From Alteromonas sp. M12 (lineage in GTDB: Bacteria; Pseudomonadota; Gammaproteobacteria; Enterobacterales; Alteromonadaceae): 64,000 nucleotides of DNA. The notes beneath the pieces were generated by a model. That model saw only the letters and a list, made by a program, of their open reading frames with translations. It did no database searches and was not told where the DNA came from. Shown one piece after another: positions 1 to 64,000 of this stretch (positions are counted from its first letter, which is position 1; each line of letters opens with the position of its first letter). The DNA lies in NCBI RefSeq assembly GCF_037478005.1, contig NZ_CP144164.1, positions 2,852,001 to 2,916,000 of the forward strand, written 5' to 3'. The position numbers were made by a program, and so were the translations under genes.

Positions 1-1440
1 GCATCGGTTACTGGCCTACCAGGTGTTGGCTTTGAGGAATTAGTACTTTTTCCAAATAATATCTTCGGCATTGCGTTTAATCTAGATGAAAATGAGGTTG
101 GCGTCGTATTGTTAGGTGACTATTGTCAATTAAGCGTAGGCGACCAAGTACAGCGAACTGGCCGGGTAATGGACATTGTAGTGGGCGAACACCTATTGGG
201 GCGTGTCATTAATCCTCTAGGTCATGCCGTAGATGGCAAAGGTCAACTTGCACAAACGCCACGCTTACCTATTGAGCGTCCAGCACCTGAGATCATGTCA
301 CGCTTACCAGTTACAGAACCATTACAAACCGGAATTAAGGTGCTCGATGCCCTACTCCCCGTAGGACGCGGGCAAAGGGAATTAATTATGGGCGATCGGC
401 AAACCGGAAAAACCTCCATCGCCATTGATACCATATTAAATCAGCAAGACAAAAATGTAATATGTATCTACTGTGCAATCGCCCAAAAGTCATCTTCGAT
501 TGCAAAAACTATCGCCACATTAAAACAGCATAATGCCCTCGATTATACGGTTGTAATGGTCACTGAGGGTAATGATCCACCAGGCTTAGATTATATCGCG
601 CCCTATGCTGCAACCAGTATTGGCGAGTACTTCATGCATGCGGGTAAAGACGTATTAATTGTTTATGATGATTTAACTCGACATGCTCGTTCCTATCGGG
701 AGTTGTCTTTATTGCTACGCAGACCACCAGGAAGAGAGGCATTTCCAGGCGACATTTTTTATCTGCACTCAAGATTACTTGAACGCTCTACCCATTTAAA
801 TCAAGAAAATGGAGGCGGCTCTCTTACCGCTTTACCCATAATCGAAACCGAAGAACAAAATATGTCGGCTTATATCCCCACAAACCTAATTTCAATCACC
901 GACGGACAAATTTACTTATCTCCTAAATTATTTGATTTAGGGGTTTTACCGGCAGTAGATGTAGGAAAATCAGTTTCCAGAGTAGGCGGAAAAGCCCAAC
1001 GCGCTGGATTCAAAGCCGTTTCAGGTACGTTAAAATTAGAGTATGCACAATTTGAAGAGTTGGAATCATTTGCCCGTTTTGGTGCACGCCTAGACGAAAA
1101 TAGTTTGGCGACTATTGAGCACGGAAAACGCATTCGTGCCTGTCTTAAACAACCTGAATCGTCACCGCTAGCAGTGTCGGCACAAATTGTTGTGCTCTTA
1201 GCCCTGACAAATCATTTCTTTGACACCATTTCGTTAGAACATATCCAAGAGGCACAAGATGCGGTAGTGAAAGGAATAAATACCCTCAGTCAGGATATTC
1301 TGAACAACTTAGAATTAAGCAACGACCTTAATAAAGATGAACAAAACCTCATCTTTGCAATGTTTAAAGAGGTGCTTGAACCTTTCCATACAAATACTGA
1401 CGCTGCTATTGACCAAAGCACTGTCACTGGCGAAGCTTAA
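1..1440 (+). CDS. Alternate (N-type) F1Fo-ATPase subunit alpha, 5'-truncated by the window edge
   Basis: This is the nucleotide-binding, non-catalytic alpha subunit of an F1-ATPase. The frame is open to base 1 (reading [13 protein letters not shown]...), so the TTG at 109 is not the true start and the N-terminus lies outside. The Walker A motif GDRQTGKT is at 391-414, and the conserved alpha segments [15 protein letters not shown] and [12 protein letters not shown] follow. It stops 1 bp before the gamma gene. In the described N-ATPase operons alpha and gamma are the last two genes and there is no separate delta gene, which matches this arrangement. A housekeeping atp operon would continue with beta and epsilon after gamma, and here it does not. 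N-ATPases are known as probable Na+ (or H+) pumps that accompany a housekeeping ATP synthase. Whether this one pumps Na+ depends on the c-subunit, which is outside the window. Confidence 0.9.
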
Positions 1441-1441
1441 T

Positions 1442-2344
1442 ATGAGTGAATCGAATAGCGATTTACAACGTAAAATTGTAAGTGCAACTGATTTAAAATC
1501 AGTTGTTAGAACAATGAAAGCTATGGCTGCCGCCAATATCAACCAATATGAAAACGCCGTGCTTTCACTTGATGACTATTATCGAACTGTGCAATTAGGA
1601 CTAGTGGCTTATTTTCTAAATACCGACAAAAGTGACTACCCAACAACAGATAAAGTATCTAAACCATCAGATCATAAAACCCAAATAGGCATAATTGTAA
1701 TTGGCTCAGATCAAGGATTAGTGGGGCAATTTAATGATATTTTAGTAGACTTTTTAAATTCAAAACGGAAAGACTTTGGCGCAGCGCAAGTTATTTGGAC
1801 CGCCGGTGAACGAATTCAATCTTTGCTAGAAGGCGTAAATGCACCACTTGGAAAACAGTTTTCACTGCCTAATTCAATAGAAAGCATTACTTCTTTTGTA
1901 TCTGAAATTTTGTTGGAAATTGAACACCAACAAAAAACCAATCAGCTCAAAGAGGTCTATCTGTTTTTCAATCGTACCCTAGATAAACCTAACTATGCCC
2001 CCTGTTTTCAGCGAATATTACCCATTGACCAAAAGTGGAAACACGAATTTGTTTCTCTACCTTGGCCTAATCAATGTCTGCCACAATTGTTAGTCAATAA
2101 TACGCTCACCATTAGCACGCTGATAAAAGAATACATTTTCACATCACTTTTCAAAGGTTGCATTGAGTCACTCGCGAGCGAAAATGCCAGTCGGTTAATC
2201 GCCATGCAGCGGGCTGAAAAAAATATCGAGGAGTTACAAGAGCAGATGCAAAAGACATTTAACAAACTCAGACAAAGTGCAATTGATGAAGAGCTTTCTG
2301 ACTTAGTCAATGGTTTTGAAGCCCTCAGCCCTTCGGCTGAATAA
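1442..2344 (+). CDS. Alternate (N-type) F1Fo-ATPase subunit gamma
   Basis: This 300-residue protein is the central-shaft subunit. The N-terminal helix reads MSESNSDLQRKIVSATDLKS and continues VVRTMKAMAAANI, which is the usual gamma 'I.S...L..I.rAMKmVAaaKi' pattern in diverged form. The C-terminus (ASENASRLIAMQRAEKNIEELQ) is the matching C-terminal shaft helix. An upstream in-frame ATG at 1337 would overlap alpha by about 100 bp. The ATG at 1442, one base after the alpha stop, fits translational coupling and the family's N-terminus. It is the last gene of the ATPase operon. A stem-loop follows at 2372. Confidence 0.88.
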   Translation: MSESNSDLQRKIVSATDLKSVVRTMKAMAAANINQYENAVLSLDDYYRTVQLGLVAYFLNTDKSDYPTTDKVSKPSDHKTQIGIIVIGSDQGLVGQFNDILVDFLNSKRKDFGAAQVIWTAGERIQSLLEGVNAPLGKQFSLPNSIESITSFVSEILLEIEHQQKTNQLKEVYLFFNRTLDKPNYAPCFQRILPIDQKWKHEFVSLPWPNQCLPQLLVNNTLTISTLIKEYIFTSLFKGCIESLASENASRLIAMQRAEKNIEELQEQMQKTFNKLRQSAIDEELSDLVNGFEALSPSAE

Positions 2345-2371
2345 AAACGAAGCAGAACAGAAAAATTAAAA

Positions 2372-2396
2372 TTTAGTTCTGAAATATTGAACTAAA
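2372..2396 (+). terminator. Possible terminator of the ATPase operon
   Basis: An 8-bp perfect stem, tttagttc (2372-2379) and gaactaaa (2389-2396), has a 9-base loop and is followed by ctgtttatt. The stem is AT-rich and the T-run is interrupted, so termination may be partial. Confidence 0.4.
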
Positions 2397-2413
2397 CTGT
2401 TTATTCATCAAGT

Positions 2414-2454
2414 TTGATCGACATCAAGTTTTGCTTGGGTAATCGGTGTATGGT
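2414..2454 (+). promoter_or_regulatory. FNR/Anr-type site and class II promoter of the stress-protein gene
   Basis: TTGATCGACATCAA at 2414-2427 is an exact match to the FNR consensus TTGAT-N4-ATCAA. A plausible -10, TATGGT (2449-2454), puts the start near 2461 and the centre of the site at about -41, the classical class II activation position. The site lies between the ATPase operon and the Usp gene (ATG at 2492). The match is read from the sequence; regulation by FNR is inferred. Confidence 0.65.
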
Positions 2455-2491
2455 CGGAATGTATAAGTTTGATTCATTAATGGAGATTACT

Positions 2492-3403
2492 ATGAAAACC
2501 CCGCAAAAAATTCTAGTTGTGATCAGTGGTAAGCGCAAGCAGCATGATGCATTGCTTCGAGCCTTGAAATTTGCAGAGCTCAATGAAGTGCACATTCATC
2601 TTCTCAATGTCATTTATGAACCTATTTTAGAATTGACCGATATTCTATCTAGTGACCACCGTAAAGAAATGAAAAAAGAATATCTTGCAGATCGCTATCT
2701 CTATATGAATAGCATTGCTGAAGATCTCGAGAAAAAGAACATAAAGTGCACCACCCATGTTGAATGGTGTCGCGAAGTTTATGAAGGGATAGAAGACGCC
2801 GTAGACAAAATTCAACCTGATCTGGTTATAAAACGTATTTCTGCAGATGCCATGAGCATTAATCCCTTTGCGTTACCATTAGATCGGCATTTGCTGCGAT
2901 ATTGCAAAGCGCCGCTATTGCTTGTGAAACACCAGACTTGGACAAACTCGCCGATTTTGGCAGCGGTAGATGTGTTGGCCAAAGACGATAATCATGTAGC
3001 ATTAAATAAAGACATACTAGAAGCCGCTAGACTTTTTGCCAAATTAGGCGGCAGTGAAATACATACTGTTAGCGCCTATTTAGTGCATAACATGAGTGCG
3101 TCGATTGACTTTCCTACTATCAATTTTGAAAAGCTCAGCGCCAATAGTGCCCAATTTCATAGTGAAAAACTCGATGGGATGGAAAAAGAACATGAAATAA
3201 GTATGGCAAAAAAACATGTTGTTGCAGGCTTGCCAGAAAAAGTGATTCCAAATGTGGTCAAGCAAATTGATGCGCAGCTAGTGATTTTAGGCACAGTCGC
3301 ACGTAAAGGCATTTCCGCTGCATTTCTGGGGAATACTGCTGAATCCATTTTGGCAGAACTCAATTGTGAGGTATTGGCTCTGAACTTAGATGAGAGTGAG
3401 TGA
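2492..3403 (+). CDS. Tandem-domain universal stress protein (UspE-like)
   Basis: The protein has 303 residues with two Usp (alpha/beta, ATP-binding type) domains. The first begins KTPQKILVVISGKRK, the second near WTNSPILAAVDV. The second domain ends with GTVARKGISAAFLGNTAE, matching the G-x2-G-x9-G-(S/T) nucleotide-binding motif; the first domain lacks a clear copy, as in UspE. An in-frame ATG at 2414 falls inside the FNR-type site, so the ATG at 2492 behind TGGAGA is preferred. Two-domain Usp proteins are soluble factors linked to growth arrest, oxygen limitation and motility. The FNR-type site upstream supports induction when oxygen is low. Confidence 0.85.
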   Translation: MKTPQKILVVISGKRKQHDALLRALKFAELNEVHIHLLNVIYEPILELTDILSSDHRKEMKKEYLADRYLYMNSIAEDLEKKNIKCTTHVEWCREVYEGIEDAVDKIQPDLVIKRISADAMSINPFALPLDRHLLRYCKAPLLLVKHQTWTNSPILAAVDVLAKDDNHVALNKDILEAARLFAKLGGSEIHTVSAYLVHNMSASIDFPTINFEKLSANSAQFHSEKLDGMEKEHEISMAKKHVVAGLPEKVIPNVVKQIDAQLVILGTVARKGISAAFLGNTAESILAELNCEVLALNLDESE

Positions 3404-3446
3404 AGCTGAGCTCTAAAACAAAGAAACCCTAAATTCGCCAGTAAAA

Positions 3447-3508
3447 AGGGCGTTTACTCTCACGCCCTGCCCTTTCAATATAAAAAAGGATACCAAAAGG
3501 TATCCTTT
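3447..3508. terminator. Bidirectional terminator between usp and the phosphatase gene
   Basis: Two stem-loops separate convergent genes. AGGGCG/CGCCCT is at 3447-3468. AAAGGATACC (3485-3494) pairs perfectly with GGTATCCTTT (3499-3508) across an AAAA loop. The second has A-rich and T-rich flanks that would serve both directions. Confidence 0.75.
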
Positions 3509-3516
3509 CCACTAGA

Positions 3517-4893
3517 TTATTTGTGTTCAAGTAATGAAAAAACCGTATTCGCAATATCAGTATTGTTGTTTAGCCCTACAAACGATTCACTGTGGCTACC
3601 AAACGCGAATACTGGAACATCTACGGCTGTATGAGCGCCTGTCGTCCAACCGGTGAGAGTTCTTGCATCAATAATGTGTTTAATATTGACGTAAAGCGCT
3701 TTTTTAACCGCATCAGCGGATACATCTGCGTAGGGATTACCCTCGCTGGATAACGGCTGATTATCTTCACCGATGTTTTTGCTGCTTTTTAACAAGGCAA
3801 GTTCAGATTCTGTCAAAGTAAAATTGAGCAAATCAGAAGTTGACTGTTGAGTAATATCAGTTTGTAACAACTGCTCAGCAATGTAACTTGGAGAATGCTT
3901 CATTGTACGTAAAACTTCAGGTTTCCATTCATACTTTCCATTAGCACCTAATGTCATACCACCAGTACTGTGATCAGCAGTTACCACCACCAAGGTATCA
4001 GGATGCTGAGCTACATACTCTTCAAGCATTTCTAATGTATTGGCGAGATCTTGCATTTCACCCATGGCAGCGGCTATATCATTGCTGTGCCCACCCCAAT
4101 CAACTTGACTCGCTTCTATCAACATAAAAAATCCGTTATCATTTTCTAGCTGCTCCAAGGCTGTCGATGTCATGGTTTTCAAACGATTAGCATCAGTGTC
4201 ATCTAAGGCCCAGGGTAAGCCAACATCAGCAAACAAGCCCAAAAGCGGTTTATCTTTTGCAACTTTGTTTAGGGCTGCATAGTCATCAACATATTGATAA
4301 CCCAGTTCCGTAAACTCGCTGACTAAGTCTCTATCATCACGCAAAAAGAATTTCCAGCCACCACCGAGTACAACATCATACATTTGGTAATTATCTACGT
4401 AACTATCAGCTATTTCATCGTAATTACCACGAGCTTCATTATGGGACATAAAGCTGGCAGGAGTGGCATGATTAATTTGGCTGGTGACGACGACTCCAGT
4501 TTTCTTTCCCAAACGTTTGGATACTTCTAAAACCGTGGTTACCGGTTGCTTGTTCACATCCATAGCAATGGCACCGTTGTAGGTTTTCACCCCAGCTGAC
4601 AACGCTGTTGCACCGGCTGCAGAGTCTGTCACGTATCCGGAAATAGGAGCCGGATACGTACTACTCATTCCCACCAAAGTGCGGTCAAAAACTGTTTGCT
4701 CAATTTCTGCTGTATTGGGGTCATCGTGAAAATATCGATACGCACTAATATATGCGGGGCCCATGCCATCACCCACAACCATAATGATATTTTTTGGTTT
4801 TTCAGGTACCACAATGGTTTGATTTGTCTGTTGTTGATCATTGCAGCCAAAAAGCATTAGCGACAATGAGAGCAATCCTATTTTACATTTCAT
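3517..4893 (-). CDS. Alkaline phosphatase (PhoA superfamily), predicted lipoprotein
   Basis: The protein has 458 residues. It starts with a lipoprotein signal peptide with lipobox LFGC (Cys17), so it is exported and lipid-anchored. The alkaline phosphatase core is clear: metal-binding GDGMG (Asp42), nucleophile Ser91 in TDSAAGATA, VVTADHSTGG and the C-terminal TTGAHTAVDV metal site. The family hydrolyses phosphomonoesters with Zn2+/Mg2+. It lies 39 bp downstream of nagP on the same strand with no obvious terminator between, so it is probably the last gene of the GlcNAc operon. That position suggests phosphate removal from imported or secreted sugar phosphates, not only phosphate scavenging. 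I saw no Pho box. Confidence 0.9.
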   Translation of the reverse strand: MKCKIGLLSLSLMLFGCNDQQQTNQTIVVPEKPKNIIMVVGDGMGPAYISAYRYFHDDPNTAEIEQTVFDRTLVGMSSTYPAPISGYVTDSAAGATALSAGVKTYNGAIAMDVNKQPVTTVLEVSKRLGKKTGVVVTSQINHATPASFMSHNEARGNYDEIADSYVDNYQMYDVVLGGGWKFFLRDDRDLVSEFTELGYQYVDDYAALNKVAKDKPLLGLFADVGLPWALDDTDANRLKTMTSTALEQLENDNGFFMLIEASQVDWGGHSNDIAAAMGEMQDLANTLEMLEEYVAQHPDTLVVVTADHSTGGMTLGANGKYEWKPEVLRTMKHSPSYIAEQLLQTDITQQSTSDLLNFTLTESELALLKSSKNIGEDNQPLSSEGNPYADVSADAVKKALYVNIKHIIDARTLTGWTTGAHTAVDVPVFAFGSHSESFVGLNNNTDIANTVFSLLEHK

Positions 4894-4932
4894 ACTGAGC
4901 CTATTTTTTAATGATAGTTAAGGTTTAACGTG

Positions 4933-6246
4933 CTACTTCCATGAGCGGATAGCGTGTCCACGAATCGCGTAAAAGAAAATATATAAATAACATGGCAAAC
5001 CTATCCAGTAAGCAGACTGTAGATCGCCTATTTCGTGGGAGATTTTGCCAAATAACAAAGGTAAAATTGCACCACCAGAGATACCCATAATCAGTAGAGC
5101 TGAGCCTTGCGCCGAGTAGTTCCCGAGTCCTTTTAATGCTAGAGGCCATACAGATGGCCACACTAACGCGTGAGCCAGCCCCATTAACGCCACAAACGTA
5201 ATAGTGTTAGGAATTACCGGAATACCTGTCCATCCCCACAATACATCTGCAATACTGGTGGATTGTGTAGAAGACAAGACGATACCCAAAATACACAAAC
5301 AGCCAGCAATCCCTGAGCCGAGTAAAGCGCGCTCTTGGGAGATAAAGCGCGGAATACAGCTAACACCGATTAAATAACCGAATACCATAAAGACCATAGT
5401 GAATGAGGTTAAAGCAGCAAAGTTGCTTACACCCAATGAGGAACCATAGAGGCCAATCGTATCTGCGGCAATCACCTCTACACCTACGTAGAAAAATAAC
5501 GCAATTGCACCCAACACTGTGTGTGGGAAATGAAATATGGATGATTTACTCACGCTTTCTTCTGTTTCAGTATTGCTTGATGAAATTTCAGGCAATGAAG
5601 AAAATTTAACCAGAGCGATTAATATTGTGAGTGCAATTGCCATTAAAACATATGGCACGATTAAGTTATGTGATAATTCCATTAGGCGCTGATCTTTGGC
5701 TACCTCTGACAATCCACTAAGCGCTTGTTCTGAAAAGTCTCCCATGTCAGACAATATCAAAGAGGTAAACAGAATTGGCACCAATACACCCGCACTTTTG
5801 TTTATCAGTCCCATGATGCTAATGCGCATAGCTGCACTTTCAACAGGTCCTAAATAAACTATATAAGGGTTAGATGCGGTTTGTAATATCGTTAACCCCG
5901 CAGCTAACACAAACAAAGCGACTAAGAAAAAAGCATAATTTGCAGTAATAGCGGCTGGTATATGTAACAGTGCGCCAACAGCCATGATCCCAAGCCCTAA
6001 CGCCATGCCGTTTCGATAACCGGTTTTTTTAAGAATAATGGACATCGGCAAGGCCATCACTGTGTACGCAATATAAAATGAAAAGGTCACGAACAAAGCT
6101 TCAAACTCATTTAATTCACATACTAATTGAAGAAATGGAATCAATGAGCCATTGAGCCAAGTGACGAAACCAAAAATAAAAAATAAGATGCCAACAACGA
6201 TCATTGGAACAAGGGTACTGGTTTTATTTGTTGTTATAGTTTGCAT
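4933..6246 (-). CDS. nagP: N-acetylglucosamine MFS permease, FucP family (NagP-like)
   Basis: This is a 437-residue inner-membrane transporter with about 12 hydrophobic segments. FucP-family features include FFIFGFVTWLNGSLIPFLQ near the N-terminus and QTASNPYIVYLG in the middle. The open frame extends to 6297, but those codons overlap nagA. The ATG at 6246 follows nagA's stop by 4 bp with GAGGT 8 bases upstream, so it is the better start (6261 is an alternative). NagP in marine Alteromonadales is the non-PTS GlcNAc importer, and adjacent nagA, nagB-II and nagK support that substrate over fucose or glucose. Confidence 0.85.
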   Translation of the reverse strand: MQTITTNKTSTLVPMIVVGILFFIFGFVTWLNGSLIPFLQLVCELNEFEALFVTFSFYIAYTVMALPMSIILKKTGYRNGMALGLGIMAVGALLHIPAAITANYAFFLVALFVLAAGLTILQTASNPYIVYLGPVESAAMRISIMGLINKSAGVLVPILFTSLILSDMGDFSEQALSGLSEVAKDQRLMELSHNLIVPYVLMAIALTILIALVKFSSLPEISSSNTETEESVSKSSIFHFPHTVLGAIALFFYVGVEVIAADTIGLYGSSLGVSNFAALTSFTMVFMVFGYLIGVSCIPRFISQERALLGSGIAGCLCILGIVLSSTQSTSIADVLWGWTGIPVIPNTITFVALMGLAHALVWPSVWPLALKGLGNYSAQGSALLIMGISGGAILPLLFGKISHEIGDLQSAYWIGLPCYLYIFFYAIRGHAIRSWK

Positions 6247-6250
6247 ATTG

Positions 6251-7420
6251 TTAGACCTCATTAGCCATTGTTTCTTGAAAAAACACCTTATTTCCATTTA
6301 CCCAAGTTGACTGCACAACGAGTTTCTCATCCAATTGAATGAAATTGGCGATTTTACCTGGCGCAAGCTGTACTTTCGGATTGGTTTGCATAGGTGAGCC
6401 TGACAAATAATCTTTAGGATATTGGCTTGCTAAGCGAATGGACTCATCCACAGAGATACCCAAATTAAAATGACAGTATCTTACCGATGATGCCATATCG
6501 ATGGCAGCACCAGCTAACTCTCCGGTAGTAGATATTAATCGTCCATCTCTTACCGTTACTTGCCGGTCGAAAAAATCAAATTCCGTCGCATCTGAACCAA
6601 CTGGAGGCATCGCATCGGTTACCAAAAAGATTCCACCTTTAGGTTTCGTCTTGAGCGCTAATTGAATATTTAAATCATCCACGTGATGTCCATCTACTAT
6701 TAGTCCGCAACGCGTCGTTTCAGATGTTAAAGCAACGCCTGTTACACCAGGCTCTCTAGCAGAAATAGGCGACATGGCATTAAACAAATGGGTAAATCCA
6801 GAGGCACCACATTGTATTGCTTTGCTTGTGGTAATTCCGTCAGCGTTACTATGCCCGATACAAACTTTCACACCTAAGCTGACTAACTCTTTAATTTGCC
6901 CCTCAGGTACCACTTCTGGCGCTAAGGTCACAACTATATTACCTAAATCCTGACGTTTAAACAGAGTCCACTCTTGTTCTGTAATCGGACGAATATGTTG
7001 TTGACTATGGGCACCTTTTTTAATCGTGGAAATATGTGGACCTTCAAAATGAATTCCCAAGATACCTGGCTCATTTTGACGAATCCCTTGCGCAACTGCG
7101 TCAGCCGCCCTATTCATTACGTCGATATCATCAGTAATTACCGTGGGTAATAGTCCTGTTGTACCGTAACGGGCGTGAGCGGCGAAGATGGTCTTTAACG
7201 AGTCTAGGGTTGGCTGAGCATTGAATAATACCCCGCCTCCGCCGTTTACTTGTAAATCTACAAATCCTGGGGCAACTAGCCCGCTCAGCACCGTATCAAC
7301 CTGTGAAATATCCTGATCGATTGCAATGATTTCTTCGCCTTCAATCACAAGCACTTGATCAGTATGATATGCCTGTCCATCAAATAATCTTTGGGCATGT
7401 AATCTCATTTGTTGCGTCAT
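6251..7420 (-). CDS. nagA: N-acetylglucosamine-6-phosphate deacetylase
   Basis: The enzyme removes acetate from GlcNAc-6-P to give GlcN-6-P in the cytoplasm. It has 389 residues, the normal family length. Motifs: VAPGFVDLQVNG, metal ligand Glu in HFEGPH, IGHSNADG, THLFNAMSP, and the catalytic Asp in LVTDAMPPVG. Its start overlaps the nagB-II stop by 4 bp, indicating coupled translation. It is followed after 4 bp by nagP. Confidence 0.95.
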   Translation of the reverse strand: MTQQMRLHAQRLFDGQAYHTDQVLVIEGEEIIAIDQDISQVDTVLSGLVAPGFVDLQVNGGGGVLFNAQPTLDSLKTIFAAHARYGTTGLLPTVITDDIDVMNRAADAVAQGIRQNEPGILGIHFEGPHISTIKKGAHSQQHIRPITEQEWTLFKRQDLGNIVVTLAPEVVPEGQIKELVSLGVKVCIGHSNADGITTSKAIQCGASGFTHLFNAMSPISAREPGVTGVALTSETTRCGLIVDGHHVDDLNIQLALKTKPKGGIFLVTDAMPPVGSDATEFDFFDRQVTVRDGRLISTTGELAGAAIDMASSVRYCHFNLGISVDESIRLASQYPKDYLSGSPMQTNPKVQLAPGKIANFIQLDEKLVVQSTWVNGNKVFFQETMANEV

Positions 7421-8415
7421 AATGTTTTGGTTACTTTATTCAAGCCCAAAGGCACGTCAGGGTTTAGGCCGCGATGGGTTGAAAGCTTAGCAACATCAAT
7501 ATAGAAACGTTGTAAGACTAACAGAGGAGCTATTCGCGGATGCGCAGCTAGTTTACTCTGGTGTAAATGCAGAACCTGGGCCCCTCGTCGTTTAACTTCG
7601 TTTATTTGTTCAATATGAGAAGCTTCACTTTCGTCCAGAACCAGACAGTCTAATATTGCTAGGCCTTGCTCTATCAAAGTAATGGGGCCATGCAAAAATT
7701 CAGCGCTACTGAAAGCCTCAGCATGAATACTGCAGACTTCTTTTAGTTTTAACGCTATTTCTTTAGAAACCGCAAAACCCAATCCCCGTCCCAATACAAC
7801 TAGGTTATTGACGTTATCAACATCTGTGGGCGCTAATTGTGAAGGTGAATCAATGATTGCTTCAAGTAAACTAGGCAATTGATTCAGGGAATCGAGTAAA
7901 CCTTGATTGTTTGTCCACGTTGCGACTAAATGCAGAAGAGCGGAAAGAGTTGAGAGGTAGCTCTTAGTTGCCGCAACAGACTCTTCTTTGCCCGCGTTTA
8001 AAGGCAAAACATCATCTACAATATCTTTCAATGGCGAGCTTTCATCATTCACCAAAGCAATGCAATATGCTCCGCCTTTTTTAGCCATCTTTGCCTGAGC
8101 TAATATATCGGGACTGCGTCCAGACTGCGAAATAACAATCACTAAAGCATTATCCAAGACCAGTTGTTTGTTGTACACACTTGAAACTGAAGGTGCAGCA
8201 GCAAAGGTCGGAATTTGAGCTTCAATTTCAATTAAATATTTAGCAAACACACCAGCATGATCTGACGACCCTCGACCAATAATCATCACCATTTTAGGTT
8301 TGAATTGGTGCAACTTATTGGCAATGTTTGTGACTGTTTTTTGATTTTTCTGAATTTGTTCGCGAATAACTTTAGGGGTTTGTCGCGCTTCTTTTTCCAT
8401 TATTGTTTGTGTCAT
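7417..8415 (-). CDS. nagB: Glucosamine-6-phosphate deaminase, SIS-domain type (NagB-II)
   Basis: The 332-residue protein has two SIS sugar-isomerase domains. The first has IIGRGSSDHAG and VISQSGRSPD; the second has VLGRGLGFAVSKE and AEFLHGPITLIEQG. It resembles the isomerase half of GlmS without the glutaminase domain. In Shewanella- and Alteromonas-type GlcNAc pathways this class (NagB-II) replaces classical NagB and converts GlcN-6-P to fructose-6-P and ammonia. Its position between nagK and nagA supports this over a generic SIS protein. Confidence 0.88.
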   Translation of the reverse strand: MTQTIMEKEARQTPKVIREQIQKNQKTVTNIANKLHQFKPKMVMIIGRGSSDHAGVFAKYLIEIEAQIPTFAAAPSVSSVYNKQLVLDNALVIVISQSGRSPDILAQAKMAKKGGAYCIALVNDESSPLKDIVDDVLPLNAGKEESVAATKSYLSTLSALLHLVATWTNNQGLLDSLNQLPSLLEAIIDSPSQLAPTDVDNVNNLVVLGRGLGFAVSKEIALKLKEVCSIHAEAFSSAEFLHGPITLIEQGLAILDCLVLDESEASHIEQINEVKRRGAQVLHLHQSKLAAHPRIAPLLVLQRFYIDVAKLSTHRGLNPDVPLGLNKVTKTL

Positions 8416-8428
8416 GTAAAACTCTTAT

Positions 8429-9379
8429 TTATGTAGCTATTGAAATTGATTTATCTGATGGGAAGCCATTCATATTTTGTCTAGCAAAATAGACAGCCCC
8501 TACTTCCGGTGGCGACAAGGGAGCAGATAGTGCATTTTGGATTGCTTTGTTTAGCCATGGGAACAATGAGGTTCCTAAACCACCAATAAGGGATATTCTG
8601 GGAGGATGGGTATTCATTAACTTTTCAGCCATGCCGTTAATGTAACCTGCTCCCTCTTGAACAATGGAAATTGCTATTTCATCTTTTGAACTTGCCGCAA
8701 TAAAAACGCAATTAGCCAATTGAGCAAAAAATGATGCTGGTTTACCTGCAACTTTTTCTGTCAGCTCTTCGCTGTTTTTCACATTAAGTTGTTCCAGCAT
8801 AACGTTAACGAGTTTGGTTGGATGGCCTAATCCATCAAGTGACAGTAAAACCTGTTCTGCCGCCCTTAAACCAAACCAAGCCCCACTGCCTTTGTCTCCT
8901 TGGGGAAATCCATGCCCGCCTAATATCGTTGACTTTTGATTCACATAGGAAAACCCACACGATCCCGTGCCTGTCACTATGACAGCGCCATCCCCCCCGT
9001 TATGAGCACCTAAACTGGCAATCAATAAATCCGTGGCTAAAAATATTTGTCTGAACGGATGCTGCCATTTCATAATGGTGTCGTAATGCTTAGGTAGGTT
9101 TACGCCTGCAAGACCTAACCCTACCGGAATTTTAGTCAATTCACTTGGACTGATACCCGCTTGTTTTAATGCCATGAGCGCACTGTTTTTAATAGAGTCT
9201 TTAGCCTGCTCGATACCATAAACAGGGTTTCCAGGCCCTGCAGTACCTTCACCTAAAACCACATTATCTGGTGACATCAAAACGGCTTTGCATTTAGTAC
9301 CACCACCATCAATTCCTAAAATGAGGGATTCACCTGGTGTTGAGTTCTTTTTCAATGTATTTGTTATTCCCGTTACCAC
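8429..9379 (-). CDS. nagK: N-acetylglucosamine kinase, BadF/BadG type
   Basis: The 316-residue ASKHA-fold kinase has the phosphate-1 motif LGIDGGGTKCKAVL near residue 20, the GTGSCGF adenosine-side motif and GDKGSGAWFGLRA. It phosphorylates incoming GlcNAc at C6, as required when uptake uses a permease and not a PTS. The start is GTG at 9379 with an AGGT-like ribosome site. It lies 13 bp before nagB-II and 11 bp after the glycosidase gene, so it is part of the same transcript. Confidence 0.88.
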   Translation of the reverse strand: MVTGITNTLKKNSTPGESLILGIDGGGTKCKAVLMSPDNVVLGEGTAGPGNPVYGIEQAKDSIKNSALMALKQAGISPSELTKIPVGLGLAGVNLPKHYDTIMKWQHPFRQIFLATDLLIASLGAHNGGDGAVIVTGTGSCGFSYVNQKSTILGGHGFPQGDKGSGAWFGLRAAEQVLLSLDGLGHPTKLVNVMLEQLNVKNSEELTEKVAGKPASFFAQLANCVFIAASSKDEIAISIVQEGAGYINGMAEKLMNTHPPRISLIGGLGTSLFPWLNKAIQNALSAPLSPPEVGAVYFARQNMNGFPSDKSISIAT

Positions 9380-9390
9380 TTCTAAACCTT

Positions 9391-11013
9391 TTATTTCGCC
9401 GTAAATAGCAACGCTTCAGCGACTGCCCTTTCCCCATTACTATCCGATGGTTTTCCTGTTATCTGGCCATTAACAACCATTACACTAGAACCGCCACCAT
9501 CAAGATTGATCGCCTTTTGAACACCTAACTCCAACATAAGCTCTGACATTTCAGTAATAGATGCCCCTATGCTTTTAAACGGATCTCTTCCATAAACCAC
9601 TACTACATATACATCGCCTGTATTAGTAACGCCCACCGCTGTACGAGGATGGCGCTTTAAAACCCAATTTTGGTAAAAGTTGATTCGATTGTTCTCTGGC
9701 AACGCTTCAGAAATATCGTCTCGATGATCAATAGCAGCGGTACCACCTTTAACAGGGGTCACTCCCCACCCTTGCGAGCGTCGTTGAGAAATAGGTTGTT
9801 TGCCATCAACTAATAGTGTTGGTCCACCATTAATCACATACATACCTTTGCGCAAAGTCAGTTCACCTGAATCACTAGTTACCTGCTGATTAATAACTAC
9901 CTTTGTTTTTGTTGATACAAACTTTTCGAGTTGTGAGACTGAATCACCAGAAGCAACAACAAGACGATGGCCAACAGGTAAAGAAGTTGACATATCCAGA
10001 CGATTAAAATAAACAGAATTGTTTTCATCCACGAAAAAGTGAAACTCGCTGTTGCTTAACACCGGATGAAGATTGCCAAAATAATGATTGTAAACAATGA
10101 TTTCATTAGATTTGTGACAAACAAAATCGTGTATTGCCACAACTTTAGGATGACCGAAACCACAGTTAAATATTTTACCCGATAGACGATTAATGCCATC
10201 TACATAAAAGTTTTTATCCTCAACAGTTAAACTAATTTGAGATTGCACATTATTTAAAATTTCAACCGATAATGAGGGTTGATTGTTGATTAATAAAGCA
10301 GGTCTGCCGGCCACAGCTTCACTAACTAATATGCCGTCAATTACTGCTAAGCCTGCCACATCGCCAATGATCCCTTGGCTTGAATTAAATGCAAAAAAAC
10401 CACCATTGACGGCAGCTACCGCTAGATTTTTTTTAGCTATTTCCGATACTTTTTCAACACCTGTTATTTGTTGCTTAGCTAAAGACGACGTCAGAGTGCC
10501 TGTGTATTGAGAAGGCACTAATTTAAGAATACTGATTTCTTGTTTACCCATACCGCCACTTCGTTGGGTACTGTGTGAAGAACGCATTTGTAAACCAATT
10601 GCCGCAAGTTGTTGTTGCATAATTTGTGCATCAGCTAAGGTATTAAACTGACCAATTGTAACTAACTTTCCTAAATCACTGCCATCAGGTGCCTGTTCAA
10701 CCAGATCAATCATTTTAGGTTTTAAATTGTGACTTCTTGAATTTATCGTTAGTCTCGATACATGTTTGTTCAATGCATCTACTAAGGCGTTAGCGTCGGT
10801 TACAGACATCACTGAACTGGTCAATTCAAAATATCCAGAAAGCTCACCTCTATCCACCTTAAAGTAGCTTAGTCCAGGCGAAATGACTGTTTGAGTTGCA
10901 TCAGTAAATGCTACTGGCAAGCCAGTTTTAGTCTGCACTGGAGTGGAACACGCATTTACCAATAATGCGCAAACAATGACAAAGCATCTTATTGAAAAAC
11001 CGAACACTGGCAT
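9391..11013 (-). CDS. NagPA-type phosphodiester glycosidase lipoprotein with SPOR-like N-terminal region
   Basis: The 540-residue protein has a lipoprotein signal (LLVNAC, Cys22), SPOR-like repeats around residues 65-150 and a C-terminal phosphodiester glycosidase domain (DUF2233/NAGPA family). Family signatures are NGGFF at 203-207, YVINGGPTLLVDG and NLDGGGSS at 503-510. The animal enzyme NAGPA removes GlcNAc from GlcNAc-1-phospho-6-mannose; bacterial members are less studied and linked to exopolysaccharides or cell-wall glycans. It sits directly before nagK, so GlcNAc release in the periplasm or at the outer membrane is a reasonable inference. SPOR regions often bind denuded peptidoglycan. 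Substrate is unproven. Confidence 0.8.
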   Translation of the reverse strand: MPVFGFSIRCFVIVCALLVNACSTPVQTKTGLPVAFTDATQTVISPGLSYFKVDRGELSGYFELTSSVMSVTDANALVDALNKHVSRLTINSRSHNLKPKMIDLVEQAPDGSDLGKLVTIGQFNTLADAQIMQQQLAAIGLQMRSSHSTQRSGGMGKQEISILKLVPSQYTGTLTSSLAKQQITGVEKVSEIAKKNLAVAAVNGGFFAFNSSQGIIGDVAGLAVIDGILVSEAVAGRPALLINNQPSLSVEILNNVQSQISLTVEDKNFYVDGINRLSGKIFNCGFGHPKVVAIHDFVCHKSNEIIVYNHYFGNLHPVLSNSEFHFFVDENNSVYFNRLDMSTSLPVGHRLVVASGDSVSQLEKFVSTKTKVVINQQVTSDSGELTLRKGMYVINGGPTLLVDGKQPISQRRSQGWGVTPVKGGTAAIDHRDDISEALPENNRINFYQNWVLKRHPRTAVGVTNTGDVYVVVVYGRDPFKSIGASITEMSELMLELGVQKAINLDGGGSSVMVVNGQITGKPSDSNGERAVAEALLFTAK

Positions 11014-11074
11014 GATAATTCACTCGGTAAGAAATATTGGCTTAGAGTTGATAGTTTAGATTGGTAGGCTTAAA

Positions 11075-11100
11075 TAAGGAGCATCTTATGATGCTCCTTA
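11075..11100 (-). terminator. Perfect hairpin between TonB receptor and glycosidase genes
   Basis: Ten perfectly paired bases, TAAGGAGCAT (11075-11084) and ATGCTCCTTA (11091-11100), flank a 6-base loop 15 bases past the receptor stop. On the minus strand it is followed by TTTAAGCC, so it may be a leaky terminator or an mRNA-stabilising 3' end that reduces expression of the downstream enzyme genes relative to the receptor. Confidence 0.6.
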
Positions 11101-11115
11101 ACCTAATTTTCGTTA

Positions 11116-13839
11116 TTAAAACGAGTATCTGGCACCAATAACAAATCTTCTATCGATTTGTGCAAGATCGTACGGGGTATTTTGAACCGAACGATTCACT
11201 TCTTGCTCAGTTAACAGATTTAACCCTTGCACTTGTATTTGCAGTGCATCAGTCACATTGTAACTGGCGGAAAAGTCAAGCTGTCCATACTCTTCTTGCC
11301 ATTGTGGAATACCCGCGGTTGAAGCAAATTCCACCAAATATTCATCTCGCCATGTATAAGACAATCTCGCATTAAAGCTAGGGACATCATAGTACAAGGC
11401 CAAGTTGTAACTACTTTCTGACAATCCAGGTAAACCAGAATTACGCACGTCACCTTCGTCTGAATATTGCGCGGCACTATCAATCATTGTGTAGTTTGCC
11501 AACAGACCAAAATCGTCTAAGGATTCGCTGATGAATCCGAGTCTAGATTGATAAGCTAACTCAATACCGGTAATGGTTGCACCAACGCCATTTGCAGGTT
11601 GGGTAAAGATAATAGGTCCACTTACAATTACACCATCACTTTGTCTAGGAAACTCTCTAATTTCAGTCGTAGATGAGGTATCAATGAAACCATCTAAATC
11701 TTTATAGAAAATATTGATCGCAGCTACAGCTTCACTAGTAAAGTACCACTCAAAACCTATGTCATAGTTATCTGCTGTAAACGGTTGCAGATCAGGGTTA
11801 CCACGTGAACCAAGACCGCCGCCTTCATCGATGCCGTTAAAGCTTTCAAACGCAGCTAATTCACCTAGCGCAGGTCGTGTTAAGCTCTTAAAGTAAGCCG
11901 CACGTACCACCATATCGTCATTAAGAGCATAACGTACGTTCATGTTCGGTAAAATCTCTTGATAATCGCTTTTCAAGGTAACTGGGCTGAACGCATTTAC
12001 ATCAGAAGAATCCGTAGTCACTTGCGAATCAATGGTTTGAATGGTTCGAACAAAACGTAAGCCAGTACTTAAGGTAACACTTTCACTTACTTCTATATTT
12101 GCTTGAGCATAGGCTGCAATGGTTTGTTCTTGCAATTCAAAGCTGTTGATTAGTTCAAAAGGTTCGTTTACATCTTCGTATAAACCATCGATGGGCGAAC
12201 CATCTGCATTAAAGAAAGTTGATAGAATTTGCGCAGGATCACCACCAATTAACGTCGATGGCGCAAAGCCTGCACCATCTACATTAAAACGGTCTAGTGG
12301 AGTATATACATCCGCTAAAGTAGGTAAATCAGTGCGACGATTTAATGGGGTTACCCCATCAGCTAAGAAGCTTTCTGCCCTGATATCAGATCTGGTTTGA
12401 TGTTGTTCCAATTCTCTGTCGGTAAATCGCAAACCAAAGTCAACTTTCATCAAGTCGCCGTTATCGTATTCAAAATCCAACTTCAAGGTATTGTTTGAGT
12501 CCTTGGTTTCAAGAGGACGACGAATGAACACGTTAACAACAAATTCTTCAGGGTTGCTTGCAAAATCAGTATCAGGGGTAGACCACTCTAAGTAGTTGTC
12601 GCGCATAATGTAACTTACATCAGCTGGATAGAAATTGCCGTCTTCTTCCATTCTGCGAAATGAAAACAAGTCATTACTGTTGATCTTTTCGCGACTAAAG
12701 TGGCCAATATAGGGTGAAAATTTCAAGCTATCAGAGATGTGCCAATCTGCACTTAAAGTGAACTGGTTTACCTCTTCATCAATCGCTTCTTGTCTTGCAC
12801 CAACACGTTGTTGCACACCAGTTAATGTGGCTTGAGTTGCTATACCGTTTTCAATCACAGTGTTACTAACAGCGGTAATATTACTCTCAGAGGGTGCATC
12901 TAAAATTGTTTCTACACGATCAGCATCAATCTTGCCAACAAGTGCCCGTGCTTTAATATCAAGATCATCATTAGGGCGCCACTGCAGACCTAATACAGCG
13001 CCGAGGGTTTCACGTTCCTCTGAAGTATAACCAAAACTCTCAATACGAGGATACAAAGCATCAAGTTGCTCTTGGGTAGGGCCACCTTCTTCGCCCACGT
13101 CAGGTCCAGTCCAAACGGCTGATAAAGGACTATGGCTACTGCCACGTACTTCATTATTCTGCATATCAGTATCTGAATACACCAATGCGGCATTGATACC
13201 AAAAGTGTCATCCCAGTTTTGATTAAATACTACTGACGCTTTTGGGCTGTTTGTGCCAGTATTATCACTGTAGTTATTGTAAACAGAAACATTGAGCACT
13301 TGATCTTTGGTTGCTAGCGGATCTGGCGTATACAGAGAAACGCTTCCAGCAATGCCGCCTTCCACTTGATCTGCAGTCACTGACTTGGATATTTCTACAC
13401 TGTTAAATAATTCAGCTGGAAAAATTTCGAATGAGAAGCCACGAGTACCATCACTCCCCCCCGCTAACATTCCATTAACTTCAGTAGAGGTGAATTCAGG
13501 ACCAAGACCACGTAAGTTAATTGCAGTCCCCTCACCTGTAGGGTTTCGATTTAAGGTGACACCCGGTACACGTTGAATCGCTTCAGACAAGTTAGCTTCT
13601 GGAAACTTACCTATATCTTCGGCGGTAATGACATCGACCACTTTATTTGCAAATCGTTTTTGATTAAGAGATTTTAAAAGGCTACCTCTTACACCTTTAA
13701 TCGTAATGGCTTCAACGTCACCTTCACTTGACTCTTGGGCATAAAGGTTAGCAGACGCGCTACTTAACAATCCTAAGATTACCGCAGTCGAGACCTTGCT
13801 GAATTTACTTGCTCTGGGAGTAACATTTGTTCTGCTCAT
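11116..13839 (-). CDS. TonB-dependent outer-membrane receptor of the GlcNAc locus
   Basis: The 907-residue protein has a cleavable signal ending near NLYAQ, then a plug domain (ITIKGVRGSLLKSLNQKR, VVDVITAEDIGKFPEANLSEA, RVPGVTLNRNPTGEG) and a 22-strand-type barrel ending in the terminal aromatic residue of GARYSF. The 'GVRGSL..S...KR' plug start is typical of the large carbohydrate-type receptors of Alteromonadales and Xanthomonadales. It would carry GlcNAc-containing oligosaccharides across the outer membrane. Transcription diverges from the ROK regulator, and palindromic operator-like sites flank its predicted promoter. Confidence 0.9.
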   Translation of the reverse strand: MSRTNVTPRASKFSKVSTAVILGLLSSASANLYAQESSEGDVEAITIKGVRGSLLKSLNQKRFANKVVDVITAEDIGKFPEANLSEAIQRVPGVTLNRNPTGEGTAINLRGLGPEFTSTEVNGMLAGGSDGTRGFSFEIFPAELFNSVEISKSVTADQVEGGIAGSVSLYTPDPLATKDQVLNVSVYNNYSDNTGTNSPKASVVFNQNWDDTFGINAALVYSDTDMQNNEVRGSSHSPLSAVWTGPDVGEEGGPTQEQLDALYPRIESFGYTSEERETLGAVLGLQWRPNDDLDIKARALVGKIDADRVETILDAPSESNITAVSNTVIENGIATQATLTGVQQRVGARQEAIDEEVNQFTLSADWHISDSLKFSPYIGHFSREKINSNDLFSFRRMEEDGNFYPADVSYIMRDNYLEWSTPDTDFASNPEEFVVNVFIRRPLETKDSNNTLKLDFEYDNGDLMKVDFGLRFTDRELEQHQTRSDIRAESFLADGVTPLNRRTDLPTLADVYTPLDRFNVDGAGFAPSTLIGGDPAQILSTFFNADGSPIDGLYEDVNEPFELINSFELQEQTIAAYAQANIEVSESVTLSTGLRFVRTIQTIDSQVTTDSSDVNAFSPVTLKSDYQEILPNMNVRYALNDDMVVRAAYFKSLTRPALGELAAFESFNGIDEGGGLGSRGNPDLQPFTADNYDIGFEWYFTSEAVAAINIFYKDLDGFIDTSSTTEIREFPRQSDGVIVSGPIIFTQPANGVGATITGIELAYQSRLGFISESLDDFGLLANYTMIDSAAQYSDEGDVRNSGLPGLSESSYNLALYYDVPSFNARLSYTWRDEYLVEFASTAGIPQWQEEYGQLDFSASYNVTDALQIQVQGLNLLTEQEVNRSVQNTPYDLAQIDRRFVIGARYSF

Positions 13840-13876
13840 TAATTTTCCTCGATGTTGACAGTGTGTTTTTATTATT

Positions 13877-13948
13877 AATTACCACTCTGGTATTTAAACT
13901 AGCCACGCAAGAATAAATTGTCAACCATTAATTACCACGTCAATACTT
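13877..13948 (-). promoter_or_regulatory. Promoter of the TonB receptor gene flanked by two palindromic operators
   Basis: On the minus strand a perfect -35 TTGACA (13919-13924) lies 17 bp from a weak -10 TAGTTT (13896-13901). Operator-like site 1, AATTACCA-CTC-TGGTATTT (13877-13895), begins right after the -10. Site 2, AATTACCA-CGT-CAATACTT (13930-13948), lies just upstream of the -35, with a well-conserved left half and a weak right half. Sites on both sides of a promoter fit repression by a dimer, probably with looping or cooperation. Confidence 0.6.
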
Positions 13949-14047
13949 AATATTTCAAAAATAATTTTGGATTTACAAAAATAATAATAATATTCAAAAG
14001 GTTATAACTAATTTGGAGTTTTGTATTATTTACCTGCCAATTAACTT

Positions 14048-14066
14048 AATTATCAAGGTGGTAATT
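14048..14066. promoter_or_regulatory. Third operator-like palindrome, before the ROK regulator
   Basis: AATTATCA-AGG-TGGTAATT has the same 8-3-8 layout as the two sites near the receptor promoter, with a single mismatch between its arms. It is 86 bp upstream of the regulator start, so it may mediate autoregulation. The rest of the 312-bp divergent region (13840-14151) is AT-rich and shows nothing else clear. Confidence 0.55.
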
Positions 14067-14151
14067 AAGTTACCTAATTGTTATTCTATACAGTGGCTAG
14101 ATTTCTAATTGTTCTTGGTTTTCGTCATTTACTTCCTTCAAGGGGTTTACA

Positions 14152-15288
14152 TTGCAAACGCTACAGCAAATAACATCCATTTCGCACATCGAAAAACAGC
14201 TAAATAGTAGCCATAAAAAAGTAATTGAAAATATTCGTAGAAACCGCAAAGCAACTCGTGCGGAAATAGCCAAGGCAACGGGATTATCTAATCAAACTTT
14301 AACGAGACTGACTAAGCACTTAATATCCCTTGGCATAGTTGAAGAGCACTCAAAAATCGCTGGGCAGCGAGGACAACCAGCTACTTACTTGACGTTAATC
14401 CCCGGAGTTTTTGCTAGTGTTGGGGTGGTTTTCGAACACGATAGAGTGGTAGTTCTATTAGATGATCTCGACCGCACAAACATCGTTAGATTTTGTAAAG
14501 ATGGGACATTCTTATCGGCAGAACTAGCAATTAAAGCAGCCTTATCTATGCTCGACCAATTATTTTCAGAGTTAGATCCCTCAATTAATATTTTAGGGAT
14601 AGGTATATCTATTTCTGGATTTTTTACTAACGAAGAAGGCCGTATTTGTTCCCAACAAGATCCGCAAGGTTGGTCTGTTGTTAATTTTCAAGAAACCTTT
14701 GCAAAACGATACAAACAACACTGTTTTGTAGAAAATGACGGAAACGCTGCCTCTATTGGTTTTTCGTTAACTAAAAAAGGAGCTACGCTGCAAAGTTTCT
14801 ATCTCATGCTGTTTACTCTAGATATAGGTGGTGGTTTTGTTTTTGAAGGTGAGGTTGTCGATGGTGCTTTTGGAAATGCTGGCGAAATTTCTACCTTATT
14901 TAGTAGCGATAAATCGCAACTAAGGCCCAACTTGGGATCACTTTACAAACATTTGAGTGCTGTTTGGGGGGAAGAGGCCACTCCTGAGAAAATTCAGGCA
15001 GCGATTGCCAATCAAGACACTAACATCAAATCTTGGGTAACAGCATGTGTTGAAACTATGAAGTTCCCACTCAAAGCCATCCAAAGTCTACTTGATCCAG
15101 AAGCAATTGTTTTTACCGGCAGATTACCAATTGAGTTACAGAAATCGCTATCTGAAAAAGTCGTTGTTACTGGTGCTTCCTATGGAGATGTTTTCGCTCC
15201 AACTCCTAAAATCCATATAGCGGATGGTAACGATATTTTAGAAAAAGGGGTTACTGCAATCCCTGCATTTTATTTTTTTAAACGATAA
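14152..15288 (+). CDS. ROK-family transcriptional regulator (NagC/Mlc-like)
   Basis: The 378-residue protein has an N-terminal winged helix-turn-helix (TRAEIAKATGLSNQTLTRLTKHL, residues about 37-60) and a ROK sugar-kinase-like domain (VENDGNAASIG; FTLDIGGGFVFEGEVVDGAFGNAGE). The usual ROK zinc-motif cysteines are not visible, which some NagC-like proteins also lack. It starts at TTG, with AAGGGG upstream; no better in-frame ATG precedes the HTH. Being divergent from the GlcNAc receptor, it is the likely repressor of the locus, with GlcNAc-6-P or GlcNAc as inducer (inference). Confidence 0.82.
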   Translation: MQTLQQITSISHIEKQLNSSHKKVIENIRRNRKATRAEIAKATGLSNQTLTRLTKHLISLGIVEEHSKIAGQRGQPATYLTLIPGVFASVGVVFEHDRVVVLLDDLDRTNIVRFCKDGTFLSAELAIKAALSMLDQLFSELDPSINILGIGISISGFFTNEEGRICSQQDPQGWSVVNFQETFAKRYKQHCFVENDGNAASIGFSLTKKGATLQSFYLMLFTLDIGGGFVFEGEVVDGAFGNAGEISTLFSSDKSQLRPNLGSLYKHLSAVWGEEATPEKIQAAIANQDTNIKSWVTACVETMKFPLKAIQSLLDPEAIVFTGRLPIELQKSLSEKVVVTGASYGDVFAPTPKIHIADGNDILEKGVTAIPAFYFFKR

Positions 15289-15451
15289 CAAGATTTTTTG
15301 TTTATCTTTTTGATAGATTGCAATAGCCACTGATATTTAAAACAATAATTAGATTTATTCGTGACATTTCGCGTTATTTTTTATAACAATTTTACTTTTT
15401 CCAGTCTATAGTTTTAACTTAGTCAGACAAGCATTTAAAGGTACAGTTATT

Positions 15452-15892
15452 TTGCAAGAACATGGTGAGCATGTCATAGGAAAATGTGGCCAAGTGTTAC
15501 TTTTTAGTGGGCGAGGCCCATGGAATGATGAAGCATTAGAGGGTTCACTGCAGCAAACGATTGACAATTTCCACACGGTTGATAAAAACCGTCCATGGGC
15601 GCAATTAAGTTGTTTATATGGAGAAAGTTTATTTCCACCTTCAACTTATAACTTGTTTAAAAAGCAGACCTTTTTACGCAAGCAGCTGGGGATTACAGCG
15701 GTGGCAGTAGTGATTCTAGATTCTGATATCAGTAATACAATCAAGCAACAATTATCTACTGGTTATCAAGCTGCCGAGGTTAATTATCAGTTTTTCTCTT
15801 CACTGGTAGATGCGATCCATTGGCTTGAAAAACATGGTGTTGATATAGATGCTAACGCAATTACCCAATTCTTTAATCAAAACCGATTATAA
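15452..15892 (+). CDS. Conserved-looking hypothetical protein, possible SpoIIAA/STAS-like fold
   Basis: The 146-residue soluble protein starts at TTG behind AAAGG. The pattern 'GRGPWNDEALEGSLQQ ... NRPWAQLSCLYGESLFPPS ... ITAVAVVILDSD' resembles short SpoIIAA-like (anti-sigma-antagonist fold) proteins of marine gammaproteobacteria, but no catalytic residues are apparent. It has no signal peptide or membrane segment. It stands alone between the ROK regulator and the hipBA operators. I do not recognise a function. Confidence 0.6.
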   Translation: MQEHGEHVIGKCGQVLLFSGRGPWNDEALEGSLQQTIDNFHTVDKNRPWAQLSCLYGESLFPPSTYNLFKKQTFLRKQLGITAVAVVILDSDISNTIKQQLSTGYQAAEVNYQFFSSLVDAIHWLEKHGVDIDANAITQFFNQNRL

Positions 15893-15904
15893 CCCGCCAA
15901 GAAT

Positions 15905-16000
15905 AAAGTCCCAAAAATAGGACTTTAACAAACATAATTCATGTTAAGTCCCAAAATAAGCACACTAAGATAGATGTTGATAAAGTCATTAAATTGGGAC
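15905..16000 (+). promoter_or_regulatory. Three GTCC-N8-GGAC operator-like sites before hipBA
   Basis: Site 1 is AAAGTCC-N8-GGACTTT at 15905-15926. Site 2 is GTCC-N8-GCAC at 15948-15963. Site 3 is GTCA-N8-GGAC at 15985-16000. The geometry equals the E. coli HipB operator TATCC-N8-GGATA. A possible promoter, TTGATA (15977-15982) with 17 bp to CATTAT (16000-16005), overlaps site 3, so binding there would block RNA polymerase. Autorepression by HipB or HipAB is inferred. Confidence 0.65.
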
Positions 16001-16051
16001 ATTATTGGTATATTGTTTATTAATGTGTCCTTTTTATCACTTTAGGTAGTT

Positions 16052-16366
16052 ATGCAAACAAAAGAGATTGTAGCCGATTTAGGTGAACGTTTGAAACAAG
16101 CCCGCCTGAATGCTGATTTAACGCAACAAGACATCGCAGATAAAACAGGCCTTTCCAGAAAGGTGGTTATGCGCGCGGAAAAAGGTCATGCTCAATTAGA
16201 AACAGTGGTAGCTATTTTAGTCGCTTTGGGATTGAGCAAACAACTGGATCTGTTTATTCCTATTCCAACCGAGTCCCCCATTCAGTTAGCCAAACGGCAA
16301 GGCCAACAAAGACAACGAGCATCAGGTAATAATCCAGCAAGTAAAAAAGGTGATCCGGCATGGTAA
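16052..16366 (+). CDS. hipB: HipB-like antitoxin, XRE-family helix-turn-helix
   Basis: The 104-residue DNA-binding protein has a helix-turn-helix at about residues 20-55 (LTQQDIADKTGLSRKVVMRAEKG). It then has a Gln/Arg-rich basic tail that could contact the toxin or DNA. Its 3' end overlaps the hipA start by 7 bp, the usual antitoxin-toxin coupling. It is expected to neutralise HipA and to repress the pair through the GTCC-N8-GGAC sites. Confidence 0.85.
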   Translation: MQTKEIVADLGERLKQARLNADLTQQDIADKTGLSRKVVMRAEKGHAQLETVVAILVALGLSKQLDLFIPIPTESPIQLAKRQGQQRQRASGNNPASKKGDPAW

Positions 16367-17679
16367 AAGAGGTAGTCATAGTGAATTACCAGGATCACCA
16401 AGTTGGTGCGGTTAGCTATGATCCTGATAAACAGCTGGGCGCGTTCGAGTACACTCCAGCATTCATCAAAACCGGTATTCAATTGTCACCGTTAAAAATG
16501 CCTTTATCAAAACAGATTTATACTTTCCCTGAAACCGACTTTGCCGCATTTAAAGGCCTCCCCGGATTGGTTGCTGACTCCCTACCCGATGATTTTGGTA
16601 ATGCCGTCATCAATGCATGGGTTGCTTCGCAGGGGAAATCAGCAAAGGATATATCCCCTCTTCAACGCTTAAAATACGCAGGTACTCGCGGCATGGGCGC
16701 ACTAACTTTTGCCCCAGCGACCCGGCATAAAAATCTTAACTCATCACAGCAACTTGAGGTTGAAAACCTCGTGGAAGTTGCCCAAGACATTGTCAATCAA
16801 AGGTCCAAATTTAATGTATCTTTGAATCAACAAGGTTATGAGGACAAAGAAGCGATGATGGCGCTAATGTCGGTTGGTATGAGTGCTGGTGGCGCAAGGC
16901 CGAAAGCGGTTTTAGCATTTAATTCAGATTTTACCCAAGTGCGTTCTGGACAAACTAATGCGCCAGACGGGTTCAGCCATTATTTAATGAAATTTGATGG
17001 GGTAAGTGAACACAATAAGAACCAGGAAACATTTGGTGATCCCACCGGTTATGGGGCAATGGAATACGTTTACTATTTAATGGCCACGGCCAGTCAAATA
17101 GATATGATGCCCTGTTATTTGCTCAACGAAGGTAAACGACGACACTTTATCACCCAAAGATTTGATCGTATCGGCAATGACAAAGTCCACGTCCAAACAT
17201 TAAATGGACTTGCTCACGTTAGTTTTAAGCAAGTGGGAATCTATTCTTATGCAGAGTTATTTGACGTTGCCCGAAGCTTAAAGTTATCTGCTAAAGAAGC
17301 CGAACAAATATTCAGAAGAATGGTATTCAATGTGGTGGCCAAAAATCACGATGATCATGCAAAAAATATTTCGTTTATGTTTGATCAACAGCAACAATGG
17401 ACGTTAGCCCCTGCCTATGACTTAGCGTACAGTTACAAACCAGGCAGTAGATGGGTCAACAGTCATTGGATGTCTATAAATGGCAAGCGTGATAACTTTG
17501 ATAGAAAGGATTTATATTCCTTTTCTCAGTTAAGTCCAATTTTTAATAAACGAAAAATTGATCGCATCATAGATGAGGTCGTAGAACAGGTGTCACAATG
17601 GCAAACGTTAGCCAAAGAACACCATGTTCCCAAGACACTTATCGAAGAAGTTCAATCTAATCTCAGGTTGACGTTATAA
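16360..17679 (+). CDS. hipA: HipA-like serine/threonine kinase toxin
   Basis: The 439-residue protein has the HipA N-terminal domain (to about residue 120) and the kinase C-domain. The loop SVGMSAGGARPKA (171-183) matches the region of the regulatory phospho-serine. NHDDHAKN (329-336) is the HipA catalytic loop, and APAYDL (350-355) takes the DFG-like metal-binding position. E. coli HipA phosphorylates GltX and causes persistence; the target here is unknown. The N-terminal domain is fused, so this is a two-gene HipBA and not a split HipBST system. All catalytic motifs look intact. Confidence 0.87.
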   Translation: MVKEVVIVNYQDHQVGAVSYDPDKQLGAFEYTPAFIKTGIQLSPLKMPLSKQIYTFPETDFAAFKGLPGLVADSLPDDFGNAVINAWVASQGKSAKDISPLQRLKYAGTRGMGALTFAPATRHKNLNSSQQLEVENLVEVAQDIVNQRSKFNVSLNQQGYEDKEAMMALMSVGMSAGGARPKAVLAFNSDFTQVRSGQTNAPDGFSHYLMKFDGVSEHNKNQETFGDPTGYGAMEYVYYLMATASQIDMMPCYLLNEGKRRHFITQRFDRIGNDKVHVQTLNGLAHVSFKQVGIYSYAELFDVARSLKLSAKEAEQIFRRMVFNVVAKNHDDHAKNISFMFDQQQQWTLAPAYDLAYSYKPGSRWVNSHWMSINGKRDNFDRKDLYSFSQLSPIFNKRKIDRIIDEVVEQVSQWQTLAKEHHVPKTLIEEVQSNLRLTL

Positions 17680-17727
17680 ACTAGTTCACTGAACATTATC
17701 CTAATCAAAATAGTGGTTTAGTGTTGA

Positions 17728-19404
17728 ATGGGGAAAATCATGCGTTTAGCATTTTATGTATTTTGTTTTTTAAGTTGGGGGCTGTTAATCCTTGCCAGCG
17801 TTTTATGGTCAGCGTCTACATGGGGACTCATTATTCTTATCCCCCTAACCGTTGTTGGTTTTTACGATATATTTCAAACCAAACATGCACTGTTACGAAA
17901 TTTCCCCATAGTCGGTCACGGGCGATGGTTAATGGAAGATATAAGACCCTTTCTGCGCCAGTATCTTTTTGAATCAGAAACTGATGGAGTGCCTGTTAAT
18001 CGTATGTTTCGTTCGGTTATATACCAACGCGCAAAGGGTCAATTAGACTCCCTGCCCTATGGAACAAAACTACAAACACAAAATGTTGGCTATGAATGGA
18101 TAAGCCATTCAGTAGGCGCGATACATTACGACGAAAAGCAGCCTGAACCAAGAGTTAAGGTTGGTGGTCCAGATTGCAAACAACCATACGAAGCCAGTGT
18201 ATTTAATATATCAGCTATGAGTTTCGGGTCGTTAAGTGCAAACGCCATTCGCGCCTTAAACAAAGGCGCAAAGCTAGGTAACTTTTATCACAATACTGGA
18301 GAAGGCAGCGTTAGCCCTTATCACCTTGAGAATGGCGGCGATATCGTATGGCAAGTCGGTACGGGGTACTTTGGTTGCCGTGATAATCAGGGAAATTTTG
18401 ATCCTGAAGCGTTTAAGCAAGTGGCCCAAAAAGAATCGATAAAGATGATTGAAATCAAATTATCACAAGGCGCTAAACCAGGTCATGGTGGTATTCTTCC
18501 TGCGGATAAAAATACCGCTGAAATAGCACGAATAAGATTAGTCGAACCAGGTACCCGCGTCGACTCACCTCCCGGACACAGTGCATTCTCAACGCCTCTT
18601 GAAATGATGGATTTTATTCAACAATTGCGGGATTTATCAGCCGGAAAACCCATTGGTTTCAAACTTTGTATAGGTCAAAAAAGTGAATTTGTGGCGATGT
18701 GTAAAGCCATGATTCAAACCGGCATAAAACCTGATTTCATCACTGTAGACGGTGGTGAAGGTGGCACAGGTGCAGCGCCATTAGAATACTCTAACTCAGT
18801 GGGCATGCCTCTTCGAGAAGCACTTGTGTATGTTTGCGATATTTTACAAGGTTTCGATCTTAAAAAAGACATCAAAGTCATTGCAAGTGGCAAAACGTTT
18901 ACCGGCTTTCACGTAGTGCGAAATATTGCGGTAGGTGCAGACATTTGTAATAGCGCTCGCGGTATGATGATGGCACTGGGATGCGTGCAGTCTTTAGTGT
19001 GCAATACTAACCAATGCCCCACCGGGATTGCCACACAAGATAAGAATTTAGCCAAAGGCATCGTGGTCGAAGACAAAGCCCAACGAGTGGCCAGGTATCA
19101 CCAAGAAACAGTACATGCCACTTTAGATATAGTCTCTTCAGCAGGCCTGACTGACCATAGCTCAATCAACAGAGGGCATATTTATCGGCGCATAAGCCAA
19201 ACAGAAATAAAGCGTTATGATGAAATATACCCTAGCCTTGAAGCTGGCTGTTTACTGACAGATGATTATCCTGAACAGTTTAACAAAGAAATGCAGGAGT
19301 CTTCGGTAGATTGCTTTATGCCAAAAACCTATGTTTTAGAATCCAGTAGTGGCTTAAAAACCAAAACCACTGACGAACAGCAGACTAGCGCTCAACGCGC
19401 ATAA
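17728..19404 (+). CDS. Membrane-anchored FMN-binding glutamate-synthase-like protein
   Basis: The 558-residue protein begins with two hydrophobic segments (about residues 5-50) and is followed by the FMN/3Fe-4S central domain of glutamate synthase. Visible motifs are ISAMSFGSLSANAIRALN, GEGSVSPYH, QGAKPGHGG, VDGGEGGTGAAP and the iron-sulfur cysteines in CVQSLVCNTNQC. It lacks the amidotransferase and the FAD/NADPH parts of GltBD, so it is probably not a complete glutamate synthase. Physiological substrate is unknown. ATG at 17740 (behind GGGGA) is an alternative start. The next gene begins 17 bp downstream. Confidence 0.8.
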   Translation: MGKIMRLAFYVFCFLSWGLLILASVLWSASTWGLIILIPLTVVGFYDIFQTKHALLRNFPIVGHGRWLMEDIRPFLRQYLFESETDGVPVNRMFRSVIYQRAKGQLDSLPYGTKLQTQNVGYEWISHSVGAIHYDEKQPEPRVKVGGPDCKQPYEASVFNISAMSFGSLSANAIRALNKGAKLGNFYHNTGEGSVSPYHLENGGDIVWQVGTGYFGCRDNQGNFDPEAFKQVAQKESIKMIEIKLSQGAKPGHGGILPADKNTAEIARIRLVEPGTRVDSPPGHSAFSTPLEMMDFIQQLRDLSAGKPIGFKLCIGQKSEFVAMCKAMIQTGIKPDFITVDGGEGGTGAAPLEYSNSVGMPLREALVYVCDILQGFDLKKDIKVIASGKTFTGFHVVRNIAVGADICNSARGMMMALGCVQSLVCNTNQCPTGIATQDKNLAKGIVVEDKAQRVARYHQETVHATLDIVSSAGLTDHSSINRGHIYRRISQTEIKRYDEIYPSLEAGCLLTDDYPEQFNKEMQESSVDCFMPKTYVLESSSGLKTKTTDEQQTSAQRA

Positions 19405-19421
19405 TTTTAAAAGGAATTCCT

Positions 19422-20309
19422 ATGTCGAATCAAAATCATTCTCTGAATATCGCGTTTATTGGCCTAGGGGTCATGGGTTTTCCTATGGCGGGCTATTTAG
19501 CCAATGCAGGCCATAAAGTGACCGTTTATAATCGCACTGATAGCAAAGCTGAGCTTTGGTTAAAGGAGTATAAGGGTGCAAAAGCTGCAACCCCCGCTGA
19601 AGCAGCAAAAGGTAAAGATGTTGTCTTTGCCTGCGTGGGTAACGATGACGACCTACGGGAAGTAACAGTAGGTGATAAAGGCGCATTTAATACAATGAAA
19701 GAAGGCAGTATTTTTGTTGATCATACAACGACATCGGCTTTAGTGGCACAAGAACTAGCGCAAATAGCTCAATCCAAAAATATCGGCTATGCAGATGCCC
19801 CCGTTTCTGGCGGCCAAGCGGGAGCACAAAGCGGTGCCCTTACCGTGATGGTTGGAGCTGAGCCAAGGGACTATCAAAAAATAGAATCGCTAATTCGCTG
19901 TTACGCCAAAATGCAAAAGCTGTTAGGTCCGGTTGGTAGTGGTCAAATGGCCAAAATGGTGAATCAAATCTGCATTGCCGGTGTAGTACAAGGTTTATCT
20001 GAAGCATTACACTTTGCCAAACAAAATGGCTTAGATGCTGAGGCAGTTGTTGAGGTTATTTCTAAAGGCGCTGCACAATCTTGGCAGATGGATAATCGTG
20101 CCAGCACTATGTTAGATAATGAGTTTAACTTTGGGTTTGCCGTCGATTGGATGCGCAAAGATCTCGGTATAGTATTGGACCAAGCGAGAGTATCGAAGGC
20201 ACATTTACCGTTAACGGCTCTAGTAGATCAATTTTATAGCCAAGTTCAGGCCAATGGAGGGGGTAGATTCGACACGTCCAGTTTAATCACCCTTTTAGAA
20301 AAAAAGTAA
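19422..20309 (+). CDS. NAD(P)-dependent beta-hydroxyacid dehydrogenase (3-hydroxyisobutyrate dehydrogenase family)
   Basis: The 295-residue enzyme has a Rossmann fold (IAFIGLGVMGFPMAGYLANAG), substrate loop DAPVSGGQAGAQSG and the catalytic Lys in GSGQMAKMVNQ. The family oxidises or reduces 3-hydroxyisobutyrate, tartronate semialdehyde, glyoxylate or succinic semialdehyde; the substrate cannot be read here. AAGGA precedes the ATG. It is coupled to the FMN protein upstream, suggesting one pathway. No valine-degradation genes are nearby, so mmsB is not a safe name. Confidence 0.82.
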   Translation: MSNQNHSLNIAFIGLGVMGFPMAGYLANAGHKVTVYNRTDSKAELWLKEYKGAKAATPAEAAKGKDVVFACVGNDDDLREVTVGDKGAFNTMKEGSIFVDHTTTSALVAQELAQIAQSKNIGYADAPVSGGQAGAQSGALTVMVGAEPRDYQKIESLIRCYAKMQKLLGPVGSGQMAKMVNQICIAGVVQGLSEALHFAKQNGLDAEAVVEVISKGAAQSWQMDNRASTMLDNEFNFGFAVDWMRKDLGIVLDQARVSKAHLPLTALVDQFYSQVQANGGGRFDTSSLITLLEKK

Positions 20310-20335
20310 ATAAGTAAACCCAATTTACCCCTCAA

Positions 20336-20359
20336 AAGCGTCGTTGAAAGGCGGCGCTT
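20336..20359 (+). terminator. Hairpin after the dehydrogenase; rest of 20310-20623 has no gene
   Basis: AAGCGTCG (20336-20343) pairs with CGGCGCTT (20352-20359), one G-T pair, 8-base loop, no T-run. The remaining 314-bp gap is very AT-rich with no supported ORF; it must hold the promoter of the downstream lipoprotein gene, but I cannot define one. Confidence 0.4.
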
Positions 20360-20623
20360 GTGGGAATACCAAATAGCTTAAATCCCGTTATTTGAGTGAC
20401 CTACCCGACTTCATTTACTCTCTAAACAAGGCGCTGTGAAAATCGCTAAACACTCAGCATAATTGACTAATATTTTGTTATTCTGCCTAAAAAAATTAAT
20501 TATTTCATTCTCATAAAATAAAAAACACATTAAAATCATACAGTTAAAAATATGGCCTGAGTTCTGCAACTTCTTATAAAAATACAACTCAAATTACAAT
20601 TATCACACATACTTAGGAATTTT

Positions 20624-21310
20624 ATGTTAAGCGCTAACTCACTAAAAACTATTTCACGAGCAATCATCGCCACCTCTACTATGCTCGTTTTATCTGGTTG
20701 CATCATCCATGTTGGAGGCGGTAGTAACGACACATCGGACGGTAATAGCGTGAGTAGTGTTTTTGGTGGATTAGAAGTATCTCAAGGTAAACACGTCTCT
20801 AACGTCAGCTCAGTAAATGGCAGCATTGAGTTACACGATGATGTGACTGCTCGAACTGTCGATACGGTCAATGGCAGTATCGAAATGGGTGATTATGTCA
20901 CAGTCGAAAATGCGTCAACCGTAAATGGTGACATTGAAGCGGGTCACCATTTTAGCAGTGCAGGTTTTGTCAAAACCGTCAACGGTGATATCAGTTTGCA
21001 GCATTCTTCGAAAGTTGCTCAAGAGGTCGAAACCATCAATGGTGAGATTAAGTTAAATGGTGTTGTAGTCGAAGGTTCTGTGCACACTCACAACGGAGAT
21101 ATTTTGCTAACCAACAACACGCAAGTGCTGGGCGATATCATTTTCCACAAAAATAATCGTAACAATAACGATCATTCAGTGCCTACTTTGAGTATAAAAC
21201 AAGGGGCAACTGTTGCAGGTCAAATCATTCTTTATCGTGAAGTCGAGCTAAACATTGATGATGCGCAATTACTGAATAAAGTTGAATTTCAATTCGACAG
21301 CAATATGTAA
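20624..21310 (+). CDS. Lipoprotein with six NG-containing beta-solenoid-like repeats
   Basis: The 228-residue protein has a lipobox (LSGC, Cys26) and then a repeat, V/I-N-G-S/D/E-I, with the Asn at residues 65, 83, 101, 120, 139 and 157. That 18-19 residue period is what a right-handed beta-helix would show. The repeats resemble polymer-forming (bactofilin-like) or DUF4097-type proteins. No catalytic residues are seen. Residues 161-228 continue with similar hydrophobic spacing but without the NG motif. AGGAATTTT precedes the ATG. Function unknown; an envelope structural role is a guess. Confidence 0.7.
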   Translation: MLSANSLKTISRAIIATSTMLVLSGCIIHVGGGSNDTSDGNSVSSVFGGLEVSQGKHVSNVSSVNGSIELHDDVTARTVDTVNGSIEMGDYVTVENASTVNGDIEAGHHFSSAGFVKTVNGDISLQHSSKVAQEVETINGEIKLNGVVVEGSVHTHNGDILLTNNTQVLGDIIFHKNNRNNNDHSVPTLSIKQGATVAGQIILYREVELNIDDAQLLNKVEFQFDSNM

Positions 21311-21352
21311 ATACCTTTATTTAACTGTACCAAATGTCATTCCCGACTATTC

Positions 21353-21391
21353 GGCCGTCTTTCATAACTCTTATGTAGACGGCCATTTTTT
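21353..21391 (+). terminator. Rho-independent terminator of the repeat lipoprotein gene
   Basis: GGCCGTCT (21353-21360) and AGACGGCC (21377-21384) pair perfectly, followed by ATTTTTT. The loop is 16 bases. Confidence 0.75.
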
Positions 21392-21431
21392 ACATTTCCC
21401 AGCACACATAAATCGGTGATAATTAAAAAGG

Positions 21432-21449
21432 TATTTGTTTAAACAAATA
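21432..21449. promoter_or_regulatory. Perfect 18-bp palindrome before the MAPEG gene
   Basis: TATTTGTTTAAACAAATA is fully self-complementary. It overlaps the -35 position (21442-21447) implied by a good -10, TATACT (21465-21470), 32 bp before the ATG. This looks like a repressor operator; no regulator gene is adjacent. Confidence 0.45.
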
Positions 21450-21501
21450 TTTAGATGTTAACGTTATACTTAGACAATCAGGTTCACATTGTGAGTATCT
21501 C

Positions 21502-21885
21502 ATGACGACTATTATCATCTGTTTAATCATTGCCACTATTATGCCAATTGTATTCAAAGCACCTTTAGCCATTGCGCAGAATAAGCAGGGAGGTTATGAC
21601 AATCGAAACCCTCGTGCGCAACAGAGTAAACTCACCGGTTTTGGTGCGCGAGCCAAAGCCGTTCACGAAAATAGTTTTGAAGCACTAATCATGTTTATAC
21701 CCGGTGCATTAACGGCGCTAATTACGCAAAACGTGGGTGATATCGCTCAATACCTAGCGATTGGATTTGTTATCTCACGTTTAATTTATGCTATTTGTTA
21801 TTGGTTAGATATCCACGTACTGAGAAGTTTGGTGTGGTCAGTAGGCTTGGCCTGTTCAATTGGTTTACTCATTATTTCCTTGTAA
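21502..21885 (+). CDS. MAPEG-family membrane protein
   Basis: The 127-residue protein has four hydrophobic segments and the MAPEG pattern: DNRNPRAQQSKLTGFGARAKAVHENSFEA after the first helix, then a conserved AICYWLDIHVLRSLVWSVGL. MAPEG proteins are glutathione-related membrane enzymes or unknowns in bacteria. Single gene, convergent with rluB. Confidence 0.8.
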   Translation: MTTIIICLIIATIMPIVFKAPLAIAQNKQGGYDNRNPRAQQSKLTGFGARAKAVHENSFEALIMFIPGALTALITQNVGDIAQYLAIGFVISRLIYAICYWLDIHVLRSLVWSVGLACSIGLLIISL

Positions 21886-21901
21886 CTCACTTAAGAGCAT
21901 A

Positions 21902-21940
21902 AAAAAAGCACCTTCGAATTTAATCAAAAGGTGCTTTTTT
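21902..21940. terminator. Bidirectional terminator between MAPEG gene and rluB
   Basis: AAAAAAGCACCTT (21902-21914) pairs fully with AAGGTGCTTTTTT (21928-21940). A-run and T-run flank a GC stem, so it can end transcripts from both convergent genes. Confidence 0.85.
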
Positions 21941-21956
21941 CGCATTTTTTAAATTG

Positions 21957-22814
21957 TTATTTTCTTCTTTTTAAATTCTTATTCAATTTATGCTTTTTGA
22001 CTGAGCGTCGCATGCGACTAATCCTAACGTGATCAAGCTTGTTACGCTTTTCATTGATCAAACTTTCAGTTTCATTGGGTAATTGTACAGATTTACGCAA
22101 CGGATTAAGCTCATCTAAGGTTAATTCTATCCAGCCACCTTGAGGTAAGCGCTTTTGCAACTCTAAACCACCGTAGTTAACCCGAATCAGGCGACTGACC
22201 TGCACGCCTTGCGACTCCCATAGACGACGAACTTCTCTATTACGTCCTTCAGATAAGGTAACATTGAACCAAGAGTTTAGGCTTTCATCATCCCCAGGAC
22301 GACGAGATATGGTAGTAAATTTAGCCATACCATCATCCAACTCTACCCCTTTTTTCAATAGCGCTATCATCTTACTATCAACTTCACCAAACACGCGAAC
22401 GGCGTACTCTCTTTGGATTTCATGCTTAGGATGCATTAATCGATTAGCCAGTTCACCATCGTTAGTAAATAATAGTAGTCCGCTGGTGTTAATATCCAAG
22501 CGACCTACCGCAATCCAGCGACCATTCTGAATTTTAGGTAAGCGGTCAAACACTGTGGGGCGACCTTCAGGATCTTTGCGACTACACAATTCTCCCTCGG
22601 GTTTGTTGTACATCAGCACGCGGCACACCGGCTTTTCTTGGGCCAAGGCTAACAACTGACCATCCACTCGTATTTGATCGGTATTTTCTACTCGGTCTCC
22701 CAAAGTAGCGACATTACCGTTTACCGATATACGTCCCTGCTCTATCCACTTTTCCATCTCACGACGGGATCCTTGACCAGCGTTTGCCAGTACTTTTTGC
22801 AGTTTTTCACTCAT
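21957..22814 (-). CDS. rluB: 23S rRNA pseudouridine(2605) synthase
   Basis: The 285-residue protein has an N-terminal S4 RNA-binding domain ([22 protein letters not shown]) and an RsuA/RluB/E/F catalytic domain. The catalytic Asp is in [43 protein letters not shown] is also typical. A very basic C-terminal tail ([13 protein letters not shown]) probably binds RNA. Its start overlaps the scpB stop (TAATG), as in the common scpA-scpB-rluB order. Confidence 0.93.
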
Positions 22815-23482
22815 TAATGTATTTGCTCTTTATTTGGTCCTAGTTCAGCCAAATTTATCGCTGTTTCTTGGGACGCTGTGTCTGATGTCATATGTTCAGC
22901 CACTGTTTTTAGTCGCTGTTCGTCTTGTTCTTTTTGCTCCAACTCAGGAAGCACTTCAATTGTTTGCATGGGCGGTAGATCAGCTAAACTTTTAATCCCA
23001 AAGTAATCCAAAAACCCTTTAGTTGTTGCATATAACGAAGGTCGCCCTGGCACTTCTTTGTGACCAACCACTTTCACCCATTCTCTTTCCGTTAGGGTTT
23101 TCATAATGTGACTACTGACTGAAACCCCTCGCACGTCTTCTATCTCTCCTCGGGTTATCGGTTGACGATAAGCTATCAAAGATAAAGTCTCTAATAGCGC
23201 CCGAGAATAGCGCGGCGCTTGTTCTTGCCACAATTTGCTTAACCAAGGGCTCAAGCTATCCACCGATTGAAACCGAAAGCCAGATGAGACCTCAATCAGT
23301 TGAATCCCTCGCGGGGCATAGTCTAATTTCAGCTCAGCTAACGCGGCATCAAGCTTTTTATTCGACACCCTGAGGCCTTCTAACACTGTGGTCTGTAATT
23401 TATCTTTGCTCAATGGCTCATCGGCAACAAAAATGGCCGCTTCAACAAGTTGTTTTAACTGTTCATCGGTTAATCTTGCCAT
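22814..23482 (-). CDS. scpB: Segregation and condensation protein B
   Basis: The 222-residue protein has two winged-helix domains. Typical segments are [18 protein letters not shown] at the N-terminus and [25 protein letters not shown] in the second domain. It is a kleisin-interacting (Kite) subunit of the SMC-ScpAB condensin, with a C-terminal Glu/Gln-rich tail. It overlaps scpA by 13 bp. Gammaproteobacteria using MukBEF lack it; its presence fits Alteromonadales. Confidence 0.92.
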
Positions 23483-24309
23483 ACACCCTCTTCTCGATTA
23501 CGCAGTTTCAGATGTATTTGACTGAAAGGTTGAGCTTGTACCAATTCTACCAAACTCTCTTTTACCAACTCCAATATTGCTAAGAAAGTCACTACTACTC
23601 CAGCTTTTCCTTCCGATACAAAAAATAAGGTCTCAAAACCAAGATAGTCTTTTTCATCTAATAATTCTAAAATCTTGCTCATTCGTTCTCGAGTCGACAA
23701 GACTTCCCTTTCAATTTGATGATGCTCAAAGGCTTTGGCTTTTTTCATCACCGATTGAAACGCTAATACGAGTTCTTGTAAGTTCACTTCAGGTTGTATT
23801 TTTATTGGTGCGACATGCTCGTTCGGTGTAGCACTGGCGCTGAACAGATCTCTTTCCATTCGAGGTAGCCCATCAATTTCTTGGGCTGCTAACTTTATCG
23901 CTTCGTATTCTTGCAAACGACGAATCAATTCAGCGCGAGGATCATCTTCATCTTCTTCGGCGTCTGGTCGTTTAGGCAATAAGAGTCGCGATTTGACTTC
24001 GGCTAAAATCGCTGCCATCAGCAAATATTCAGCGGCTAACTCCAACTTTATTTCTTTCATTACCTCAACATATTCCATGTATTGTTGGGTAATTTGTAGC
24101 ACTGGCAAATTCACTATATCGAATTTTTGTTTGCGAATTAGATATAAAAGTAAATCCAATGGCCCTTCAAACGCTTCTAAAATAACTTCTAAAGCATCCG
24201 GCGGAATATATAAATCTTCCGGTTTATCAATCATTGCCTCGCCATTGACGAATGCAAGGGGCAATGGCTGTTGAATAGGTGCTTTATTCGGCGCTGACTC
24301 TTGGGTCAT
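23470..24309 (-). CDS. scpA: Segregation and condensation protein A (kleisin)
   Basis: The 279-residue protein has the ScpA signature FEGPLDLLLYLIRKQKFDI after a 40-residue leader, then AEYLLMAAILAEVKSRLLLP and a C-terminal winged helix. It bridges the heads of SMC in chromosome condensation. It is followed directly by scpB, and 13 bp upstream is the Sua5/YciO gene stop. Confidence 0.92.
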   Translation of the reverse strand: MTQESAPNKAPIQQPLPLAFVNGEAMIDKPEDLYIPPDALEVILEAFEGPLDLLLYLIRKQKFDIVNLPVLQITQQYMEYVEVMKEIKLELAAEYLLMAAILAEVKSRLLLPKRPDAEEDEDDPRAELIRRLQEYEAIKLAAQEIDGLPRMERDLFSASATPNEHVAPIKIQPEVNLQELVLAFQSVMKKAKAFEHHQIEREVLSTRERMSKILELLDEKDYLGFETLFFVSEGKAGVVVTFLAILELVKESLVELVQAQPFSQIHLKLRNREEGVWQD

Positions 24310-24322
24310 TGGCTAATTCGCC

Positions 24323-24943
24323 TCAACCAAATACGCTAGTGTCGCCACTGCCTTCGCGGATGATATCAATCCCCCCCTCAGACATGTCGATCACACTGGT
24401 GGGTTGCTCACCTAAGTACCCACCATTAATAATCAAATCGACCTGACGTTCTAATTTGTCTCTAATATCTTCAGGATCAAATTCGGCCTGAGTTTCACCG
24501 GGTAAAATCAAGGTCGTGGACATTAAGGGTTCGTTTAATTCTTCTAACAATTGCAGCGCTATGATGTTATCGGGCACTCGAATACCTATTGTTTTACGTT
24601 TTGGGTTCTGCAACCGCTTTGGTACCTCTTTAGTGGCTTTTAGAATAAAAGTATATGGCCCTGGCGTATTATTCTTAATCAAACGAAAGGCGGTATTATC
24701 AACCCTAGCGTAGTTCGACAATTCAGACATATCACGGCACATCAAAGTAAAGTTATGATCTTTGCCAATCTGTCGTATCCTGCAAATTTGTTCAAGGGCA
24801 GACTTGTCTTCCATTTGGCACCCAATTGCGTAGCCAGAATCTGTGGGATAAACAATCACGCCACCAGCTCGAATAATTTCACAGGCTTGGCGCAATAACC
24901 GTTGCTGAGGATTATCAGGATGAACATAAAAATACTGACTCAT
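24323..24943 (-). CDS. yciO: Sua5/YciO/YrdC-domain protein (YciO-like)
   Basis: The 206-residue YrdC-fold protein has PTDSGYAIGCQ (nucleotide pocket), KDHNFTLMCRDMSELSNYA and PGPYTFILKATKEVP. These spacings match the YciO branch and not TsaC. YrdC proteins make threonylcarbamoyl-AMP for tRNA t6A; YciO proteins are related and only weakly active. The neighbouring PHP-phosphatase and trp operon reproduce the E. coli yciO-yciV-trp order. Confidence 0.85.
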   Translation of the reverse strand: MSQYFYVHPDNPQQRLLRQACEIIRAGGVIVYPTDSGYAIGCQMEDKSALEQICRIRQIGKDHNFTLMCRDMSELSNYARVDNTAFRLIKNNTPGPYTFILKATKEVPKRLQNPKRKTIGIRVPDNIIALQLLEELNEPLMSTTLILPGETQAEFDPEDIRDKLERQVDLIINGGYLGEQPTSVIDMSEGGIDIIREGSGDTSVFG

Positions 24944-24952
24944 AAGTTTTCG

Positions 24953-25828
24953 CTAATTTCCTATTCTATTGTTTAGTTCTGAGAGGTTTTTCCAATCATG
25001 CCACACAGGCGTTAAACGCTCTGATATGGCTAAACTTTTCCCTAGCTCCGTCCAGCGACTCGGATAATGAAAATCCGACCCTGTAGAGGCCAGCAGCTGA
25101 TGTTCGATGGCTAATTCCACCAGCAATTCCCTTTTGCTTGCAGCTAAATGCATGTGATTAGCCTCGATCCCATCGCCGCCTGATAGGGCAAACTCAGCCA
25201 CCAATCGACGCAACCACTTTGCGGTCATGTCGTAATGTCCTGGGTGGGCTAAAACTGCTTGTCCGCCGGCATCCTGAATCCAAGTCACCGCTTCTTCGAT
25301 GCTTATCCACTCAGGTTTTACGTGGGCCTTTTTACCTTTCCCTAAATACTTTTTAAAAGCATTTTCTAGGCTGCTGACAGCATTAAGTTTTACCAATGCT
25401 CTAGCAAAATGAGCACGGGTTATTTGTCCAACGCCAGCAAAGCTTTTTGCGGTTTCATACACATCAGGTACACCCGCTTTTTCTAATTTATTGGCTATTT
25501 TTAGCGCCCGTTCTTGTCTACTTTGACTCTGCTGTGCAAGTCGAGATAAAAATACTGGGTCGTTGTGATCCACGTTAAGACCAACAATATGAATATCAAA
25601 TCCATGCCAGCTTGTTGACAATTCAACACCAGCAATCACGGCTAATTTACGTTTACACTGTTGTTGATGATCTTTAAGTTCTTGAACCCCATCAACAGTG
25701 TCATGATCAGTTAATGCCAGTACATCTACTTGCATATTGTGAGCACGATCTAACAGCTCCTGGGGAGTCAATCGACCGTCTGAATAACTACTATGGCAAT
25801 GCAAATCTATTTTCATGGCTTCTATCAT
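24953..25828 (-). CDS. rnm: PHP-domain 3',5'-nucleoside bisphosphate phosphatase / RNase AM (YciV-like)
   Basis: The 291-residue PHP phosphoesterase has metal-binding DLHCHSSYSDG near the N-terminus, LALTDHDTVDG, AHPGHYD and GSDFHYPSRW. E. coli YciV (RNase AM, formerly TrpH) trims 5' ends of rRNA and hydrolyses pAp-type compounds. ATG at 25816 (MKIDLHC) is an equally good start. It is divergent from the trp operon, as in enterics. Confidence 0.87.
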   Translation of the reverse strand: MIEAMKIDLHCHSSYSDGRLTPQELLDRAHNMQVDVLALTDHDTVDGVQELKDHQQQCKRKLAVIAGVELSTSWHGFDIHIVGLNVDHNDPVFLSRLAQQSQSRQERALKIANKLEKAGVPDVYETAKSFAGVGQITRAHFARALVKLNAVSSLENAFKKYLGKGKKAHVKPEWISIEEAVTWIQDAGGQAVLAHPGHYDMTAKWLRRLVAEFALSGGDGIEANHMHLAASKRELLVELAIEHQLLASTGSDFHYPSRWTELGKSLAISERLTPVWHDWKNLSELNNRIGN

Positions 25829-26046
25829 ATAACGCTTTAATTAGGCAATTTTAAACTTTTTATCGTCCAATGTATTGACACAACGAGCGAATTGTTTTCT
25901 TCTATAAGGGTGATAGCGTTATTATATGTTAAACGCCACAAAATATTCAGGTTAAATGCCTTGGGAGTTGGATAAATTCTCAAAAAAAGTCAATAGACAG
26001 CCTTATTTTAAGGTTTAATTACAGTTTACAAAGTGAATTTAAACAC

Positions 26047-26106
26047 ATGACAAATACAATTCATTCCACAAATAGCAAAATCTGGTGGTGGCACATCCCT
26101 AACTAG
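26047..26106 (+). CDS. trpL: trp operon leader peptide
   Basis: This 19-codon ORF reads MTNTIHSTNSKIWWWHIPN and ends TAG. Three consecutive Trp codons (TGG TGG TGG) at residues 13-15 are the classical sensor of charged tRNA-Trp. It overlaps the 5' arm of the pause hairpin and is followed by antiterminator and terminator elements. The 218 bp before it (25829-26046) hold the trp promoter; a weak TAGACA-17-AATTAC pair is the best I see, and no convincing TrpR operator. Confidence 0.93.
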   Translation: MTNTIHSTNSKIWWWHIPN

Positions 26107-26171
26107 CGGGCTGTGAGTGTTTGTGTGTGTAGCAAATAATTATTAAGAGGCCCGTTTATCGGGCCTTTTTC
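26092..26171 (+). promoter_or_regulatory. trp attenuator: pause hairpin, antiterminator and terminator
   Basis: Region 1, CACATCCC (26092-26099), pairs with region 2, GGGCTGTG (26108-26115), with one mismatch. Region 2, CGGGCT (26107-26112), can instead pair with GGCCCG (26149-26154), forming the antiterminator. The terminator is AGGCCCG (26148-26154) with CGGGCCT (26160-26166), then a T5 run. Ribosome stalling on the three Trp codons would mask region 1 and favour readthrough into trpE. Confidence 0.92.
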
Positions 26172-26221
26172 GTATCTGCCCGCAACGCGCTAAAATTAAA
26201 ATCAAACTTGAGAAGTAAAAC

Positions 26222-27820
26222 ATGAGTTTAACTCAATTAAGTGAAAAACCCGGAATAGCCGAAACCATTGTTAAACATGGTCCCTATGTTGCTGACCCTC
26301 TCAGCGCCTATCAACAGTTGTGCAAAAGCAAAACCAATACGTTATTGCTTGAGTCGGCGGAGATTGACAGTAAGGATAACTTAAAGAGTTTAATCTTGTT
26401 GGATGCCGCATTAAAATTAACTTGCCATGGTCACACCGTGCTCATTCAAGGGTTAAATGAAAATGGTGCCTCTGTGTTACCGTTATTTGAACAGCACATA
26501 CCTGCAGGCGTTGAAGTTGAAGTAGACTCGAATAACACCTCCCTGAAATTAACGTTTTCGATACCCGATTCGAATCTTGACGAAGACACTCGATTAAAAG
26601 CACCGGCCGTATTTGATGCATTGCGATTAATTGTCAAAAATATTCATTGCTTGCGTGAACATCCTCAAAACTTATTTTTAGGCGGCGCATTCGCTTACGA
26701 CCTTTTAGCCAGTTTTGAATCCCTACCCGAGGTGCCCGACAGCGAAAATACCTGCCCTGATTTTGTTTTTTACCTAGCCCAATCATTGCTCGTGATAGAC
26801 CATCAATTACAAACCACTGAAGTCATTAGCACAGTATTTAGTGGCAAAAATGTAAGCAGTAGTTACTTTTCAGTCAGTCAACAACTAGAAGAAATCATCA
26901 GCCAATTAAAACAACTCAAACAACAACCCATGCAATCAACGCCGGTCGGTATTGAGATGAAGTTAGAGGTGGATAAGTCAGATGACGAATACAAACAGGA
27001 TGTGTTAAATCTTAAAGAACATATTTTGGCTGGCGATATTTTCCAAGTTGTTCCTTCGCGCACGTTTAAATTACCTTGTCCTTCTCCCTATGCAGCTTAT
27101 GCCAATCTAAAGAAACAAAATCCAAGTCCATACATGTTCTTTCTACAAGATGACGATTTTTGTATGTTTGGCGCCTCCCCCGAGTCGGCACTCAAATACG
27201 ATAAACAGAGTAATCAAATTGAGATATATCCGATTGCAGGTACTCGCCCCAGAGGAAAACATGCTGATGGCAGTATCAATGTAGATTTGGATAGTCGAAT
27301 TGAGCTTAATCTACGTGAAGACCAAAAAGAAAAAGCCGAACACCTAATGCTTGTTGATTTAGCCCGAAATGACGTAGCAAAAGTTTCCCAACCCGGTACC
27401 CGCTTCGTAAAAGATCTTTTAAAAGTAGATAGATATTCCCATGTAATGCATTTAGTCAGTCGTGTAGTCGGTCAATTACGAGATGACTTAGATGCACTGC
27501 ATGCTTACGCCGCCTGCATGAATATGGGGACGCTAGTAGGTGCCCCTAAAGTCAGTGCAGCATCGCTTATCCGTGAAGTAGAGAAAAAACGCAGAGGAAG
27601 TTATGGCGGTGCAGTGGGTTATATCAATGGCAATGGCGACATGGATACTTGTATCGTAATTCGCTCCGCATTTGTCAAACACAATATTGCTTATATCCAG
27701 GCTGGCGCAGGCGTGGTGTACGACTCAGATCCACAATCTGAAGCAGACGAAACCAGAGGCAAAGCACAAGCGGTTATTACCGCGATTGTCAGTGCCCATG
27801 CTAAGGAGAATAATTTATGA
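26222..27820 (+). CDS. trpE: Anthranilate synthase component I
   Basis: The 532-residue protein converts chorismate and ammonia or glutamine into anthranilate, the first committed step of tryptophan synthesis. The tryptophan-feedback elements LLES (about residues 38-41) and NPSPYMF are present, so the enzyme should be inhibited by Trp. Catalytic chorismate-binding segments IYPIAGTRPRGK, DLARNDVAKV and GAPKVSAASLIREVE are intact. It overlaps trpG by 4 bp (ATGA). Confidence 0.96.
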   Translation: MSLTQLSEKPGIAETIVKHGPYVADPLSAYQQLCKSKTNTLLLESAEIDSKDNLKSLILLDAALKLTCHGHTVLIQGLNENGASVLPLFEQHIPAGVEVEVDSNNTSLKLTFSIPDSNLDEDTRLKAPAVFDALRLIVKNIHCLREHPQNLFLGGAFAYDLLASFESLPEVPDSENTCPDFVFYLAQSLLVIDHQLQTTEVISTVFSGKNVSSSYFSVSQQLEEIISQLKQLKQQPMQSTPVGIEMKLEVDKSDDEYKQDVLNLKEHILAGDIFQVVPSRTFKLPCPSPYAAYANLKKQNPSPYMFFLQDDDFCMFGASPESALKYDKQSNQIEIYPIAGTRPRGKHADGSINVDLDSRIELNLREDQKEKAEHLMLVDLARNDVAKVSQPGTRFVKDLLKVDRYSHVMHLVSRVVGQLRDDLDALHAYAACMNMGTLVGAPKVSAASLIREVEKKRRGSYGGAVGYINGNGDMDTCIVIRSAFVKHNIAYIQAGAGVVYDSDPQSEADETRGKAQAVITAIVSAHAKENNL

Positions 27821-28419
27821 GCCGTCCAATTAGTGTGTTTCTGCTGGATAATTATGATTCCTTTACCTACAACCTAGTAGATGAGTTACGTGGTATGGGA
27901 ATGGAGCTGATTATTTATCGAAATTCAGTTTCTGCTCAAATGATCTATTCTCAAATGCAACAAAAAGCAGAAAATTCAGAAGTATTATTATTGTTATCAC
28001 CCGGACCAGGAGAGCCATCACAAGCCGGTTGTTTACTCGAACTCATCGAGCTTGTTAAAGGTCAATTTCCAGTACTAGGAATTTGTTTAGGCCATCAAGC
28101 GATTGTTAAATCATACGGTGGAAAAGTGATTAGAGCTGAACAAGTTATGCACGGCAAAGCGTCATACATCCAGCATGACAACAGCGCACTCTTCTGTGGC
28201 CTAGCAAATCCACTGCCAGTGGCACGATATCATTCATTGGTAGTCAGTGACATTCCAAAAGAACTAAATGTAATAGCTAACTTTGAAGGTATTCCCATGT
28301 GTGTGTATCATCCTGCCGACAGAATGTTGGGCTTCCAATTTCACCCTGAGTCGATTTTGACCTCTCATGGAAGTCAACTACTTGAACAAAGTATTCGTTA
28401 TTTAACGCAAAAGGCATAA
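27817..28419 (+). CDS. trpG: Anthranilate synthase component II (glutamine amidotransferase)
   Basis: The 200-residue class I glutaminase supplies ammonia to TrpE. It has the nucleophile Cys90 in [18 protein letters not shown] for the oxyanion hole, and His-Glu in [10 protein letters not shown]. It is not fused to TrpD, unlike in E. coli. Two bases separate it from trpD. Confidence 0.95.
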
Positions 28420-28421
28420 AT

Positions 28422-29450
28422 ATGACTATCAATACTCTTTCCCATTTGGAATCGTTATACCTAGGTCAGGATTTATCACAGCAAGATTGCGAAGCCTTAT
28501 TTTCAATGGTAGTGAAAGGCGAGTTAAATGACATCGTGATTTCATCGATGTTAACCGCCCTTAAAATAAAGGGTGAAAAGCCAGCAGAAATTGCTGGTGC
28601 AGCGGCAGCGTTAATCAATAATGCAGCGCCCTTCCCTCGTCCCGATTATCCCTTTGCAGATATTGTAGGAACCGGAGGCGATGGTCACAACACCATCAAC
28701 ATTTCCTCAGCCGCCGCAATTGTGGCCGCTAGCTGTGGTGTAAAAGTGGCAAAACATGGCAATCGCAGTGTTTCCAGTAAATCCGGTTCCGCGGATCTAT
28801 TTCGAGAATTCGGCATGGATCTTAGTATGAGTGCGCAGACTGCGAGAAACTGCTTAGATGATGCAAATTTATGTTTCTTGTTTGCACCAAATTATCATGC
28901 AGGAATTAAGTTTGCGATGCCAGTCAGAACCACCTTAAAAACCCGCACCCTGTTTAACTTACTCGGCCCGTTGGCCAACCCAGGCAAGCCGACACATATG
29001 ATGATCGGGGTATACGCTCCTGAATGGGTCATGCCATTTGCCAAAACCCTAAAATTGTTGGGCTATGAGCATGCGCTGGTAGTGCATGGTAGTGGCTTAG
29101 ATGAATTAGCCTTGCACGGTCCATCTCAAGTGGCTGAATTAAAAAATGGCGAGATTAACGAATACACATTAACGCCTGCTGATTTTAGTCTACAAGAGCA
29201 CTCACTTGAAAGTATAAAAGGTGGAGAGCCTGAAGAGAATAAAGCACTAATAGAGGCGGTATTAACCGGTAAAGGACAGCTTGCCCACCAATCCGCGGTC
29301 GCGATGAACGCCGGCGCTTTGTTGAAGTTGACAGGTATCGCATCCACGTATGAACAAGGTGCGCAAATAGCGGTTGAGGCCATGCAATCCAAACAAGCAT
29401 TAGAGACCATTTTATCTGCCGCCAACACTAGTCAACAAGGAGCACAATAA
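28422..29450 (+). CDS. trpD: Anthranilate phosphoribosyltransferase
   Basis: The 342-residue enzyme joins anthranilate and PRPP. It has the PRPP-binding [30 protein letters not shown] and the anthranilate-contacting FAPNYH...[13 protein letters not shown] region. Stand-alone gene immediately followed, without a gap, by trpCF. Confidence 0.95.
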
Positions 29451-30833
29451 GTGGCAAATGTATTAGAAAAAATAGTCGCCAATAAACGTGAAGAATTGGT
29501 GCAACGTAAATTAGATCTGCCGCTTTCATCATTTAAAGATAATTTGACTCCTTCAGATCGCAGTTTTTATCAAGCGTTATCTAAACCAAATGCAGGCTAT
29601 GTGCTCGAATGTAAAAAGGCTTCACCATCGAAAGGTTTGATTCGCGATGATTTTAATCTCGATGAGATTATTGCAGCCTATGGTCCATATGCTGCGTGCA
29701 TTTCAGTATTAACCGATGAAAAGTACTTTCAAGGTAAATTTGAATACCTAGAATATGTGCGCCAACGCGTTAGCCAGCCGGTTTTAAATAAAGATTTTTT
29801 TGTAGACCCTTATCAAATATATTTGGCCCGTCATCACAATGCCGATGCTGTACTGCTTATGCTGTCGGTACTCAACGATGAAGAATATGCTCAACTTGCT
29901 GAGCTAGCTGAGCAATATCAACTTGATGTATTGACGGAAGTCAGTAACGAAGAAGAGGCTCATAGAGCCTTGGCTTTGGGGGCTAAAATTATTGGTATCA
30001 ATAACCGTAATTTACGTGATTTAAGTACTGACTTAGCCACTACCGAAAAACTAGTTCCTCTAATAAAACAAAGTAAGCACGAATGTGTAGTGATATCTGA
30101 ATCCGGTATTTATACCAATAAAGATGTGCGCCGACTGGCCCCATTAGTAGACGGATTTTTGGTCGGCAGTTCAGTGATGCAAGAACTCGACGTTATCAGT
30201 GCAGTTAAAAAACTACTTTTCGGTGAGGTTAAAATTTGCGGCATCACTAGAGTCGAAGATGCCCAAGTTATTGCCAGCTGTGGCGCAATCTATGGCGGCT
30301 TAATTTTCGCTGAAAAGTCGCCGCGCGCAATTACTCTGCAAAGCGCAAAACAAATTGTCGATTCGGTACCATTTCATTATGTGGGCGTTTTTGTTAACAA
30401 CACTATCGACACCATTGTCGAATATGCCAATCAATTAAATTTAACTGCGGTACAATTGCACGGACAAGAAGATCAAACTTTTATTGATGCGTTGCGTACT
30501 CAATTACAGCCCAATTGTGAAATTTGGAAAGCATTTGGGGTCACAAATAGCCTACCGGTTATGGATTTAGAGAACGTCGATAGGATTTTGTTAGATTGCA
30601 AAGTCGGCGAGCAATCCGGCGGCACAGGACAACAATTTGATTGGCAGTTGTTATCCCAATTGCCAGATAACAATAATGTCATATTAGCTGGCGGGCTGAC
30701 TCCTCAAAACATTCAAGATGCCAGAGCAACTAACGTACTAGGGCTAGATGCAAATTCGGGGGTGGAATCCGCCCCAGGCATTAAAGATCAACAAAAAATT
30801 GCACAATTATTTGATCTGTTACGACGCTACTGA
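29451..30833 (+). CDS. trpCF: Bifunctional indole-3-glycerol phosphate synthase / phosphoribosylanthranilate isomerase
   Basis: This 460-residue fusion has two TIM barrels. Residues 1 to about 255 are TrpC (ECKKASPSKGLIR, VLNKDFF, GINNRNLRDL, ISESGI). Residues about 260-460 are TrpF (VKICGITRVEDA, GLIFAEKSPRAI, VGVFVN, VQLHGQED, LLDCKVG, LAGGLTPQN). The fusion is the gammaproteobacterial form. It starts at GTG directly after the trpD stop, with AAGGAGC just upstream. Confidence 0.95.
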   Translation: MANVLEKIVANKREELVQRKLDLPLSSFKDNLTPSDRSFYQALSKPNAGYVLECKKASPSKGLIRDDFNLDEIIAAYGPYAACISVLTDEKYFQGKFEYLEYVRQRVSQPVLNKDFFVDPYQIYLARHHNADAVLLMLSVLNDEEYAQLAELAEQYQLDVLTEVSNEEEAHRALALGAKIIGINNRNLRDLSTDLATTEKLVPLIKQSKHECVVISESGIYTNKDVRRLAPLVDGFLVGSSVMQELDVISAVKKLLFGEVKICGITRVEDAQVIASCGAIYGGLIFAEKSPRAITLQSAKQIVDSVPFHYVGVFVNNTIDTIVEYANQLNLTAVQLHGQEDQTFIDALRTQLQPNCEIWKAFGVTNSLPVMDLENVDRILLDCKVGEQSGGTGQQFDWQLLSQLPDNNNVILAGGLTPQNIQDARATNVLGLDANSGVESAPGIKDQQKIAQLFDLLRRY

Positions 30834-30911
30834 AGTTTAATCATGCAACGATTGCTAATAGCTTACAGACAAATAATAACGTTAAAACAAATATAGACAT
30901 AAGAGAGCAAC

Positions 30912-32093
30912 ATGAATCACTTAGACAGTAAATTTGGCGAATACGGTGGTATGTATGTACCAGAGTTACTTATTCCCGCTTTAGATCAACTTGAACAAGC
31001 CTTTATAGATGCGCAAAATGATCCCAGCTTTGTGGAAGAATTTAACGGCTTATTAAAAGACTACGCGGGCCGCCCAACAGCGATGACTCTTACTAAAAAT
31101 CTAGTGAGTAACCCGAAAGTAAAACTGTATTTAAAACGCGAAGACTTATTACACGGTGGAGCCCATAAAACCAATCAAGTTTTGGGACAGGCAATATTAA
31201 CCAAACGTATGGGCAAAACCGAAGTAATCGCTGAGACGGGTGCTGGCCAACACGGTGTGGCAACAGCTTTAGCCTGCGCGCTTATGGGCTTAAAAGCACG
31301 TATTTATATGGGTGCCAAAGACGTAGAGCGTCAAGCACCAAATGTGTTTCGTATGCGCCTAATGGGTGCCGAAGTCATCCCCGTCAATGCCGGTTCAGGT
31401 ACTCTTAAAGATGCGGTAAATGAAGCGATGCGTGATTGGTCAGCCACCTATGACAAGGCCCACTATCTACTTGGTACGGCTGCCGGACCTCATCCTTTCC
31501 CGACTATCGTACGTGAATTTCATCGAATGATTGGTGAAGAAACCCGTGCGCAGATCATGGAAAAAGAAGGACGCTTACCCGATGCCGTTGTGGCTTGCGT
31601 AGGTGGTGGTTCAAATGCCATAGGTATGTTTGCTGATTTCATTGATGAACCTAGTGTGAGTTTAATTGGTGTAGAGCCTGCGGGTAAAGGCATTCACACA
31701 CCGGATCACGGTGCCGCTATCTGCACAGGTAGTAAAGGTGTGTTACATGGTGCATACAGTTACATTATGCAAGATAACGACGGCCAGATTGAAGAATCCT
31801 ATTCAGTTTCTGCTGGTTTAGATTACCCTGCAGTGGGTCCTCAGCATGCTTATTTACACGACATAGGTCGAGCACAGTATGCGGCAGTTACCGATGACGA
31901 AGCATTAAACGCGTTCCAATTACTTGCTCGCAAAGAAGGGATTATTCCGGCGCTTGAGTCTTCACACGCCCTTGCCCATGCCCTCAATATGGCAGATGAA
32001 GCAGAAGAGGAAACTATCATAGTGGTGAATCTATCTGGTCGAGGTGATAAAGACTTAGCCCACGTTTACAATATTTTGGGAGAACAAAAATGA
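30912..32093 (+). CDS. trpB: Tryptophan synthase beta chain
   Basis: The 393-residue PLP enzyme condenses indole with serine. The PLP Lys86 is in GGAHKTNQ, the indole-channel ETGAGQHG, the phosphate loop [12 protein letters not shown] and the C-terminal HALAHA are present. AGAGAG precedes the ATG, 78 bp after trpCF. Its stop overlaps the trpA start by 4 bp. Confidence 0.97.
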
Positions 32094-32896
32094 GCCGTTA
32101 CGACAACATGTTTGAACGCCTGAATAAAGCTAACCAAGGCGCATTTGTCCCCTTCGTAATGCTTGGGGATCCAGATAAACAAACCTCATTTAATATCATT
32201 AAAACACTAGTAGAAAGCGGTGCCGATGCGTTGGAATTAGGTATTCCCTATTCAGATCCCATCGCAGATGGCCCTACGATTCAAAAAGCCAGTATTCGCG
32301 CCTTGGAGAATAAAATAACGCCATCAGATTGTTTTGATGTGATTAAACAAATTCGCGATATTTTTCCAGAGGTGCCAATTGGACTGCTGCTGTATAGCAA
32401 CCTTGTCATTAAAAAAGGCTTAACTGAGTTTTATCAGGCGGCTAACGCTGCTGGAGTAGATTCGATTCTAATTGCCGATGTTCCCCTGCGCGAAGCACAG
32501 CGATTTATAGACGTAGCGGAAAGCAATAATATCAATCAAATTCTCATCGCGCCGCCAAATGCGAGTGACGAAACCTTAGCCGAAATTGGTCGTAAGTCGT
32601 CTGGCTATACTTATTTACTTGGTAGAGCTGGTGTAACGGGTGCAGAGACAGCCGCGACTATTCCCGCCGACGAATTAATTGCTAAACTAACTCAATACCA
32701 AGTCGCTCCTCCCTTGTTAGGTTTTGGAATATCAAAACCAGCACAAGTAACTGAAGCGATAACGGCAGGCGCAGCAGGCGCCATTTCCGGTTCAGCTACG
32801 GTGAACATTATCGAACAAAACCTCGATAATCCGAGTAAAATGCTAGAACAACTTGCAAGCTTTGTCTGTGAGATGAAAGCGGCTACCCATAAATAA
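32090..32896 (+). CDS. trpA: Tryptophan synthase alpha chain
   Basis: The 268-residue TIM barrel cleaves indole-3-glycerol phosphate. Catalytic Glu lies in [16 protein letters not shown] and Asp in [13 protein letters not shown]. The loop GRAGVTGAE and phosphate-binding [16 protein letters not shown] are intact. Last of the trp genes. Confidence 0.96.
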
Positions 32897-32921
32897 CTAA
32901 TTTGATAAGAAGGATAATTCA

Positions 32922-33221
32922 ATGTTGTATGTCATTTACGCAGAGGACGTAGCCAATAGTCTACCTTTAAGACTGAGTGTGCGCCCTGCTCACCTAGAAA
33001 GATTGGAGTCACTTAAACAACAAGGACGTTTGGTCATTGCCGGTCCTTGTCCGGCAATTGATAGCCCAACTCCTGGTGAAGCAGGATTTACCGGTTCGGT
33101 GATCATTGCTGAGTTTGATAGTTTGTCTGATGCTCAACAATGGGCAGATAGCGATCCGTACATTGGGGCCGGAGTTTTCAAAAGTGTAGTCGTGAAACCA
33201 TTTTCACAAACCTTACCTTAG
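32922..33221 (+). CDS. yciI: YciI-family protein
   Basis: The 99-residue ferredoxin-fold protein has the YciI core: [37 protein letters not shown] and a His/Asp pair near the N-terminus that suggests, but does not prove, catalysis. AAGGA precedes the ATG. It is commonly found next to trp genes in gammaproteobacteria. Confidence 0.88.
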
Positions 33222-33231
33222 GCAGATAATC

Positions 33232-33654
33232 ATGGCACTAATAAGCATAACCGAACACCTCAGCATATCTGACGATCAGTTTGAAATGAATGCTATTCGT
33301 GCCCAAGGCGCTGGCGGACAAAATGTGAATAAAGTCTCCAGCGCAATCCACCTTCGTTTTGATGTTAACGCCTCTACTTTGCCTGAGTTTTACAAAACAA
33401 GTTTGCTCAATAGTAACGACAGCCGGATAACCAATGACGGCATTTTGGTGATAAAAGCTCAAAACTACCGCACGCAGGAACAAAACCGCGAAGATGCCGT
33501 TACTCGTTTAATAGAAATTATTAAAAAAGCCGGCGAAAAACCCAAACCTAGACGGGCGACTAAACCCACAAAGTCATCCCAAGTTCGCCGAGTAGAAAGT
33601 AAGAAAAAAGCCGGAAAAACCAAATCTCTGCGAAAAAAAGTCGACTTCGATTAA
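33232..33654 (+). CDS. arfB: Alternative ribosome-rescue factor B (peptidyl-tRNA hydrolase)
   Basis: The 140-residue RF-like hydrolase has the catalytic GGQ in RAQGAGGQNVNKVSSA and a long basic C-terminal tail (KPKPRRATKP...KKKAGKTKSLRKK) that enters the empty mRNA channel of stalled ribosomes. It is 10 bp after yciI, at the end of the trp-yciI transcript. No terminator is evident behind it. Confidence 0.93.
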   Translation: MALISITEHLSISDDQFEMNAIRAQGAGGQNVNKVSSAIHLRFDVNASTLPEFYKTSLLNSNDSRITNDGILVIKAQNYRTQEQNREDAVTRLIEIIKKAGEKPKPRRATKPTKSSQVRRVESKKKAGKTKSLRKKVDFD

Positions 33655-33721
33655 CGATAAAAGCCTGCGTTCCAATTCTTAGCCAACCTCTTTCTTATCT
33701 ACTTAACTGCGGCCATTATGA

Positions 33722-33835
33722 AAGCTGTTATGTGAAAAAGGATTAGACACTTGGCTACATCGCAGCACTCAAGCTTATGAATTACTAGCCGATACCCTGA
33801 GTAACGAAGGGGTGGTGAATGAAAAACACACATAA
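33722..33835 (+). pseudogene. Possible coding remnant without a start codon
   Basis: An open frame between stops reads KLLCEKGLDTWLHRSTQAY followed by ELLADTLSNEGVVNEKHT. The composition looks protein-like but there is no ATG/GTG/TTG with a ribosome site at its head, and its end overlaps the start of the next gene. It may be the tail of a decayed gene. Weak evidence. Confidence 0.25.
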
Positions 33836-34277
33836 GTTTACGATTAAATTGATCAAAAGAGCTTTTTTGCTGGCTGTGATCATGTTGAGTATTTCTGCTT
33901 GTAATCAACTCTTCTCAATGAAAATTGTTCGATTCGCCGATAAAGACAGCTATCAAGCTGACCCAAAAACGTTGGAAAGTGTGGATAGAACGTTTTACAC
34001 CGCTTTGCATTTAGGAGACTGGGACTATCAAGGTTCGAATGCGTCTTTTGGAGAAGTCAGAGCGTTCATCAAAATTCCCCAAAAACTAGATTTAGCCAAA
34101 GGCGTTCAAGAACAGTATATACAACGAATTATTTGCCCTAGCGCTGATAACTTAGACCTTTGGTACAAATTGAAAAACATAGATTTGGAAATACACATCT
34201 ACACTAACAATAGAAACAGTACGATTTCAGCTACCTGCGTTAACCCATTGCACAACAGAAACCTACAATCCGTTTAA
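33819..34277 (+). CDS. Hypothetical lipoprotein
   Basis: The 152-residue protein has a lipoprotein signal (LSISAC, Cys28) with a Lys-rich n-region. The mature part contains two Cys (in RIICPS and SATCVN) that could pair in the periplasm. AAGGGG precedes the ATG. I do not recognise the family. The gene precedes the PhoP-box-controlled operon but has no shared promoter evidence. Confidence 0.6.
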   Translation: MKNTHKFTIKLIKRAFLLAVIMLSISACNQLFSMKIVRFADKDSYQADPKTLESVDRTFYTALHLGDWDYQGSNASFGEVRAFIKIPQKLDLAKGVQEQYIQRIICPSADNLDLWYKLKNIDLEIHIYTNNRNSTISATCVNPLHNRNLQSV

Positions 34278-34302
34278 ACCCCAATGCTTAACTAACCGAT
34301 AA

Positions 34303-34342
34303 GGTTTAGTTCAGTTATAGTTCAGTTAGTCTCTCCTATTAT
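34303..34342 (+). promoter_or_regulatory. PhoP-box-like direct repeat and -10 of the phoPQ-like operon
   Basis: TAGTTCAGTTA occurs twice in tandem (34307-34317, 34318-34328). Viewed as hexamers, GGTTTA-N5-GTTATA-N5-GTTAGT (34303-34330) keeps the 11-bp period of the PhoP box (T/G)GTTTA-N5-(T/G)GTTTA. A good -10, TATTAT (34337-34342), follows, giving a start near 34349. The downstream operon encodes a PhoP-like regulator, so autoregulation is likely. Confidence 0.65.
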
Positions 34343-34370
34343 GAACCTAAGATTTCAAAGGAGAGACAAA

Positions 34371-34880
34371 ATGTTAAATCTAAAAAACATCTCAATTGCC
34401 ACATTACTTTTCGGTTTTTCTGCTGGTCAAGCGTTAGCCGATACCCGTTATGATTATGCAAAAGTAGTTCGGGTCGATCCGGTATATCAATACTCGACGG
34501 TAAAACACCCCATACAGCAGTGTTACCCTGTTGAACGAACAGTTCGCTACAGCAACGATCATCGTCAGCGCACAAACTCAACAATTGCCGGCGCAGTAAT
34601 TGGTGGTGTGATTGGAAATGTGATTGGCGACAACCGCAGGAGCACAGTAACAGGCGCCATTATCGGCGGCGCAATTGGTAATAGCGTGCAAGGGCCGCAA
34701 TACAGCACTCGAGTGACCCAACATTGTGAGACCGTATATGAGCCTGCAAAAAAAGTAAGAAAAATCAAAGGTTATAACGTAAAATATCGTTATCAAGGTG
34801 CAGCCTATGAAACCTTTATGCATTCGCGCCCAGGTAATACAGTGAAAGTAAAAGTGAAGGTATCACCAGTAAGACATTAA
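34371..34880 (+). CDS. Glycine-zipper 2TM-domain envelope protein
   Basis: The 169-residue protein has a signal peptide (to about QALA), a glycine zipper (STIAGAVIGGVIGNVIGDN, then GAIIGGAIGNSVQG) around residues 75-115 and a basic C-terminus. ATG at 34371 behind AAGGAGAG is chosen; an upstream in-frame ATG at 34341 overlaps the -10 box. Such SlyB/RcsF-like proteins sit in the outer membrane. In enterics slyB is a PhoP target, which parallels its place here. Confidence 0.78.
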   Translation: MLNLKNISIATLLFGFSAGQALADTRYDYAKVVRVDPVYQYSTVKHPIQQCYPVERTVRYSNDHRQRTNSTIAGAVIGGVIGNVIGDNRRSTVTGAIIGGAIGNSVQGPQYSTRVTQHCETVYEPAKKVRKIKGYNVKYRYQGAAYETFMHSRPGNTVKVKVKVSPVRH

Positions 34881-34923
34881 ACTATTTGTAATCATAAAAA
34901 CGCCAACAAATCAGGAACCCATT

Positions 34924-35202
34924 TTGATTGTGCACATCAGAGGTAAATTGATTTTCTTATTAATGACCCTTGCTCTTTGCTTCGGCGGGCAAGTGTCAGC
35001 CCAAGAAACATCAAAAGACAACATTGATAAAGCCCAAGCTGCAAATAGAGTGCTGCAAAAGGTTAACGGTCGAGTATTGCGTGTTAACCAAAGTAAAAAT
35101 ACCTATAAGGTCAAAGTTTTACAGAAAAATGGGCGAGTGGTCACTGTAGATGTCGATAAACGTTCAGGTAAGATAACCAAACAACGTAGTAGAGATAAAT
35201 AA
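34924..35202 (+). CDS. Small PepSY-like periplasmic protein
   Basis: The 92-residue protein has a signal peptide ending near QVSAQ and one PepSY-like unit (VLQKVNGRVLRVN...YKVKVLQKNGRVVTVDVDKRSGKI). It starts at TTG (34924) after AGGAACC; GTG at 34930 is possible. Its stop overlaps the regulator start by one base, so it is translated with the two-component system. PepSY proteins next to sensor kinases often modulate or report on envelope stress. Confidence 0.75.
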   Translation: MIVHIRGKLIFLLMTLALCFGGQVSAQETSKDNIDKAQAANRVLQKVNGRVLRVNQSKNTYKVKVLQKNGRVVTVDVDKRSGKITKQRSRDK

Positions 35203-35876
35203 TGCGTATTCTTGTGGTGGAAGATGACAGTAGACTGTTAACCCAATTAGATCAGTTATTACAACAACATGGTTATAGTGTCGATTTAGCCGATGATGGT
35301 GCCAAAGCAAGCTATTTGTTAGCTGAACACCCATACGATTTGGCCATAGTCGATATAGGTCTACCTGTAATTGACGGATTTGATGTTATAAAAAATGCGC
35401 GTAAAAACGATGTCACCTGCCCTATTCTGATTTTGACAGCGCGGGATCGTTGGCAGGAAAAAGTAGAAGGTTTAGATGCTGGAGCAGATGATTATCTTAC
35501 TAAACCTTTTCACAATGAAGAACTACTCGCCCGAGCAAAAGCGCTGATTCGTAGATCCTCAGGACAAGCCAATCCGCTTATTGAAAAAGGTCCTATAACA
35601 CTCGACACCACAGCCGAAGAAGTCGCTGTAAACGGGCAATCCTTAGAGCTCACGGCTTATGAATACAAAGTGTTGGAGTACCTTTTGCTCAATCCACAAA
35701 AAATAGTTTCTAAAACGGAATTGACTGAACACATATATGATCAAGATTTTGATTTAGACAGTAACGTGATAGAAGTGTTTGTCGGGCGTTTACGTAAGAA
35801 ACTAGATCCAGAAAATAATTATAAACCAATTGAAACCCTGCGCGGACGCGGCTACCGAATCAATCGAGAATTATGA
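35202..35876 (+). CDS. phoP: PhoP-like OmpR-family response regulator
   Basis: The 224-residue regulator has a receiver domain with acidic pair Asp8-Asp9, phospho-acceptor Asp51 in IVDIGLP and Lys in LTKPFH. PILILTARDRWQEKVEGLDAGADDY is close to PhoP. The C-terminal winged helix ends with RLRKKLDPE...TLRGRGYRI. It probably binds the 11-bp repeat before this operon. It overlaps the kinase by 4 bp. Confidence 0.85.
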   Translation: MRILVVEDDSRLLTQLDQLLQQHGYSVDLADDGAKASYLLAEHPYDLAIVDIGLPVIDGFDVIKNARKNDVTCPILILTARDRWQEKVEGLDAGADDYLTKPFHNEELLARAKALIRRSSGQANPLIEKGPITLDTTAEEVAVNGQSLELTAYEYKVLEYLLLNPQKIVSKTELTEHIYDQDFDLDSNVIEVFVGRLRKKLDPENNYKPIETLRGRGYRINREL

Positions 35877-37198
35877 TCAGGTTATCGTTGCGCCTCAGAA
35901 GTTTTGCGGCCGCCTTGCTGGCACTGCTACTTTTCATTCCTTTAGGCGCAATGACCTTAGAACAAGCCTACACGGATAGTCTCAGTCAATCTATGCTCGA
36001 ACAATTGCGGGTGCAAAGTCTCACCCTTATTTCTGAATTTGAAATGGTAGACGGTGAGCCTGAAATGCCTGAACAACTGTTTAACGACAAGCTCAACATT
36101 CCTGGCTCTGGATTGTATGCATTTATTAAAATAAACGATGATGTTGTGTGGCAGTCTTTATCCACTTTAAACTGGTCAGAACAACCTCAGTTAGACGCCC
36201 CAATTATTGGTAAAGAAATATTTTTAGCTGAATTTAGTTTGGACGCTGATTATTTCCTGTATTCCTATACCGCTGAGTTTGAAGGTAATGTAGATTTTGA
36301 GCCCGTCAGCTTTTTTATTGTGCAAGATAAACTCACCTTTGAAAAAGAGCGGGATGCCTTTTCCAATACCCTTTGGTATTGGCTGGGCTTTTTAGCCTTG
36401 TTACTTTTGATCGTATTAATAGCCAGTTTAAATATGGCCTTGAGCCCAATAAACACATTGATTGGTCAAATCAAAAAGACCGAGGAAGGTGATATAGAAC
36501 GCTTACAACAAACCTACCCGCCTGAATTGGAAAAACTAAAACGCAGTATCAATCACCTGCTCGATACCGAACAGCAGCAACGTAGTCGCTATAAAAATAG
36601 TCTTAGCGATCTAGCCCATAGCTTAAAAACCCCTTTAGCTGTGCTTGCCGGTAACCCGAATCTGCCCAGCTCAGCCAATGAACCTTTATCACAAATAAAT
36701 AATATTATTCAACGCCAATTAAAACGTGCCGTTGCCGGTGCTGGCAGTGGCTGGGATCAGGCAGTTTCGGTATTGCCGATTGTTCAAAAACTACAATCAG
36801 CAATGGCTAAAGTGCATGCTGATAAAGATTTATCGATTAGCTTACAAATAGCAGAGAATTGCCAGTTCAAAGGTGACCAAACTGATTTAATGGAATTACT
36901 CGGAAATTTAATGGATAACGCCTGTAAAGCGGCAAAGTCTAAAGTCAAAGTGTCTGCACAACAAACCAATACAGTGTTGCGCATTACAGTGGAAGATGAC
37001 GGCAACGGCATTGAGCCGCAACATCGCCAAGAATTATTGCACCGAGGAAAACGCTTAGACAGTTATCAAGAAGGTCAAGGTATTGGTATGGCGGTGGTCA
37101 CCGATTTAATCTCTGCTTACCACGGTAAAATGGAAATTACTGACTCCACACTAGGTGGAGCCAAAATTGAAATGACCTTTACTCGGATGCCTGATTGA
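35873..37198 (+). CDS. phoQ: PhoQ-like sensor histidine kinase
   Basis: The 441-residue inner-membrane kinase has two transmembrane segments (about 10-30 and 165-188) around a periplasmic sensor of about 135 residues containing acidic stretches (EFEMVDGEPEMPEQ). A HAMP-like linker follows. The H-box SDLAHSLKTPLAVL (His249) is the PhoQ form, and N-box GNLMDNACKAA and G-box GQGIGMAVV are intact. The acidic sensor could bind divalent cations as in PhoQ (inference). It overlaps the AI-2E permease gene tail to tail by 20 bp. Confidence 0.83.
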   Translation: MIRLSLRLRSFAAALLALLLFIPLGAMTLEQAYTDSLSQSMLEQLRVQSLTLISEFEMVDGEPEMPEQLFNDKLNIPGSGLYAFIKINDDVVWQSLSTLNWSEQPQLDAPIIGKEIFLAEFSLDADYFLYSYTAEFEGNVDFEPVSFFIVQDKLTFEKERDAFSNTLWYWLGFLALLLLIVLIASLNMALSPINTLIGQIKKTEEGDIERLQQTYPPELEKLKRSINHLLDTEQQQRSRYKNSLSDLAHSLKTPLAVLAGNPNLPSSANEPLSQINNIIQRQLKRAVAGAGSGWDQAVSVLPIVQKLQSAMAKVHADKDLSISLQIAENCQFKGDQTDLMELLGNLMDNACKAAKSKVKVSAQQTNTVLRITVEDDGNGIEPQHRQELLHRGKRLDSYQEGQGIGMAVVTDLISAYHGKMEITDSTLGGAKIEMTFTRMPD

Positions 37199-38252
37199 GC
37201 TCAGCTTCATCTTCTTTTTCATCTGGAATATCTTCACTATCGAGCAAGACCGCTATCCACTGACTATCTTGATTGGACTCTAATGCTATTTTTACGATCA
37301 TAGTCAAAGGCACCGATAACAGCATGCCCACAGTGCCTAATAACCATCCCCAGAAAATTAACGATAAAAACACCACTAAAGTGGATAAGCCTAAGCCTCT
37401 GCCTAAAAATTTCGGTTCAACTACATTACCCATAACAGTGTTGGTGACCACATATCCAATGGCGGTGAGTCCAGCCACACCAGGGCCCAATTGTACAAAT
37501 GCCAGCAATACCGCTGGGACAGCCGCAATAATCGACCCAATGTTTGGAATGTAATTCAATAGAAACGCTAACACCGCCCATAACATAAAGTGATCTAGGC
37601 CTAAGAAATATAACCAAAGGCCAATCACCACGCCAGTGCCTATGCTGACGATGGTTTTTATTACTAAATAATTTTTAACCGACACTAAAAACTTATCTAT
37701 TTGCTGAATCTTCATGGATGGATCATCCAGCGCAATGTGCACTTTCTTAGGCACCGAATCAGCTTCAAAAAGCATAAACACGACAGTTAAAATAATTAAT
37801 AAAAAGTTAGTCAGTACACTGCCAAAACTGGTGAGTATATTAGTGGCCATACTCATGGCGATGCCGGGATCTAAATAAGACACGAGCAAATCACTGTTTA
37901 CTTCAATATTAAACAGAGTTTCAAGCTTGCTGGTTATCCATACTAGCTCATCACTTAATTGTTGTTTGTATTGGGGAATATTTTCACGAAATTCGGCCAT
38001 GGAGTTACCCACTAAACCTGCTAACATAAATCCAAATATCACAATTAACAGTATAACTAGTATCACTGATAACCAACGAGGAACCTTGTATTTAGAAGCC
38101 CAATGGATTATTGGATGACACGCCATCGCTATAAAAATAGATAAAAGAAAAGGAACTACGATTGTACTGGCTGCTTTAATACCAGCTAATATAATAACAA
38201 TACAGGCTAACACTAATATTGCTTTAATCGCAGTGGGCGACTTAGTTTCCAT
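37179..38252 (-). CDS. AI-2E family (PerM/TqsA-type) membrane permease
   Basis: The 357-residue protein has 7-8 hydrophobic segments with the usual AI-2E pattern: IIVLAGIKAASTIVVPFL, the soluble region after the third helix, and LNYIPNIGSIIAAVPAVLLA and EPKFLGRGLGLSTLVVFLSLIFWGWL-like blocks near the end. Members export autoinducer-2 or act in Na+/H+ exchange; substrate here is unknown. No terminator separates its end from phoQ's. Confidence 0.82.
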   Translation of the reverse strand: METKSPTAIKAILVLACIVIILAGIKAASTIVVPFLLSIFIAMACHPIIHWASKYKVPRWLSVILVILLIVIFGFMLAGLVGNSMAEFRENIPQYKQQLSDELVWITSKLETLFNIEVNSDLLVSYLDPGIAMSMATNILTSFGSVLTNFLLIILTVVFMLFEADSVPKKVHIALDDPSMKIQQIDKFLVSVKNYLVIKTIVSIGTGVVIGLWLYFLGLDHFMLWAVLAFLLNYIPNIGSIIAAVPAVLLAFVQLGPGVAGLTAIGYVVTNTVMGNVVEPKFLGRGLGLSTLVVFLSLIFWGWLLGTVGMLLSVPLTMIVKIALESNQDSQWIAVLLDSEDIPDEKEDEAELNQASE

Positions 38253-38363
38253 ATAGATTCACATTGGATTATTTGATGTTGGTCCACAAACTAGCAGATA
38301 ATAGACCTATTGAAAACACAACGATTAAACAACATTTCGCGAATTTTAAGGAAGTGACAATAA

Positions 38364-38729
38364 ATGAAGCTGAATCCAGCCACTATCAGAATTAAAAACC
38401 TCAGGTTACGCACTTACATTGGTATTAATGAAGATGAAATAGTGAACAAACAAGACGTTATCGTTAATGTGAAAATTCATTACAACGCCGAGCAAGCAAC
38501 AGACTCAGATGATATGGAAGATGCATTAAATTATAAAATCATTACCAAACGAATTATCAAACTGGTAGAAGACAACCGTTTTTCACTGCTGGAAAAGCTA
38601 ACATCAGACGTATTGGAAATTGCCGCAGAACATCCTTGGGTAATTTATGCTGAAGCCGAAGTAGATAAGCCCCATGCACTACGTTTCTCAGACTCAGTAT
38701 CACTGTGCCTATCATGTACTAAAGGGTAA
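38364..38729 (+). CDS. folX: Dihydroneopterin triphosphate 2'-epimerase
   Basis: The 121-residue T-fold enzyme reads [22 protein letters not shown] at the start, which separates FolX from dihydroneopterin aldolase FolB. The catalytic Lys is in [13 protein letters not shown], and [13 protein letters not shown] is typical. It epimerises H2-neopterin triphosphate. AAGGAAG precedes the ATG. Confidence 0.93.
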
Positions 38730-38764
38730 TTCTGTTCACTCCAGATTGAAGCAAATAAAATCAG

Positions 38765-38787
38765 AAAAAGGGCGAATCGCCCTTTTT
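38765..38787. terminator. Bidirectional terminator between folX and ybbP
   Basis: AAAAAGGGCG (38765-38774) and CGCCCTTTTT (38778-38787) pair perfectly across AAT, flanked by A and T runs suited to both convergent genes. Confidence 0.88.
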
Positions 38788-38815
38788 AATGATTATTTTG
38801 AATAGCTTTAATTGT

Positions 38816-41332
38816 CTACACCATTTTCCGCAATAACTGACTGGTATTTAAGGTTAATAACCTCCAGCATCCTGCAGCACCTAACAAGCCAACAGTGGCC
38901 GCACCAACAACTGGAGCAATAATCCAATATTCGAAATGTAGTTTTCCCTGCATTTCAAAAATTTGTGACTGCAATAAATATAAGGTGAGTTCATTGGCAA
39001 AGGCTGCCATCAACCCCGCCACTGCACCAATAATTAAAAACTCATAAATAACACTGGCGCGGATCAAGCTGCCTTTGGCCCCTAGCGTACGTAAAATGGC
39101 CAACTCTTGCTGGCGCTCATCCATGCTCGCCTGAACTTGCGCAATTAACACCAAAGAACCGGCAATCAACACTAACACTAGAATAAACTCAACCGCCACA
39201 GAGACTTGATCAACAATGGCTCTTAATTGATTAATTCTTGCGTCTACATCAAATAAGGTGACACTGGAAAATGGCTGCATTAGCTGCGCTATTTTCGATT
39301 TTTGCTCTGTTGGAACATGAAAGCTAGTGATGTAAGTGGGTAGAAATGCCTGCATGGCTTCAGGCTGCAATACAAAAAAGAAATTGGGTTGCATGGTCTG
39401 CCAATTGACACTGCGAAGACTGGTCACTTTCACGCTAATCACTTCACTACCAATATTAAATGTTAGTTTGTCATCTAACTTAATATTTAATCTTGACGCT
39501 AACCTCTGCTCTACAGAAACCCCGTATTCATCTCCGGTTTGCCATTCGTCTAACCACTTTCCAGCAACAATTTTGTTTTCATTTTGGAGTTGATTACTCC
39601 AAGTTAAATTAGCCTCTCGCCCTAGTCCGTTGCGGCCACTATCTTGTTTATCTTCATCTTCTTTAGTGATCTCAGTTCGTATTTTTTCGTCGTTAATCGA
39701 CACAAACCTAGCCCTAACAACCGGATAAAACACATCGGTTTTAACACCTAACTGTTCGAAATGTTGATTTAATGCAGGACGTTGCTGCTCAGTAATATTT
39801 GACATGAAATAGTTAGGAGTGCCTTGCGGTAGCTGGTCGCGCCACTGCGAGACCATGTCGTTACGCATAACCAAAACCACAAGTAACAACATAATAGTGA
39901 CCGAAAAACTAATCAGCTGCACACTGTTATCCATAGCCCGTCTTTTGATTCTCGCCCAAGCTAACTGCCACGCCCCCATTTTACCTTGACCTAACTTTCT
40001 GCCAACCGCGATCAAACCATAAGTGATGGCCAACAACGCACAGACTAAAACGATACCGGAAACAAACAGGATTAAGCTAATTTGCAAGTTTTGGCTATAG
40101 GCCCACATCAATATCAATATGGCTGAACCCGTGGCCGCAAACTGCAGAACTCTGGAACTCATCCCAGCTCCTAAATCACGTCTGAGTACACGTAAAGGCG
40201 GAACCGAGAATAATTTTAACAAGGGATAAAGTGAAAACAGAACCGCACAAATCATTCCGGTAAAAACAGCAATGACCAATGGACGCCAATGCCATACGTC
40301 GATGGAAACACTGACTTTATCGGCAATCGCCAAAATGACCAATTGTTGAATGATAAAACCGACGACCGTCCCCACTAAGATACCCAACAAGGTGATAAAA
40401 GATATTTGATATAAATAAACCCGTTGTACTAATTGTTTACTCGCACCCAGGGTTTTCATGATCGCAACGGGATCATAATGACGTTGGCTATAACGTTGAG
40501 CAGCAACGGCAATAGACACTGCCGCCAATACAATTGCTAACAGACTGGCAAGTAAAAAGTATTGCTCAGCTCTGCCTACAGAACGCCCAAGTTGCGAGTC
40601 GTCATCTTCTACCGATTGCCAAGAGTGAATTTCTCGATTTAACTGAGGTCGCAGCCAATCATAATAATCATCTAAATCACCGCTATCCCCAACGAAAAAA
40701 TAGGTGTAGTCAATTCGACTACCTGGGCCAGTAATATGAGTTGCAGCCAAATCGTTAAGGCTTATCAATACCTTCGGATTACCACCAAACACACTAAACC
40801 CAGAATCCGGCACATCCGTAATGACTCGGGTTAAAGTGAACTCCTTATCTCCCACCTCAATTTTATCACCAAGCTTTAAACCGAGTTTCTGTAACAACAG
40901 TGACTCCGCCCAAGCTTCGCCAGAAGCCGGTAAATTTTTAGTCACCTGACCCAAACCAAAGGGCTCTGTTGAGGTTTTTAACTCACCTTTTAAGGGATAA
41001 CCGTCATCTGCAGCGCGTAAGCTGGTTAAAGTCATTTGCTCGTTACCAAATACCATGGAGCGGGCATACACTTGCTGGGTGGTTTGCAAGCCTAATTCTT
41101 TTGCTTTTGCAATCCAGTTAGGATCAACGGGTTTATCTGACTCTAACAGCCTGTCAGCGGCAATAAACTCGGCAGATTTAGCCGTCAGAGCACCTTGAAG
41201 TCGTTCACTGAATAATGAGAGTGACAAAACCGCTGCCACAGACAAAACAATCGCAAACAAAATAATCGTAAGTTCGCCACGTTTAGCTTCGTGCTTGAAT
41301 AAACGCCAAGCCAAATTAAAACCATATTTCAT
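38816..41332 (-). CDS. ybbP: ABC transporter permease, FtsX/MacB type (YbbP)
   Basis: The 838-residue protein has about ten transmembrane segments and two FtsX-like permease domains (around 250-375 and 710-835) separated by periplasmic MacB-like regions. The first segment starts MKYGFNLAWRLFKHEAKRGELTIILFAIVL. It pairs with YbbA, 2 bp upstream. Type VII ABC complexes do not import substrate but move lipoproteins or lyso-lipids or transmit force; YbbAP-TesA is a conserved set, suggesting envelope hydrophobic-molecule handling. Confidence 0.92.
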   Translation of the reverse strand: MKYGFNLAWRLFKHEAKRGELTIILFAIVLSVAAVLSLSLFSERLQGALTAKSAEFIAADRLLESDKPVDPNWIAKAKELGLQTTQQVYARSMVFGNEQMTLTSLRAADDGYPLKGELKTSTEPFGLGQVTKNLPASGEAWAESLLLQKLGLKLGDKIEVGDKEFTLTRVITDVPDSGFSVFGGNPKVLISLNDLAATHITGPGSRIDYTYFFVGDSGDLDDYYDWLRPQLNREIHSWQSVEDDDSQLGRSVGRAEQYFLLASLLAIVLAAVSIAVAAQRYSQRHYDPVAIMKTLGASKQLVQRVYLYQISFITLLGILVGTVVGFIIQQLVILAIADKVSVSIDVWHWRPLVIAVFTGMICAVLFSLYPLLKLFSVPPLRVLRRDLGAGMSSRVLQFAATGSAILILMWAYSQNLQISLILFVSGIVLVCALLAITYGLIAVGRKLGQGKMGAWQLAWARIKRRAMDNSVQLISFSVTIMLLLVVLVMRNDMVSQWRDQLPQGTPNYFMSNITEQQRPALNQHFEQLGVKTDVFYPVVRARFVSINDEKIRTEITKEDEDKQDSGRNGLGREANLTWSNQLQNENKIVAGKWLDEWQTGDEYGVSVEQRLASRLNIKLDDKLTFNIGSEVISVKVTSLRSVNWQTMQPNFFFVLQPEAMQAFLPTYITSFHVPTEQKSKIAQLMQPFSSVTLFDVDARINQLRAIVDQVSVAVEFILVLVLIAGSLVLIAQVQASMDERQQELAILRTLGAKGSLIRASVIYEFLIIGAVAGLMAAFANELTLYLLQSQIFEMQGKLHFEYWIIAPVVGAATVGLLGAAGCWRLLTLNTSQLLRKMV

Positions 41333-41334
41333 GT

Positions 41335-42060
41335 TTAACTAGCCTGCTGTTGTTGGTCTGATTGTGAATCGGATGAGGTAACCTCAGTTAACACACCCGC
41401 TTGCATACTCAACTGACGCTGACACTGTTTCGCCAATACGGGATCATGGGTAACAAGCACTAAAGTAGTATCTGAGTCTCTATTTAACTCGAACAACAAA
41501 GACTCTACTTTTTCACTATTAGCGGCATCCAAATTACCGGTTGGTTCATCCGCAAATAAAATTTTAGGCTTAGTGATAAAGGCACGTGCTATCGCTACAC
41601 GTTGTTGCTCACCGCCTGACAATTGATTGGGATAGTGATTGCCACGATGTCCCAAGCCGACCTGTTCAAGAATTTGTTGACCAAGCTGTTTGGCATTATC
41701 TAAACCCGCTATTTCAGCCGGAAGCATAATATTTTCCAATGCGGTTAAGCTTTGCACCAACATAAAACTTTGAAATATAAATCCAACTTTTTCGCCCCGT
41801 AGCCTAGCACGCTGTTCTTCATCCATAGAATGCAAAGGCGCACCAGCCAAGAAGATCTCACCTTCGGTTACCTGATCCAGACCCGCTAACAAACTCAGCA
41901 GTGTAGACTTACCGGAACCCGACGCACCAATAATGGCAACCGACTCACCAGCCTTGACTTTAAAACTAATTGGTTGAAGGATCTGAAGTTCACCTTCGCT
42001 CGTACTTACTACTTTGGTGATTTGTTTAGTTTCTATCATTACATTTGGAGTTGTTGTCAT
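41335..42060 (-). CDS. ybbA: ABC transporter ATPase (YbbA)
   Basis: The 241-residue LolD/MacB-class ATPase has Walker A GASGSGKS, signature LSGGEQQRVAIARAF, Walker B ILFADEPTGNLD and H-loop VTHD. It energises YbbP. It diverges from tesA with its start 1 bp from the tesA start, the same arrangement as in E. coli. Confidence 0.94.
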   Translation of the reverse strand: MTTTPNVMIETKQITKVVSTSEGELQILQPISFKVKAGESVAIIGASGSGKSTLLSLLAGLDQVTEGEIFLAGAPLHSMDEEQRARLRGEKVGFIFQSFMLVQSLTALENIMLPAEIAGLDNAKQLGQQILEQVGLGHRGNHYPNQLSGGEQQRVAIARAFITKPKILFADEPTGNLDAANSEKVESLLFELNRDSDTTLVLVTHDPVLAKQCQRQLSMQAGVLTEVTSSDSQSDQQQQAS

Positions 42061-42061
42061 A

Positions 42062-42718
42062 GTGCACTTATGGTTTAAAAGAGACAGAAATCGTCTGTTT
42101 ATTGTTGGGTTAATAGTTATACTTTTACTGAGTATTTCAGATCACTTGCAAGCTCAACAAGCTGACGATCCACAATCGGTAAAAATACTGATTCTAGGAG
42201 ATAGCTTAAGCGCTGCTTATGGGCTAACGCAAGAACAAGGTTGGGTTAGTTTGTTACAAAATGCATGGCAAAACCAAGGCATAAACGTTGTAAACGCCGC
42301 AATAAGCGGTGAAACGACAGACGGTGCTTTAGCTCGGCTTCCCAGATTACTCGATCAACACTCCCCTACCCATTTATACATTGAATTGGGTGGTAATGAC
42401 GGATTGCAAGGTCACCCAGTGAAAAAAATGCAGGCCAACATTCAACAGATGATTGATATGGCTCAACAGCAAGGGCTTTCGGTAATTTTACAGCAAATGC
42501 AGATACCCACTAATTACGGTCGCAGATATAACCAAATGTTCACCGGCATGTTCACTGAGCTATCCGTTGAAAATGAGATTCCTTTAATCCCGTTCTTTTT
42601 ACAGGAAATTGCCTTAGACAAATCACTAATGCAAAAAGATGGCATCCACCCTAATTTGCAAGCGCAACCGATGATCGCGAATTTTATGCAACAACAATTA
42701 GAACAATGGATTGACTAA
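42062..42718 (+). CDS. tesA: Multifunctional acyl-CoA thioesterase I / lysophospholipase L1 / esterase
   Basis: This SGNH hydrolase has the GDSLSAAYG block with the catalytic Ser, GETTDGALARL, the Asn in LGGNDGLQG and the Asp-x-x-His in DGIHPN near the C-terminus. A hydrophobic signal (LFIVGLIVILLLSISDHLQAQQ) sends it to the periplasm. An ATG at 42014 would overlap ybbA by 47 bp; the GTG at 42062 is preferred, but the start is uncertain. Divergent partner of ybbAP. Confidence 0.88.
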   Translation: MHLWFKRDRNRLFIVGLIVILLLSISDHLQAQQADDPQSVKILILGDSLSAAYGLTQEQGWVSLLQNAWQNQGINVVNAAISGETTDGALARLPRLLDQHSPTHLYIELGGNDGLQGHPVKKMQANIQQMIDMAQQQGLSVILQQMQIPTNYGRRYNQMFTGMFTELSVENEIPLIPFFLQEIALDKSLMQKDGIHPNLQAQPMIANFMQQQLEQWID

Positions 42719-42842
42719 ATGTAAGCATATTAGCTTGTTATAGACGCTGTGCGATTGACAGAGTTGTTTATTTCACAATAGTGCATGCTGTTATTTTTTG
42801 TACTATATTTACCAATAGTTATCAGCAACGAGGATTATTAAA

Positions 42843-43022
42843 ATGGAAGTAGGTTCTTCATCTAGCAGTACAGCTGCCCAAGCAGCTCCGCAGCAACAAG
42901 CTCGTCAGGTTGAAACTCAACAACGGCAAGCCGAGCTTGAATCACCGTCTCAATCATCTTCGACTCAAAACAGTCCTACACCTGACTCACGTGTGGGCTC
43001 AGTTATTAATACCCAAGCTTAA
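42843..43022 (+). CDS. Small Gln/Ser-rich protein of unknown function (59 residues)
   Basis: The ORF starts MEVGSSSSSTAAQAAPQQQA, has a Gln/Arg/Glu-rich middle predicted to be helical or disordered, and ends PDSRVGSVINTQA. A GAGG site lies 8 bases before the ATG, and a strong terminator follows 50 bp after the stop, so it is transcribed alone. No Cys, no signal peptide, no membrane segment. I cannot name the family. The last residues look like a conserved motif because they are less biased than the rest. Confidence 0.7.
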   Translation: MEVGSSSSSTAAQAAPQQQARQVETQQRQAELESPSQSSSTQNSPTPDSRVGSVINTQA

Positions 43023-43069
43023 TCGGTATTAACATAGCTAGTTTCGTCTAAACAGGCGATCAATTTTAA

Positions 43070-43099
43070 AAAACCGAGCCATTAGTGCTCGGTTTTTTT
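43070..43099 (+). terminator. Strong terminator of the small Gln-rich gene
   Basis: ACCGAGC (43073-43079) and GCTCGGT (43087-43093) pair around a 7-base loop, with T7 after and A6 before. The stretch 43100-43557 holds no supported gene: an 89-codon frame (43252-43521) has atypical composition and no ribosome site, and a 6-codon ORF after AGGAG at 43192 is too short to call. Confidence 0.85.
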
Positions 43100-43557
43100 A
43101 TCGCTGTACACAATATACAAAAAGCAACTTCTCTATCGGTCTTTTCAATTGATAACTATTTTTAGTCTGCCATTCTTTATATAGGAGTTTTATGACAAGA
43201 CGATATTCTTAATCGATAACACTTCATTTGGTTTATATACCTAGCTGTTAATTGGTTGTCAGGCAAAGGGCAATTATCATTTGTTCACCTAATGACCGTT
43301 GCATCTGCCAAATCACAGCTAAAATGCGTATAGCAGTGCGACAAATGACTGCTAAAACATGCAATCAATCTAAAAATAACGTTTTTTATGTTTTTATTTT
43401 CAATTTAATGCAAAGTTTCTATCCTTCAAAAATCGAATTAAACAGTACTAATTTAAAAAAGATTCAATACATTTGTACAAATAAGTGTCATGTTGTAGAT
43501 TTTTTAACTGGCTTTGCTTAGATATCGAGCAATCAAACAATTCTGTTAAAAAAAGGG

Positions 43558-43586
43558 TTGACGACCTTATGCCTTATCAGCATAAT
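43558..43586 (+). promoter_or_regulatory. tRNA operon promoter
   Basis: TTGACG (43558-43563) and CATAAT (43581-43586) are separated by exactly 17 bp and followed by ACGCGCC, a GC-rich discriminator typical of stable-RNA promoters under stringent control. The first tRNA begins 36 bp after the -10. Confidence 0.85.
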
Positions 43587-43622
43587 ACGCGCCACTCCAA
43601 AGCGGAGTACCCAAAGATAGAT

Positions 43623-43699
43623 GGCTACGTAGCTCAGCTGGTTAGAGCACATCACTCATAATGATGGGGTCGCAGGTTCGAGTCCCGCCGTAGCCACCA
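43623..43699 (+). tRNA. tRNA-Met(CAT)
   Basis: 77 bases including the encoded CCA. The acceptor GGCTACG pairs with CGTAGCC. The anticodon loop CTCATAA gives CAT. A paired first acceptor position and the sequence of the anticodon stem (CATCA/TGATG, no G-C triple) point to elongator and not initiator tRNA. Confidence 0.95.
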
Positions 43700-43723
43700 A
43701 GTCTTGTTTTAGAACAAGCATGT

Positions 43724-43808
43724 GCGGAAGTGGTGGAATTGGTAGACACGCTGGATTTAGGTTCCAGTGCTTCACGGCGTGAGAGTTCAAGTCTCTCCTT
43801 CCGCACCA
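43724..43808 (+). tRNA. tRNA-Leu(TAG)
   Basis: 85 bases including CCA, with a long variable arm as expected for Leu. The acceptor is GCGGAAG/CTTCCGC. Anticodon loop TTTAGGT gives TAG, reading CUN codons. Confidence 0.95.
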
Positions 43809-43815
43809 TCTTTGT

Positions 43816-43890
43816 TGGGGTATAGCCAAGCGGTAAGGCAGCGGGTTTTGATCCCGCCATTCGTTGGTTCAAATCCAGCTACCCCAGCCA
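43816..43890 (+). tRNA. tRNA-Gln(TTG), copy 1
   Basis: 75 bases including CCA. Acceptor TGGGGTA/TACCCCA with discriminator G. Anticodon loop TTTTGAT gives TTG. Confidence 0.95.
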
Positions 43891-43900
43891 TCTTTTGCGT

Positions 43901-43922
43901 AGCAAGTGCATTTGCACTTGCT
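43901..43922 (+). repeat. Spacer hairpin between the two tRNA-Gln genes
   Basis: AGCAAGTGCA (43901-43910) and TGCACTTGCT (43913-43922) are perfect inverted repeats. The stem with a 2-base gap could expose a cleavage site for separating the two tRNAs. Confidence 0.6.
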
Positions 43923-43928
43923 GCCATT

Positions 43929-44003
43929 TGGGGTATAGCCAAGCGGTAAGGCAGCGGGTTTTGATCCCGCCATTCGTTGGTTCAAATCCAGCTACCCCAG
44001 CCA
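43929..44003 (+). tRNA. tRNA-Gln(TTG), copy 2
   Basis: Identical in all 75 bases to copy 1, consistent with recent tandem duplication or gene conversion. Last RNA of the operon. Confidence 0.95.
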
Positions 44004-44009
44004 TATTTA

Positions 44010-44037
44010 AGCCCAAGATTTTGTCTTGGGCTTTTTT
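44010..44037 (+). terminator. Terminator of the tRNA operon
   Basis: AGCCCAAGA (44010-44018) pairs with TCTTGGGCT (44024-44032), 5-base loop, then T5. Confidence 0.9.
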
Positions 44038-44131
44038 ATTTGTTGTCAAATGATAGCCCTCCTTCTCTTTACATAAGAACTAGATCACTTCAAACTGCAG
44101 CTATAAAAATTATAAATGGGCAAGGATTCGA

Positions 44132-45589
44132 GTGATAAACGACATTGTAAGTTTCATAAACGATCTATTATGGAACAGAGGGTTAAGTGTTTTATGGGAA
44201 ACCGAAGGGGAGCAATCTAATTTTTACTTTCCTATACTTGCAGTCATGTTGGTATTTGCTGGAGTATGGTTCACTGTCAGGTTAGGTTTTTTACAATTCC
44301 GACATTTCGGGCACATGTTTAGCATCATGAAAAACAGTACCCAAAGTGATGCCTCAGGAATTAGTTCATTTCAAGCATTGTGTACCAGCCTATCCGCTCG
44401 AGTAGGCACCGGAAATTTGGCTGGCGTCGCGGTTGCCATTTCACTCGGTGGCTCAGGTTCGATTTTCTGGATGTGGATGATTGCCTTGCTTGGTATGGCA
44501 ACAGGCTTCGCAGAAAGCGTTTTGGGCCAACTTTATAAAGTCCGAGATATAAATGGTGAATTCCGAGGCGGTCCCGCCTACTACATTCAACAAGGTCTCA
44601 ATAAACGCTGGTTAGCGGTGCTATTTTCATTATTCCTGTTTTTGGGATATGGATTTATTTTTAGCGCCGTACAAGCAAACACTATTACTGACGCTTTAAA
44701 TCACGCCTATGAAATTCCGACCCATTATTCAGGTCTAGTGATTATCCTAATGGCCGGTATGATAGTCGTTGGCGGCCTTCGCGCTATTGCCAGATTCGCC
44801 GAATGGATAGTGCCTTTTATGGCCATTACATATGTTTTGGTAACCTTGGGAATTGCCATCGCTAATTACGAACTTGTCCCTGCTATGCTTTCAGACATAA
44901 TTTCATCAGCCTTCGGTTTACACGAAGCTGCGGCTGGGGCCTTAGGTGCAGCAATTAAGAATGGTATACAACGAGGGCTTTATTCGAACGAAGCCGGATC
45001 TGGAAGTGTACCCCATGCAGCAGCTGGAGCATCACCGAATCCTAACCACCCTGTTTCACAGGGTTATGTACAAATGCTCGGTGTCTTTATAGATACAATG
45101 ATCTTATGTACTTGCACAGCCATTGTCATATTGTTAGCAGGTGGTTCAAGTAGTGAGCAGATGGAAGGTATACGTTTAACCCAAGATGCGATGGGCAGTC
45201 ACTTAGGTGAATTTGGCGGTGATTTTGTTGCGGCAGCCATTAGTTTATTCGCATTTACGTCTGTGGTTGCCAATTATGCGTATGGAGAAAGTAATCTCCA
45301 CATGTTTAAATTAGACAATAAAGTCGGACGCTGGGTATACACGGGCGGTTATCTTTTGATGATTTTTTGGGGTTCAATGGCCTCATTACCAAAAGTCTGG
45401 GCAATGGCCGATATGGCGTTAGGCTTGATGACATTTATTAATATTATCGCCATAGTGTTAATGACTCCCACGATAGTTTCAATCAGCCAGGATTACTTTG
45501 AAAAACGTAAGAAAGGTCAAAAACCAGAATACTTAAATGGTGACTGTGAGATCCAAGGCGAAACTGAAAAAGGAATCTGGGGGAAATAA
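44132..45589 (+). CDS. Amino acid:cation symporter, AGCS (alanine/glycine) family
   Basis: The 485-residue protein has about 11 transmembrane segments. Family motifs are ALCTSLSARVGTGNLAGVAVAI, GGPAYYIQ, the NGIQRGLYSNEAGSGSVPHAAA block and VVANYAYGESN. It probably takes up alanine or glycine with Na+. It starts at GTG (44132) after AAGGA. Independent gene following the tRNA operon terminator. Confidence 0.92.
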   Translation: MINDIVSFINDLLWNRGLSVLWETEGEQSNFYFPILAVMLVFAGVWFTVRLGFLQFRHFGHMFSIMKNSTQSDASGISSFQALCTSLSARVGTGNLAGVAVAISLGGSGSIFWMWMIALLGMATGFAESVLGQLYKVRDINGEFRGGPAYYIQQGLNKRWLAVLFSLFLFLGYGFIFSAVQANTITDALNHAYEIPTHYSGLVIILMAGMIVVGGLRAIARFAEWIVPFMAITYVLVTLGIAIANYELVPAMLSDIISSAFGLHEAAAGALGAAIKNGIQRGLYSNEAGSGSVPHAAAGASPNPNHPVSQGYVQMLGVFIDTMILCTCTAIVILLAGGSSSEQMEGIRLTQDAMGSHLGEFGGDFVAAAISLFAFTSVVANYAYGESNLHMFKLDNKVGRWVYTGGYLLMIFWGSMASLPKVWAMADMALGLMTFINIIAIVLMTPTIVSISQDYFEKRKKGQKPEYLNGDCEIQGETEKGIWGK

Positions 45590-45617
45590 CCCCCTTCCCT
45601 ACAGGATTGGCGCTGGT

Positions 45618-46778
45618 TTAGGTCAATCCTAATGCTACCTTCATAACTTGTTTTTTAATTGGTCCGGCATTGTCAGCCAAACTCAAACCAAGGTTTCTGA
45701 GTAGTTTCAAAGGCAAGTTATCATTGCTAAATGCCGCGTAAATTGCATCCATAGTCGACATCATTAATAAATTCGATGATTTTCGTTTATTTTCATATTG
45801 TTTTAATAATGGCAGCACTGAGGTTGCTTGTTTATCCCAGTTACTCAAACATTCTAAAAGTGCAGACACATCACGAAAACCTAAATTCACGCCTTGTCCT
45901 GCTAATGGATTAATGGTGTGCGCTGCGTCGCCGATTAATACTGAATTACCTTTGCAATATTGATTTGCATGCATCCGTGTTAATGGAAAACTGGCGCTTT
46001 GAAGTATCTCAAAATCACCAAGTTTTTTAGGAAAATTCGCCATAATTTGGGTTTTCAAATTACTTAGATTCAGACGTTTTAACTCTGCAATTTTATCCGC
46101 TGAGTCATACCAAACCAATGAAGCAAAACCATCATACAACGGTAGGAATGCCAAAGGGCCTGAGGGTTTAAATTTCTGCCAGGTTATTTCTTGCTGTTTA
46201 GCGTCCGCCAATTTGATGTTGATGCCCATCGCATGTTGCTCATACTGCCAGCCTTGTTGACCAATATTCAAGCTACTTCTCACCTGCGAATTTGCCCCAT
46301 CCGCCCCGATTAAAATAGTACATTGGTAAGATGAATTATCAGCGGTATTAATGATATTGGGTACACCGTTTTGAATTTCTTTAATCGTTGCCCCACTTAC
46401 CAAGGTAATATTTGGCAAGGAATGAATACGATTTAGCAATGCCAACTGAATTAATCTATTCTCAATAATGAAACCCAGTTGCTGCTGATTTATTTCATTA
46501 CAATCAAATTGCGTCGCGCCCTTGTCGCTTTCCCACACTAACATTTTTTTAAATGGGCAAAAGCGCATGGATTGAACATCTTGCCAGGCTCCCAAAGAAT
46601 TCAACAATGAATAAGCATTAATGTTAATGGCGGATACTCGCATATCTGGCGGCTGTTCAGGAGAGTACGCTTCGGGTAATTTCGCTTCAAATATAACAAC
46701 ATCGAGCCCCTGCTGAGCAAGTCCTACAGCAGTTGCAGCACCCACCATTCCTCCACCAACAATACCTACATCAAACAT
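45618..46778 (-). CDS. ubiF: FAD-dependent ubiquinone-biosynthesis hydroxylase (UbiF-like)
   Basis: The 386-residue flavoprotein monooxygenase of the UbiH/COQ6 family has the N-terminal dinucleotide-binding VGIVGGGMVGAATAVGLAQQG, the internal ILIGADGANSQVR and the second FAD motif IGDAAHTINPLAGQGVNLGFRD. UbiF, UbiH and UbiI are hard to separate by sequence, but its position divergent from miaB is that of ubiF in E. coli, supporting C6 hydroxylation of the quinone ring. The gene stops inside a small hairpin shared with the symporter end. Confidence 0.82.
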   Translation of the reverse strand: MFDVGIVGGGMVGAATAVGLAQQGLDVVIFEAKLPEAYSPEQPPDMRVSAININAYSLLNSLGAWQDVQSMRFCPFKKMLVWESDKGATQFDCNEINQQQLGFIIENRLIQLALLNRIHSLPNITLVSGATIKEIQNGVPNIINTADNSSYQCTILIGADGANSQVRSSLNIGQQGWQYEQHAMGINIKLADAKQQEITWQKFKPSGPLAFLPLYDGFASLVWYDSADKIAELKRLNLSNLKTQIMANFPKKLGDFEILQSASFPLTRMHANQYCKGNSVLIGDAAHTINPLAGQGVNLGFRDVSALLECLSNWDKQATSVLPLLKQYENKRKSSNLLMMSTMDAIYAAFSNDNLPLKLLRNLGLSLADNAGPIKKQVMKVALGLT

Positions 46779-47032
46779 ATTTTTTAATCACGCTGAATTA
46801 CTTTTGATGGCTATATCATACTGAAATAAATCCAGTTTAATCAGTAAAAAATTAAATAAATTAGGGGACATGATCGCGCCGCAGTTAAATAACAGATGAA
46901 AGCTAGATCCAATCAACAAATAACGTTAAAATAAGCGGTTCGGTTTAGCCAGTTTGTAACAAATTTGTCTAGCATAGTCAGTCGATGGTGGCGTCTAAAT
47001 GGCATATAAAAATTAGGGTTTAAAAACGCAAT

Positions 47033-48469
47033 ATGAGCAAAAAGTTATACATTAAAACGTGGGGCTGTCAAATGAACGAGTATGATTCGGAAAAAATGGC
47101 CGATCTACTTGATGCTACTCATGGTTATGAGCTTGCTGACGAAGCAGAAGATGCTGATGTTATCTTGTTGAACACCTGCTCTATTCGCGAAAAAGCCCAA
47201 GAAAAAGTATTCCATCAATTGGGGCGCTGGAAAAACTTAAAAAAACACAAGCCTGAATTGATTATCGGTGTGGGTGGTTGTGTTGCCTCACAAGAAGGCA
47301 CCACGATAAGACAACGAGCACCTTTTGTGGATTTGATTTTTGGTCCGCAAACATTGCATCGATTGCCAGAGATGATCAACCAGATAAAAGGTGGCTCAAA
47401 ATCAGTTATTGATGTCAGTTTCCCTGAGATTGAAAAATTTGACCGTCTACCGGAACCACGGGCAGATGGTCCAAGCGCATTTGTTTCTATTATGGAAGGA
47501 TGTTCCAAATACTGCAGTTTTTGCGTTGTACCTTATACACGAGGCGAAGAAGTAAGCCGTCCGGTTGATGATGTGTTACTCGAAGTAGCGCAACTAGCTG
47601 AACAAGGTGTTCGCGAGGTAAATCTACTTGGTCAAAATGTAAATGCATTTAGAGGACCTCATTTCGATGAAAGCATTTGCAACTTTGCCGAATTACTTGA
47701 ATTAATTGCCTCCATCGATGGCATCGATAGAATTCGTTATACAACGTCTCATCCGGTTGAGTTTACTGATGATTTGATTGAAGCCTACGCGTCGATTCCA
47801 GAATTGGTTGATCACCTGCATCTTCCTGTGCAAAGCGGCGCAGACCGAATTTTAAATTTGATGAAACGTGGCCATACAGCTATCGAATTTAAATCAAAAA
47901 TTCGTCGACTTAAAAAAATTCGCCCTAATCTTTGTATGTCCTCAGACTTTATTATTGGTTTCCCCGGAGAAACAGATGAAGACTTTCAAGCGACAATGGA
48001 TTTAATCCAAGCAATAGATTTTGATATGAGTTTTAGTTTCATCTATAGCGCACGACCAGGTACGCCTGCGGCCGACTTGCCAGATGACGTCAGCGAAGAA
48101 ACCAAAAAACAACGTCTGCAAATTTTACAAAGTAGAATTAATCAACAGGCCTTGCGAATAGCCAGAAATATGCTTCACACGGAACAACGTATATTAGTTG
48201 AAGGCCCATCGAAAAAGAATCCAATGGAGTTGTCTGGCCGTACTGAAAATAATCGTGTTGTAAACTTCGAAGGTACACCAGACATGATTGGTGAATTCAT
48301 CGATGTCAAAATTACTGACGTGTTCGCGAACTCATTGCGAGGAGACGTTGTCAGACGTGAAAAAGATATGGGCTTGAGAGTCAGTGTTGCACCTAAATCT
48401 ATCTTGTCAAAACAGACAGTTCAAGAAGATGCATTAGGTGTACAGAAATTTTCGCCAACATCACATTAA
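47033..48469 (+). CDS. miaB: tRNA-2-methylthio-N6-isopentenyladenosine methylthiotransferase
   Basis: The 478-residue radical-SAM enzyme has the N-terminal UPF0004 cluster cysteines ([29 protein letters not shown]), the radical [18 protein letters not shown] (CxxxCxxC) and a C-terminal TRAM domain. It adds the 2-methylthio group to A37 of tRNAs reading UNN codons. First gene of a five-gene run with ybeZ, ybeY, corC and lnt. Confidence 0.96.
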
Positions 48470-48495
48470 ACTAGTCAAAAAGGTAAAATTCAATT

Positions 48496-49542
48496 TTGAG
48501 TACTATTGTCAGCAGCGAAGTGTTTTTAGAACCAGCCGATCACAAACGTCTATCAAGTTTGTGCGGACCATTAGATGACAACATAAAGCAAATAGAACGC
48601 CGTTTAGGGGTTGAAATCACATATCGCAATAATGAATTTAAAGTGATAGGCGATCCTTTACAAAGTAACGGTGCGGCCGAATTACTTAAATTGCTTTATA
48701 TCGAAACTCAACCTATTAAAGGTAAGATTCCAATGTTGGAATCTGATCAGGTTCACTTAGCCATTCAAGAAGCAAAATGCCTTGAAAGAGCGGAAGCGGG
48801 ACATTACGGCAAAGAAGTACATATTAAAACTCGTAGGGGCGTGATCAAACCAAGAAACCCCAATCAGAGCCAATATGTGTCTAATATATTAAACCATGAC
48901 ATCAGTTTCGGTGTGGGCCCAGCTGGTACAGGTAAAACCTATTTAGCGGTTGCTTGTGCTGTTGATGCATTGGAACGCCAAGAAATCCGCCGAATCCTGC
49001 TAACTCGACCAGCAGTTGAAGCGGGTGAAAAACTCGGGTTTTTACCCGGTGATCTATCTCAAAAAGTTGATCCTTATCTTCGCCCTCTGTATGACGCCCT
49101 TTTCGAAATGTTAGGATTTGAAAAAGTTGAAAAACTTATCGAACGTAATGTTATCGAAGTAGCGCCTTTAGCTTACATGCGTGGCCGAACATTAAATGAC
49201 GCTTTTATCATCTTAGATGAAAGTCAAAACACCACTGTAGAACAAATGAAAATGTTCTTAACTCGTATTGGTTTCAATTCACGTGCGGTGATTACCGGTG
49301 ACATTACGCAAATAGACTTACCAAGAGGGGTACGCTCTGGATTGCGTCACACCATAGACGTATTAAAGGACGTTCAAGATATTTCCTTTAACTTTTTCAC
49401 TGCTAACGATGTAGTTCGGCACCCCGTGGTCGCGCGAATCGTTCGAGCATATGAAGAATTTGAGTCTGCTCAAGAAAAAGCTAAATTGCAAAAACAAGCA
49501 GAGCAAAGCGCTAAAGGTGAAAATGAGAAGCCGATTAAGTGA
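48496..49542 (+). CDS. ybeZ: PhoH-like ATPase
   Basis: The 348-residue protein has an N-terminal KH-like region and a PhoH ATPase domain with Walker A GPAGTGKT, LTRPAVEAGEKLGFLPGDL and Walker B FIILDESQN. It starts at TTG (48496). YbeZ partners with the endonuclease YbeY in 16S rRNA maturation; the two genes overlap by 4 bp. Confidence 0.93.
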   Translation: MSTIVSSEVFLEPADHKRLSSLCGPLDDNIKQIERRLGVEITYRNNEFKVIGDPLQSNGAAELLKLLYIETQPIKGKIPMLESDQVHLAIQEAKCLERAEAGHYGKEVHIKTRRGVIKPRNPNQSQYVSNILNHDISFGVGPAGTGKTYLAVACAVDALERQEIRRILLTRPAVEAGEKLGFLPGDLSQKVDPYLRPLYDALFEMLGFEKVEKLIERNVIEVAPLAYMRGRTLNDAFIILDESQNTTVEQMKMFLTRIGFNSRAVITGDITQIDLPRGVRSGLRHTIDVLKDVQDISFNFFTANDVVRHPVVARIVRAYEEFESAQEKAKLQKQAEQSAKGENEKPIK

Positions 49543-49997
49543 ATATTGACCTAGATATCCAAATTGCTTGCGAAAATAACAATCTCCCAACAGCTCAACA
49601 ATTCGAGCAGTGGGTTAAATTCGCGTTAGCCGATCAACAAATCGATGAAACAGAGTTAACGATTAGAATCGTGACACCTGAAGAAAGCCAAAATTTAAAC
49701 GCGACATACCGTGAAAAAGACAAACCCACCAATATATTATCCTTTCCGTTTGAGGCCCCGGCTGAAATAGAACTTAATTTATTAGGCGATTTAGTCGTTT
49801 GCGCAGACATAGTTGAAAAAGAAGCTGAGCAACAAAATAAACTATTATCCGATCACTGGGCACATATGATTGTCCATGGAAGCCTCCATTTACTTGGGTT
49901 TGACCATGTAGATGATCAGGATGCAGAAATAATGGAAAGTCTAGAAGTGCAAATTTTAACAAAATTAGGCATTGACGACCCCTATCAAGATCATTAA
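49539..49997 (+). CDS. ybeY: Endoribonuclease YbeY (16S rRNA maturation)
   Basis: The 152-residue zinc enzyme has the signature HMIVHGSLHLLGFDHVDD with three His ligands, and the conserved NATYREKDKPTNILSFPFE. It starts at GTG within the ybeZ stop overlap (GTGA). It matures the 3' end of 16S rRNA and takes part in ribosome quality control. Confidence 0.95.
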   Translation: MNIDLDIQIACENNNLPTAQQFEQWVKFALADQQIDETELTIRIVTPEESQNLNATYREKDKPTNILSFPFEAPAEIELNLLGDLVVCADIVEKEAEQQNKLLSDHWAHMIVHGSLHLLGFDHVDDQDAEIMESLEVQILTKLGIDDPYQDH

Positions 49998-50030
49998 ATA
50001 TAGTGATCCAAGGAACCTAAAAAAGATATT

Positions 50031-50891
50031 ATGAGCGAAGACAACCCCCACTCTACTAGCGGTTCTACGAATAAAAGCTGGCTAGATAAACTAGTACAAA
50101 CTTTTAACGCAGAACCGAAAAGTAAAGAAGCATTGGTTGATATTATATCCGATGCAGAGCAACGAGAAGTAATTGACCCGCAGACCAGAGAGATGATTGA
50201 AGGTGTGATGGGCGTCAATGAAATGCGTGTAAGGGACATCATGATCCCTAGAGCGCAAATGATGACCATTAATGTTGACGAGTCAGTAGAAGAATTTCTA
50301 CCGGTGATGCTGGAGTCTGCTCACTCTCGATTCCCAGTAATCAACGAAGACAAAGATCACATTGAAGGAATTCTATTAGCCAAAGACCTACTTGCTTATG
50401 CATTCATCCCTGGAAAGGAATTTCACCTAAAAGACGTATTACGACCAGCTGTTATTGTACCTGAAAGTAAACGTGTTGACGTTTTGCTCAAAGAGTTCAG
50501 GCAGCAACGTTATCATATGGCGATAGTGGTAGATGAATACGGTGGCGTGTCAGGTCTTGTTACGATAGAAGATATTCTAGAGTTGATTGTAGGCGAGATA
50601 GAAGACGAACATGATATCGAAGAAAATGATTCTGACGATATTCGTCCTCTAAATACTTACACATACTCTGTTAAAGCACTCACACCAATCGAAGATTTCA
50701 ATCAATTCTTTGAAACCCACTATGATGTTGAACAAGCCGATACCATTGGTGGCATAGTTTTGAAAGCATTTGGGCATATGCCAATGACGGATGACGAGAT
50801 TGAAATTGAAGGTCTGATATTTAAAATTACTAATTCAGATAAACGTCGATTGTTACAACTGAAAGTGACCTTACCCAACAAAGAAGACTAA
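50031..50891 (+). CDS. corC: CorC/HlyC-type CBS-domain protein
   Basis: The 286-residue soluble protein has two CBS domains (VRDIMIPRAQMMTI at about 65; the second near PAVIVPESKRVDVLL) and a C-terminal transporter-associated domain. It lacks the membrane domain of CNNM proteins. Called CorC (YbeX), linked to magnesium/cobalt efflux and, with ybeY, to ribosome function. Next gene is lnt, 12 bp downstream. Confidence 0.92.
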   Translation: MSEDNPHSTSGSTNKSWLDKLVQTFNAEPKSKEALVDIISDAEQREVIDPQTREMIEGVMGVNEMRVRDIMIPRAQMMTINVDESVEEFLPVMLESAHSRFPVINEDKDHIEGILLAKDLLAYAFIPGKEFHLKDVLRPAVIVPESKRVDVLLKEFRQQRYHMAIVVDEYGGVSGLVTIEDILELIVGEIEDEHDIEENDSDDIRPLNTYTYSVKALTPIEDFNQFFETHYDVEQADTIGGIVLKAFGHMPMTDDEIEIEGLIFKITNSDKRRLLQLKVTLPNKED

Positions 50892-50903
50892 GTGTAAAAA
50901 ACC

Positions 50904-52400
50904 ATGCTGCATTATATTGGTGTTATTTTATTGGGTGCATTAATGACGTTCAGTTATGCACCTTTTTCACTTTGGTTTTTAACGCCCATTTTATTAACTG
51001 GGTTCTTTTATCGCTTATTAGTCAGTAAATCAGGATTTAAAACCGGCTTTGCATTTGGTTTAGGTTGGTTTGGTGCCGGTATTTCGTGGGTTCACGTAAG
51101 TATTGCAGACTTTGGTGGACTCCCCTTGATTGGCTCAGTAGGGCTTATGGTTCTGCTCTGCAGTTTTTTAGCCTTGTATCCGGGATTGTTCGCGTTTGTC
51201 CTCAAACGATATTGCAAACTGCGTTACTGGCCATTGTTGGCACCTTTTATTTGGTTTATAAGCGAATTTATTCGAAGTTGGTTATTTACTGGATTTCCTT
51301 GGTTATCTATTGGTTACAGTCAACTTCTTGGTCCCCTTTCCGGCTGGATACCGGTTTTCGGTGAGACGGGTCTGAGTGTTATTTTAATCGCTTTAGCAGT
51401 CTCATGCGCATTAAGTGTAAAACAAAAGGTTTATATTCCTACCATTGCCTTAGCTTCAATCATATTTATAGGCGGATGGGCATTAAACTCAGTTAATTGG
51501 GTGACGCCCAAGGCAAGCACAGTCTCCATTGCAATGGTGCAAGGCAATATAAAACAAGAAATGCGCTGGGCTCCAGAAGAAGAAGCTCCGACCATGGAAA
51601 AATACCGCAAATTGACCGAAGGTCATTGGCAGAATCAACTCATTATTTGGCCTGAAGCGGCTATTCCCCAATTAGAATCAACTGCGGAATCCTTTTTGCG
51701 TCAATTAGATAGCCAAGCAACCGAGCAGGATACAGGGTTAATCACCGGTATAGTCAACTACGATTATGACTCACGACAAGCGTTTAATAACCTCATTGCC
51801 ATAGGTAAAAAGCTGCCTGAGGATACGCAGGGACAATATCATTATTTGCACTCAAACAGATACGATAAGCATCATTTGCTGCCATTTGGCGAATTTATTC
51901 CGTTTGAAAGTTGGCTAAGACAACTTGCACCGATTTTTGATTTACCGATGTCATCCTTTACCAGAGGTGATTATTTGCAATCGAATCTGGTCTCAAATGG
52001 CATCAATTTGGCTCCTGCGATTTGTTTTGAGATTGCATTTCCTAGGCAAATCGCTGCAAATTTAACAACTGAAACCGATTTCATCATCACTGTGAGTAAT
52101 GATGCTTGGTTTGGTCATTCCCATGGTCCCGATCAGCACCTTGAAATTGCCCAAGTCAGAGCAAAAGAGTTTGGCATTCCAGTTTTACGGGCAACGAACA
52201 ATGGTATTACTGCCTTCATCGGTTACGACGGAACAATAATTAGTCGACTTCCGCAATTTAAGGCGGGTGTATTATCGGCTGAAATAGCCAGTACAACAGG
52301 CTTCACACCCTACAGAAAGTGGCAAGACTTGCCGCTATGGATTTTGAGCTTGATCGCTTTGGGATGGGCTTGGAGAGACTACACTAAACGCACAGATTGA
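50904..52400 (+). CDS. lnt: Apolipoprotein N-acyltransferase
   Basis: The 498-residue inner-membrane enzyme acylates the N-terminal Cys of lipoproteins. It has about seven transmembrane segments and a periplasmic nitrilase domain with the triad Glu in IIWPEAAIPQ, Lys in YDKHHLLPFGEF and Cys in APAICFEIAFP. Ends inside a tandem repeat. It should act on the several lipoproteins encoded in this window. Confidence 0.95.
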   Translation: MLHYIGVILLGALMTFSYAPFSLWFLTPILLTGFFYRLLVSKSGFKTGFAFGLGWFGAGISWVHVSIADFGGLPLIGSVGLMVLLCSFLALYPGLFAFVLKRYCKLRYWPLLAPFIWFISEFIRSWLFTGFPWLSIGYSQLLGPLSGWIPVFGETGLSVILIALAVSCALSVKQKVYIPTIALASIIFIGGWALNSVNWVTPKASTVSIAMVQGNIKQEMRWAPEEEAPTMEKYRKLTEGHWQNQLIIWPEAAIPQLESTAESFLRQLDSQATEQDTGLITGIVNYDYDSRQAFNNLIAIGKKLPEDTQGQYHYLHSNRYDKHHLLPFGEFIPFESWLRQLAPIFDLPMSSFTRGDYLQSNLVSNGINLAPAICFEIAFPRQIAANLTTETDFIITVSNDAWFGHSHGPDQHLEIAQVRAKEFGIPVLRATNNGITAFIGYDGTIISRLPQFKAGVLSAEIASTTGFTPYRKWQDLPLWILSLIALGWAWRDYTKRTD

Positions 52401-52440
52401 TAGTATTTTAATTGATAAGGTTTTAATTGATAGCGTTTTA
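52396..52440. repeat. Three tandem 15-bp repeats at the lnt stop
   Basis: ATTGATAGTATTTTA, ATTGATAAGGTTTTA and ATTGATAGCGTTTTA follow each other exactly. The first contains the lnt stop codon (TGA, 52398-52400). Unit length is a multiple of 3, so each copy would recreate the stop. Confidence 0.8.
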
Positions 52441-52569
52441 AAATTTGAGGTTTTGCCTACTAAGCAAGGCACTTTGGCTGGTAGTGTGGAAGCAAAAACC
52501 AGCCGCAGCACTGAATATTCAAATTAAATCAAACTTTAGCTTAAATTGCCGCCGCCTGAGAATTCAAAC

Positions 52570-53046
52570 TTAAATATATTCGACCTGACACACTTCATAT
52601 TCTACAGTGCCTGCAGGAGTTTGAATTGTAACAATGTCGTCTTCTTCTTTACCTATCAAACCACGGGCGATAGGTGAATTCACAGAGATTAGATTATTTT
52701 TAATGTCTGCCTCATCATCACCTACGATTTTATAGGTTGTTTCTTCATCAGATTCAACATTGATGATAGTGACTGTTGCCCCAAAAATAACTTTTCCATT
52801 GTTTGTTATTTTAGTTACATCAATAATTTGTGCATTAGATAACTTACCTTCGATATCCTGAATGCGGCCTTCACAAAAACTCTGTTGTTCGCGGGCTGCA
52901 TGATATTCGGCATTTTCTTTTAAATCACCATGCTCCCTAGCTTCTGCTATGGATTGAATGATTTGTGGACGCTTAACAGATTTAAGTTCATTAAGCTCTG
53001 CGCGCAACATTTCTGCGCCTTTTGCTGTCATTGGATATTGATTCAT
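52570..53046 (-). CDS. greA: Transcription elongation factor GreA
   Basis: The 158-residue protein has an N-terminal coiled coil ([34 protein letters not shown] with the acidic catalytic tip) and a C-terminal FKBP-like domain ending [13 protein letters not shown]. It rescues backtracked RNA polymerase by stimulating transcript cleavage. It follows carAB, separated by a terminator. Confidence 0.96.
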
Positions 53047-53095
53047 TGATCAACGCTCACTTATATGTGCTTTTGTTTATGTTGAGGTTAATTAA

Positions 53096-53120
53096 AAAGT
53101 GCGCAGTGAATGCGCACTTT
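53096..53120 (-). terminator. carAB terminator before greA
   Basis: AAAGTGCGCA (53096-53105) and TGCGCACTTT (53111-53120) form a perfect 10-bp stem. Read on the minus strand it is followed by TTTTAATT. Confidence 0.85.
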
Positions 53121-53154
53121 TATTACTAGAAATTTTGCTTAGTTTACCACAAGT

Positions 53155-56100
53155 TTAGCGTTCGTTAACTCTCTGGTGTAAAGATTGGACCGAGTTTACT
53201 TTCGCGCGATCATCTGCAGTTTGGGCATTTACTGTCGCAAATGCTGCATTCAAAGTTGTGGTATAGGTGATTTTATTGAGCAATGCTTCACGACGAATAT
53301 ACACAGAATCATTTATCGCTTTGCGTCCCTCAGTAGTATTCACAATATAACAATATTCGCCATTTTTAATGGCGTCAACAATGTTTGGACGACCTTCTGT
53401 AAGTTTATTAACCACACTACAGGCAATTCCAACATCGTTTAACTCTTTTGCAGTACCCGAGGTAGCCTCTAAACTGAAGCCTTTCTCAATCATTTTACGG
53501 GCAAGTTCAACAACGCGTTTTTTGTCATTGTGACGAACTGAAATCAGCGCTTTACCTTTCTGCGGAATGGGCGCACCAGCGCCTAAGTTAGCTTTGGCAT
53601 AGGCTTCTTCAAAGGTATCCCCTACTCCCATCACTTCACCTGTTGAACGCATTTCTGGGCCCAACAAAGGATCAACACCTTGAAACTTAGCAAACGGCAG
53701 AACAACTTCTTTGACAGAATAAAACGGCGGGATAATTTCCTCCGTCACCCCTTGTGAAGGAAGTGATTGACCAACCATTGCACGAGCGCCTATTTTTGCA
53801 AGCGCCATTCCTGTTGCTTTAGATACAAACGGAACAGTACGAGCAGCGCGCGGGTTTACTTCAATTAAGTACACTTCACCATTTTTCACGGCAAATTGTG
53901 TATTCATCAAACCCACGACACCTAGTTCTAGGGCCATATCTTTAACTTGCTTACGCATTACGTCTTGGATTTCTTGACTCAATGAGTATGGCGGTAAGGA
54001 ACAGGCAGAATCACCAGAGTGAACTCCAGCTTGTTCTATATGCTCCATAATTCCGCCGATTACCACGTTTTCACCATCACACATGGCGTCGATATCAACT
54101 TCAATGGCATCATCAAGGAAACGGTCAAGTAACACTGGAGAGTCATTTGAAACTTTCACAGCTTCATTCAAGTATCGTTTTAAATCTTTTAAGTCGTAAA
54201 CAATTTCCATTGCACGACCACCTAGAACATAAGACGGACGAACAACTAATGGAAAACCAATTTTTTCAGCTTCAACCAACGCCTGCTCCATGTTGCTAAC
54301 GGTGCTATTTGCGGGTTGTTTTAGGTTTAATTTATTGACCATATGTTGGAAGCGTTCACGATCTTCAGCTCTATCGATAGCATCAGGAGATGTACCAATA
54401 ATTGGCACGCCGGCAGCTTCTAACTCGCGAGCGAGTTTCAATGGTGTTTGGCCACCATACTGCACTATGACGCCCTTAGGCTTTTCGATACGTACAATTT
54501 CGAGCACATCTTCTAAGGTAACGGATTCAAAGTATAACCGGTCAGACGTATCATAATCAGTAGAAACGGTTTCTGGGTTACAGTTAACCATGATAGTTTC
54601 ATAGCCATCTTCACGCATTGCTAGCGCTGCATGAACACAACAGTAGTCAAATTCGATACCTTGACCTATTCGGTTAGGACCGCCGCCCAACACCATAATC
54701 TTATCTTTATCCGATGGATTAGCTTCACATTCTTCATCATAAGTTGAATACATGTAAGCTGTACTAGTCGAAAACTCCGCTGCACAGGTATCTACGCGCT
54801 TATAAACAGGTGTGATTTCCATCGAGTGTCTAAGTTCACGCACGTCACTTTCGGCGACATTAGTTAACTCAGCCAAACGAGAATCAGCAAACCCTTTGCG
54901 TTTTAAGGTGCGCATCAAGTCATAATCGATCCCGGATAGGCCAATTTCAGCCACCTGTTTTTCAAGGTTCACAAGGTCTTCAATCTGAACCAAATACCAA
55001 CGATCAATGTTGGTCAGTGAGAAAACTTGCTCAACTGACATGCCCATTCTCATTGCATCAGCAATATACCAAATGCGCTCTGCGCCTGGTTCTCTGAGCT
55101 CGCGGATAATAATCGCTTCACTTTCCGGATCTTCAATATCGATAATCGGGTTTAAGCCATTAACGCCAACTTCTAGGCCTCGTAACGCTTTTTGCAAAGA
55201 CTCTTGCTGATTACGGCCAATTGCCATCACTTCACCGACAGATTTCATCTGTGTGGTTAAGCGATCATTAGCACCAGCGAATTTTTCGAAGTTAAAACGA
55301 GGGATTTTAGTGACAACATAGTCAATCGCAGGCTCAAACGATGCTGGGGTTAAACCACCAGTAATATCATTTGCCAGTTCATCTAAGGTGTAGCCAACCG
55401 CTAATTTAGCCGCAACTTTCGCAATTGGAAAACCTGTGGCCTTCGACGCTAGTGCAGAAGATCTAGACACCCGAGGATTCATTTCTATGATAACCATGCG
55501 GCCAGTTTTTGGGTCAACACCAAACTGTACGTTTGAACCGCCAGTTTCAACACCAATCTCACGCAATACTGCCATTGCTGCATTACGCATAATTTGAAAT
55601 TCTTTATCTGTCAGGGTTTGCGCTGGTGCAACCGTTATTGAATCACCAGTATGAACACCCATTGGATCGAAGTTTTCGATGGTACAAACAATAATACAAT
55701 TATCGCTTTTATCTCGTACCACTTCCATTTCGTATTCTTTCCAACCAATTAGCGATTCATCAATGAGTAACTCACTGGTTGGTGAAAGGTCTAACCCGCG
55801 GCGACAAATCTCATCAAACTCATCAACGTTATAGGCGATACCGCCACCGGAGCCGCCCATAGTGAACGAAGGTCTGATTATACAAGGAAAACCAATACGA
55901 CTCAGCACATCATGAGCTTGTTCGATGGTATGTGCGATTTCAGCTCTTGGACAAGCCAAACCAATTGATTTCATCGCCTTATCAAAACGCTCACGGTCTT
56001 CTGCTTTATCAATTGCATCGGCTGTCGCGCCAATCATCTCAACAGAGTACTCTTCCAATACACCATGTTTGTTCAAATCAAGGGCGCAGTTAAGTGCCGT

Positions 56101-56379
56101 TTGACCACCCATAGTAGGTAAAATTGCGTCTGGGCGTTCTTTTTCAATTATGCGTTTTACCACTTCCCAGTGGATGGGTTCAATGTAAGTCGCATCAGCC
56201 ATTTCCGGGTCTGTCATAATGGTAGCAGGATTGGAATTGACTAGAATAACTCTATACCCTTCTTCACGTAGGGCTTTACAGGCTTGAGCTCCTGAATAAT
56301 CAAATTCGCATGCCTGGCCAATTACAATTGGACCCGCGCCCAGAATCAGAATGCTTTTTAAATCAGTACGTTTTGGCAT
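53155..56379 (-). CDS. carB: Carbamoyl-phosphate synthase large subunit
   Basis: The 1074-residue protein has two ATP-grasp synthetase halves. The first starts [21 protein letters not shown] and the second [21 protein letters not shown], and an MGS-like allosteric domain at the C-terminus binds ornithine/UMP. Length equals the family norm. It makes carbamoyl phosphate for arginine and pyrimidine synthesis with CarA, 19 bp upstream. Confidence 0.97.
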
Positions 56380-56398
56380 AGTATTCTTTCTCTAAGTA

Positions 56399-57562
56399 TC
56401 AAGCTGAAATTGAAGTAGTTGCTGATTTTGATTTTTCTATCAGCTCAATAAAATGATCAAACAAGGGAGCTGCATCATGGGGACCTGGACTTGCTTCAGG
56501 ATGCCCTTGAAAGCTAAATGCCGGTTTGTCATTTCTGTGTATGCCTTGCAACGACTTATCAAACAAAGATACGTGTGTCACATCCAAATTATCTGGCAAA
56601 GAAGACTCGTCCACTGCAAAACCGTGGTTTTGGCTGGTAATCATTACCACATCACGCTTTAAGTCTTTAACCGGATGATTTGCGCCATGATGACCAAACT
56701 TCATTTTTTCTGTTTTTGCACCACTGGCTAACGCCAACAATTGGTGACCTAAACAAATACCAAAAATAGGAATCTCGGTTTCCAAGAAAGTTTTGATAGC
56801 GGCAATAGCGTAATCACAAGGTTCAGGATCACCAGGGCCATTGGATAAAAATATTCCATCTGGCTGCATTGCTAACACTTCTTCGGCAGGTGTTGTAGCT
56901 GGCACCACAGTTAAGCGGCAACTTCTATCTACTAACATGCGCAATATATTGTGTTTCGCACCAAAATCATAAGCAACTACATGAAACTTACAATCTTCTA
57001 CATTTTTCGCATATCCGGTTTCTAAAGACCACACACCATCTTGCCATGGATATGCTTTATCTGTAGTCACCACTTTCGCTAGATCCATTCCTTTCAAACC
57101 CGGAAACGCTTGAGCAGCACTTAAGGCTTCAGAAACATCATCTTGATTAAAATCATCAACAGTGACAATGCAACCTTTAAGCGCGCCTTTGTCTCGAAGG
57201 ATGCGTGTCAATCGACGAGTATCAATATCGGCAATGCCTAAAATATTGTTATGTTTCAAATAGTCAGAAAGAGAAGATTGATTACGGAAGTTACTAGCTA
57301 ATAAAGGAAGGTCTCGAATAATTAGGCCTTTAGCCCAAATTTTTGTGGATTCAACATCTTCTTCATTAGTACCAGTATTACCTATATGAGGATAAGTTAA
57401 GGTAATAATTTGTTCAGCATATGAAGGGTCAGTCAAAATCTCCTGATAGCCTGTCATTGATGTATTAAACACCACTTCACCGACAGAAACACCAGAAGCT
57501 CCAATTGATGTGCCTTTGAAAACAGAACCGTCTTCTAGCACCAAAAGAGCAGAAATAGCCAA
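56399..57562 (-). CDS. carA: Carbamoyl-phosphate synthase small subunit (glutaminase)
   Basis: The 387-residue protein has the CarA N-terminal domain ([20 protein letters not shown]) and a class I amidotransferase with nucleophile Cys in [10 protein letters not shown], plus [13 protein letters not shown]. The start is TTG at 57562, shown by a perfect AGGAGG 5 bases upstream; no ATG is near. The long leader before it contains a terminator hairpin. Confidence 0.95.
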
Positions 57563-57623
57563 GTCAACCTCCTAATTAAGGACAACCCAAGGTTTTTTTG
57601 CAAGCTAAGCATCAAAACCCTAT

Positions 57624-57757
57624 AAAAAACGGGTTGAAATTATTAATTTACATCCCGTTTACCTCATCACCGCTAGTATTTTCGGGAGATTAAGCACATC
57701 TCATCCGAAAATTTGGCAAATTCCCGAGATCATACACTAATGGTTTTATTTGATCCA
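57624..57757 (-). promoter_or_regulatory. Structured carAB leader: promoter, 13-bp hairpin, intrinsic terminator
   Basis: On the minus strand, TGGATC (57752-57757), 17 bp, and TATGAT (57729-57734) form a possible promoter. The leader then holds a hairpin of 8+5 bp (57678-57712; arms ATTTTCGG/CCGAAAAT and GAGAT/ATCTC). It also holds a terminator of 7+5 bp (57627-57660, AAACGGG/CCCGTTT) with a T6 run at 57624-57629. The terminator lies 62 bases before carA, so it may be an attenuator; it could alternatively end dapB transcripts. Confidence 0.5.
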
Positions 57758-57788
57758 TTAGAATGTAGAAAAATTACTAAAATGAGCA

Positions 57789-57806
57789 TTTGATTCAAAA
57801 TTCGTA
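57789..57806. promoter_or_regulatory. Weak ARG-box-like site
   Basis: TGATT-CAAA-ATTCG (57791-57804) matches 8 of 10 fixed positions of the ArgR half-sites TGAAT-N4-ATTCA. It lies about 60 bp upstream of the predicted carA -10. carAB is an ArgR target in many gammaproteobacteria, but one imperfect copy is weak evidence. Confidence 0.28.
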
Positions 57807-57879
57807 GGTAAGTCATTAAAACGTCAAATTAAGCAACCGGTAAACGCCACTTAATTTTTACCCACTATTTTAGTTCAGA

Positions 57880-58683
57880 TTAATTAAACCCCAGCACATC
57901 CTGCATAGAATATAGTCCGGCAGGTTTGCCAACCAGCCATTTAGCAGCGGTTATCGCACCTTTAGCAAAGGTCAATCGACTAGAAGCTTTGTGAGTGATC
58001 TCTAGTCGCTCACCAATATCTGCGAATAACGCTGTGTGTTCACCAACCACGTCGCCCGCTCTGACGGTAGCAAATCCAATTGTTTCATGTTTGCGCTCAC
58101 CAGTGTCACCTTCCCTTCCGTACACGGCACATTGCTTTAAATCACGGCCAATTTCGTCAGCGATAGCCTCTCCAATTGCCATAGCAGTTCCAGATGGCGC
58201 ATCTTTTTTAAAACGATGATGGGCTTCAAGAATTTCGATGTCTGCTGTATCGCCCATTGTTTTTGCCGCCTGACGAACCAAATTCAACATAAGATTAACG
58301 CCTACACTGTAGTTCGCCGCAAACACAACTGGAATCTTAGTAGCCGCATTTTGCAACAGCGCTTTTTGATTATCGTTCAGTCCAGTGGTGCCAATCACAA
58401 TGGCTTTATTATTTGCCACGCACCAAGCTAAATTTTGTTCAAGCACATCGGGCAGCGTAAAATCGATGACGACGTCTATCTCAGGTGCTTGTTGGTCTAA
58501 ACTTGCTGTAATGCTAAGATTTTGTTTACCAATACCGGCTAACTCGCCAGCGTCCATTCCAATCCATTGCGAACCTTCTCGTACAGAAGCTGCGGCCAAA
58601 TTCACGTTATCATCTAAATGGGCGGCATCTATTAATACACGGCCCATTCGGCCATTGGCTCCCAAAATACCAATTCCTGTCAT
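57880..58683 (-). CDS. dapB: 4-hydroxy-tetrahydrodipicolinate reductase
   Basis: The 267-residue enzyme of lysine/diaminopimelate synthesis has the nucleotide-binding [22 protein letters not shown], the catalytic segment [17 protein letters not shown] (His-His and Lys) and [10 protein letters not shown]. It precedes carA with 317 bp between, as in the widespread dapB-carA-carB order. Confidence 0.96.
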
Positions 58684-58886
58684 TTTCTACTCATTTCAAT
58701 TAGATAAATACTATTGAATATTGTGCAATATAAACACCTAATTTGCAGCAGTAAAAAAGCGATAAGTTATATTTGATTGGAAATCTTCATAGCAGTTTTT
58801 AAGCTGATTAAGATTTTGTAACCTGATATATATTGATTCAAACTCTGATTCCGCTACATTAGGGTAAATTAAATTAATGTTGCCGT

Positions 58887-59420
58887 ATGATTGTGTCTTA
58901 TCAACTAATAGAAACATCCACTTTACCCGATCCATTAGAAATTGATTTTGAACCTCTAAATAGCCGTTATAGACCCATGGCTATCTGCTCTACTTGGCTG
59001 TTTTGTTTGATGTTTATGTTAGTTATGTCGTTAACCCGATGGCAGCCGTTTATTGATATTCACCCCGAGCTAATCGCAGTCTATCCGCTGGGACTTGGTA
59101 TTGCGTTTTTAGTCGCAATTCTAATTAGCCTCTATTTATATGTAGCTATTCCATGCAAACAATATTGTTTAACAGACACTGATTTACATTTCGCCTGCGG
59201 GGTAATATTTCGTAAAATTTATAGTCAGCCGATACTACGGATACAACACGTTGAGTTAAAACGAGGCCCACTGGAGAGAACCTTTAAATTGGCTTCATTA
59301 CAGGTTTTTAGTGCTGGGGGCGCAATGCACACGTTTGAAATACCTGGTTTAAGTCTTGATGATGCACAAAAAATCAGGCAATTCATCTTGGATCATAAAG
59401 GTGTTCAAAGTGATGGATAA
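58887..59420 (+). CDS. PH-domain membrane protein (YdbS-like)
   Basis: The 177-residue protein has two transmembrane segments (about 32-52 and 68-90) and one bacterial PH (bPH2) domain with YCLTDTDLHFACGVIFRKI and IQHVELKRGPLERTFKLASLQVFSAGG. It overlaps the next gene by 8 bp. The YdbS/YdbT pair is widespread; a role in membrane stress or lipid-linked processes is suspected and not established. Confidence 0.82.
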   Translation: MIVSYQLIETSTLPDPLEIDFEPLNSRYRPMAICSTWLFCLMFMLVMSLTRWQPFIDIHPELIAVYPLGLGIAFLVAILISLYLYVAIPCKQYCLTDTDLHFACGVIFRKIYSQPILRIQHVELKRGPLERTFKLASLQVFSAGGAMHTFEIPGLSLDDAQKIRQFILDHKGVQSDG

Positions 59421-60978
59421 TGAGGGAGAAAATGCCACACTCAATACTCACCGTTGGCAGAAACTGTCCCCCATTGCGGTGTTATATTTTATTGCAAGTG
59501 GGATTAAATTAGCGGCCAATAATGTTATCTATTTGCTGCCAGCCATTGCCATAAGCTACTCTACGGTGCAAGAGAACCCGCAAATCTGGATCCCAATCAT
59601 TGTGGGAATTTTAGCTTTAATCAGTGTTTCATCTTGGCTGCAATACTTCTTTTATTCATTTCGATTGATTGATGAAACGGTTGAAATCCGCTCTGGTGTG
59701 TTCTCTAAAACCCATATTGATTTGCCTTTTTCTAGAATTCAAAACGTCACCATTGAAAGGCCGCTTTACTACCGGCTAACCCATACCTGTTGTTTGCAAC
59801 TCGATACAGCTGGCTCGACGAAACAAGAGGCAAAAATAGTTGCATTACCTGTGGATTTTGCTGAAAAGTTAAAACAATCCATCCTTGCAAAGGGTAAAAC
59901 ACACAATACGCCAACCGAACGACAAGCAGATGAAGACAAGACTCTTTTAGAGCAACCTAATGTGGGAATTGAAAGCGAACAAATTCTCAATACACGTTCA
60001 ATTAAAGATCTGATTTTACACGGTATTACTAACAATCGAGTGTGGATTATTATTGGTGCACTAGCACCATTTTATGACAACTTAGCCGCCTATTTAGCCT
60101 CATTGGCAGAGCAATTAGGTTTTGATTATGAACGTTATTTTGACGCACAGTCACAGGCAATTTGGCAGTTAGGGTTAGCATTTTTTTCGCTAGTTCTTTT
60201 TGCAACTTTGATTATTACTTTGATATCCGTAGTTGGCTCAATCGTTTTATTTTACGATTATTCGTTGGCGAAAACCACAGACAGATATATTCGTCGAAGT
60301 GGCTTATTCACTAAACAAGAAGTCACCATGAAACGTTCGCGCCTTCAAGTAATAGCGTTAAAACAAGATTGGTTAGATGTGATTCTCGGCAGGGTCAATT
60401 TGGAATTAAAACAGAATAGCAGCACAGAGCAAAATTCTAACCAATTGCAGGCCAATAGTAACAGAATATTAGTACCTTCAGTGACGCAAGATGAAGCGCA
60501 TAGCATCGTCAAGGATGCGTTACCGAATAATAAATTACATGACATTAGCTTTCTTGCTATCAGTAAACGATTTATTTTTAGACAGCTTTTGTGGTTAATC
60601 CCTTTTAATCTGCTCGTAAGCGCAATAACTTTTTCAAAATCAGGGATTTTAGGTATTTTAATAATCCAGTTGCTAAGTGGATTTATCGTATTTTTGATAT
60701 ATTGTCGATGGAAACGCTGGGGTTACGCTGATGATGACGAATATATTTATCTTAGAAAAGGATTATTTGGAGTCGATTTTTACAGTTTCCCAAAATATAA
60801 AGTACAACAAACACAATTTATACAAAGCCGTATGATGAGAAGGCATGAAATAGCCACTATTAATATCATTATGGCATCCGGCGCTCTGAGTATTCCTTTT
60901 ATCAATCAAAATGATGCGAAACGAATTTTAGGCAATGCCTTGTTTATTGTCTCTAAGCTAAAACGTTCTTGGATGTAA
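59413..60978 (+). CDS. PH-domain membrane protein (YdbT-like)
   Basis: The 521-residue protein has paired transmembrane hairpins, each followed by a bPH2 domain. Three such units are visible; typical are IDETVEIRSGVFSKTHIDLPFSRIQNV, TDRYIRRSGLFTKQEVTMKRSRLQ and DEYIYLRKGLFGVDFYSFPKYKVQQ. ATG at 59413 overlaps the YdbS-like stop (ATGGATAA); an upstream in-frame ATG (59356) would lie in the previous gene. It probably forms a complex with its smaller neighbour. Confidence 0.82.
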   Translation: MDNEGENATLNTHRWQKLSPIAVLYFIASGIKLAANNVIYLLPAIAISYSTVQENPQIWIPIIVGILALISVSSWLQYFFYSFRLIDETVEIRSGVFSKTHIDLPFSRIQNVTIERPLYYRLTHTCCLQLDTAGSTKQEAKIVALPVDFAEKLKQSILAKGKTHNTPTERQADEDKTLLEQPNVGIESEQILNTRSIKDLILHGITNNRVWIIIGALAPFYDNLAAYLASLAEQLGFDYERYFDAQSQAIWQLGLAFFSLVLFATLIITLISVVGSIVLFYDYSLAKTTDRYIRRSGLFTKQEVTMKRSRLQVIALKQDWLDVILGRVNLELKQNSSTEQNSNQLQANSNRILVPSVTQDEAHSIVKDALPNNKLHDISFLAISKRFIFRQLLWLIPFNLLVSAITFSKSGILGILIIQLLSGFIVFLIYCRWKRWGYADDDEYIYLRKGLFGVDFYSFPKYKVQQTQFIQSRMMRRHEIATINIIMASGALSIPFINQNDAKRILGNALFIVSKLKRSWM

Positions 60979-61045
60979 TATAAAAAGAGTATAACTGATC
61001 TTAGATAATGTGAGGATATTGGTACCTCTTTGGAGAAAAATCAAA

Positions 61046-61729
61046 ATGCAAAAGAAATTAATTTGGGATATTCCGCTTAGGCTTTTTCACTGGTTATTGG
61101 TTTTAGCTTTGGTATCCCAGTGGATAACGGCTGAATTAGGTAGCGAGTATATGGATATTCATTTTTATATTGGATACTTCACTCTAGGACTCATTATCTT
61201 CCGTTTAATCTGGGGGTTAGTTGGTCCAAAATACGCAAGATTTAGTAATTTCATCTATCCTCCGAAGGCTATCTGGCAGTATTTGGTAGCTTTTTTGAAA
61301 GCCAAAAACCCTCATTTCACTGGTCACAATCCTTTGGGTGGTTTAATCGTTCCAGCAGTCATCTTAATTGTGGGAGCTCAAGCCATCACAGGTTTATTTG
61401 CAAGTGATGATGTGCTTGCTTCTGGACCTTATATGTCAGCGGTAAGCAGCGATACACAGAGTTGGTTGGACGGTTTACACCATCAAATATTCAACGTTAT
61501 TTTAGGCATAGCTGGGATTCATATCCTGGCCATCCTTTGGTATCAATTTGGACGCAAAATTCCCTTAATCGGGGCTATGATTACTGGAAAAAAAACCGAT
61601 GCCGCGCAAAACGGTATCGGTTCATCTAGATTATTATTAGCGGTTATTCTTGCAATTGTCATTGCCGCCTTCTTGTATTGGTTAATTGCTATCGCAGCAC
61701 CAGTGCCAGAAGTAGACTATTATTTTTAA
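61046..61729 (+). CDS. Cytochrome b561-like membrane protein
   Basis: The 227-residue di-heme b-type cytochrome has four transmembrane helices plus a C-terminal one. Heme His candidates lie in RLFHWLLVLAL, MDIHFYIGYF, GLHHQIFNVILGIAGIHILAI. GHNPLGGL is typical of the family that pairs with c-type cytochromes. ATG at 61046 behind TGGAGA is preferred over GTG/ATG codons upstream. It is convergent with cytochrome c', a frequent partner, so electron transfer between them is likely (inference). Confidence 0.82.
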   Translation: MQKKLIWDIPLRLFHWLLVLALVSQWITAELGSEYMDIHFYIGYFTLGLIIFRLIWGLVGPKYARFSNFIYPPKAIWQYLVAFLKAKNPHFTGHNPLGGLIVPAVILIVGAQAITGLFASDDVLASGPYMSAVSSDTQSWLDGLHHQIFNVILGIAGIHILAILWYQFGRKIPLIGAMITGKKTDAAQNGIGSSRLLLAVILAIVIAAFLYWLIAIAAPVPEVDYYF

Positions 61730-61740
61730 TTACAAATGAC

Positions 61741-61772
61741 TTCTTACAAGGTGTTATTCAGCCTTGTAAGAA
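61741..61772. terminator. Hairpin spanning the cytochrome c' stop
   Basis: TTCTTACAAGG (61741-61751) and CCTTGTAAGAA (61762-61772) form a perfect 11-bp stem with a 10-base loop that contains the end of the cytochrome c' gene. No T-run; it may still block convergent transcripts. Confidence 0.45.
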
Positions 61773-62230
61773 TCATGACAACCTTTACAAGATTTAAAGA
61801 TTGCGCCAATGTTTGCTTTTAGCTGGCCTTCATCGCCACTTGCTGCGGCCATTTTCAGATTACTTGCCGCTTCTGTTAATGCCGTAATTTTAGTTTGGAA
61901 GTCAGAATAGTCTTTCCAAATCGCCGGTAAAGCTTCAGTTTCAACACTGAACTTACTTGTGTCGACTGAAAAGTAATCGTCCATCATCAAGGATAATTGT
62001 TCAATGCGGCTTGCATTCTTTTCTAATGTTTCAGCACTCAAAGGAACTTGTCCTTTCGCCATAGCGCCCATAATTCCAACGTTACTTTTAACTAATTGCA
62101 ATATAGCTTGACGATATTCTATTGCATCACCGGCATGCTTTTCAGATTTAGCTGGCGTAACTGCGACTGATGCGAAACTTGCAGTTAACAATGTAATACC
62201 TAACATCGCAGGAGCGATAATGTTTTTCAT
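61754..62230 (-). CDS. Cytochrome c' (class II), periplasmic
   Basis: The 158-residue protein has a signal peptide (MKNIIAPAMLGITLLTASFA, cleavage near SVA) and a four-helix-bundle class II cytochrome c with the heme site CKGCH at the C-terminus. ATG at 62230 behind GAGGT is chosen; the open frame runs to 62287 without a ribosome site. Cytochromes c' bind NO and are linked to NO protection or electron transfer. Confidence 0.87.
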   Translation of the reverse strand: MKNIIAPAMLGITLLTASFASVAVTPAKSEKHAGDAIEYRQAILQLVKSNVGIMGAMAKGQVPLSAETLEKNASRIEQLSLMMDDYFSVDTSKFSVETEALPAIWKDYSDFQTKITALTEAASNLKMAAASGDEGQLKANIGAIFKSCKGCHDSYKAE

Positions 62231-62404
62231 ATTGACCTCGATTAAATGGATAGTTTTTGGATTCATAGACTTAGATTCGACGTACAAACAGCAATTTACA
62301 TTGTTATATCATTAGAAATCAATAACTAATTAGTTAAACATTTATTTAAAATAAGCTGCTTACCATCAGTAACCACTTCGTAAATTAAAGCATAAATCTT
62401 AGGT

Positions 62405-62436
62405 ATAAAAAAAGACGCCATAAAAATGACGTCTTT
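62405..62436 (-). terminator. dnaJ terminator
   Basis: AAAGACGCCA (62411-62420) and TGACGTCTTT (62427-62436) pair with one mismatch. On the minus strand a T7 run follows (62406-62413). Confidence 0.8.
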
Positions 62437-62457
62437 ATCATATCACTTATTTTTCAA

Positions 62458-63597
62458 TTAACTGGTTAAGTCATCGAAGAATTTCTTCACACCATCGAAA
62501 AAACCTTTCTCTTTGGGACGGTATTTAGCTGCTTCGTCGCCTTTACCCATGGAATTATTTAATTCCTGCAACAATTCTTTTTGTTTGCTGTTCAGGTTCA
62601 CCGGTGTTTCCACAACTACGCGGCACATCAAGTCACCAACACTACCGCTTCGTACCGACTTCACCCCTTTACCACGTAAACGGAAAAGCTTACCGGTTTG
62701 CGTTTCAGGCGTGATTTTCAGCTTAACCTTGCCATCCAAAGTGGGCACTTCAATGTCACCACCAAGGGCTGCAACAGTAAAGCTTAGCGGCACTTCACAG
62801 TACAGGTTATTGCTATCTCTGGTAAAGATATTGTGTTCACGAACATGCACCTGAACATATAAATCACCAGGAGGTGCACCGCTTTCTCCCGCTTCACCTT
62901 CACCAGTTAAACGAATACGATCTCCGGTATCAACGCCCGCTGGTACTTTAACCGATAAGGTTTTCGTTTTCTCCGTGCGACCATGACCATGACATTCACG
63001 ACAAGGATCGGAAATAATTTGGCCACGACCAGAACAGGTAGGACAGGTTTGCTGCACAGCAAAAAAGCCCTGCCGCATTTGCACTTGTCCATTACCATGA
63101 CAGGTAGGGCAAGTCGTTGGTTTAGTGCCTTTTTTCGCACCAGTGCCATCACAAGGCTCACAGGCAACCAAGGTAGGTACTTTTATCTCGACACTCTTAC
63201 CGCGAACCGCTTCTTCAAGGCTAAGTTCCAAATTATATCGTAAGTCGGAACCTTGACGCGCTCTTGACTGACGCCCTCCACGGCCGCCGCCACCAAATAT
63301 ATCGCCGAATACATCACCAAAAATATCGCCAAAATCAGCGCCGCCACCGAAGCCAGCGCCACCTCGGTTAGGATCAACACCAGCGTGACCATACTGATCA
63401 TAAGCAGCACGTTTTTGCGAATCGGTTAGGATTTCGTGGGCCTCTTGCACCTCTTTAAATTTTTCTTCCATGCCTTTATCACCCTTGGTTCTATCAGGGT
63501 GAAATTTCATGGCGAGGCGTTTGTATGCCTTTTTAATTTCGCGCTCGTCAGCACTTTTGCTAACACCAAGCACTTCATAATAGTCTCGCTTCGACAT
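62458..63597 (-). CDS. dnaJ: Chaperone DnaJ (Hsp40)
   Basis: The 379-residue co-chaperone has a J domain with HPD in MKFHPDRT, a Gly/Phe-rich linker ([20 protein letters not shown]), four CxxCxGxG zinc repeats ([32 protein letters not shown]) and the client-binding C-domain. It stimulates DnaK ATPase. It follows dnaK after 206 bp with two hairpins. Confidence 0.97.
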
Positions 63598-63681
63598 ATC
63601 GCTTGTTTATCCTTTTTGATGACAAACACAATTTACCGTGTTTGAACTTGAGCAACGTTAGATGCCCTGTTAATTCGGGCT

Positions 63682-63762
63682 TTATCCCCTTGTCACCTAA
63701 ACGCGCTATTAAGTAACAAGGGGATAACACTTAAAAGGCGCAGAAAGGTTATTTCTGCGCCT
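63682..63762 (-). promoter_or_regulatory. Double hairpin in the dnaK-dnaJ intergenic region
   Basis: One hairpin pairs TTATCCCCTTGT (63682-63693) with ACAAGGGGATAA (63716-63727), 12 bp. A second pairs AGGCGCAGAAA (63736-63746) with TTTCTGCGCCT (63752-63762), 11 bp. Either could end most dnaK transcripts or protect the dnaK 3' end, lowering dnaJ relative to dnaK. Confidence 0.6.
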
Positions 63763-63803
63763 ATTTTTATCAATTACCTGCCAATTACGACAGGTTAAGA
63801 CGC

Positions 63804-64000
63804 TTATTTCTTATCGTCTTTCACTTCTTCGAACTCAGCATCAACAACATCGTCTTCAGCTGTCGCATTTTCTGTTTGCGGTTGTTCTGCACCAGCAGCA
63901 GCGCCTTCAGCAGCAGCTTTAGCTTGAGCAATTTCCATCAACTTAGCAGAAGCTTGAATCAATTCTTGAGTCTTGGCTTCAATTTCCGCTTTGTCTTCAC
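63804..64000 (-). CDS. dnaK: Chaperone DnaK (Hsp70), C-terminal end only
   Basis: The visible 65 codons end in the acidic DnaK tail: [21 protein letters not shown] followed by TAA. Upstream are the usual Ala/Gln-rich region and the last lid helices. The start is outside the window. Next gene is dnaJ, the standard order. Confidence 0.94.

Follow-up and report, generated by a model that had tools for sequence, protein, structure and literature searches.

Why would a bacterium keep a NAGPA-domain phosphodiester glycosidase and an alkaline phosphatase beside its genes for N-acetylglucosamine (GlcNAc) use? The question is raised by a 64,000-nucleotide stretch of Alteromonas sp. M12 (the window), in which gene calls and Pfam and NCBIfam matches placed a ROK-family regulator gene divergently from a minus-strand operon for a TonB-dependent receptor, the NAGPA protein, NagK, NagB-II, NagA, a NagP-like transporter and a PhoA-type phosphatase (Table 1), each gene lying where the initial annotation had located it. 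Our main reading, which we consider rather probable on sequence grounds, is that of a local, ROK-controlled regulon for glycans carrying GlcNAc in alpha-1-phosphodiester linkage, on which the glycosidase, then the phosphatase and then the Nag pathway would act.

Table 1. Positions in the window of the genes and sequence elements of the locus
Feature	Position	Strand	Evidence
Second hairpin downstream of phosphatase gene	3447-3468	-	In hairpin list
Terminator-like hairpin directly 3' of phosphatase gene	3483..3510	-	12 pairs including G-T; 3' arm ends in T
PhoA-family alkaline phosphatase, predicted lipoprotein	3517..4893	-	PF00245, 3.5e-95
NagP-like MFS sugar transporter	4933..6297 (likelier start 6246)	-	Best match NF046060, 507.7 bits
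nagA, GlcNAc-6-phosphate deacetylase	6251..7420	-	TIGR00221, 248.1 bits (cut-off 225.65)
nagB-II, glucosamine-6-phosphate deaminase	7417..8415	-	NF046059, 546.3 bits (cut-off 430)
nagK, GlcNAc kinase	8429..9379	-	NF046058, 419.3 bits (cut-off 370)
NAGPA-domain phosphodiester glycosidase, predicted lipoprotein, SPOR-like N-terminal domain (about residues 61-151)	9391..11013	-	
Terminator- or attenuator-like hairpin between receptor and glycosidase genes	11075..11100	-	Hairpin list and shuffles
TonB-dependent receptor (TonB-Xanth-Caul type)	11116..13839	-	TIGR01782, 615.9 bits
Operator-like palindrome site 1, overlaps -10 box, perfect match	13875..13897	.	Alignment and genome scan
Promoter-like TTGACA-N17-TAGTTT of receptor operon	13896..13924	-	Read by eye
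Operator-like palindrome site 2, just upstream of -35 box, 2 mismatches	13928..13950	.	Alignment and genome scan
Operator-like palindrome site 3, regulator side, 1 mismatch	14046..14068	.	Alignment and genome scan
ROK-family transcriptional regulator, divergent	14152..15288	+	Pfam ROK, 9.9e-16, and HTH

From the glycosidase gene onward, the intergenic gaps were 11, 13, -4, 4 and 39 bases, the last agreeing exactly with the distance previously given between nagP and the phosphatase gene; the later transporter start is the likelier one because the earlier overlaps nagA. The phosphatase gene is the final gene ahead of a terminator-like hairpin, and none of 300 shuffles of the stretch gave a stem of 12 pairs. 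A distinct hairpin with T follows the phosphatase gene in genomes G000 and G206 only, and its absence from G003, G318 and G307 counts against the main reading. So do the 102 bases and the hairpin that intervene between the receptor and glycosidase genes, making their co-transcription uncertain. The stem of this hairpin between the receptor and glycosidase genes has 9-15 pairs in G000, G003, G206 and G318 (0-11 of 300 shuffles as good), and G307 and G167 show 7-pair stems only, which is chance level.

Both hydrolases scored above the cut-offs of their families. The glycosidase matched NAGPA/DUF2233 (PF09992) at 1.8e-32, with 113.4 bits against a cut-off of 25, and its alignment with a vertebrate uncovering enzyme revealed the common motifs NGGFF, RTAxG, NLDGGGS and PSD. 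Profile comparison matched it over its full length to 6ozd (1.4e-88), and the DUF2233 structures 3ohg and 5h3k have the same catalytic fold; all three were deposited without a named function, 6ozd as BPSS2145, a putative exported protein. The structure model of the glycosidase, used for fold matches only, had a pLDDT of 55.7, a low confidence that tells against our reading, and the SPOR domain (PF05036) scored below its cut-off of 21 (16.7 bits with residues 40-155 and 14.1 with the entire protein). The phosphatase matched PF00245 over residues 34-455 with 319.9 bits against a cut-off of 24.4; it keeps the aligned DSA motif and metal-ligand residues, which we take to be functional positions of PhoA, and its nearest PDB entry is the cold-active alkaline phosphatase 3a52 (8.9e-130). 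The lipoboxes earlier proposed for the glycosidase and the phosphatase are visible by eye as putative motifs (LLVNAC and LMLFGC). The genome's other PhoA has none, and the cysteine is missing from the G167 glycosidase and from the G307 phosphatase, so that the lipobox is not universal.

The amino-sugar genes are those of a Shewanella-type Nag pathway, with NagK, NagB-II and NagA passing curated cut-offs; the transporter fell short of its own cut-off of 625 bits despite being a best match to NagP, which weighs against the main reading. Enzyme set and transporter type are alike in the two systems, whereas the Shewanella-type pathway has the LacI-family regulator NagR in place of a ROK protein with an apparently single target, and the window cluster adds the glycosidase and the phosphatase and comes without GH18 or GH20. 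As the initial annotation observed, no chitinase or hexosaminidase lies in the cluster, and profile searches of the whole genome gave no match to GH18 chitinases or GH20 hexosaminidases at E ≤ 0.001, which disfavours an ordinary chitin locus; the search covered these two families alone, and GH3, GH19 and GH84 are further routes to GlcNAc, a limit to be set against us.

To what extent is this arrangement more than an accident of one genome? NAGPA was found in 8 of 395 genomes of the family, always with a TonB receptor and a ROK gene, and seven of these clusters also have nagK, the exception being G091. The eight clusters compared were the window, L005, L050-L054 and L006, the last sharing contig coordinates with G190. 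The co-occurrence check suggested earlier was positive: a related PhoA-type phosphatase gene lies downstream of nagP in six clusters (G000, G190, G003, G206, G318 and G307), in G091 an unrelated phosphatase of the PhoD type (1.4e-98) follows the receptor, and G167 has NAGPA and nag genes with no phosphatase in the cluster, which counts against our reading. In the two P. arctica genomes (G206 and G318), the cluster lacks nagA and nagB but keeps the glycosidase, nagK, nagP and the phosphatase. G091 has no nag genes in its cluster, also an adverse point, and the sugar freed there may therefore differ from GlcNAc. In G315, again unfavourably, nagK adjoins a phosphatase that groups with these in the tree described below; a ROK gene and a different TonB receptor are also present, and no NAGPA occurs within the 19.5 kb read. 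The exceptions G091, G167 and G315 thus indicate that the parts of the cluster are separable.

In a 21-row tree, the nag-linked phosphatases of G000, G003, G206, G318 and G307 grouped with one from G315, apart from the genome's other PhoA (support 98/97). This tree comprised 21 of 26 chosen loci, L034, L038, L040, L041 and L042 having been missed by a motif filter, and was built without L021 (G190), L037, L039, L046, L048 and L049. PhoA relatives are common, occurring at E ≤ 1e-120 in 227 of the 395 genomes, which weakens the argument from linkage; the tree and the reading of neighbours took in a minority of the phosphatases from those genomes. Six phosphatase loci without NAGPA had their neighbours read (L056-L061), of which one adjoins nagK, and a nag gene was present only at L056. 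Nag-type phosphatases (defined by the tree plus G190 only) and NAGPA overlapped in six genomes, from sets of 7 and 8 in 395 (3.8e-11), a figure that serves as a guide only, as it ignores relatedness and was devised after the data were seen. The arrangement is more than chance and recurs in other species. The last position of the phosphatase gene, which the initial annotation allowed might be fortuitous, is not well explained in that way, given its recurrence and its own tree group.

The receptor, at 74% identity or more, occurred in 7 of the 395 genomes, with an adjacent NAGPA gene in all seven. Receptor relatives at 42-43% identity were present in G095, G127, G155 and G027, and the neighbourhoods in G095, G155 and G027 had no NAGPA, phosphatase or nag match. 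Full-length NAGPA (profile A2, E ≤ 1e-30) was found only in the own genome among 350 genomes of the class, and likewise among 299 of the phylum; in the genus of G307, profile A2 gave 3 of 22 genomes, the same three already counted. All that these counts show is that full-length NAGPA is rare among the genomes sampled. A plasmid collection yielded four NAGPA records at E ≤ 1e-5, two from Vibrio nigripulchritudo (38%) and one each from Streptomyces and Nonomuraea; one Vibrio record and the Streptomyces record were read, with none of the cluster's nag genes nearby. The neighbours of a short NAGPA protein in G012 matched none of the cluster's other proteins.

The regulation has the look of ROK control at a single target, not of a response to phosphate. 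Copies of a conserved palindrome lie around the receptor promoter, whose TTGAC is kept in five of six aligned clusters; the promoter-like sequence is missing from the promoter scan list because its second hexamer fails the scan rule, and the scan gave 40 sites as compared with 42.9 in shuffles, no excess. Palindrome sites with 0-1 mismatch were all in the ROK-receptor gap in G000 (2/2), G003 (2/2), G167 (3/3) and G206 (3/3), and the four sites per genome found outside the gap in five genomes all had two mismatches (reversed control, 4-13). Given this confinement, the ROK protein appears to have a single target, with the palindrome as its putative operator. G307, with no 0-1 mismatch site and two 2-mismatch sites in the gap, does not fit the pattern and counts against us. 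The ROK protein is 63-88% identical to those of G003, G206, G318, G307 and G167, 36% to that of G091 and 100% to that of L006 (same species); against NagC of the E. coli type (NF047937) it scored 47.4 bits, far from the cut-off of 650. The best Pho-box-like site in the 400 bases upstream of the phosphatase gene matched 9 of 14 positions (9-10 in G003, G206 and G307), within the background of 8-11 in 300 random stretches; little weight attaches to this test, since the second phosphatase gene, the intended positive control, also reached 9 and likewise has no box above background.

The cluster thus probably strips GlcNAc and phosphate off phosphate-linked glycans, as predicted from conserved gene linkage. 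Phosphoglycan pieces would enter the periplasm through the TonB receptor, and the NAGPA lipoprotein, held near peptidoglycan by its SPOR-like domain, would cut the GlcNAc-phosphate bond, releasing free GlcNAc. The lipoprotein phosphatase would then take off the exposed phosphomonoester, perhaps exposing the next residue too. GlcNAc would be carried inward by the NagP-like transporter and converted by NagK, NagA and NagB-II to fructose-6-phosphate, acetate and ammonia, while an amino-sugar signal, probably GlcNAc or GlcNAc-6-phosphate, would relieve ROK repression at the putative operators around the receptor promoter. Computed support comes from gene content, recurring linkage, the locus-confined palindrome at 0-1 mismatch, the terminator-like hairpin and the fold and family assignments. 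Phosphodiester-GlcNAc utilisation, as the initial annotation proposed, is partly supported, by gene content and linkage, and is qualified by regulation that looks ROK-based and by parts that can separate.

The glycosidase might instead target another linkage, for instance in an alpha-GlcNAc glycoside without phosphate or a polymer attached to peptidoglycan, with the phosphatase carried along as a general phosphate scavenger. The literature consulted contained no assay of any NAGPA-domain protein from bacteria, and the bare deposition of 6ozd, the nearest solved relative of the glycosidase, leaves room for such a target, as do the SPOR-like domain, which points to peptidoglycan, the G167 cluster without a phosphatase and excerpts of published work reporting NAGPA domains joined to modules of the cell surface and to further catalytic domains. 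We nevertheless hold this to be unlikely, since the catalytic core motifs match the uncovering enzyme and a phosphatase of its own tree group is in the cluster in six of eight genomes, with an unrelated one in a seventh.

Could the phosphatase mainly make GlcNAc, outside the inner membrane, from GlcNAc-6-phosphate, GlcNAc-1-phosphate or similar sugar phosphates, the glycosidase serving a separate substrate in the same regulon? The G315 locus would fit this. The pairing of the two genes in most NAGPA genomes makes it rather improbable, a sequential reaction being the simpler account, although it overlaps in part with our main reading and the two are not exclusive. Least probable of all is a usual cluster for GlcNAc or chitin oligosaccharides in which the glycosidase and phosphatase genes are mere passengers, even though nagK, nagB-II, nagA, a NagP-like transporter and an outer-membrane receptor form the core Nag pathway of Shewanella, described in parts of PMC2996990 as wide in Alteromonadales and tied to chitin. 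Against it stand the missing GH18 and GH20 matches, the single apparent regulator target, the retention of the glycosidase where clusters lack nagA and nagB, and a close receptor found only with NAGPA.

Related systems differ from the predicted regulon in several ways. The vertebrate mannose-6-phosphate uncovering enzyme (NAGPA, UCE) takes the covering GlcNAc off in the trans-Golgi network, according to passages of PMC12024695, whereas the window protein is bacterial, a predicted lipoprotein with a SPOR-like domain, and encoded in a catabolic operon with a phosphatase. The cluster phosphatases belong to the same catalytic families as the PhoA and PhoD enzymes of phosphate acquisition, unlike which the window phosphatase ends an amino-sugar operon beside a ROK regulator and has a putative lipobox. 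The word phosphatase is absent from the main text of PMC2996990, and searches of open-access papers turned up no bacterial NAGPA enzyme described as part of an operon for GlcNAc-phosphate use.

More tentatively, and with considerable doubt, the locus may serve the breakdown of GlcNAc-1-phosphate polymers, for example Stealth-type capsules or teichoic-like wall polymers, on which glycosidase and phosphatase would alternate from the chain end, one freeing GlcNAc and the other clearing the phosphate on the next GlcNAc. This would account for the presence of only GlcNAc genes beside the pair and would give the NAGPA domains of bacteria a part in catabolism; if the polymer were poly(GlcNAc-1-phosphate), two periplasmic hydrolases would be enough to degrade it completely to GlcNAc and phosphate. 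The set of genes is small, and synthetic substrates could be used to test it. If the main reading is true, it would offer an enzyme pair for dismantling such polymers and a predicted way for marine bacteria to obtain carbon, nitrogen and phosphate from phosphoglycans, and a nutritional role would fall to a domain known chiefly for its part in sorting lysosomal enzymes.

The predicted cluster for phosphate-linked GlcNAc glycans lies in a genome of 5.01 Mb (single contig) and comprises, in order, genes for a TonB-dependent receptor, a NAGPA-domain protein (the predicted phosphodiester glycosidase), NagK, NagB-II, NagA, a NagP-like transporter and a PhoA-family alkaline phosphatase, divergent from a ROK regulator gene. 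The receptor-NAGPA intergenic gap is 102 bases, and the gaps from NAGPA onward are 11, 13, −4, 4 and 39 bases, the value of 4 assuming a nagP start at 6246. NCBIfam cut-offs were passed by NagK, NagB-II and NagA, and missed by NagP. A universal-stress-protein gene adjoins the cluster, preceded by a gene for an ATP synthase alpha/beta-family subunit and one read by eye as gamma-like; the window also holds a HipBA-like pair, in which an HTH gene precedes the HipA-family member (HipA_C 8.4e-50).

Coordinates of the cluster, its control elements and related loci (window positions unless a locus, L, or a genome, G, is named; G000 is the genome bearing the window)
Feature	Position	Remark
Cluster, receptor to phosphatase	13839 to 3517	minus strand
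ROK regulator gene	14152 (start)	
Palindrome site	13875–13897	perfect; overlaps −10 box
Palindrome site	13928–13950	just upstream of −35 box
Palindrome site	14046–14068	
Terminator-like hairpin	3483–3510	directly after phosphatase gene; equally long stem in 0/300 shuffles
ATP synthase-like pair	109–2344	
HipBA-like pair	16052–17679	
Second PhoA gene	G000:C1:1331182–1332390 (L055 5613–6905)	57% identity
Plasmid NAGPA protein	L010 15010–16584	38% identity
Symporter to PhoD cluster	L054 (G091) 6072–15294	
Metallophosphatase-like and receptor-like pair	L078 (G167) 13584–15077	
nagK-phosphatase cluster	L056 (G315) 9045–15975	

Relatives of the window NAGPA protein (E ≤ 1e-25) were found in eight of 395 genomes, a sample of the family: G000, one genome of the same species (G190), one of the same genus (G003), three of one other genus (G206, G318 and G307) and one from each of two more genera (G167 and G091). 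By contig coordinates, the Aliiglaciecola lipolytica D2R05 locus (L006), whose NAGPA protein shares 99% identity with the window protein, belongs to G190, and the two Paraglaciecola arctica loci (L008 and L009) to G206 and G318. Comparison of layouts by tblastn with the window proteins recovered the complete window order, from ROK to phosphatase, in G190, G003 and G307. In G206 and G318 this order lacks nagB and nagA, and in G167 it lacks the phosphatase. G091 has the order ROK-NAGPA-receptor, with a PhoD-family phosphatase (1.4e-98) after the receptor gene and a sodium:solute symporter gene adjoining the ROK gene; nag genes were not seen near this cluster, and its NAGPA-phosphatase pair possibly serves another sugar. 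These layouts and the PhoD match thus give a PhoA gene in six of the eight NAGPA clusters, an unrelated phosphatase in one and none in one. The initial annotation had called for a search of relatives for co-occurrence of glycosidase, phosphatase and nag genes, and the PhoA gene in six clusters bears the association out. The receptor, at an identity of at least 74%, occurs in seven of the 395 genomes, all seven with NAGPA; receptor relatives at E ≤ 1e-170 occur in 12.

Two further loci were noted. A conjugative plasmid of Vibrio nigripulchritudo encodes a NAGPA protein in a context without nag genes, and in G167 a metallophosphatase-like protein adjoins a TonB-receptor-like one (by eye) about 8.6 kb from the end of nagP in the PhoA-less cluster, in a separate neighbourhood.

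PhoA relatives are common in the family (227/395 genomes at E ≤ 1e-120). In a tree of 21 rows, a small part of these relatives, the nag-linked phosphatases of G000, G003, G206, G318 and G307 formed one group with one from G315 (support 98/97), which leaves out the second PhoA of G000. The latter has no visible lipobox, and the other cluster proteins had no match within the 13 kb read around it. Among six phosphatase loci read at places lacking NAGPA, a nag gene adjoined in one, that of G315, where nagK directly precedes the phosphatase. A ROK gene (66%) is present at this locus too, as is a TonB receptor of a different kind (25%), and tblastn found no NAGPA, nagA, nagB or nagP there; the locus is perhaps a related cluster for another substrate.

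An alignment of six clusters revealed the palindrome TTAAnTACCnnnnnGGTAnTTAA three times in the ROK-receptor gap, a position that makes it the predicted binding site of the ROK protein. We searched five genomes for it at up to two mismatches, with the reversed palindrome as control. Sites with 0–1 mismatch all fell inside the gap (two each in G000 and G003, three each in G167 and G206); G307 had none, and two 2-mismatch sites in the gap. Beyond the gap there were four sites per genome, all with two mismatches, as compared with 4–13 for the control. Because good sites are confined to this gap, the ROK protein seems to regulate this cluster alone, unlike published Nag regulons, which can include chitin genes and are enlarged in many genomes (PMC5343134, PMC2996990).

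A clear hairpin followed by T residues stands after the phosphatase gene in G000, G206 and the G315 cluster, and was not seen there in G003, G318 or G307; the 39-base nagP-phosphatase gap contained no six-pair hairpin. In the receptor-NAGPA gap, hairpins of 9–15 pairs exceeded chance in G000, G003, G206 and G318, and G307 and G167 had only stems of 7, at chance level. A single transcript for all genes is therefore not a given, and genes beyond the receptor may be expressed at a lower level because of this hairpin.

The gene parts and their linkage, the palindrome footprint and the end hairpin constitute the established part of the model. By analogy with the known NAGPA reaction, the NAGPA protein would free GlcNAc from a phosphodiester, leaving a phosphomonoester that the phosphatase would take off; on a homopolymer the two could alternate until digestion is complete. 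This alternation is the boldest reading, and we consider it rather unlikely. One existing GlcNAc-alpha-1-phosphate polymer is the meningococcal X capsule, in which a Stealth-family enzyme forms the linkage; another, going by the title of a reference in the same source, is a wall polymer of Staphylococcus lactis (PMC12348895). Dictyostelium proteins carry GlcNAc-P-Ser (PMC6994554). The GlcNAc-releasing families covered, GH18 and GH20, had no profile match in G000 at E ≤ 0.001, and in 14 control genomes GH20 matched in four and GH18 in six; this result speaks against a chitin locus. The splitting of the gene set in G167, G091 and G315 counts against use of phosphodiester-linked GlcNAc, as does the score of NagP below its cut-off; further weak points are the Pho-box test at the phosphatase gene, whose positive control did not work, the co-occurrence figure for NAGPA and the phosphatase, which takes no account of relatedness, and the use of a sample of the family's genomes. 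Even so, the cluster probably enables its hosts to use phosphodiester-linked GlcNAc.
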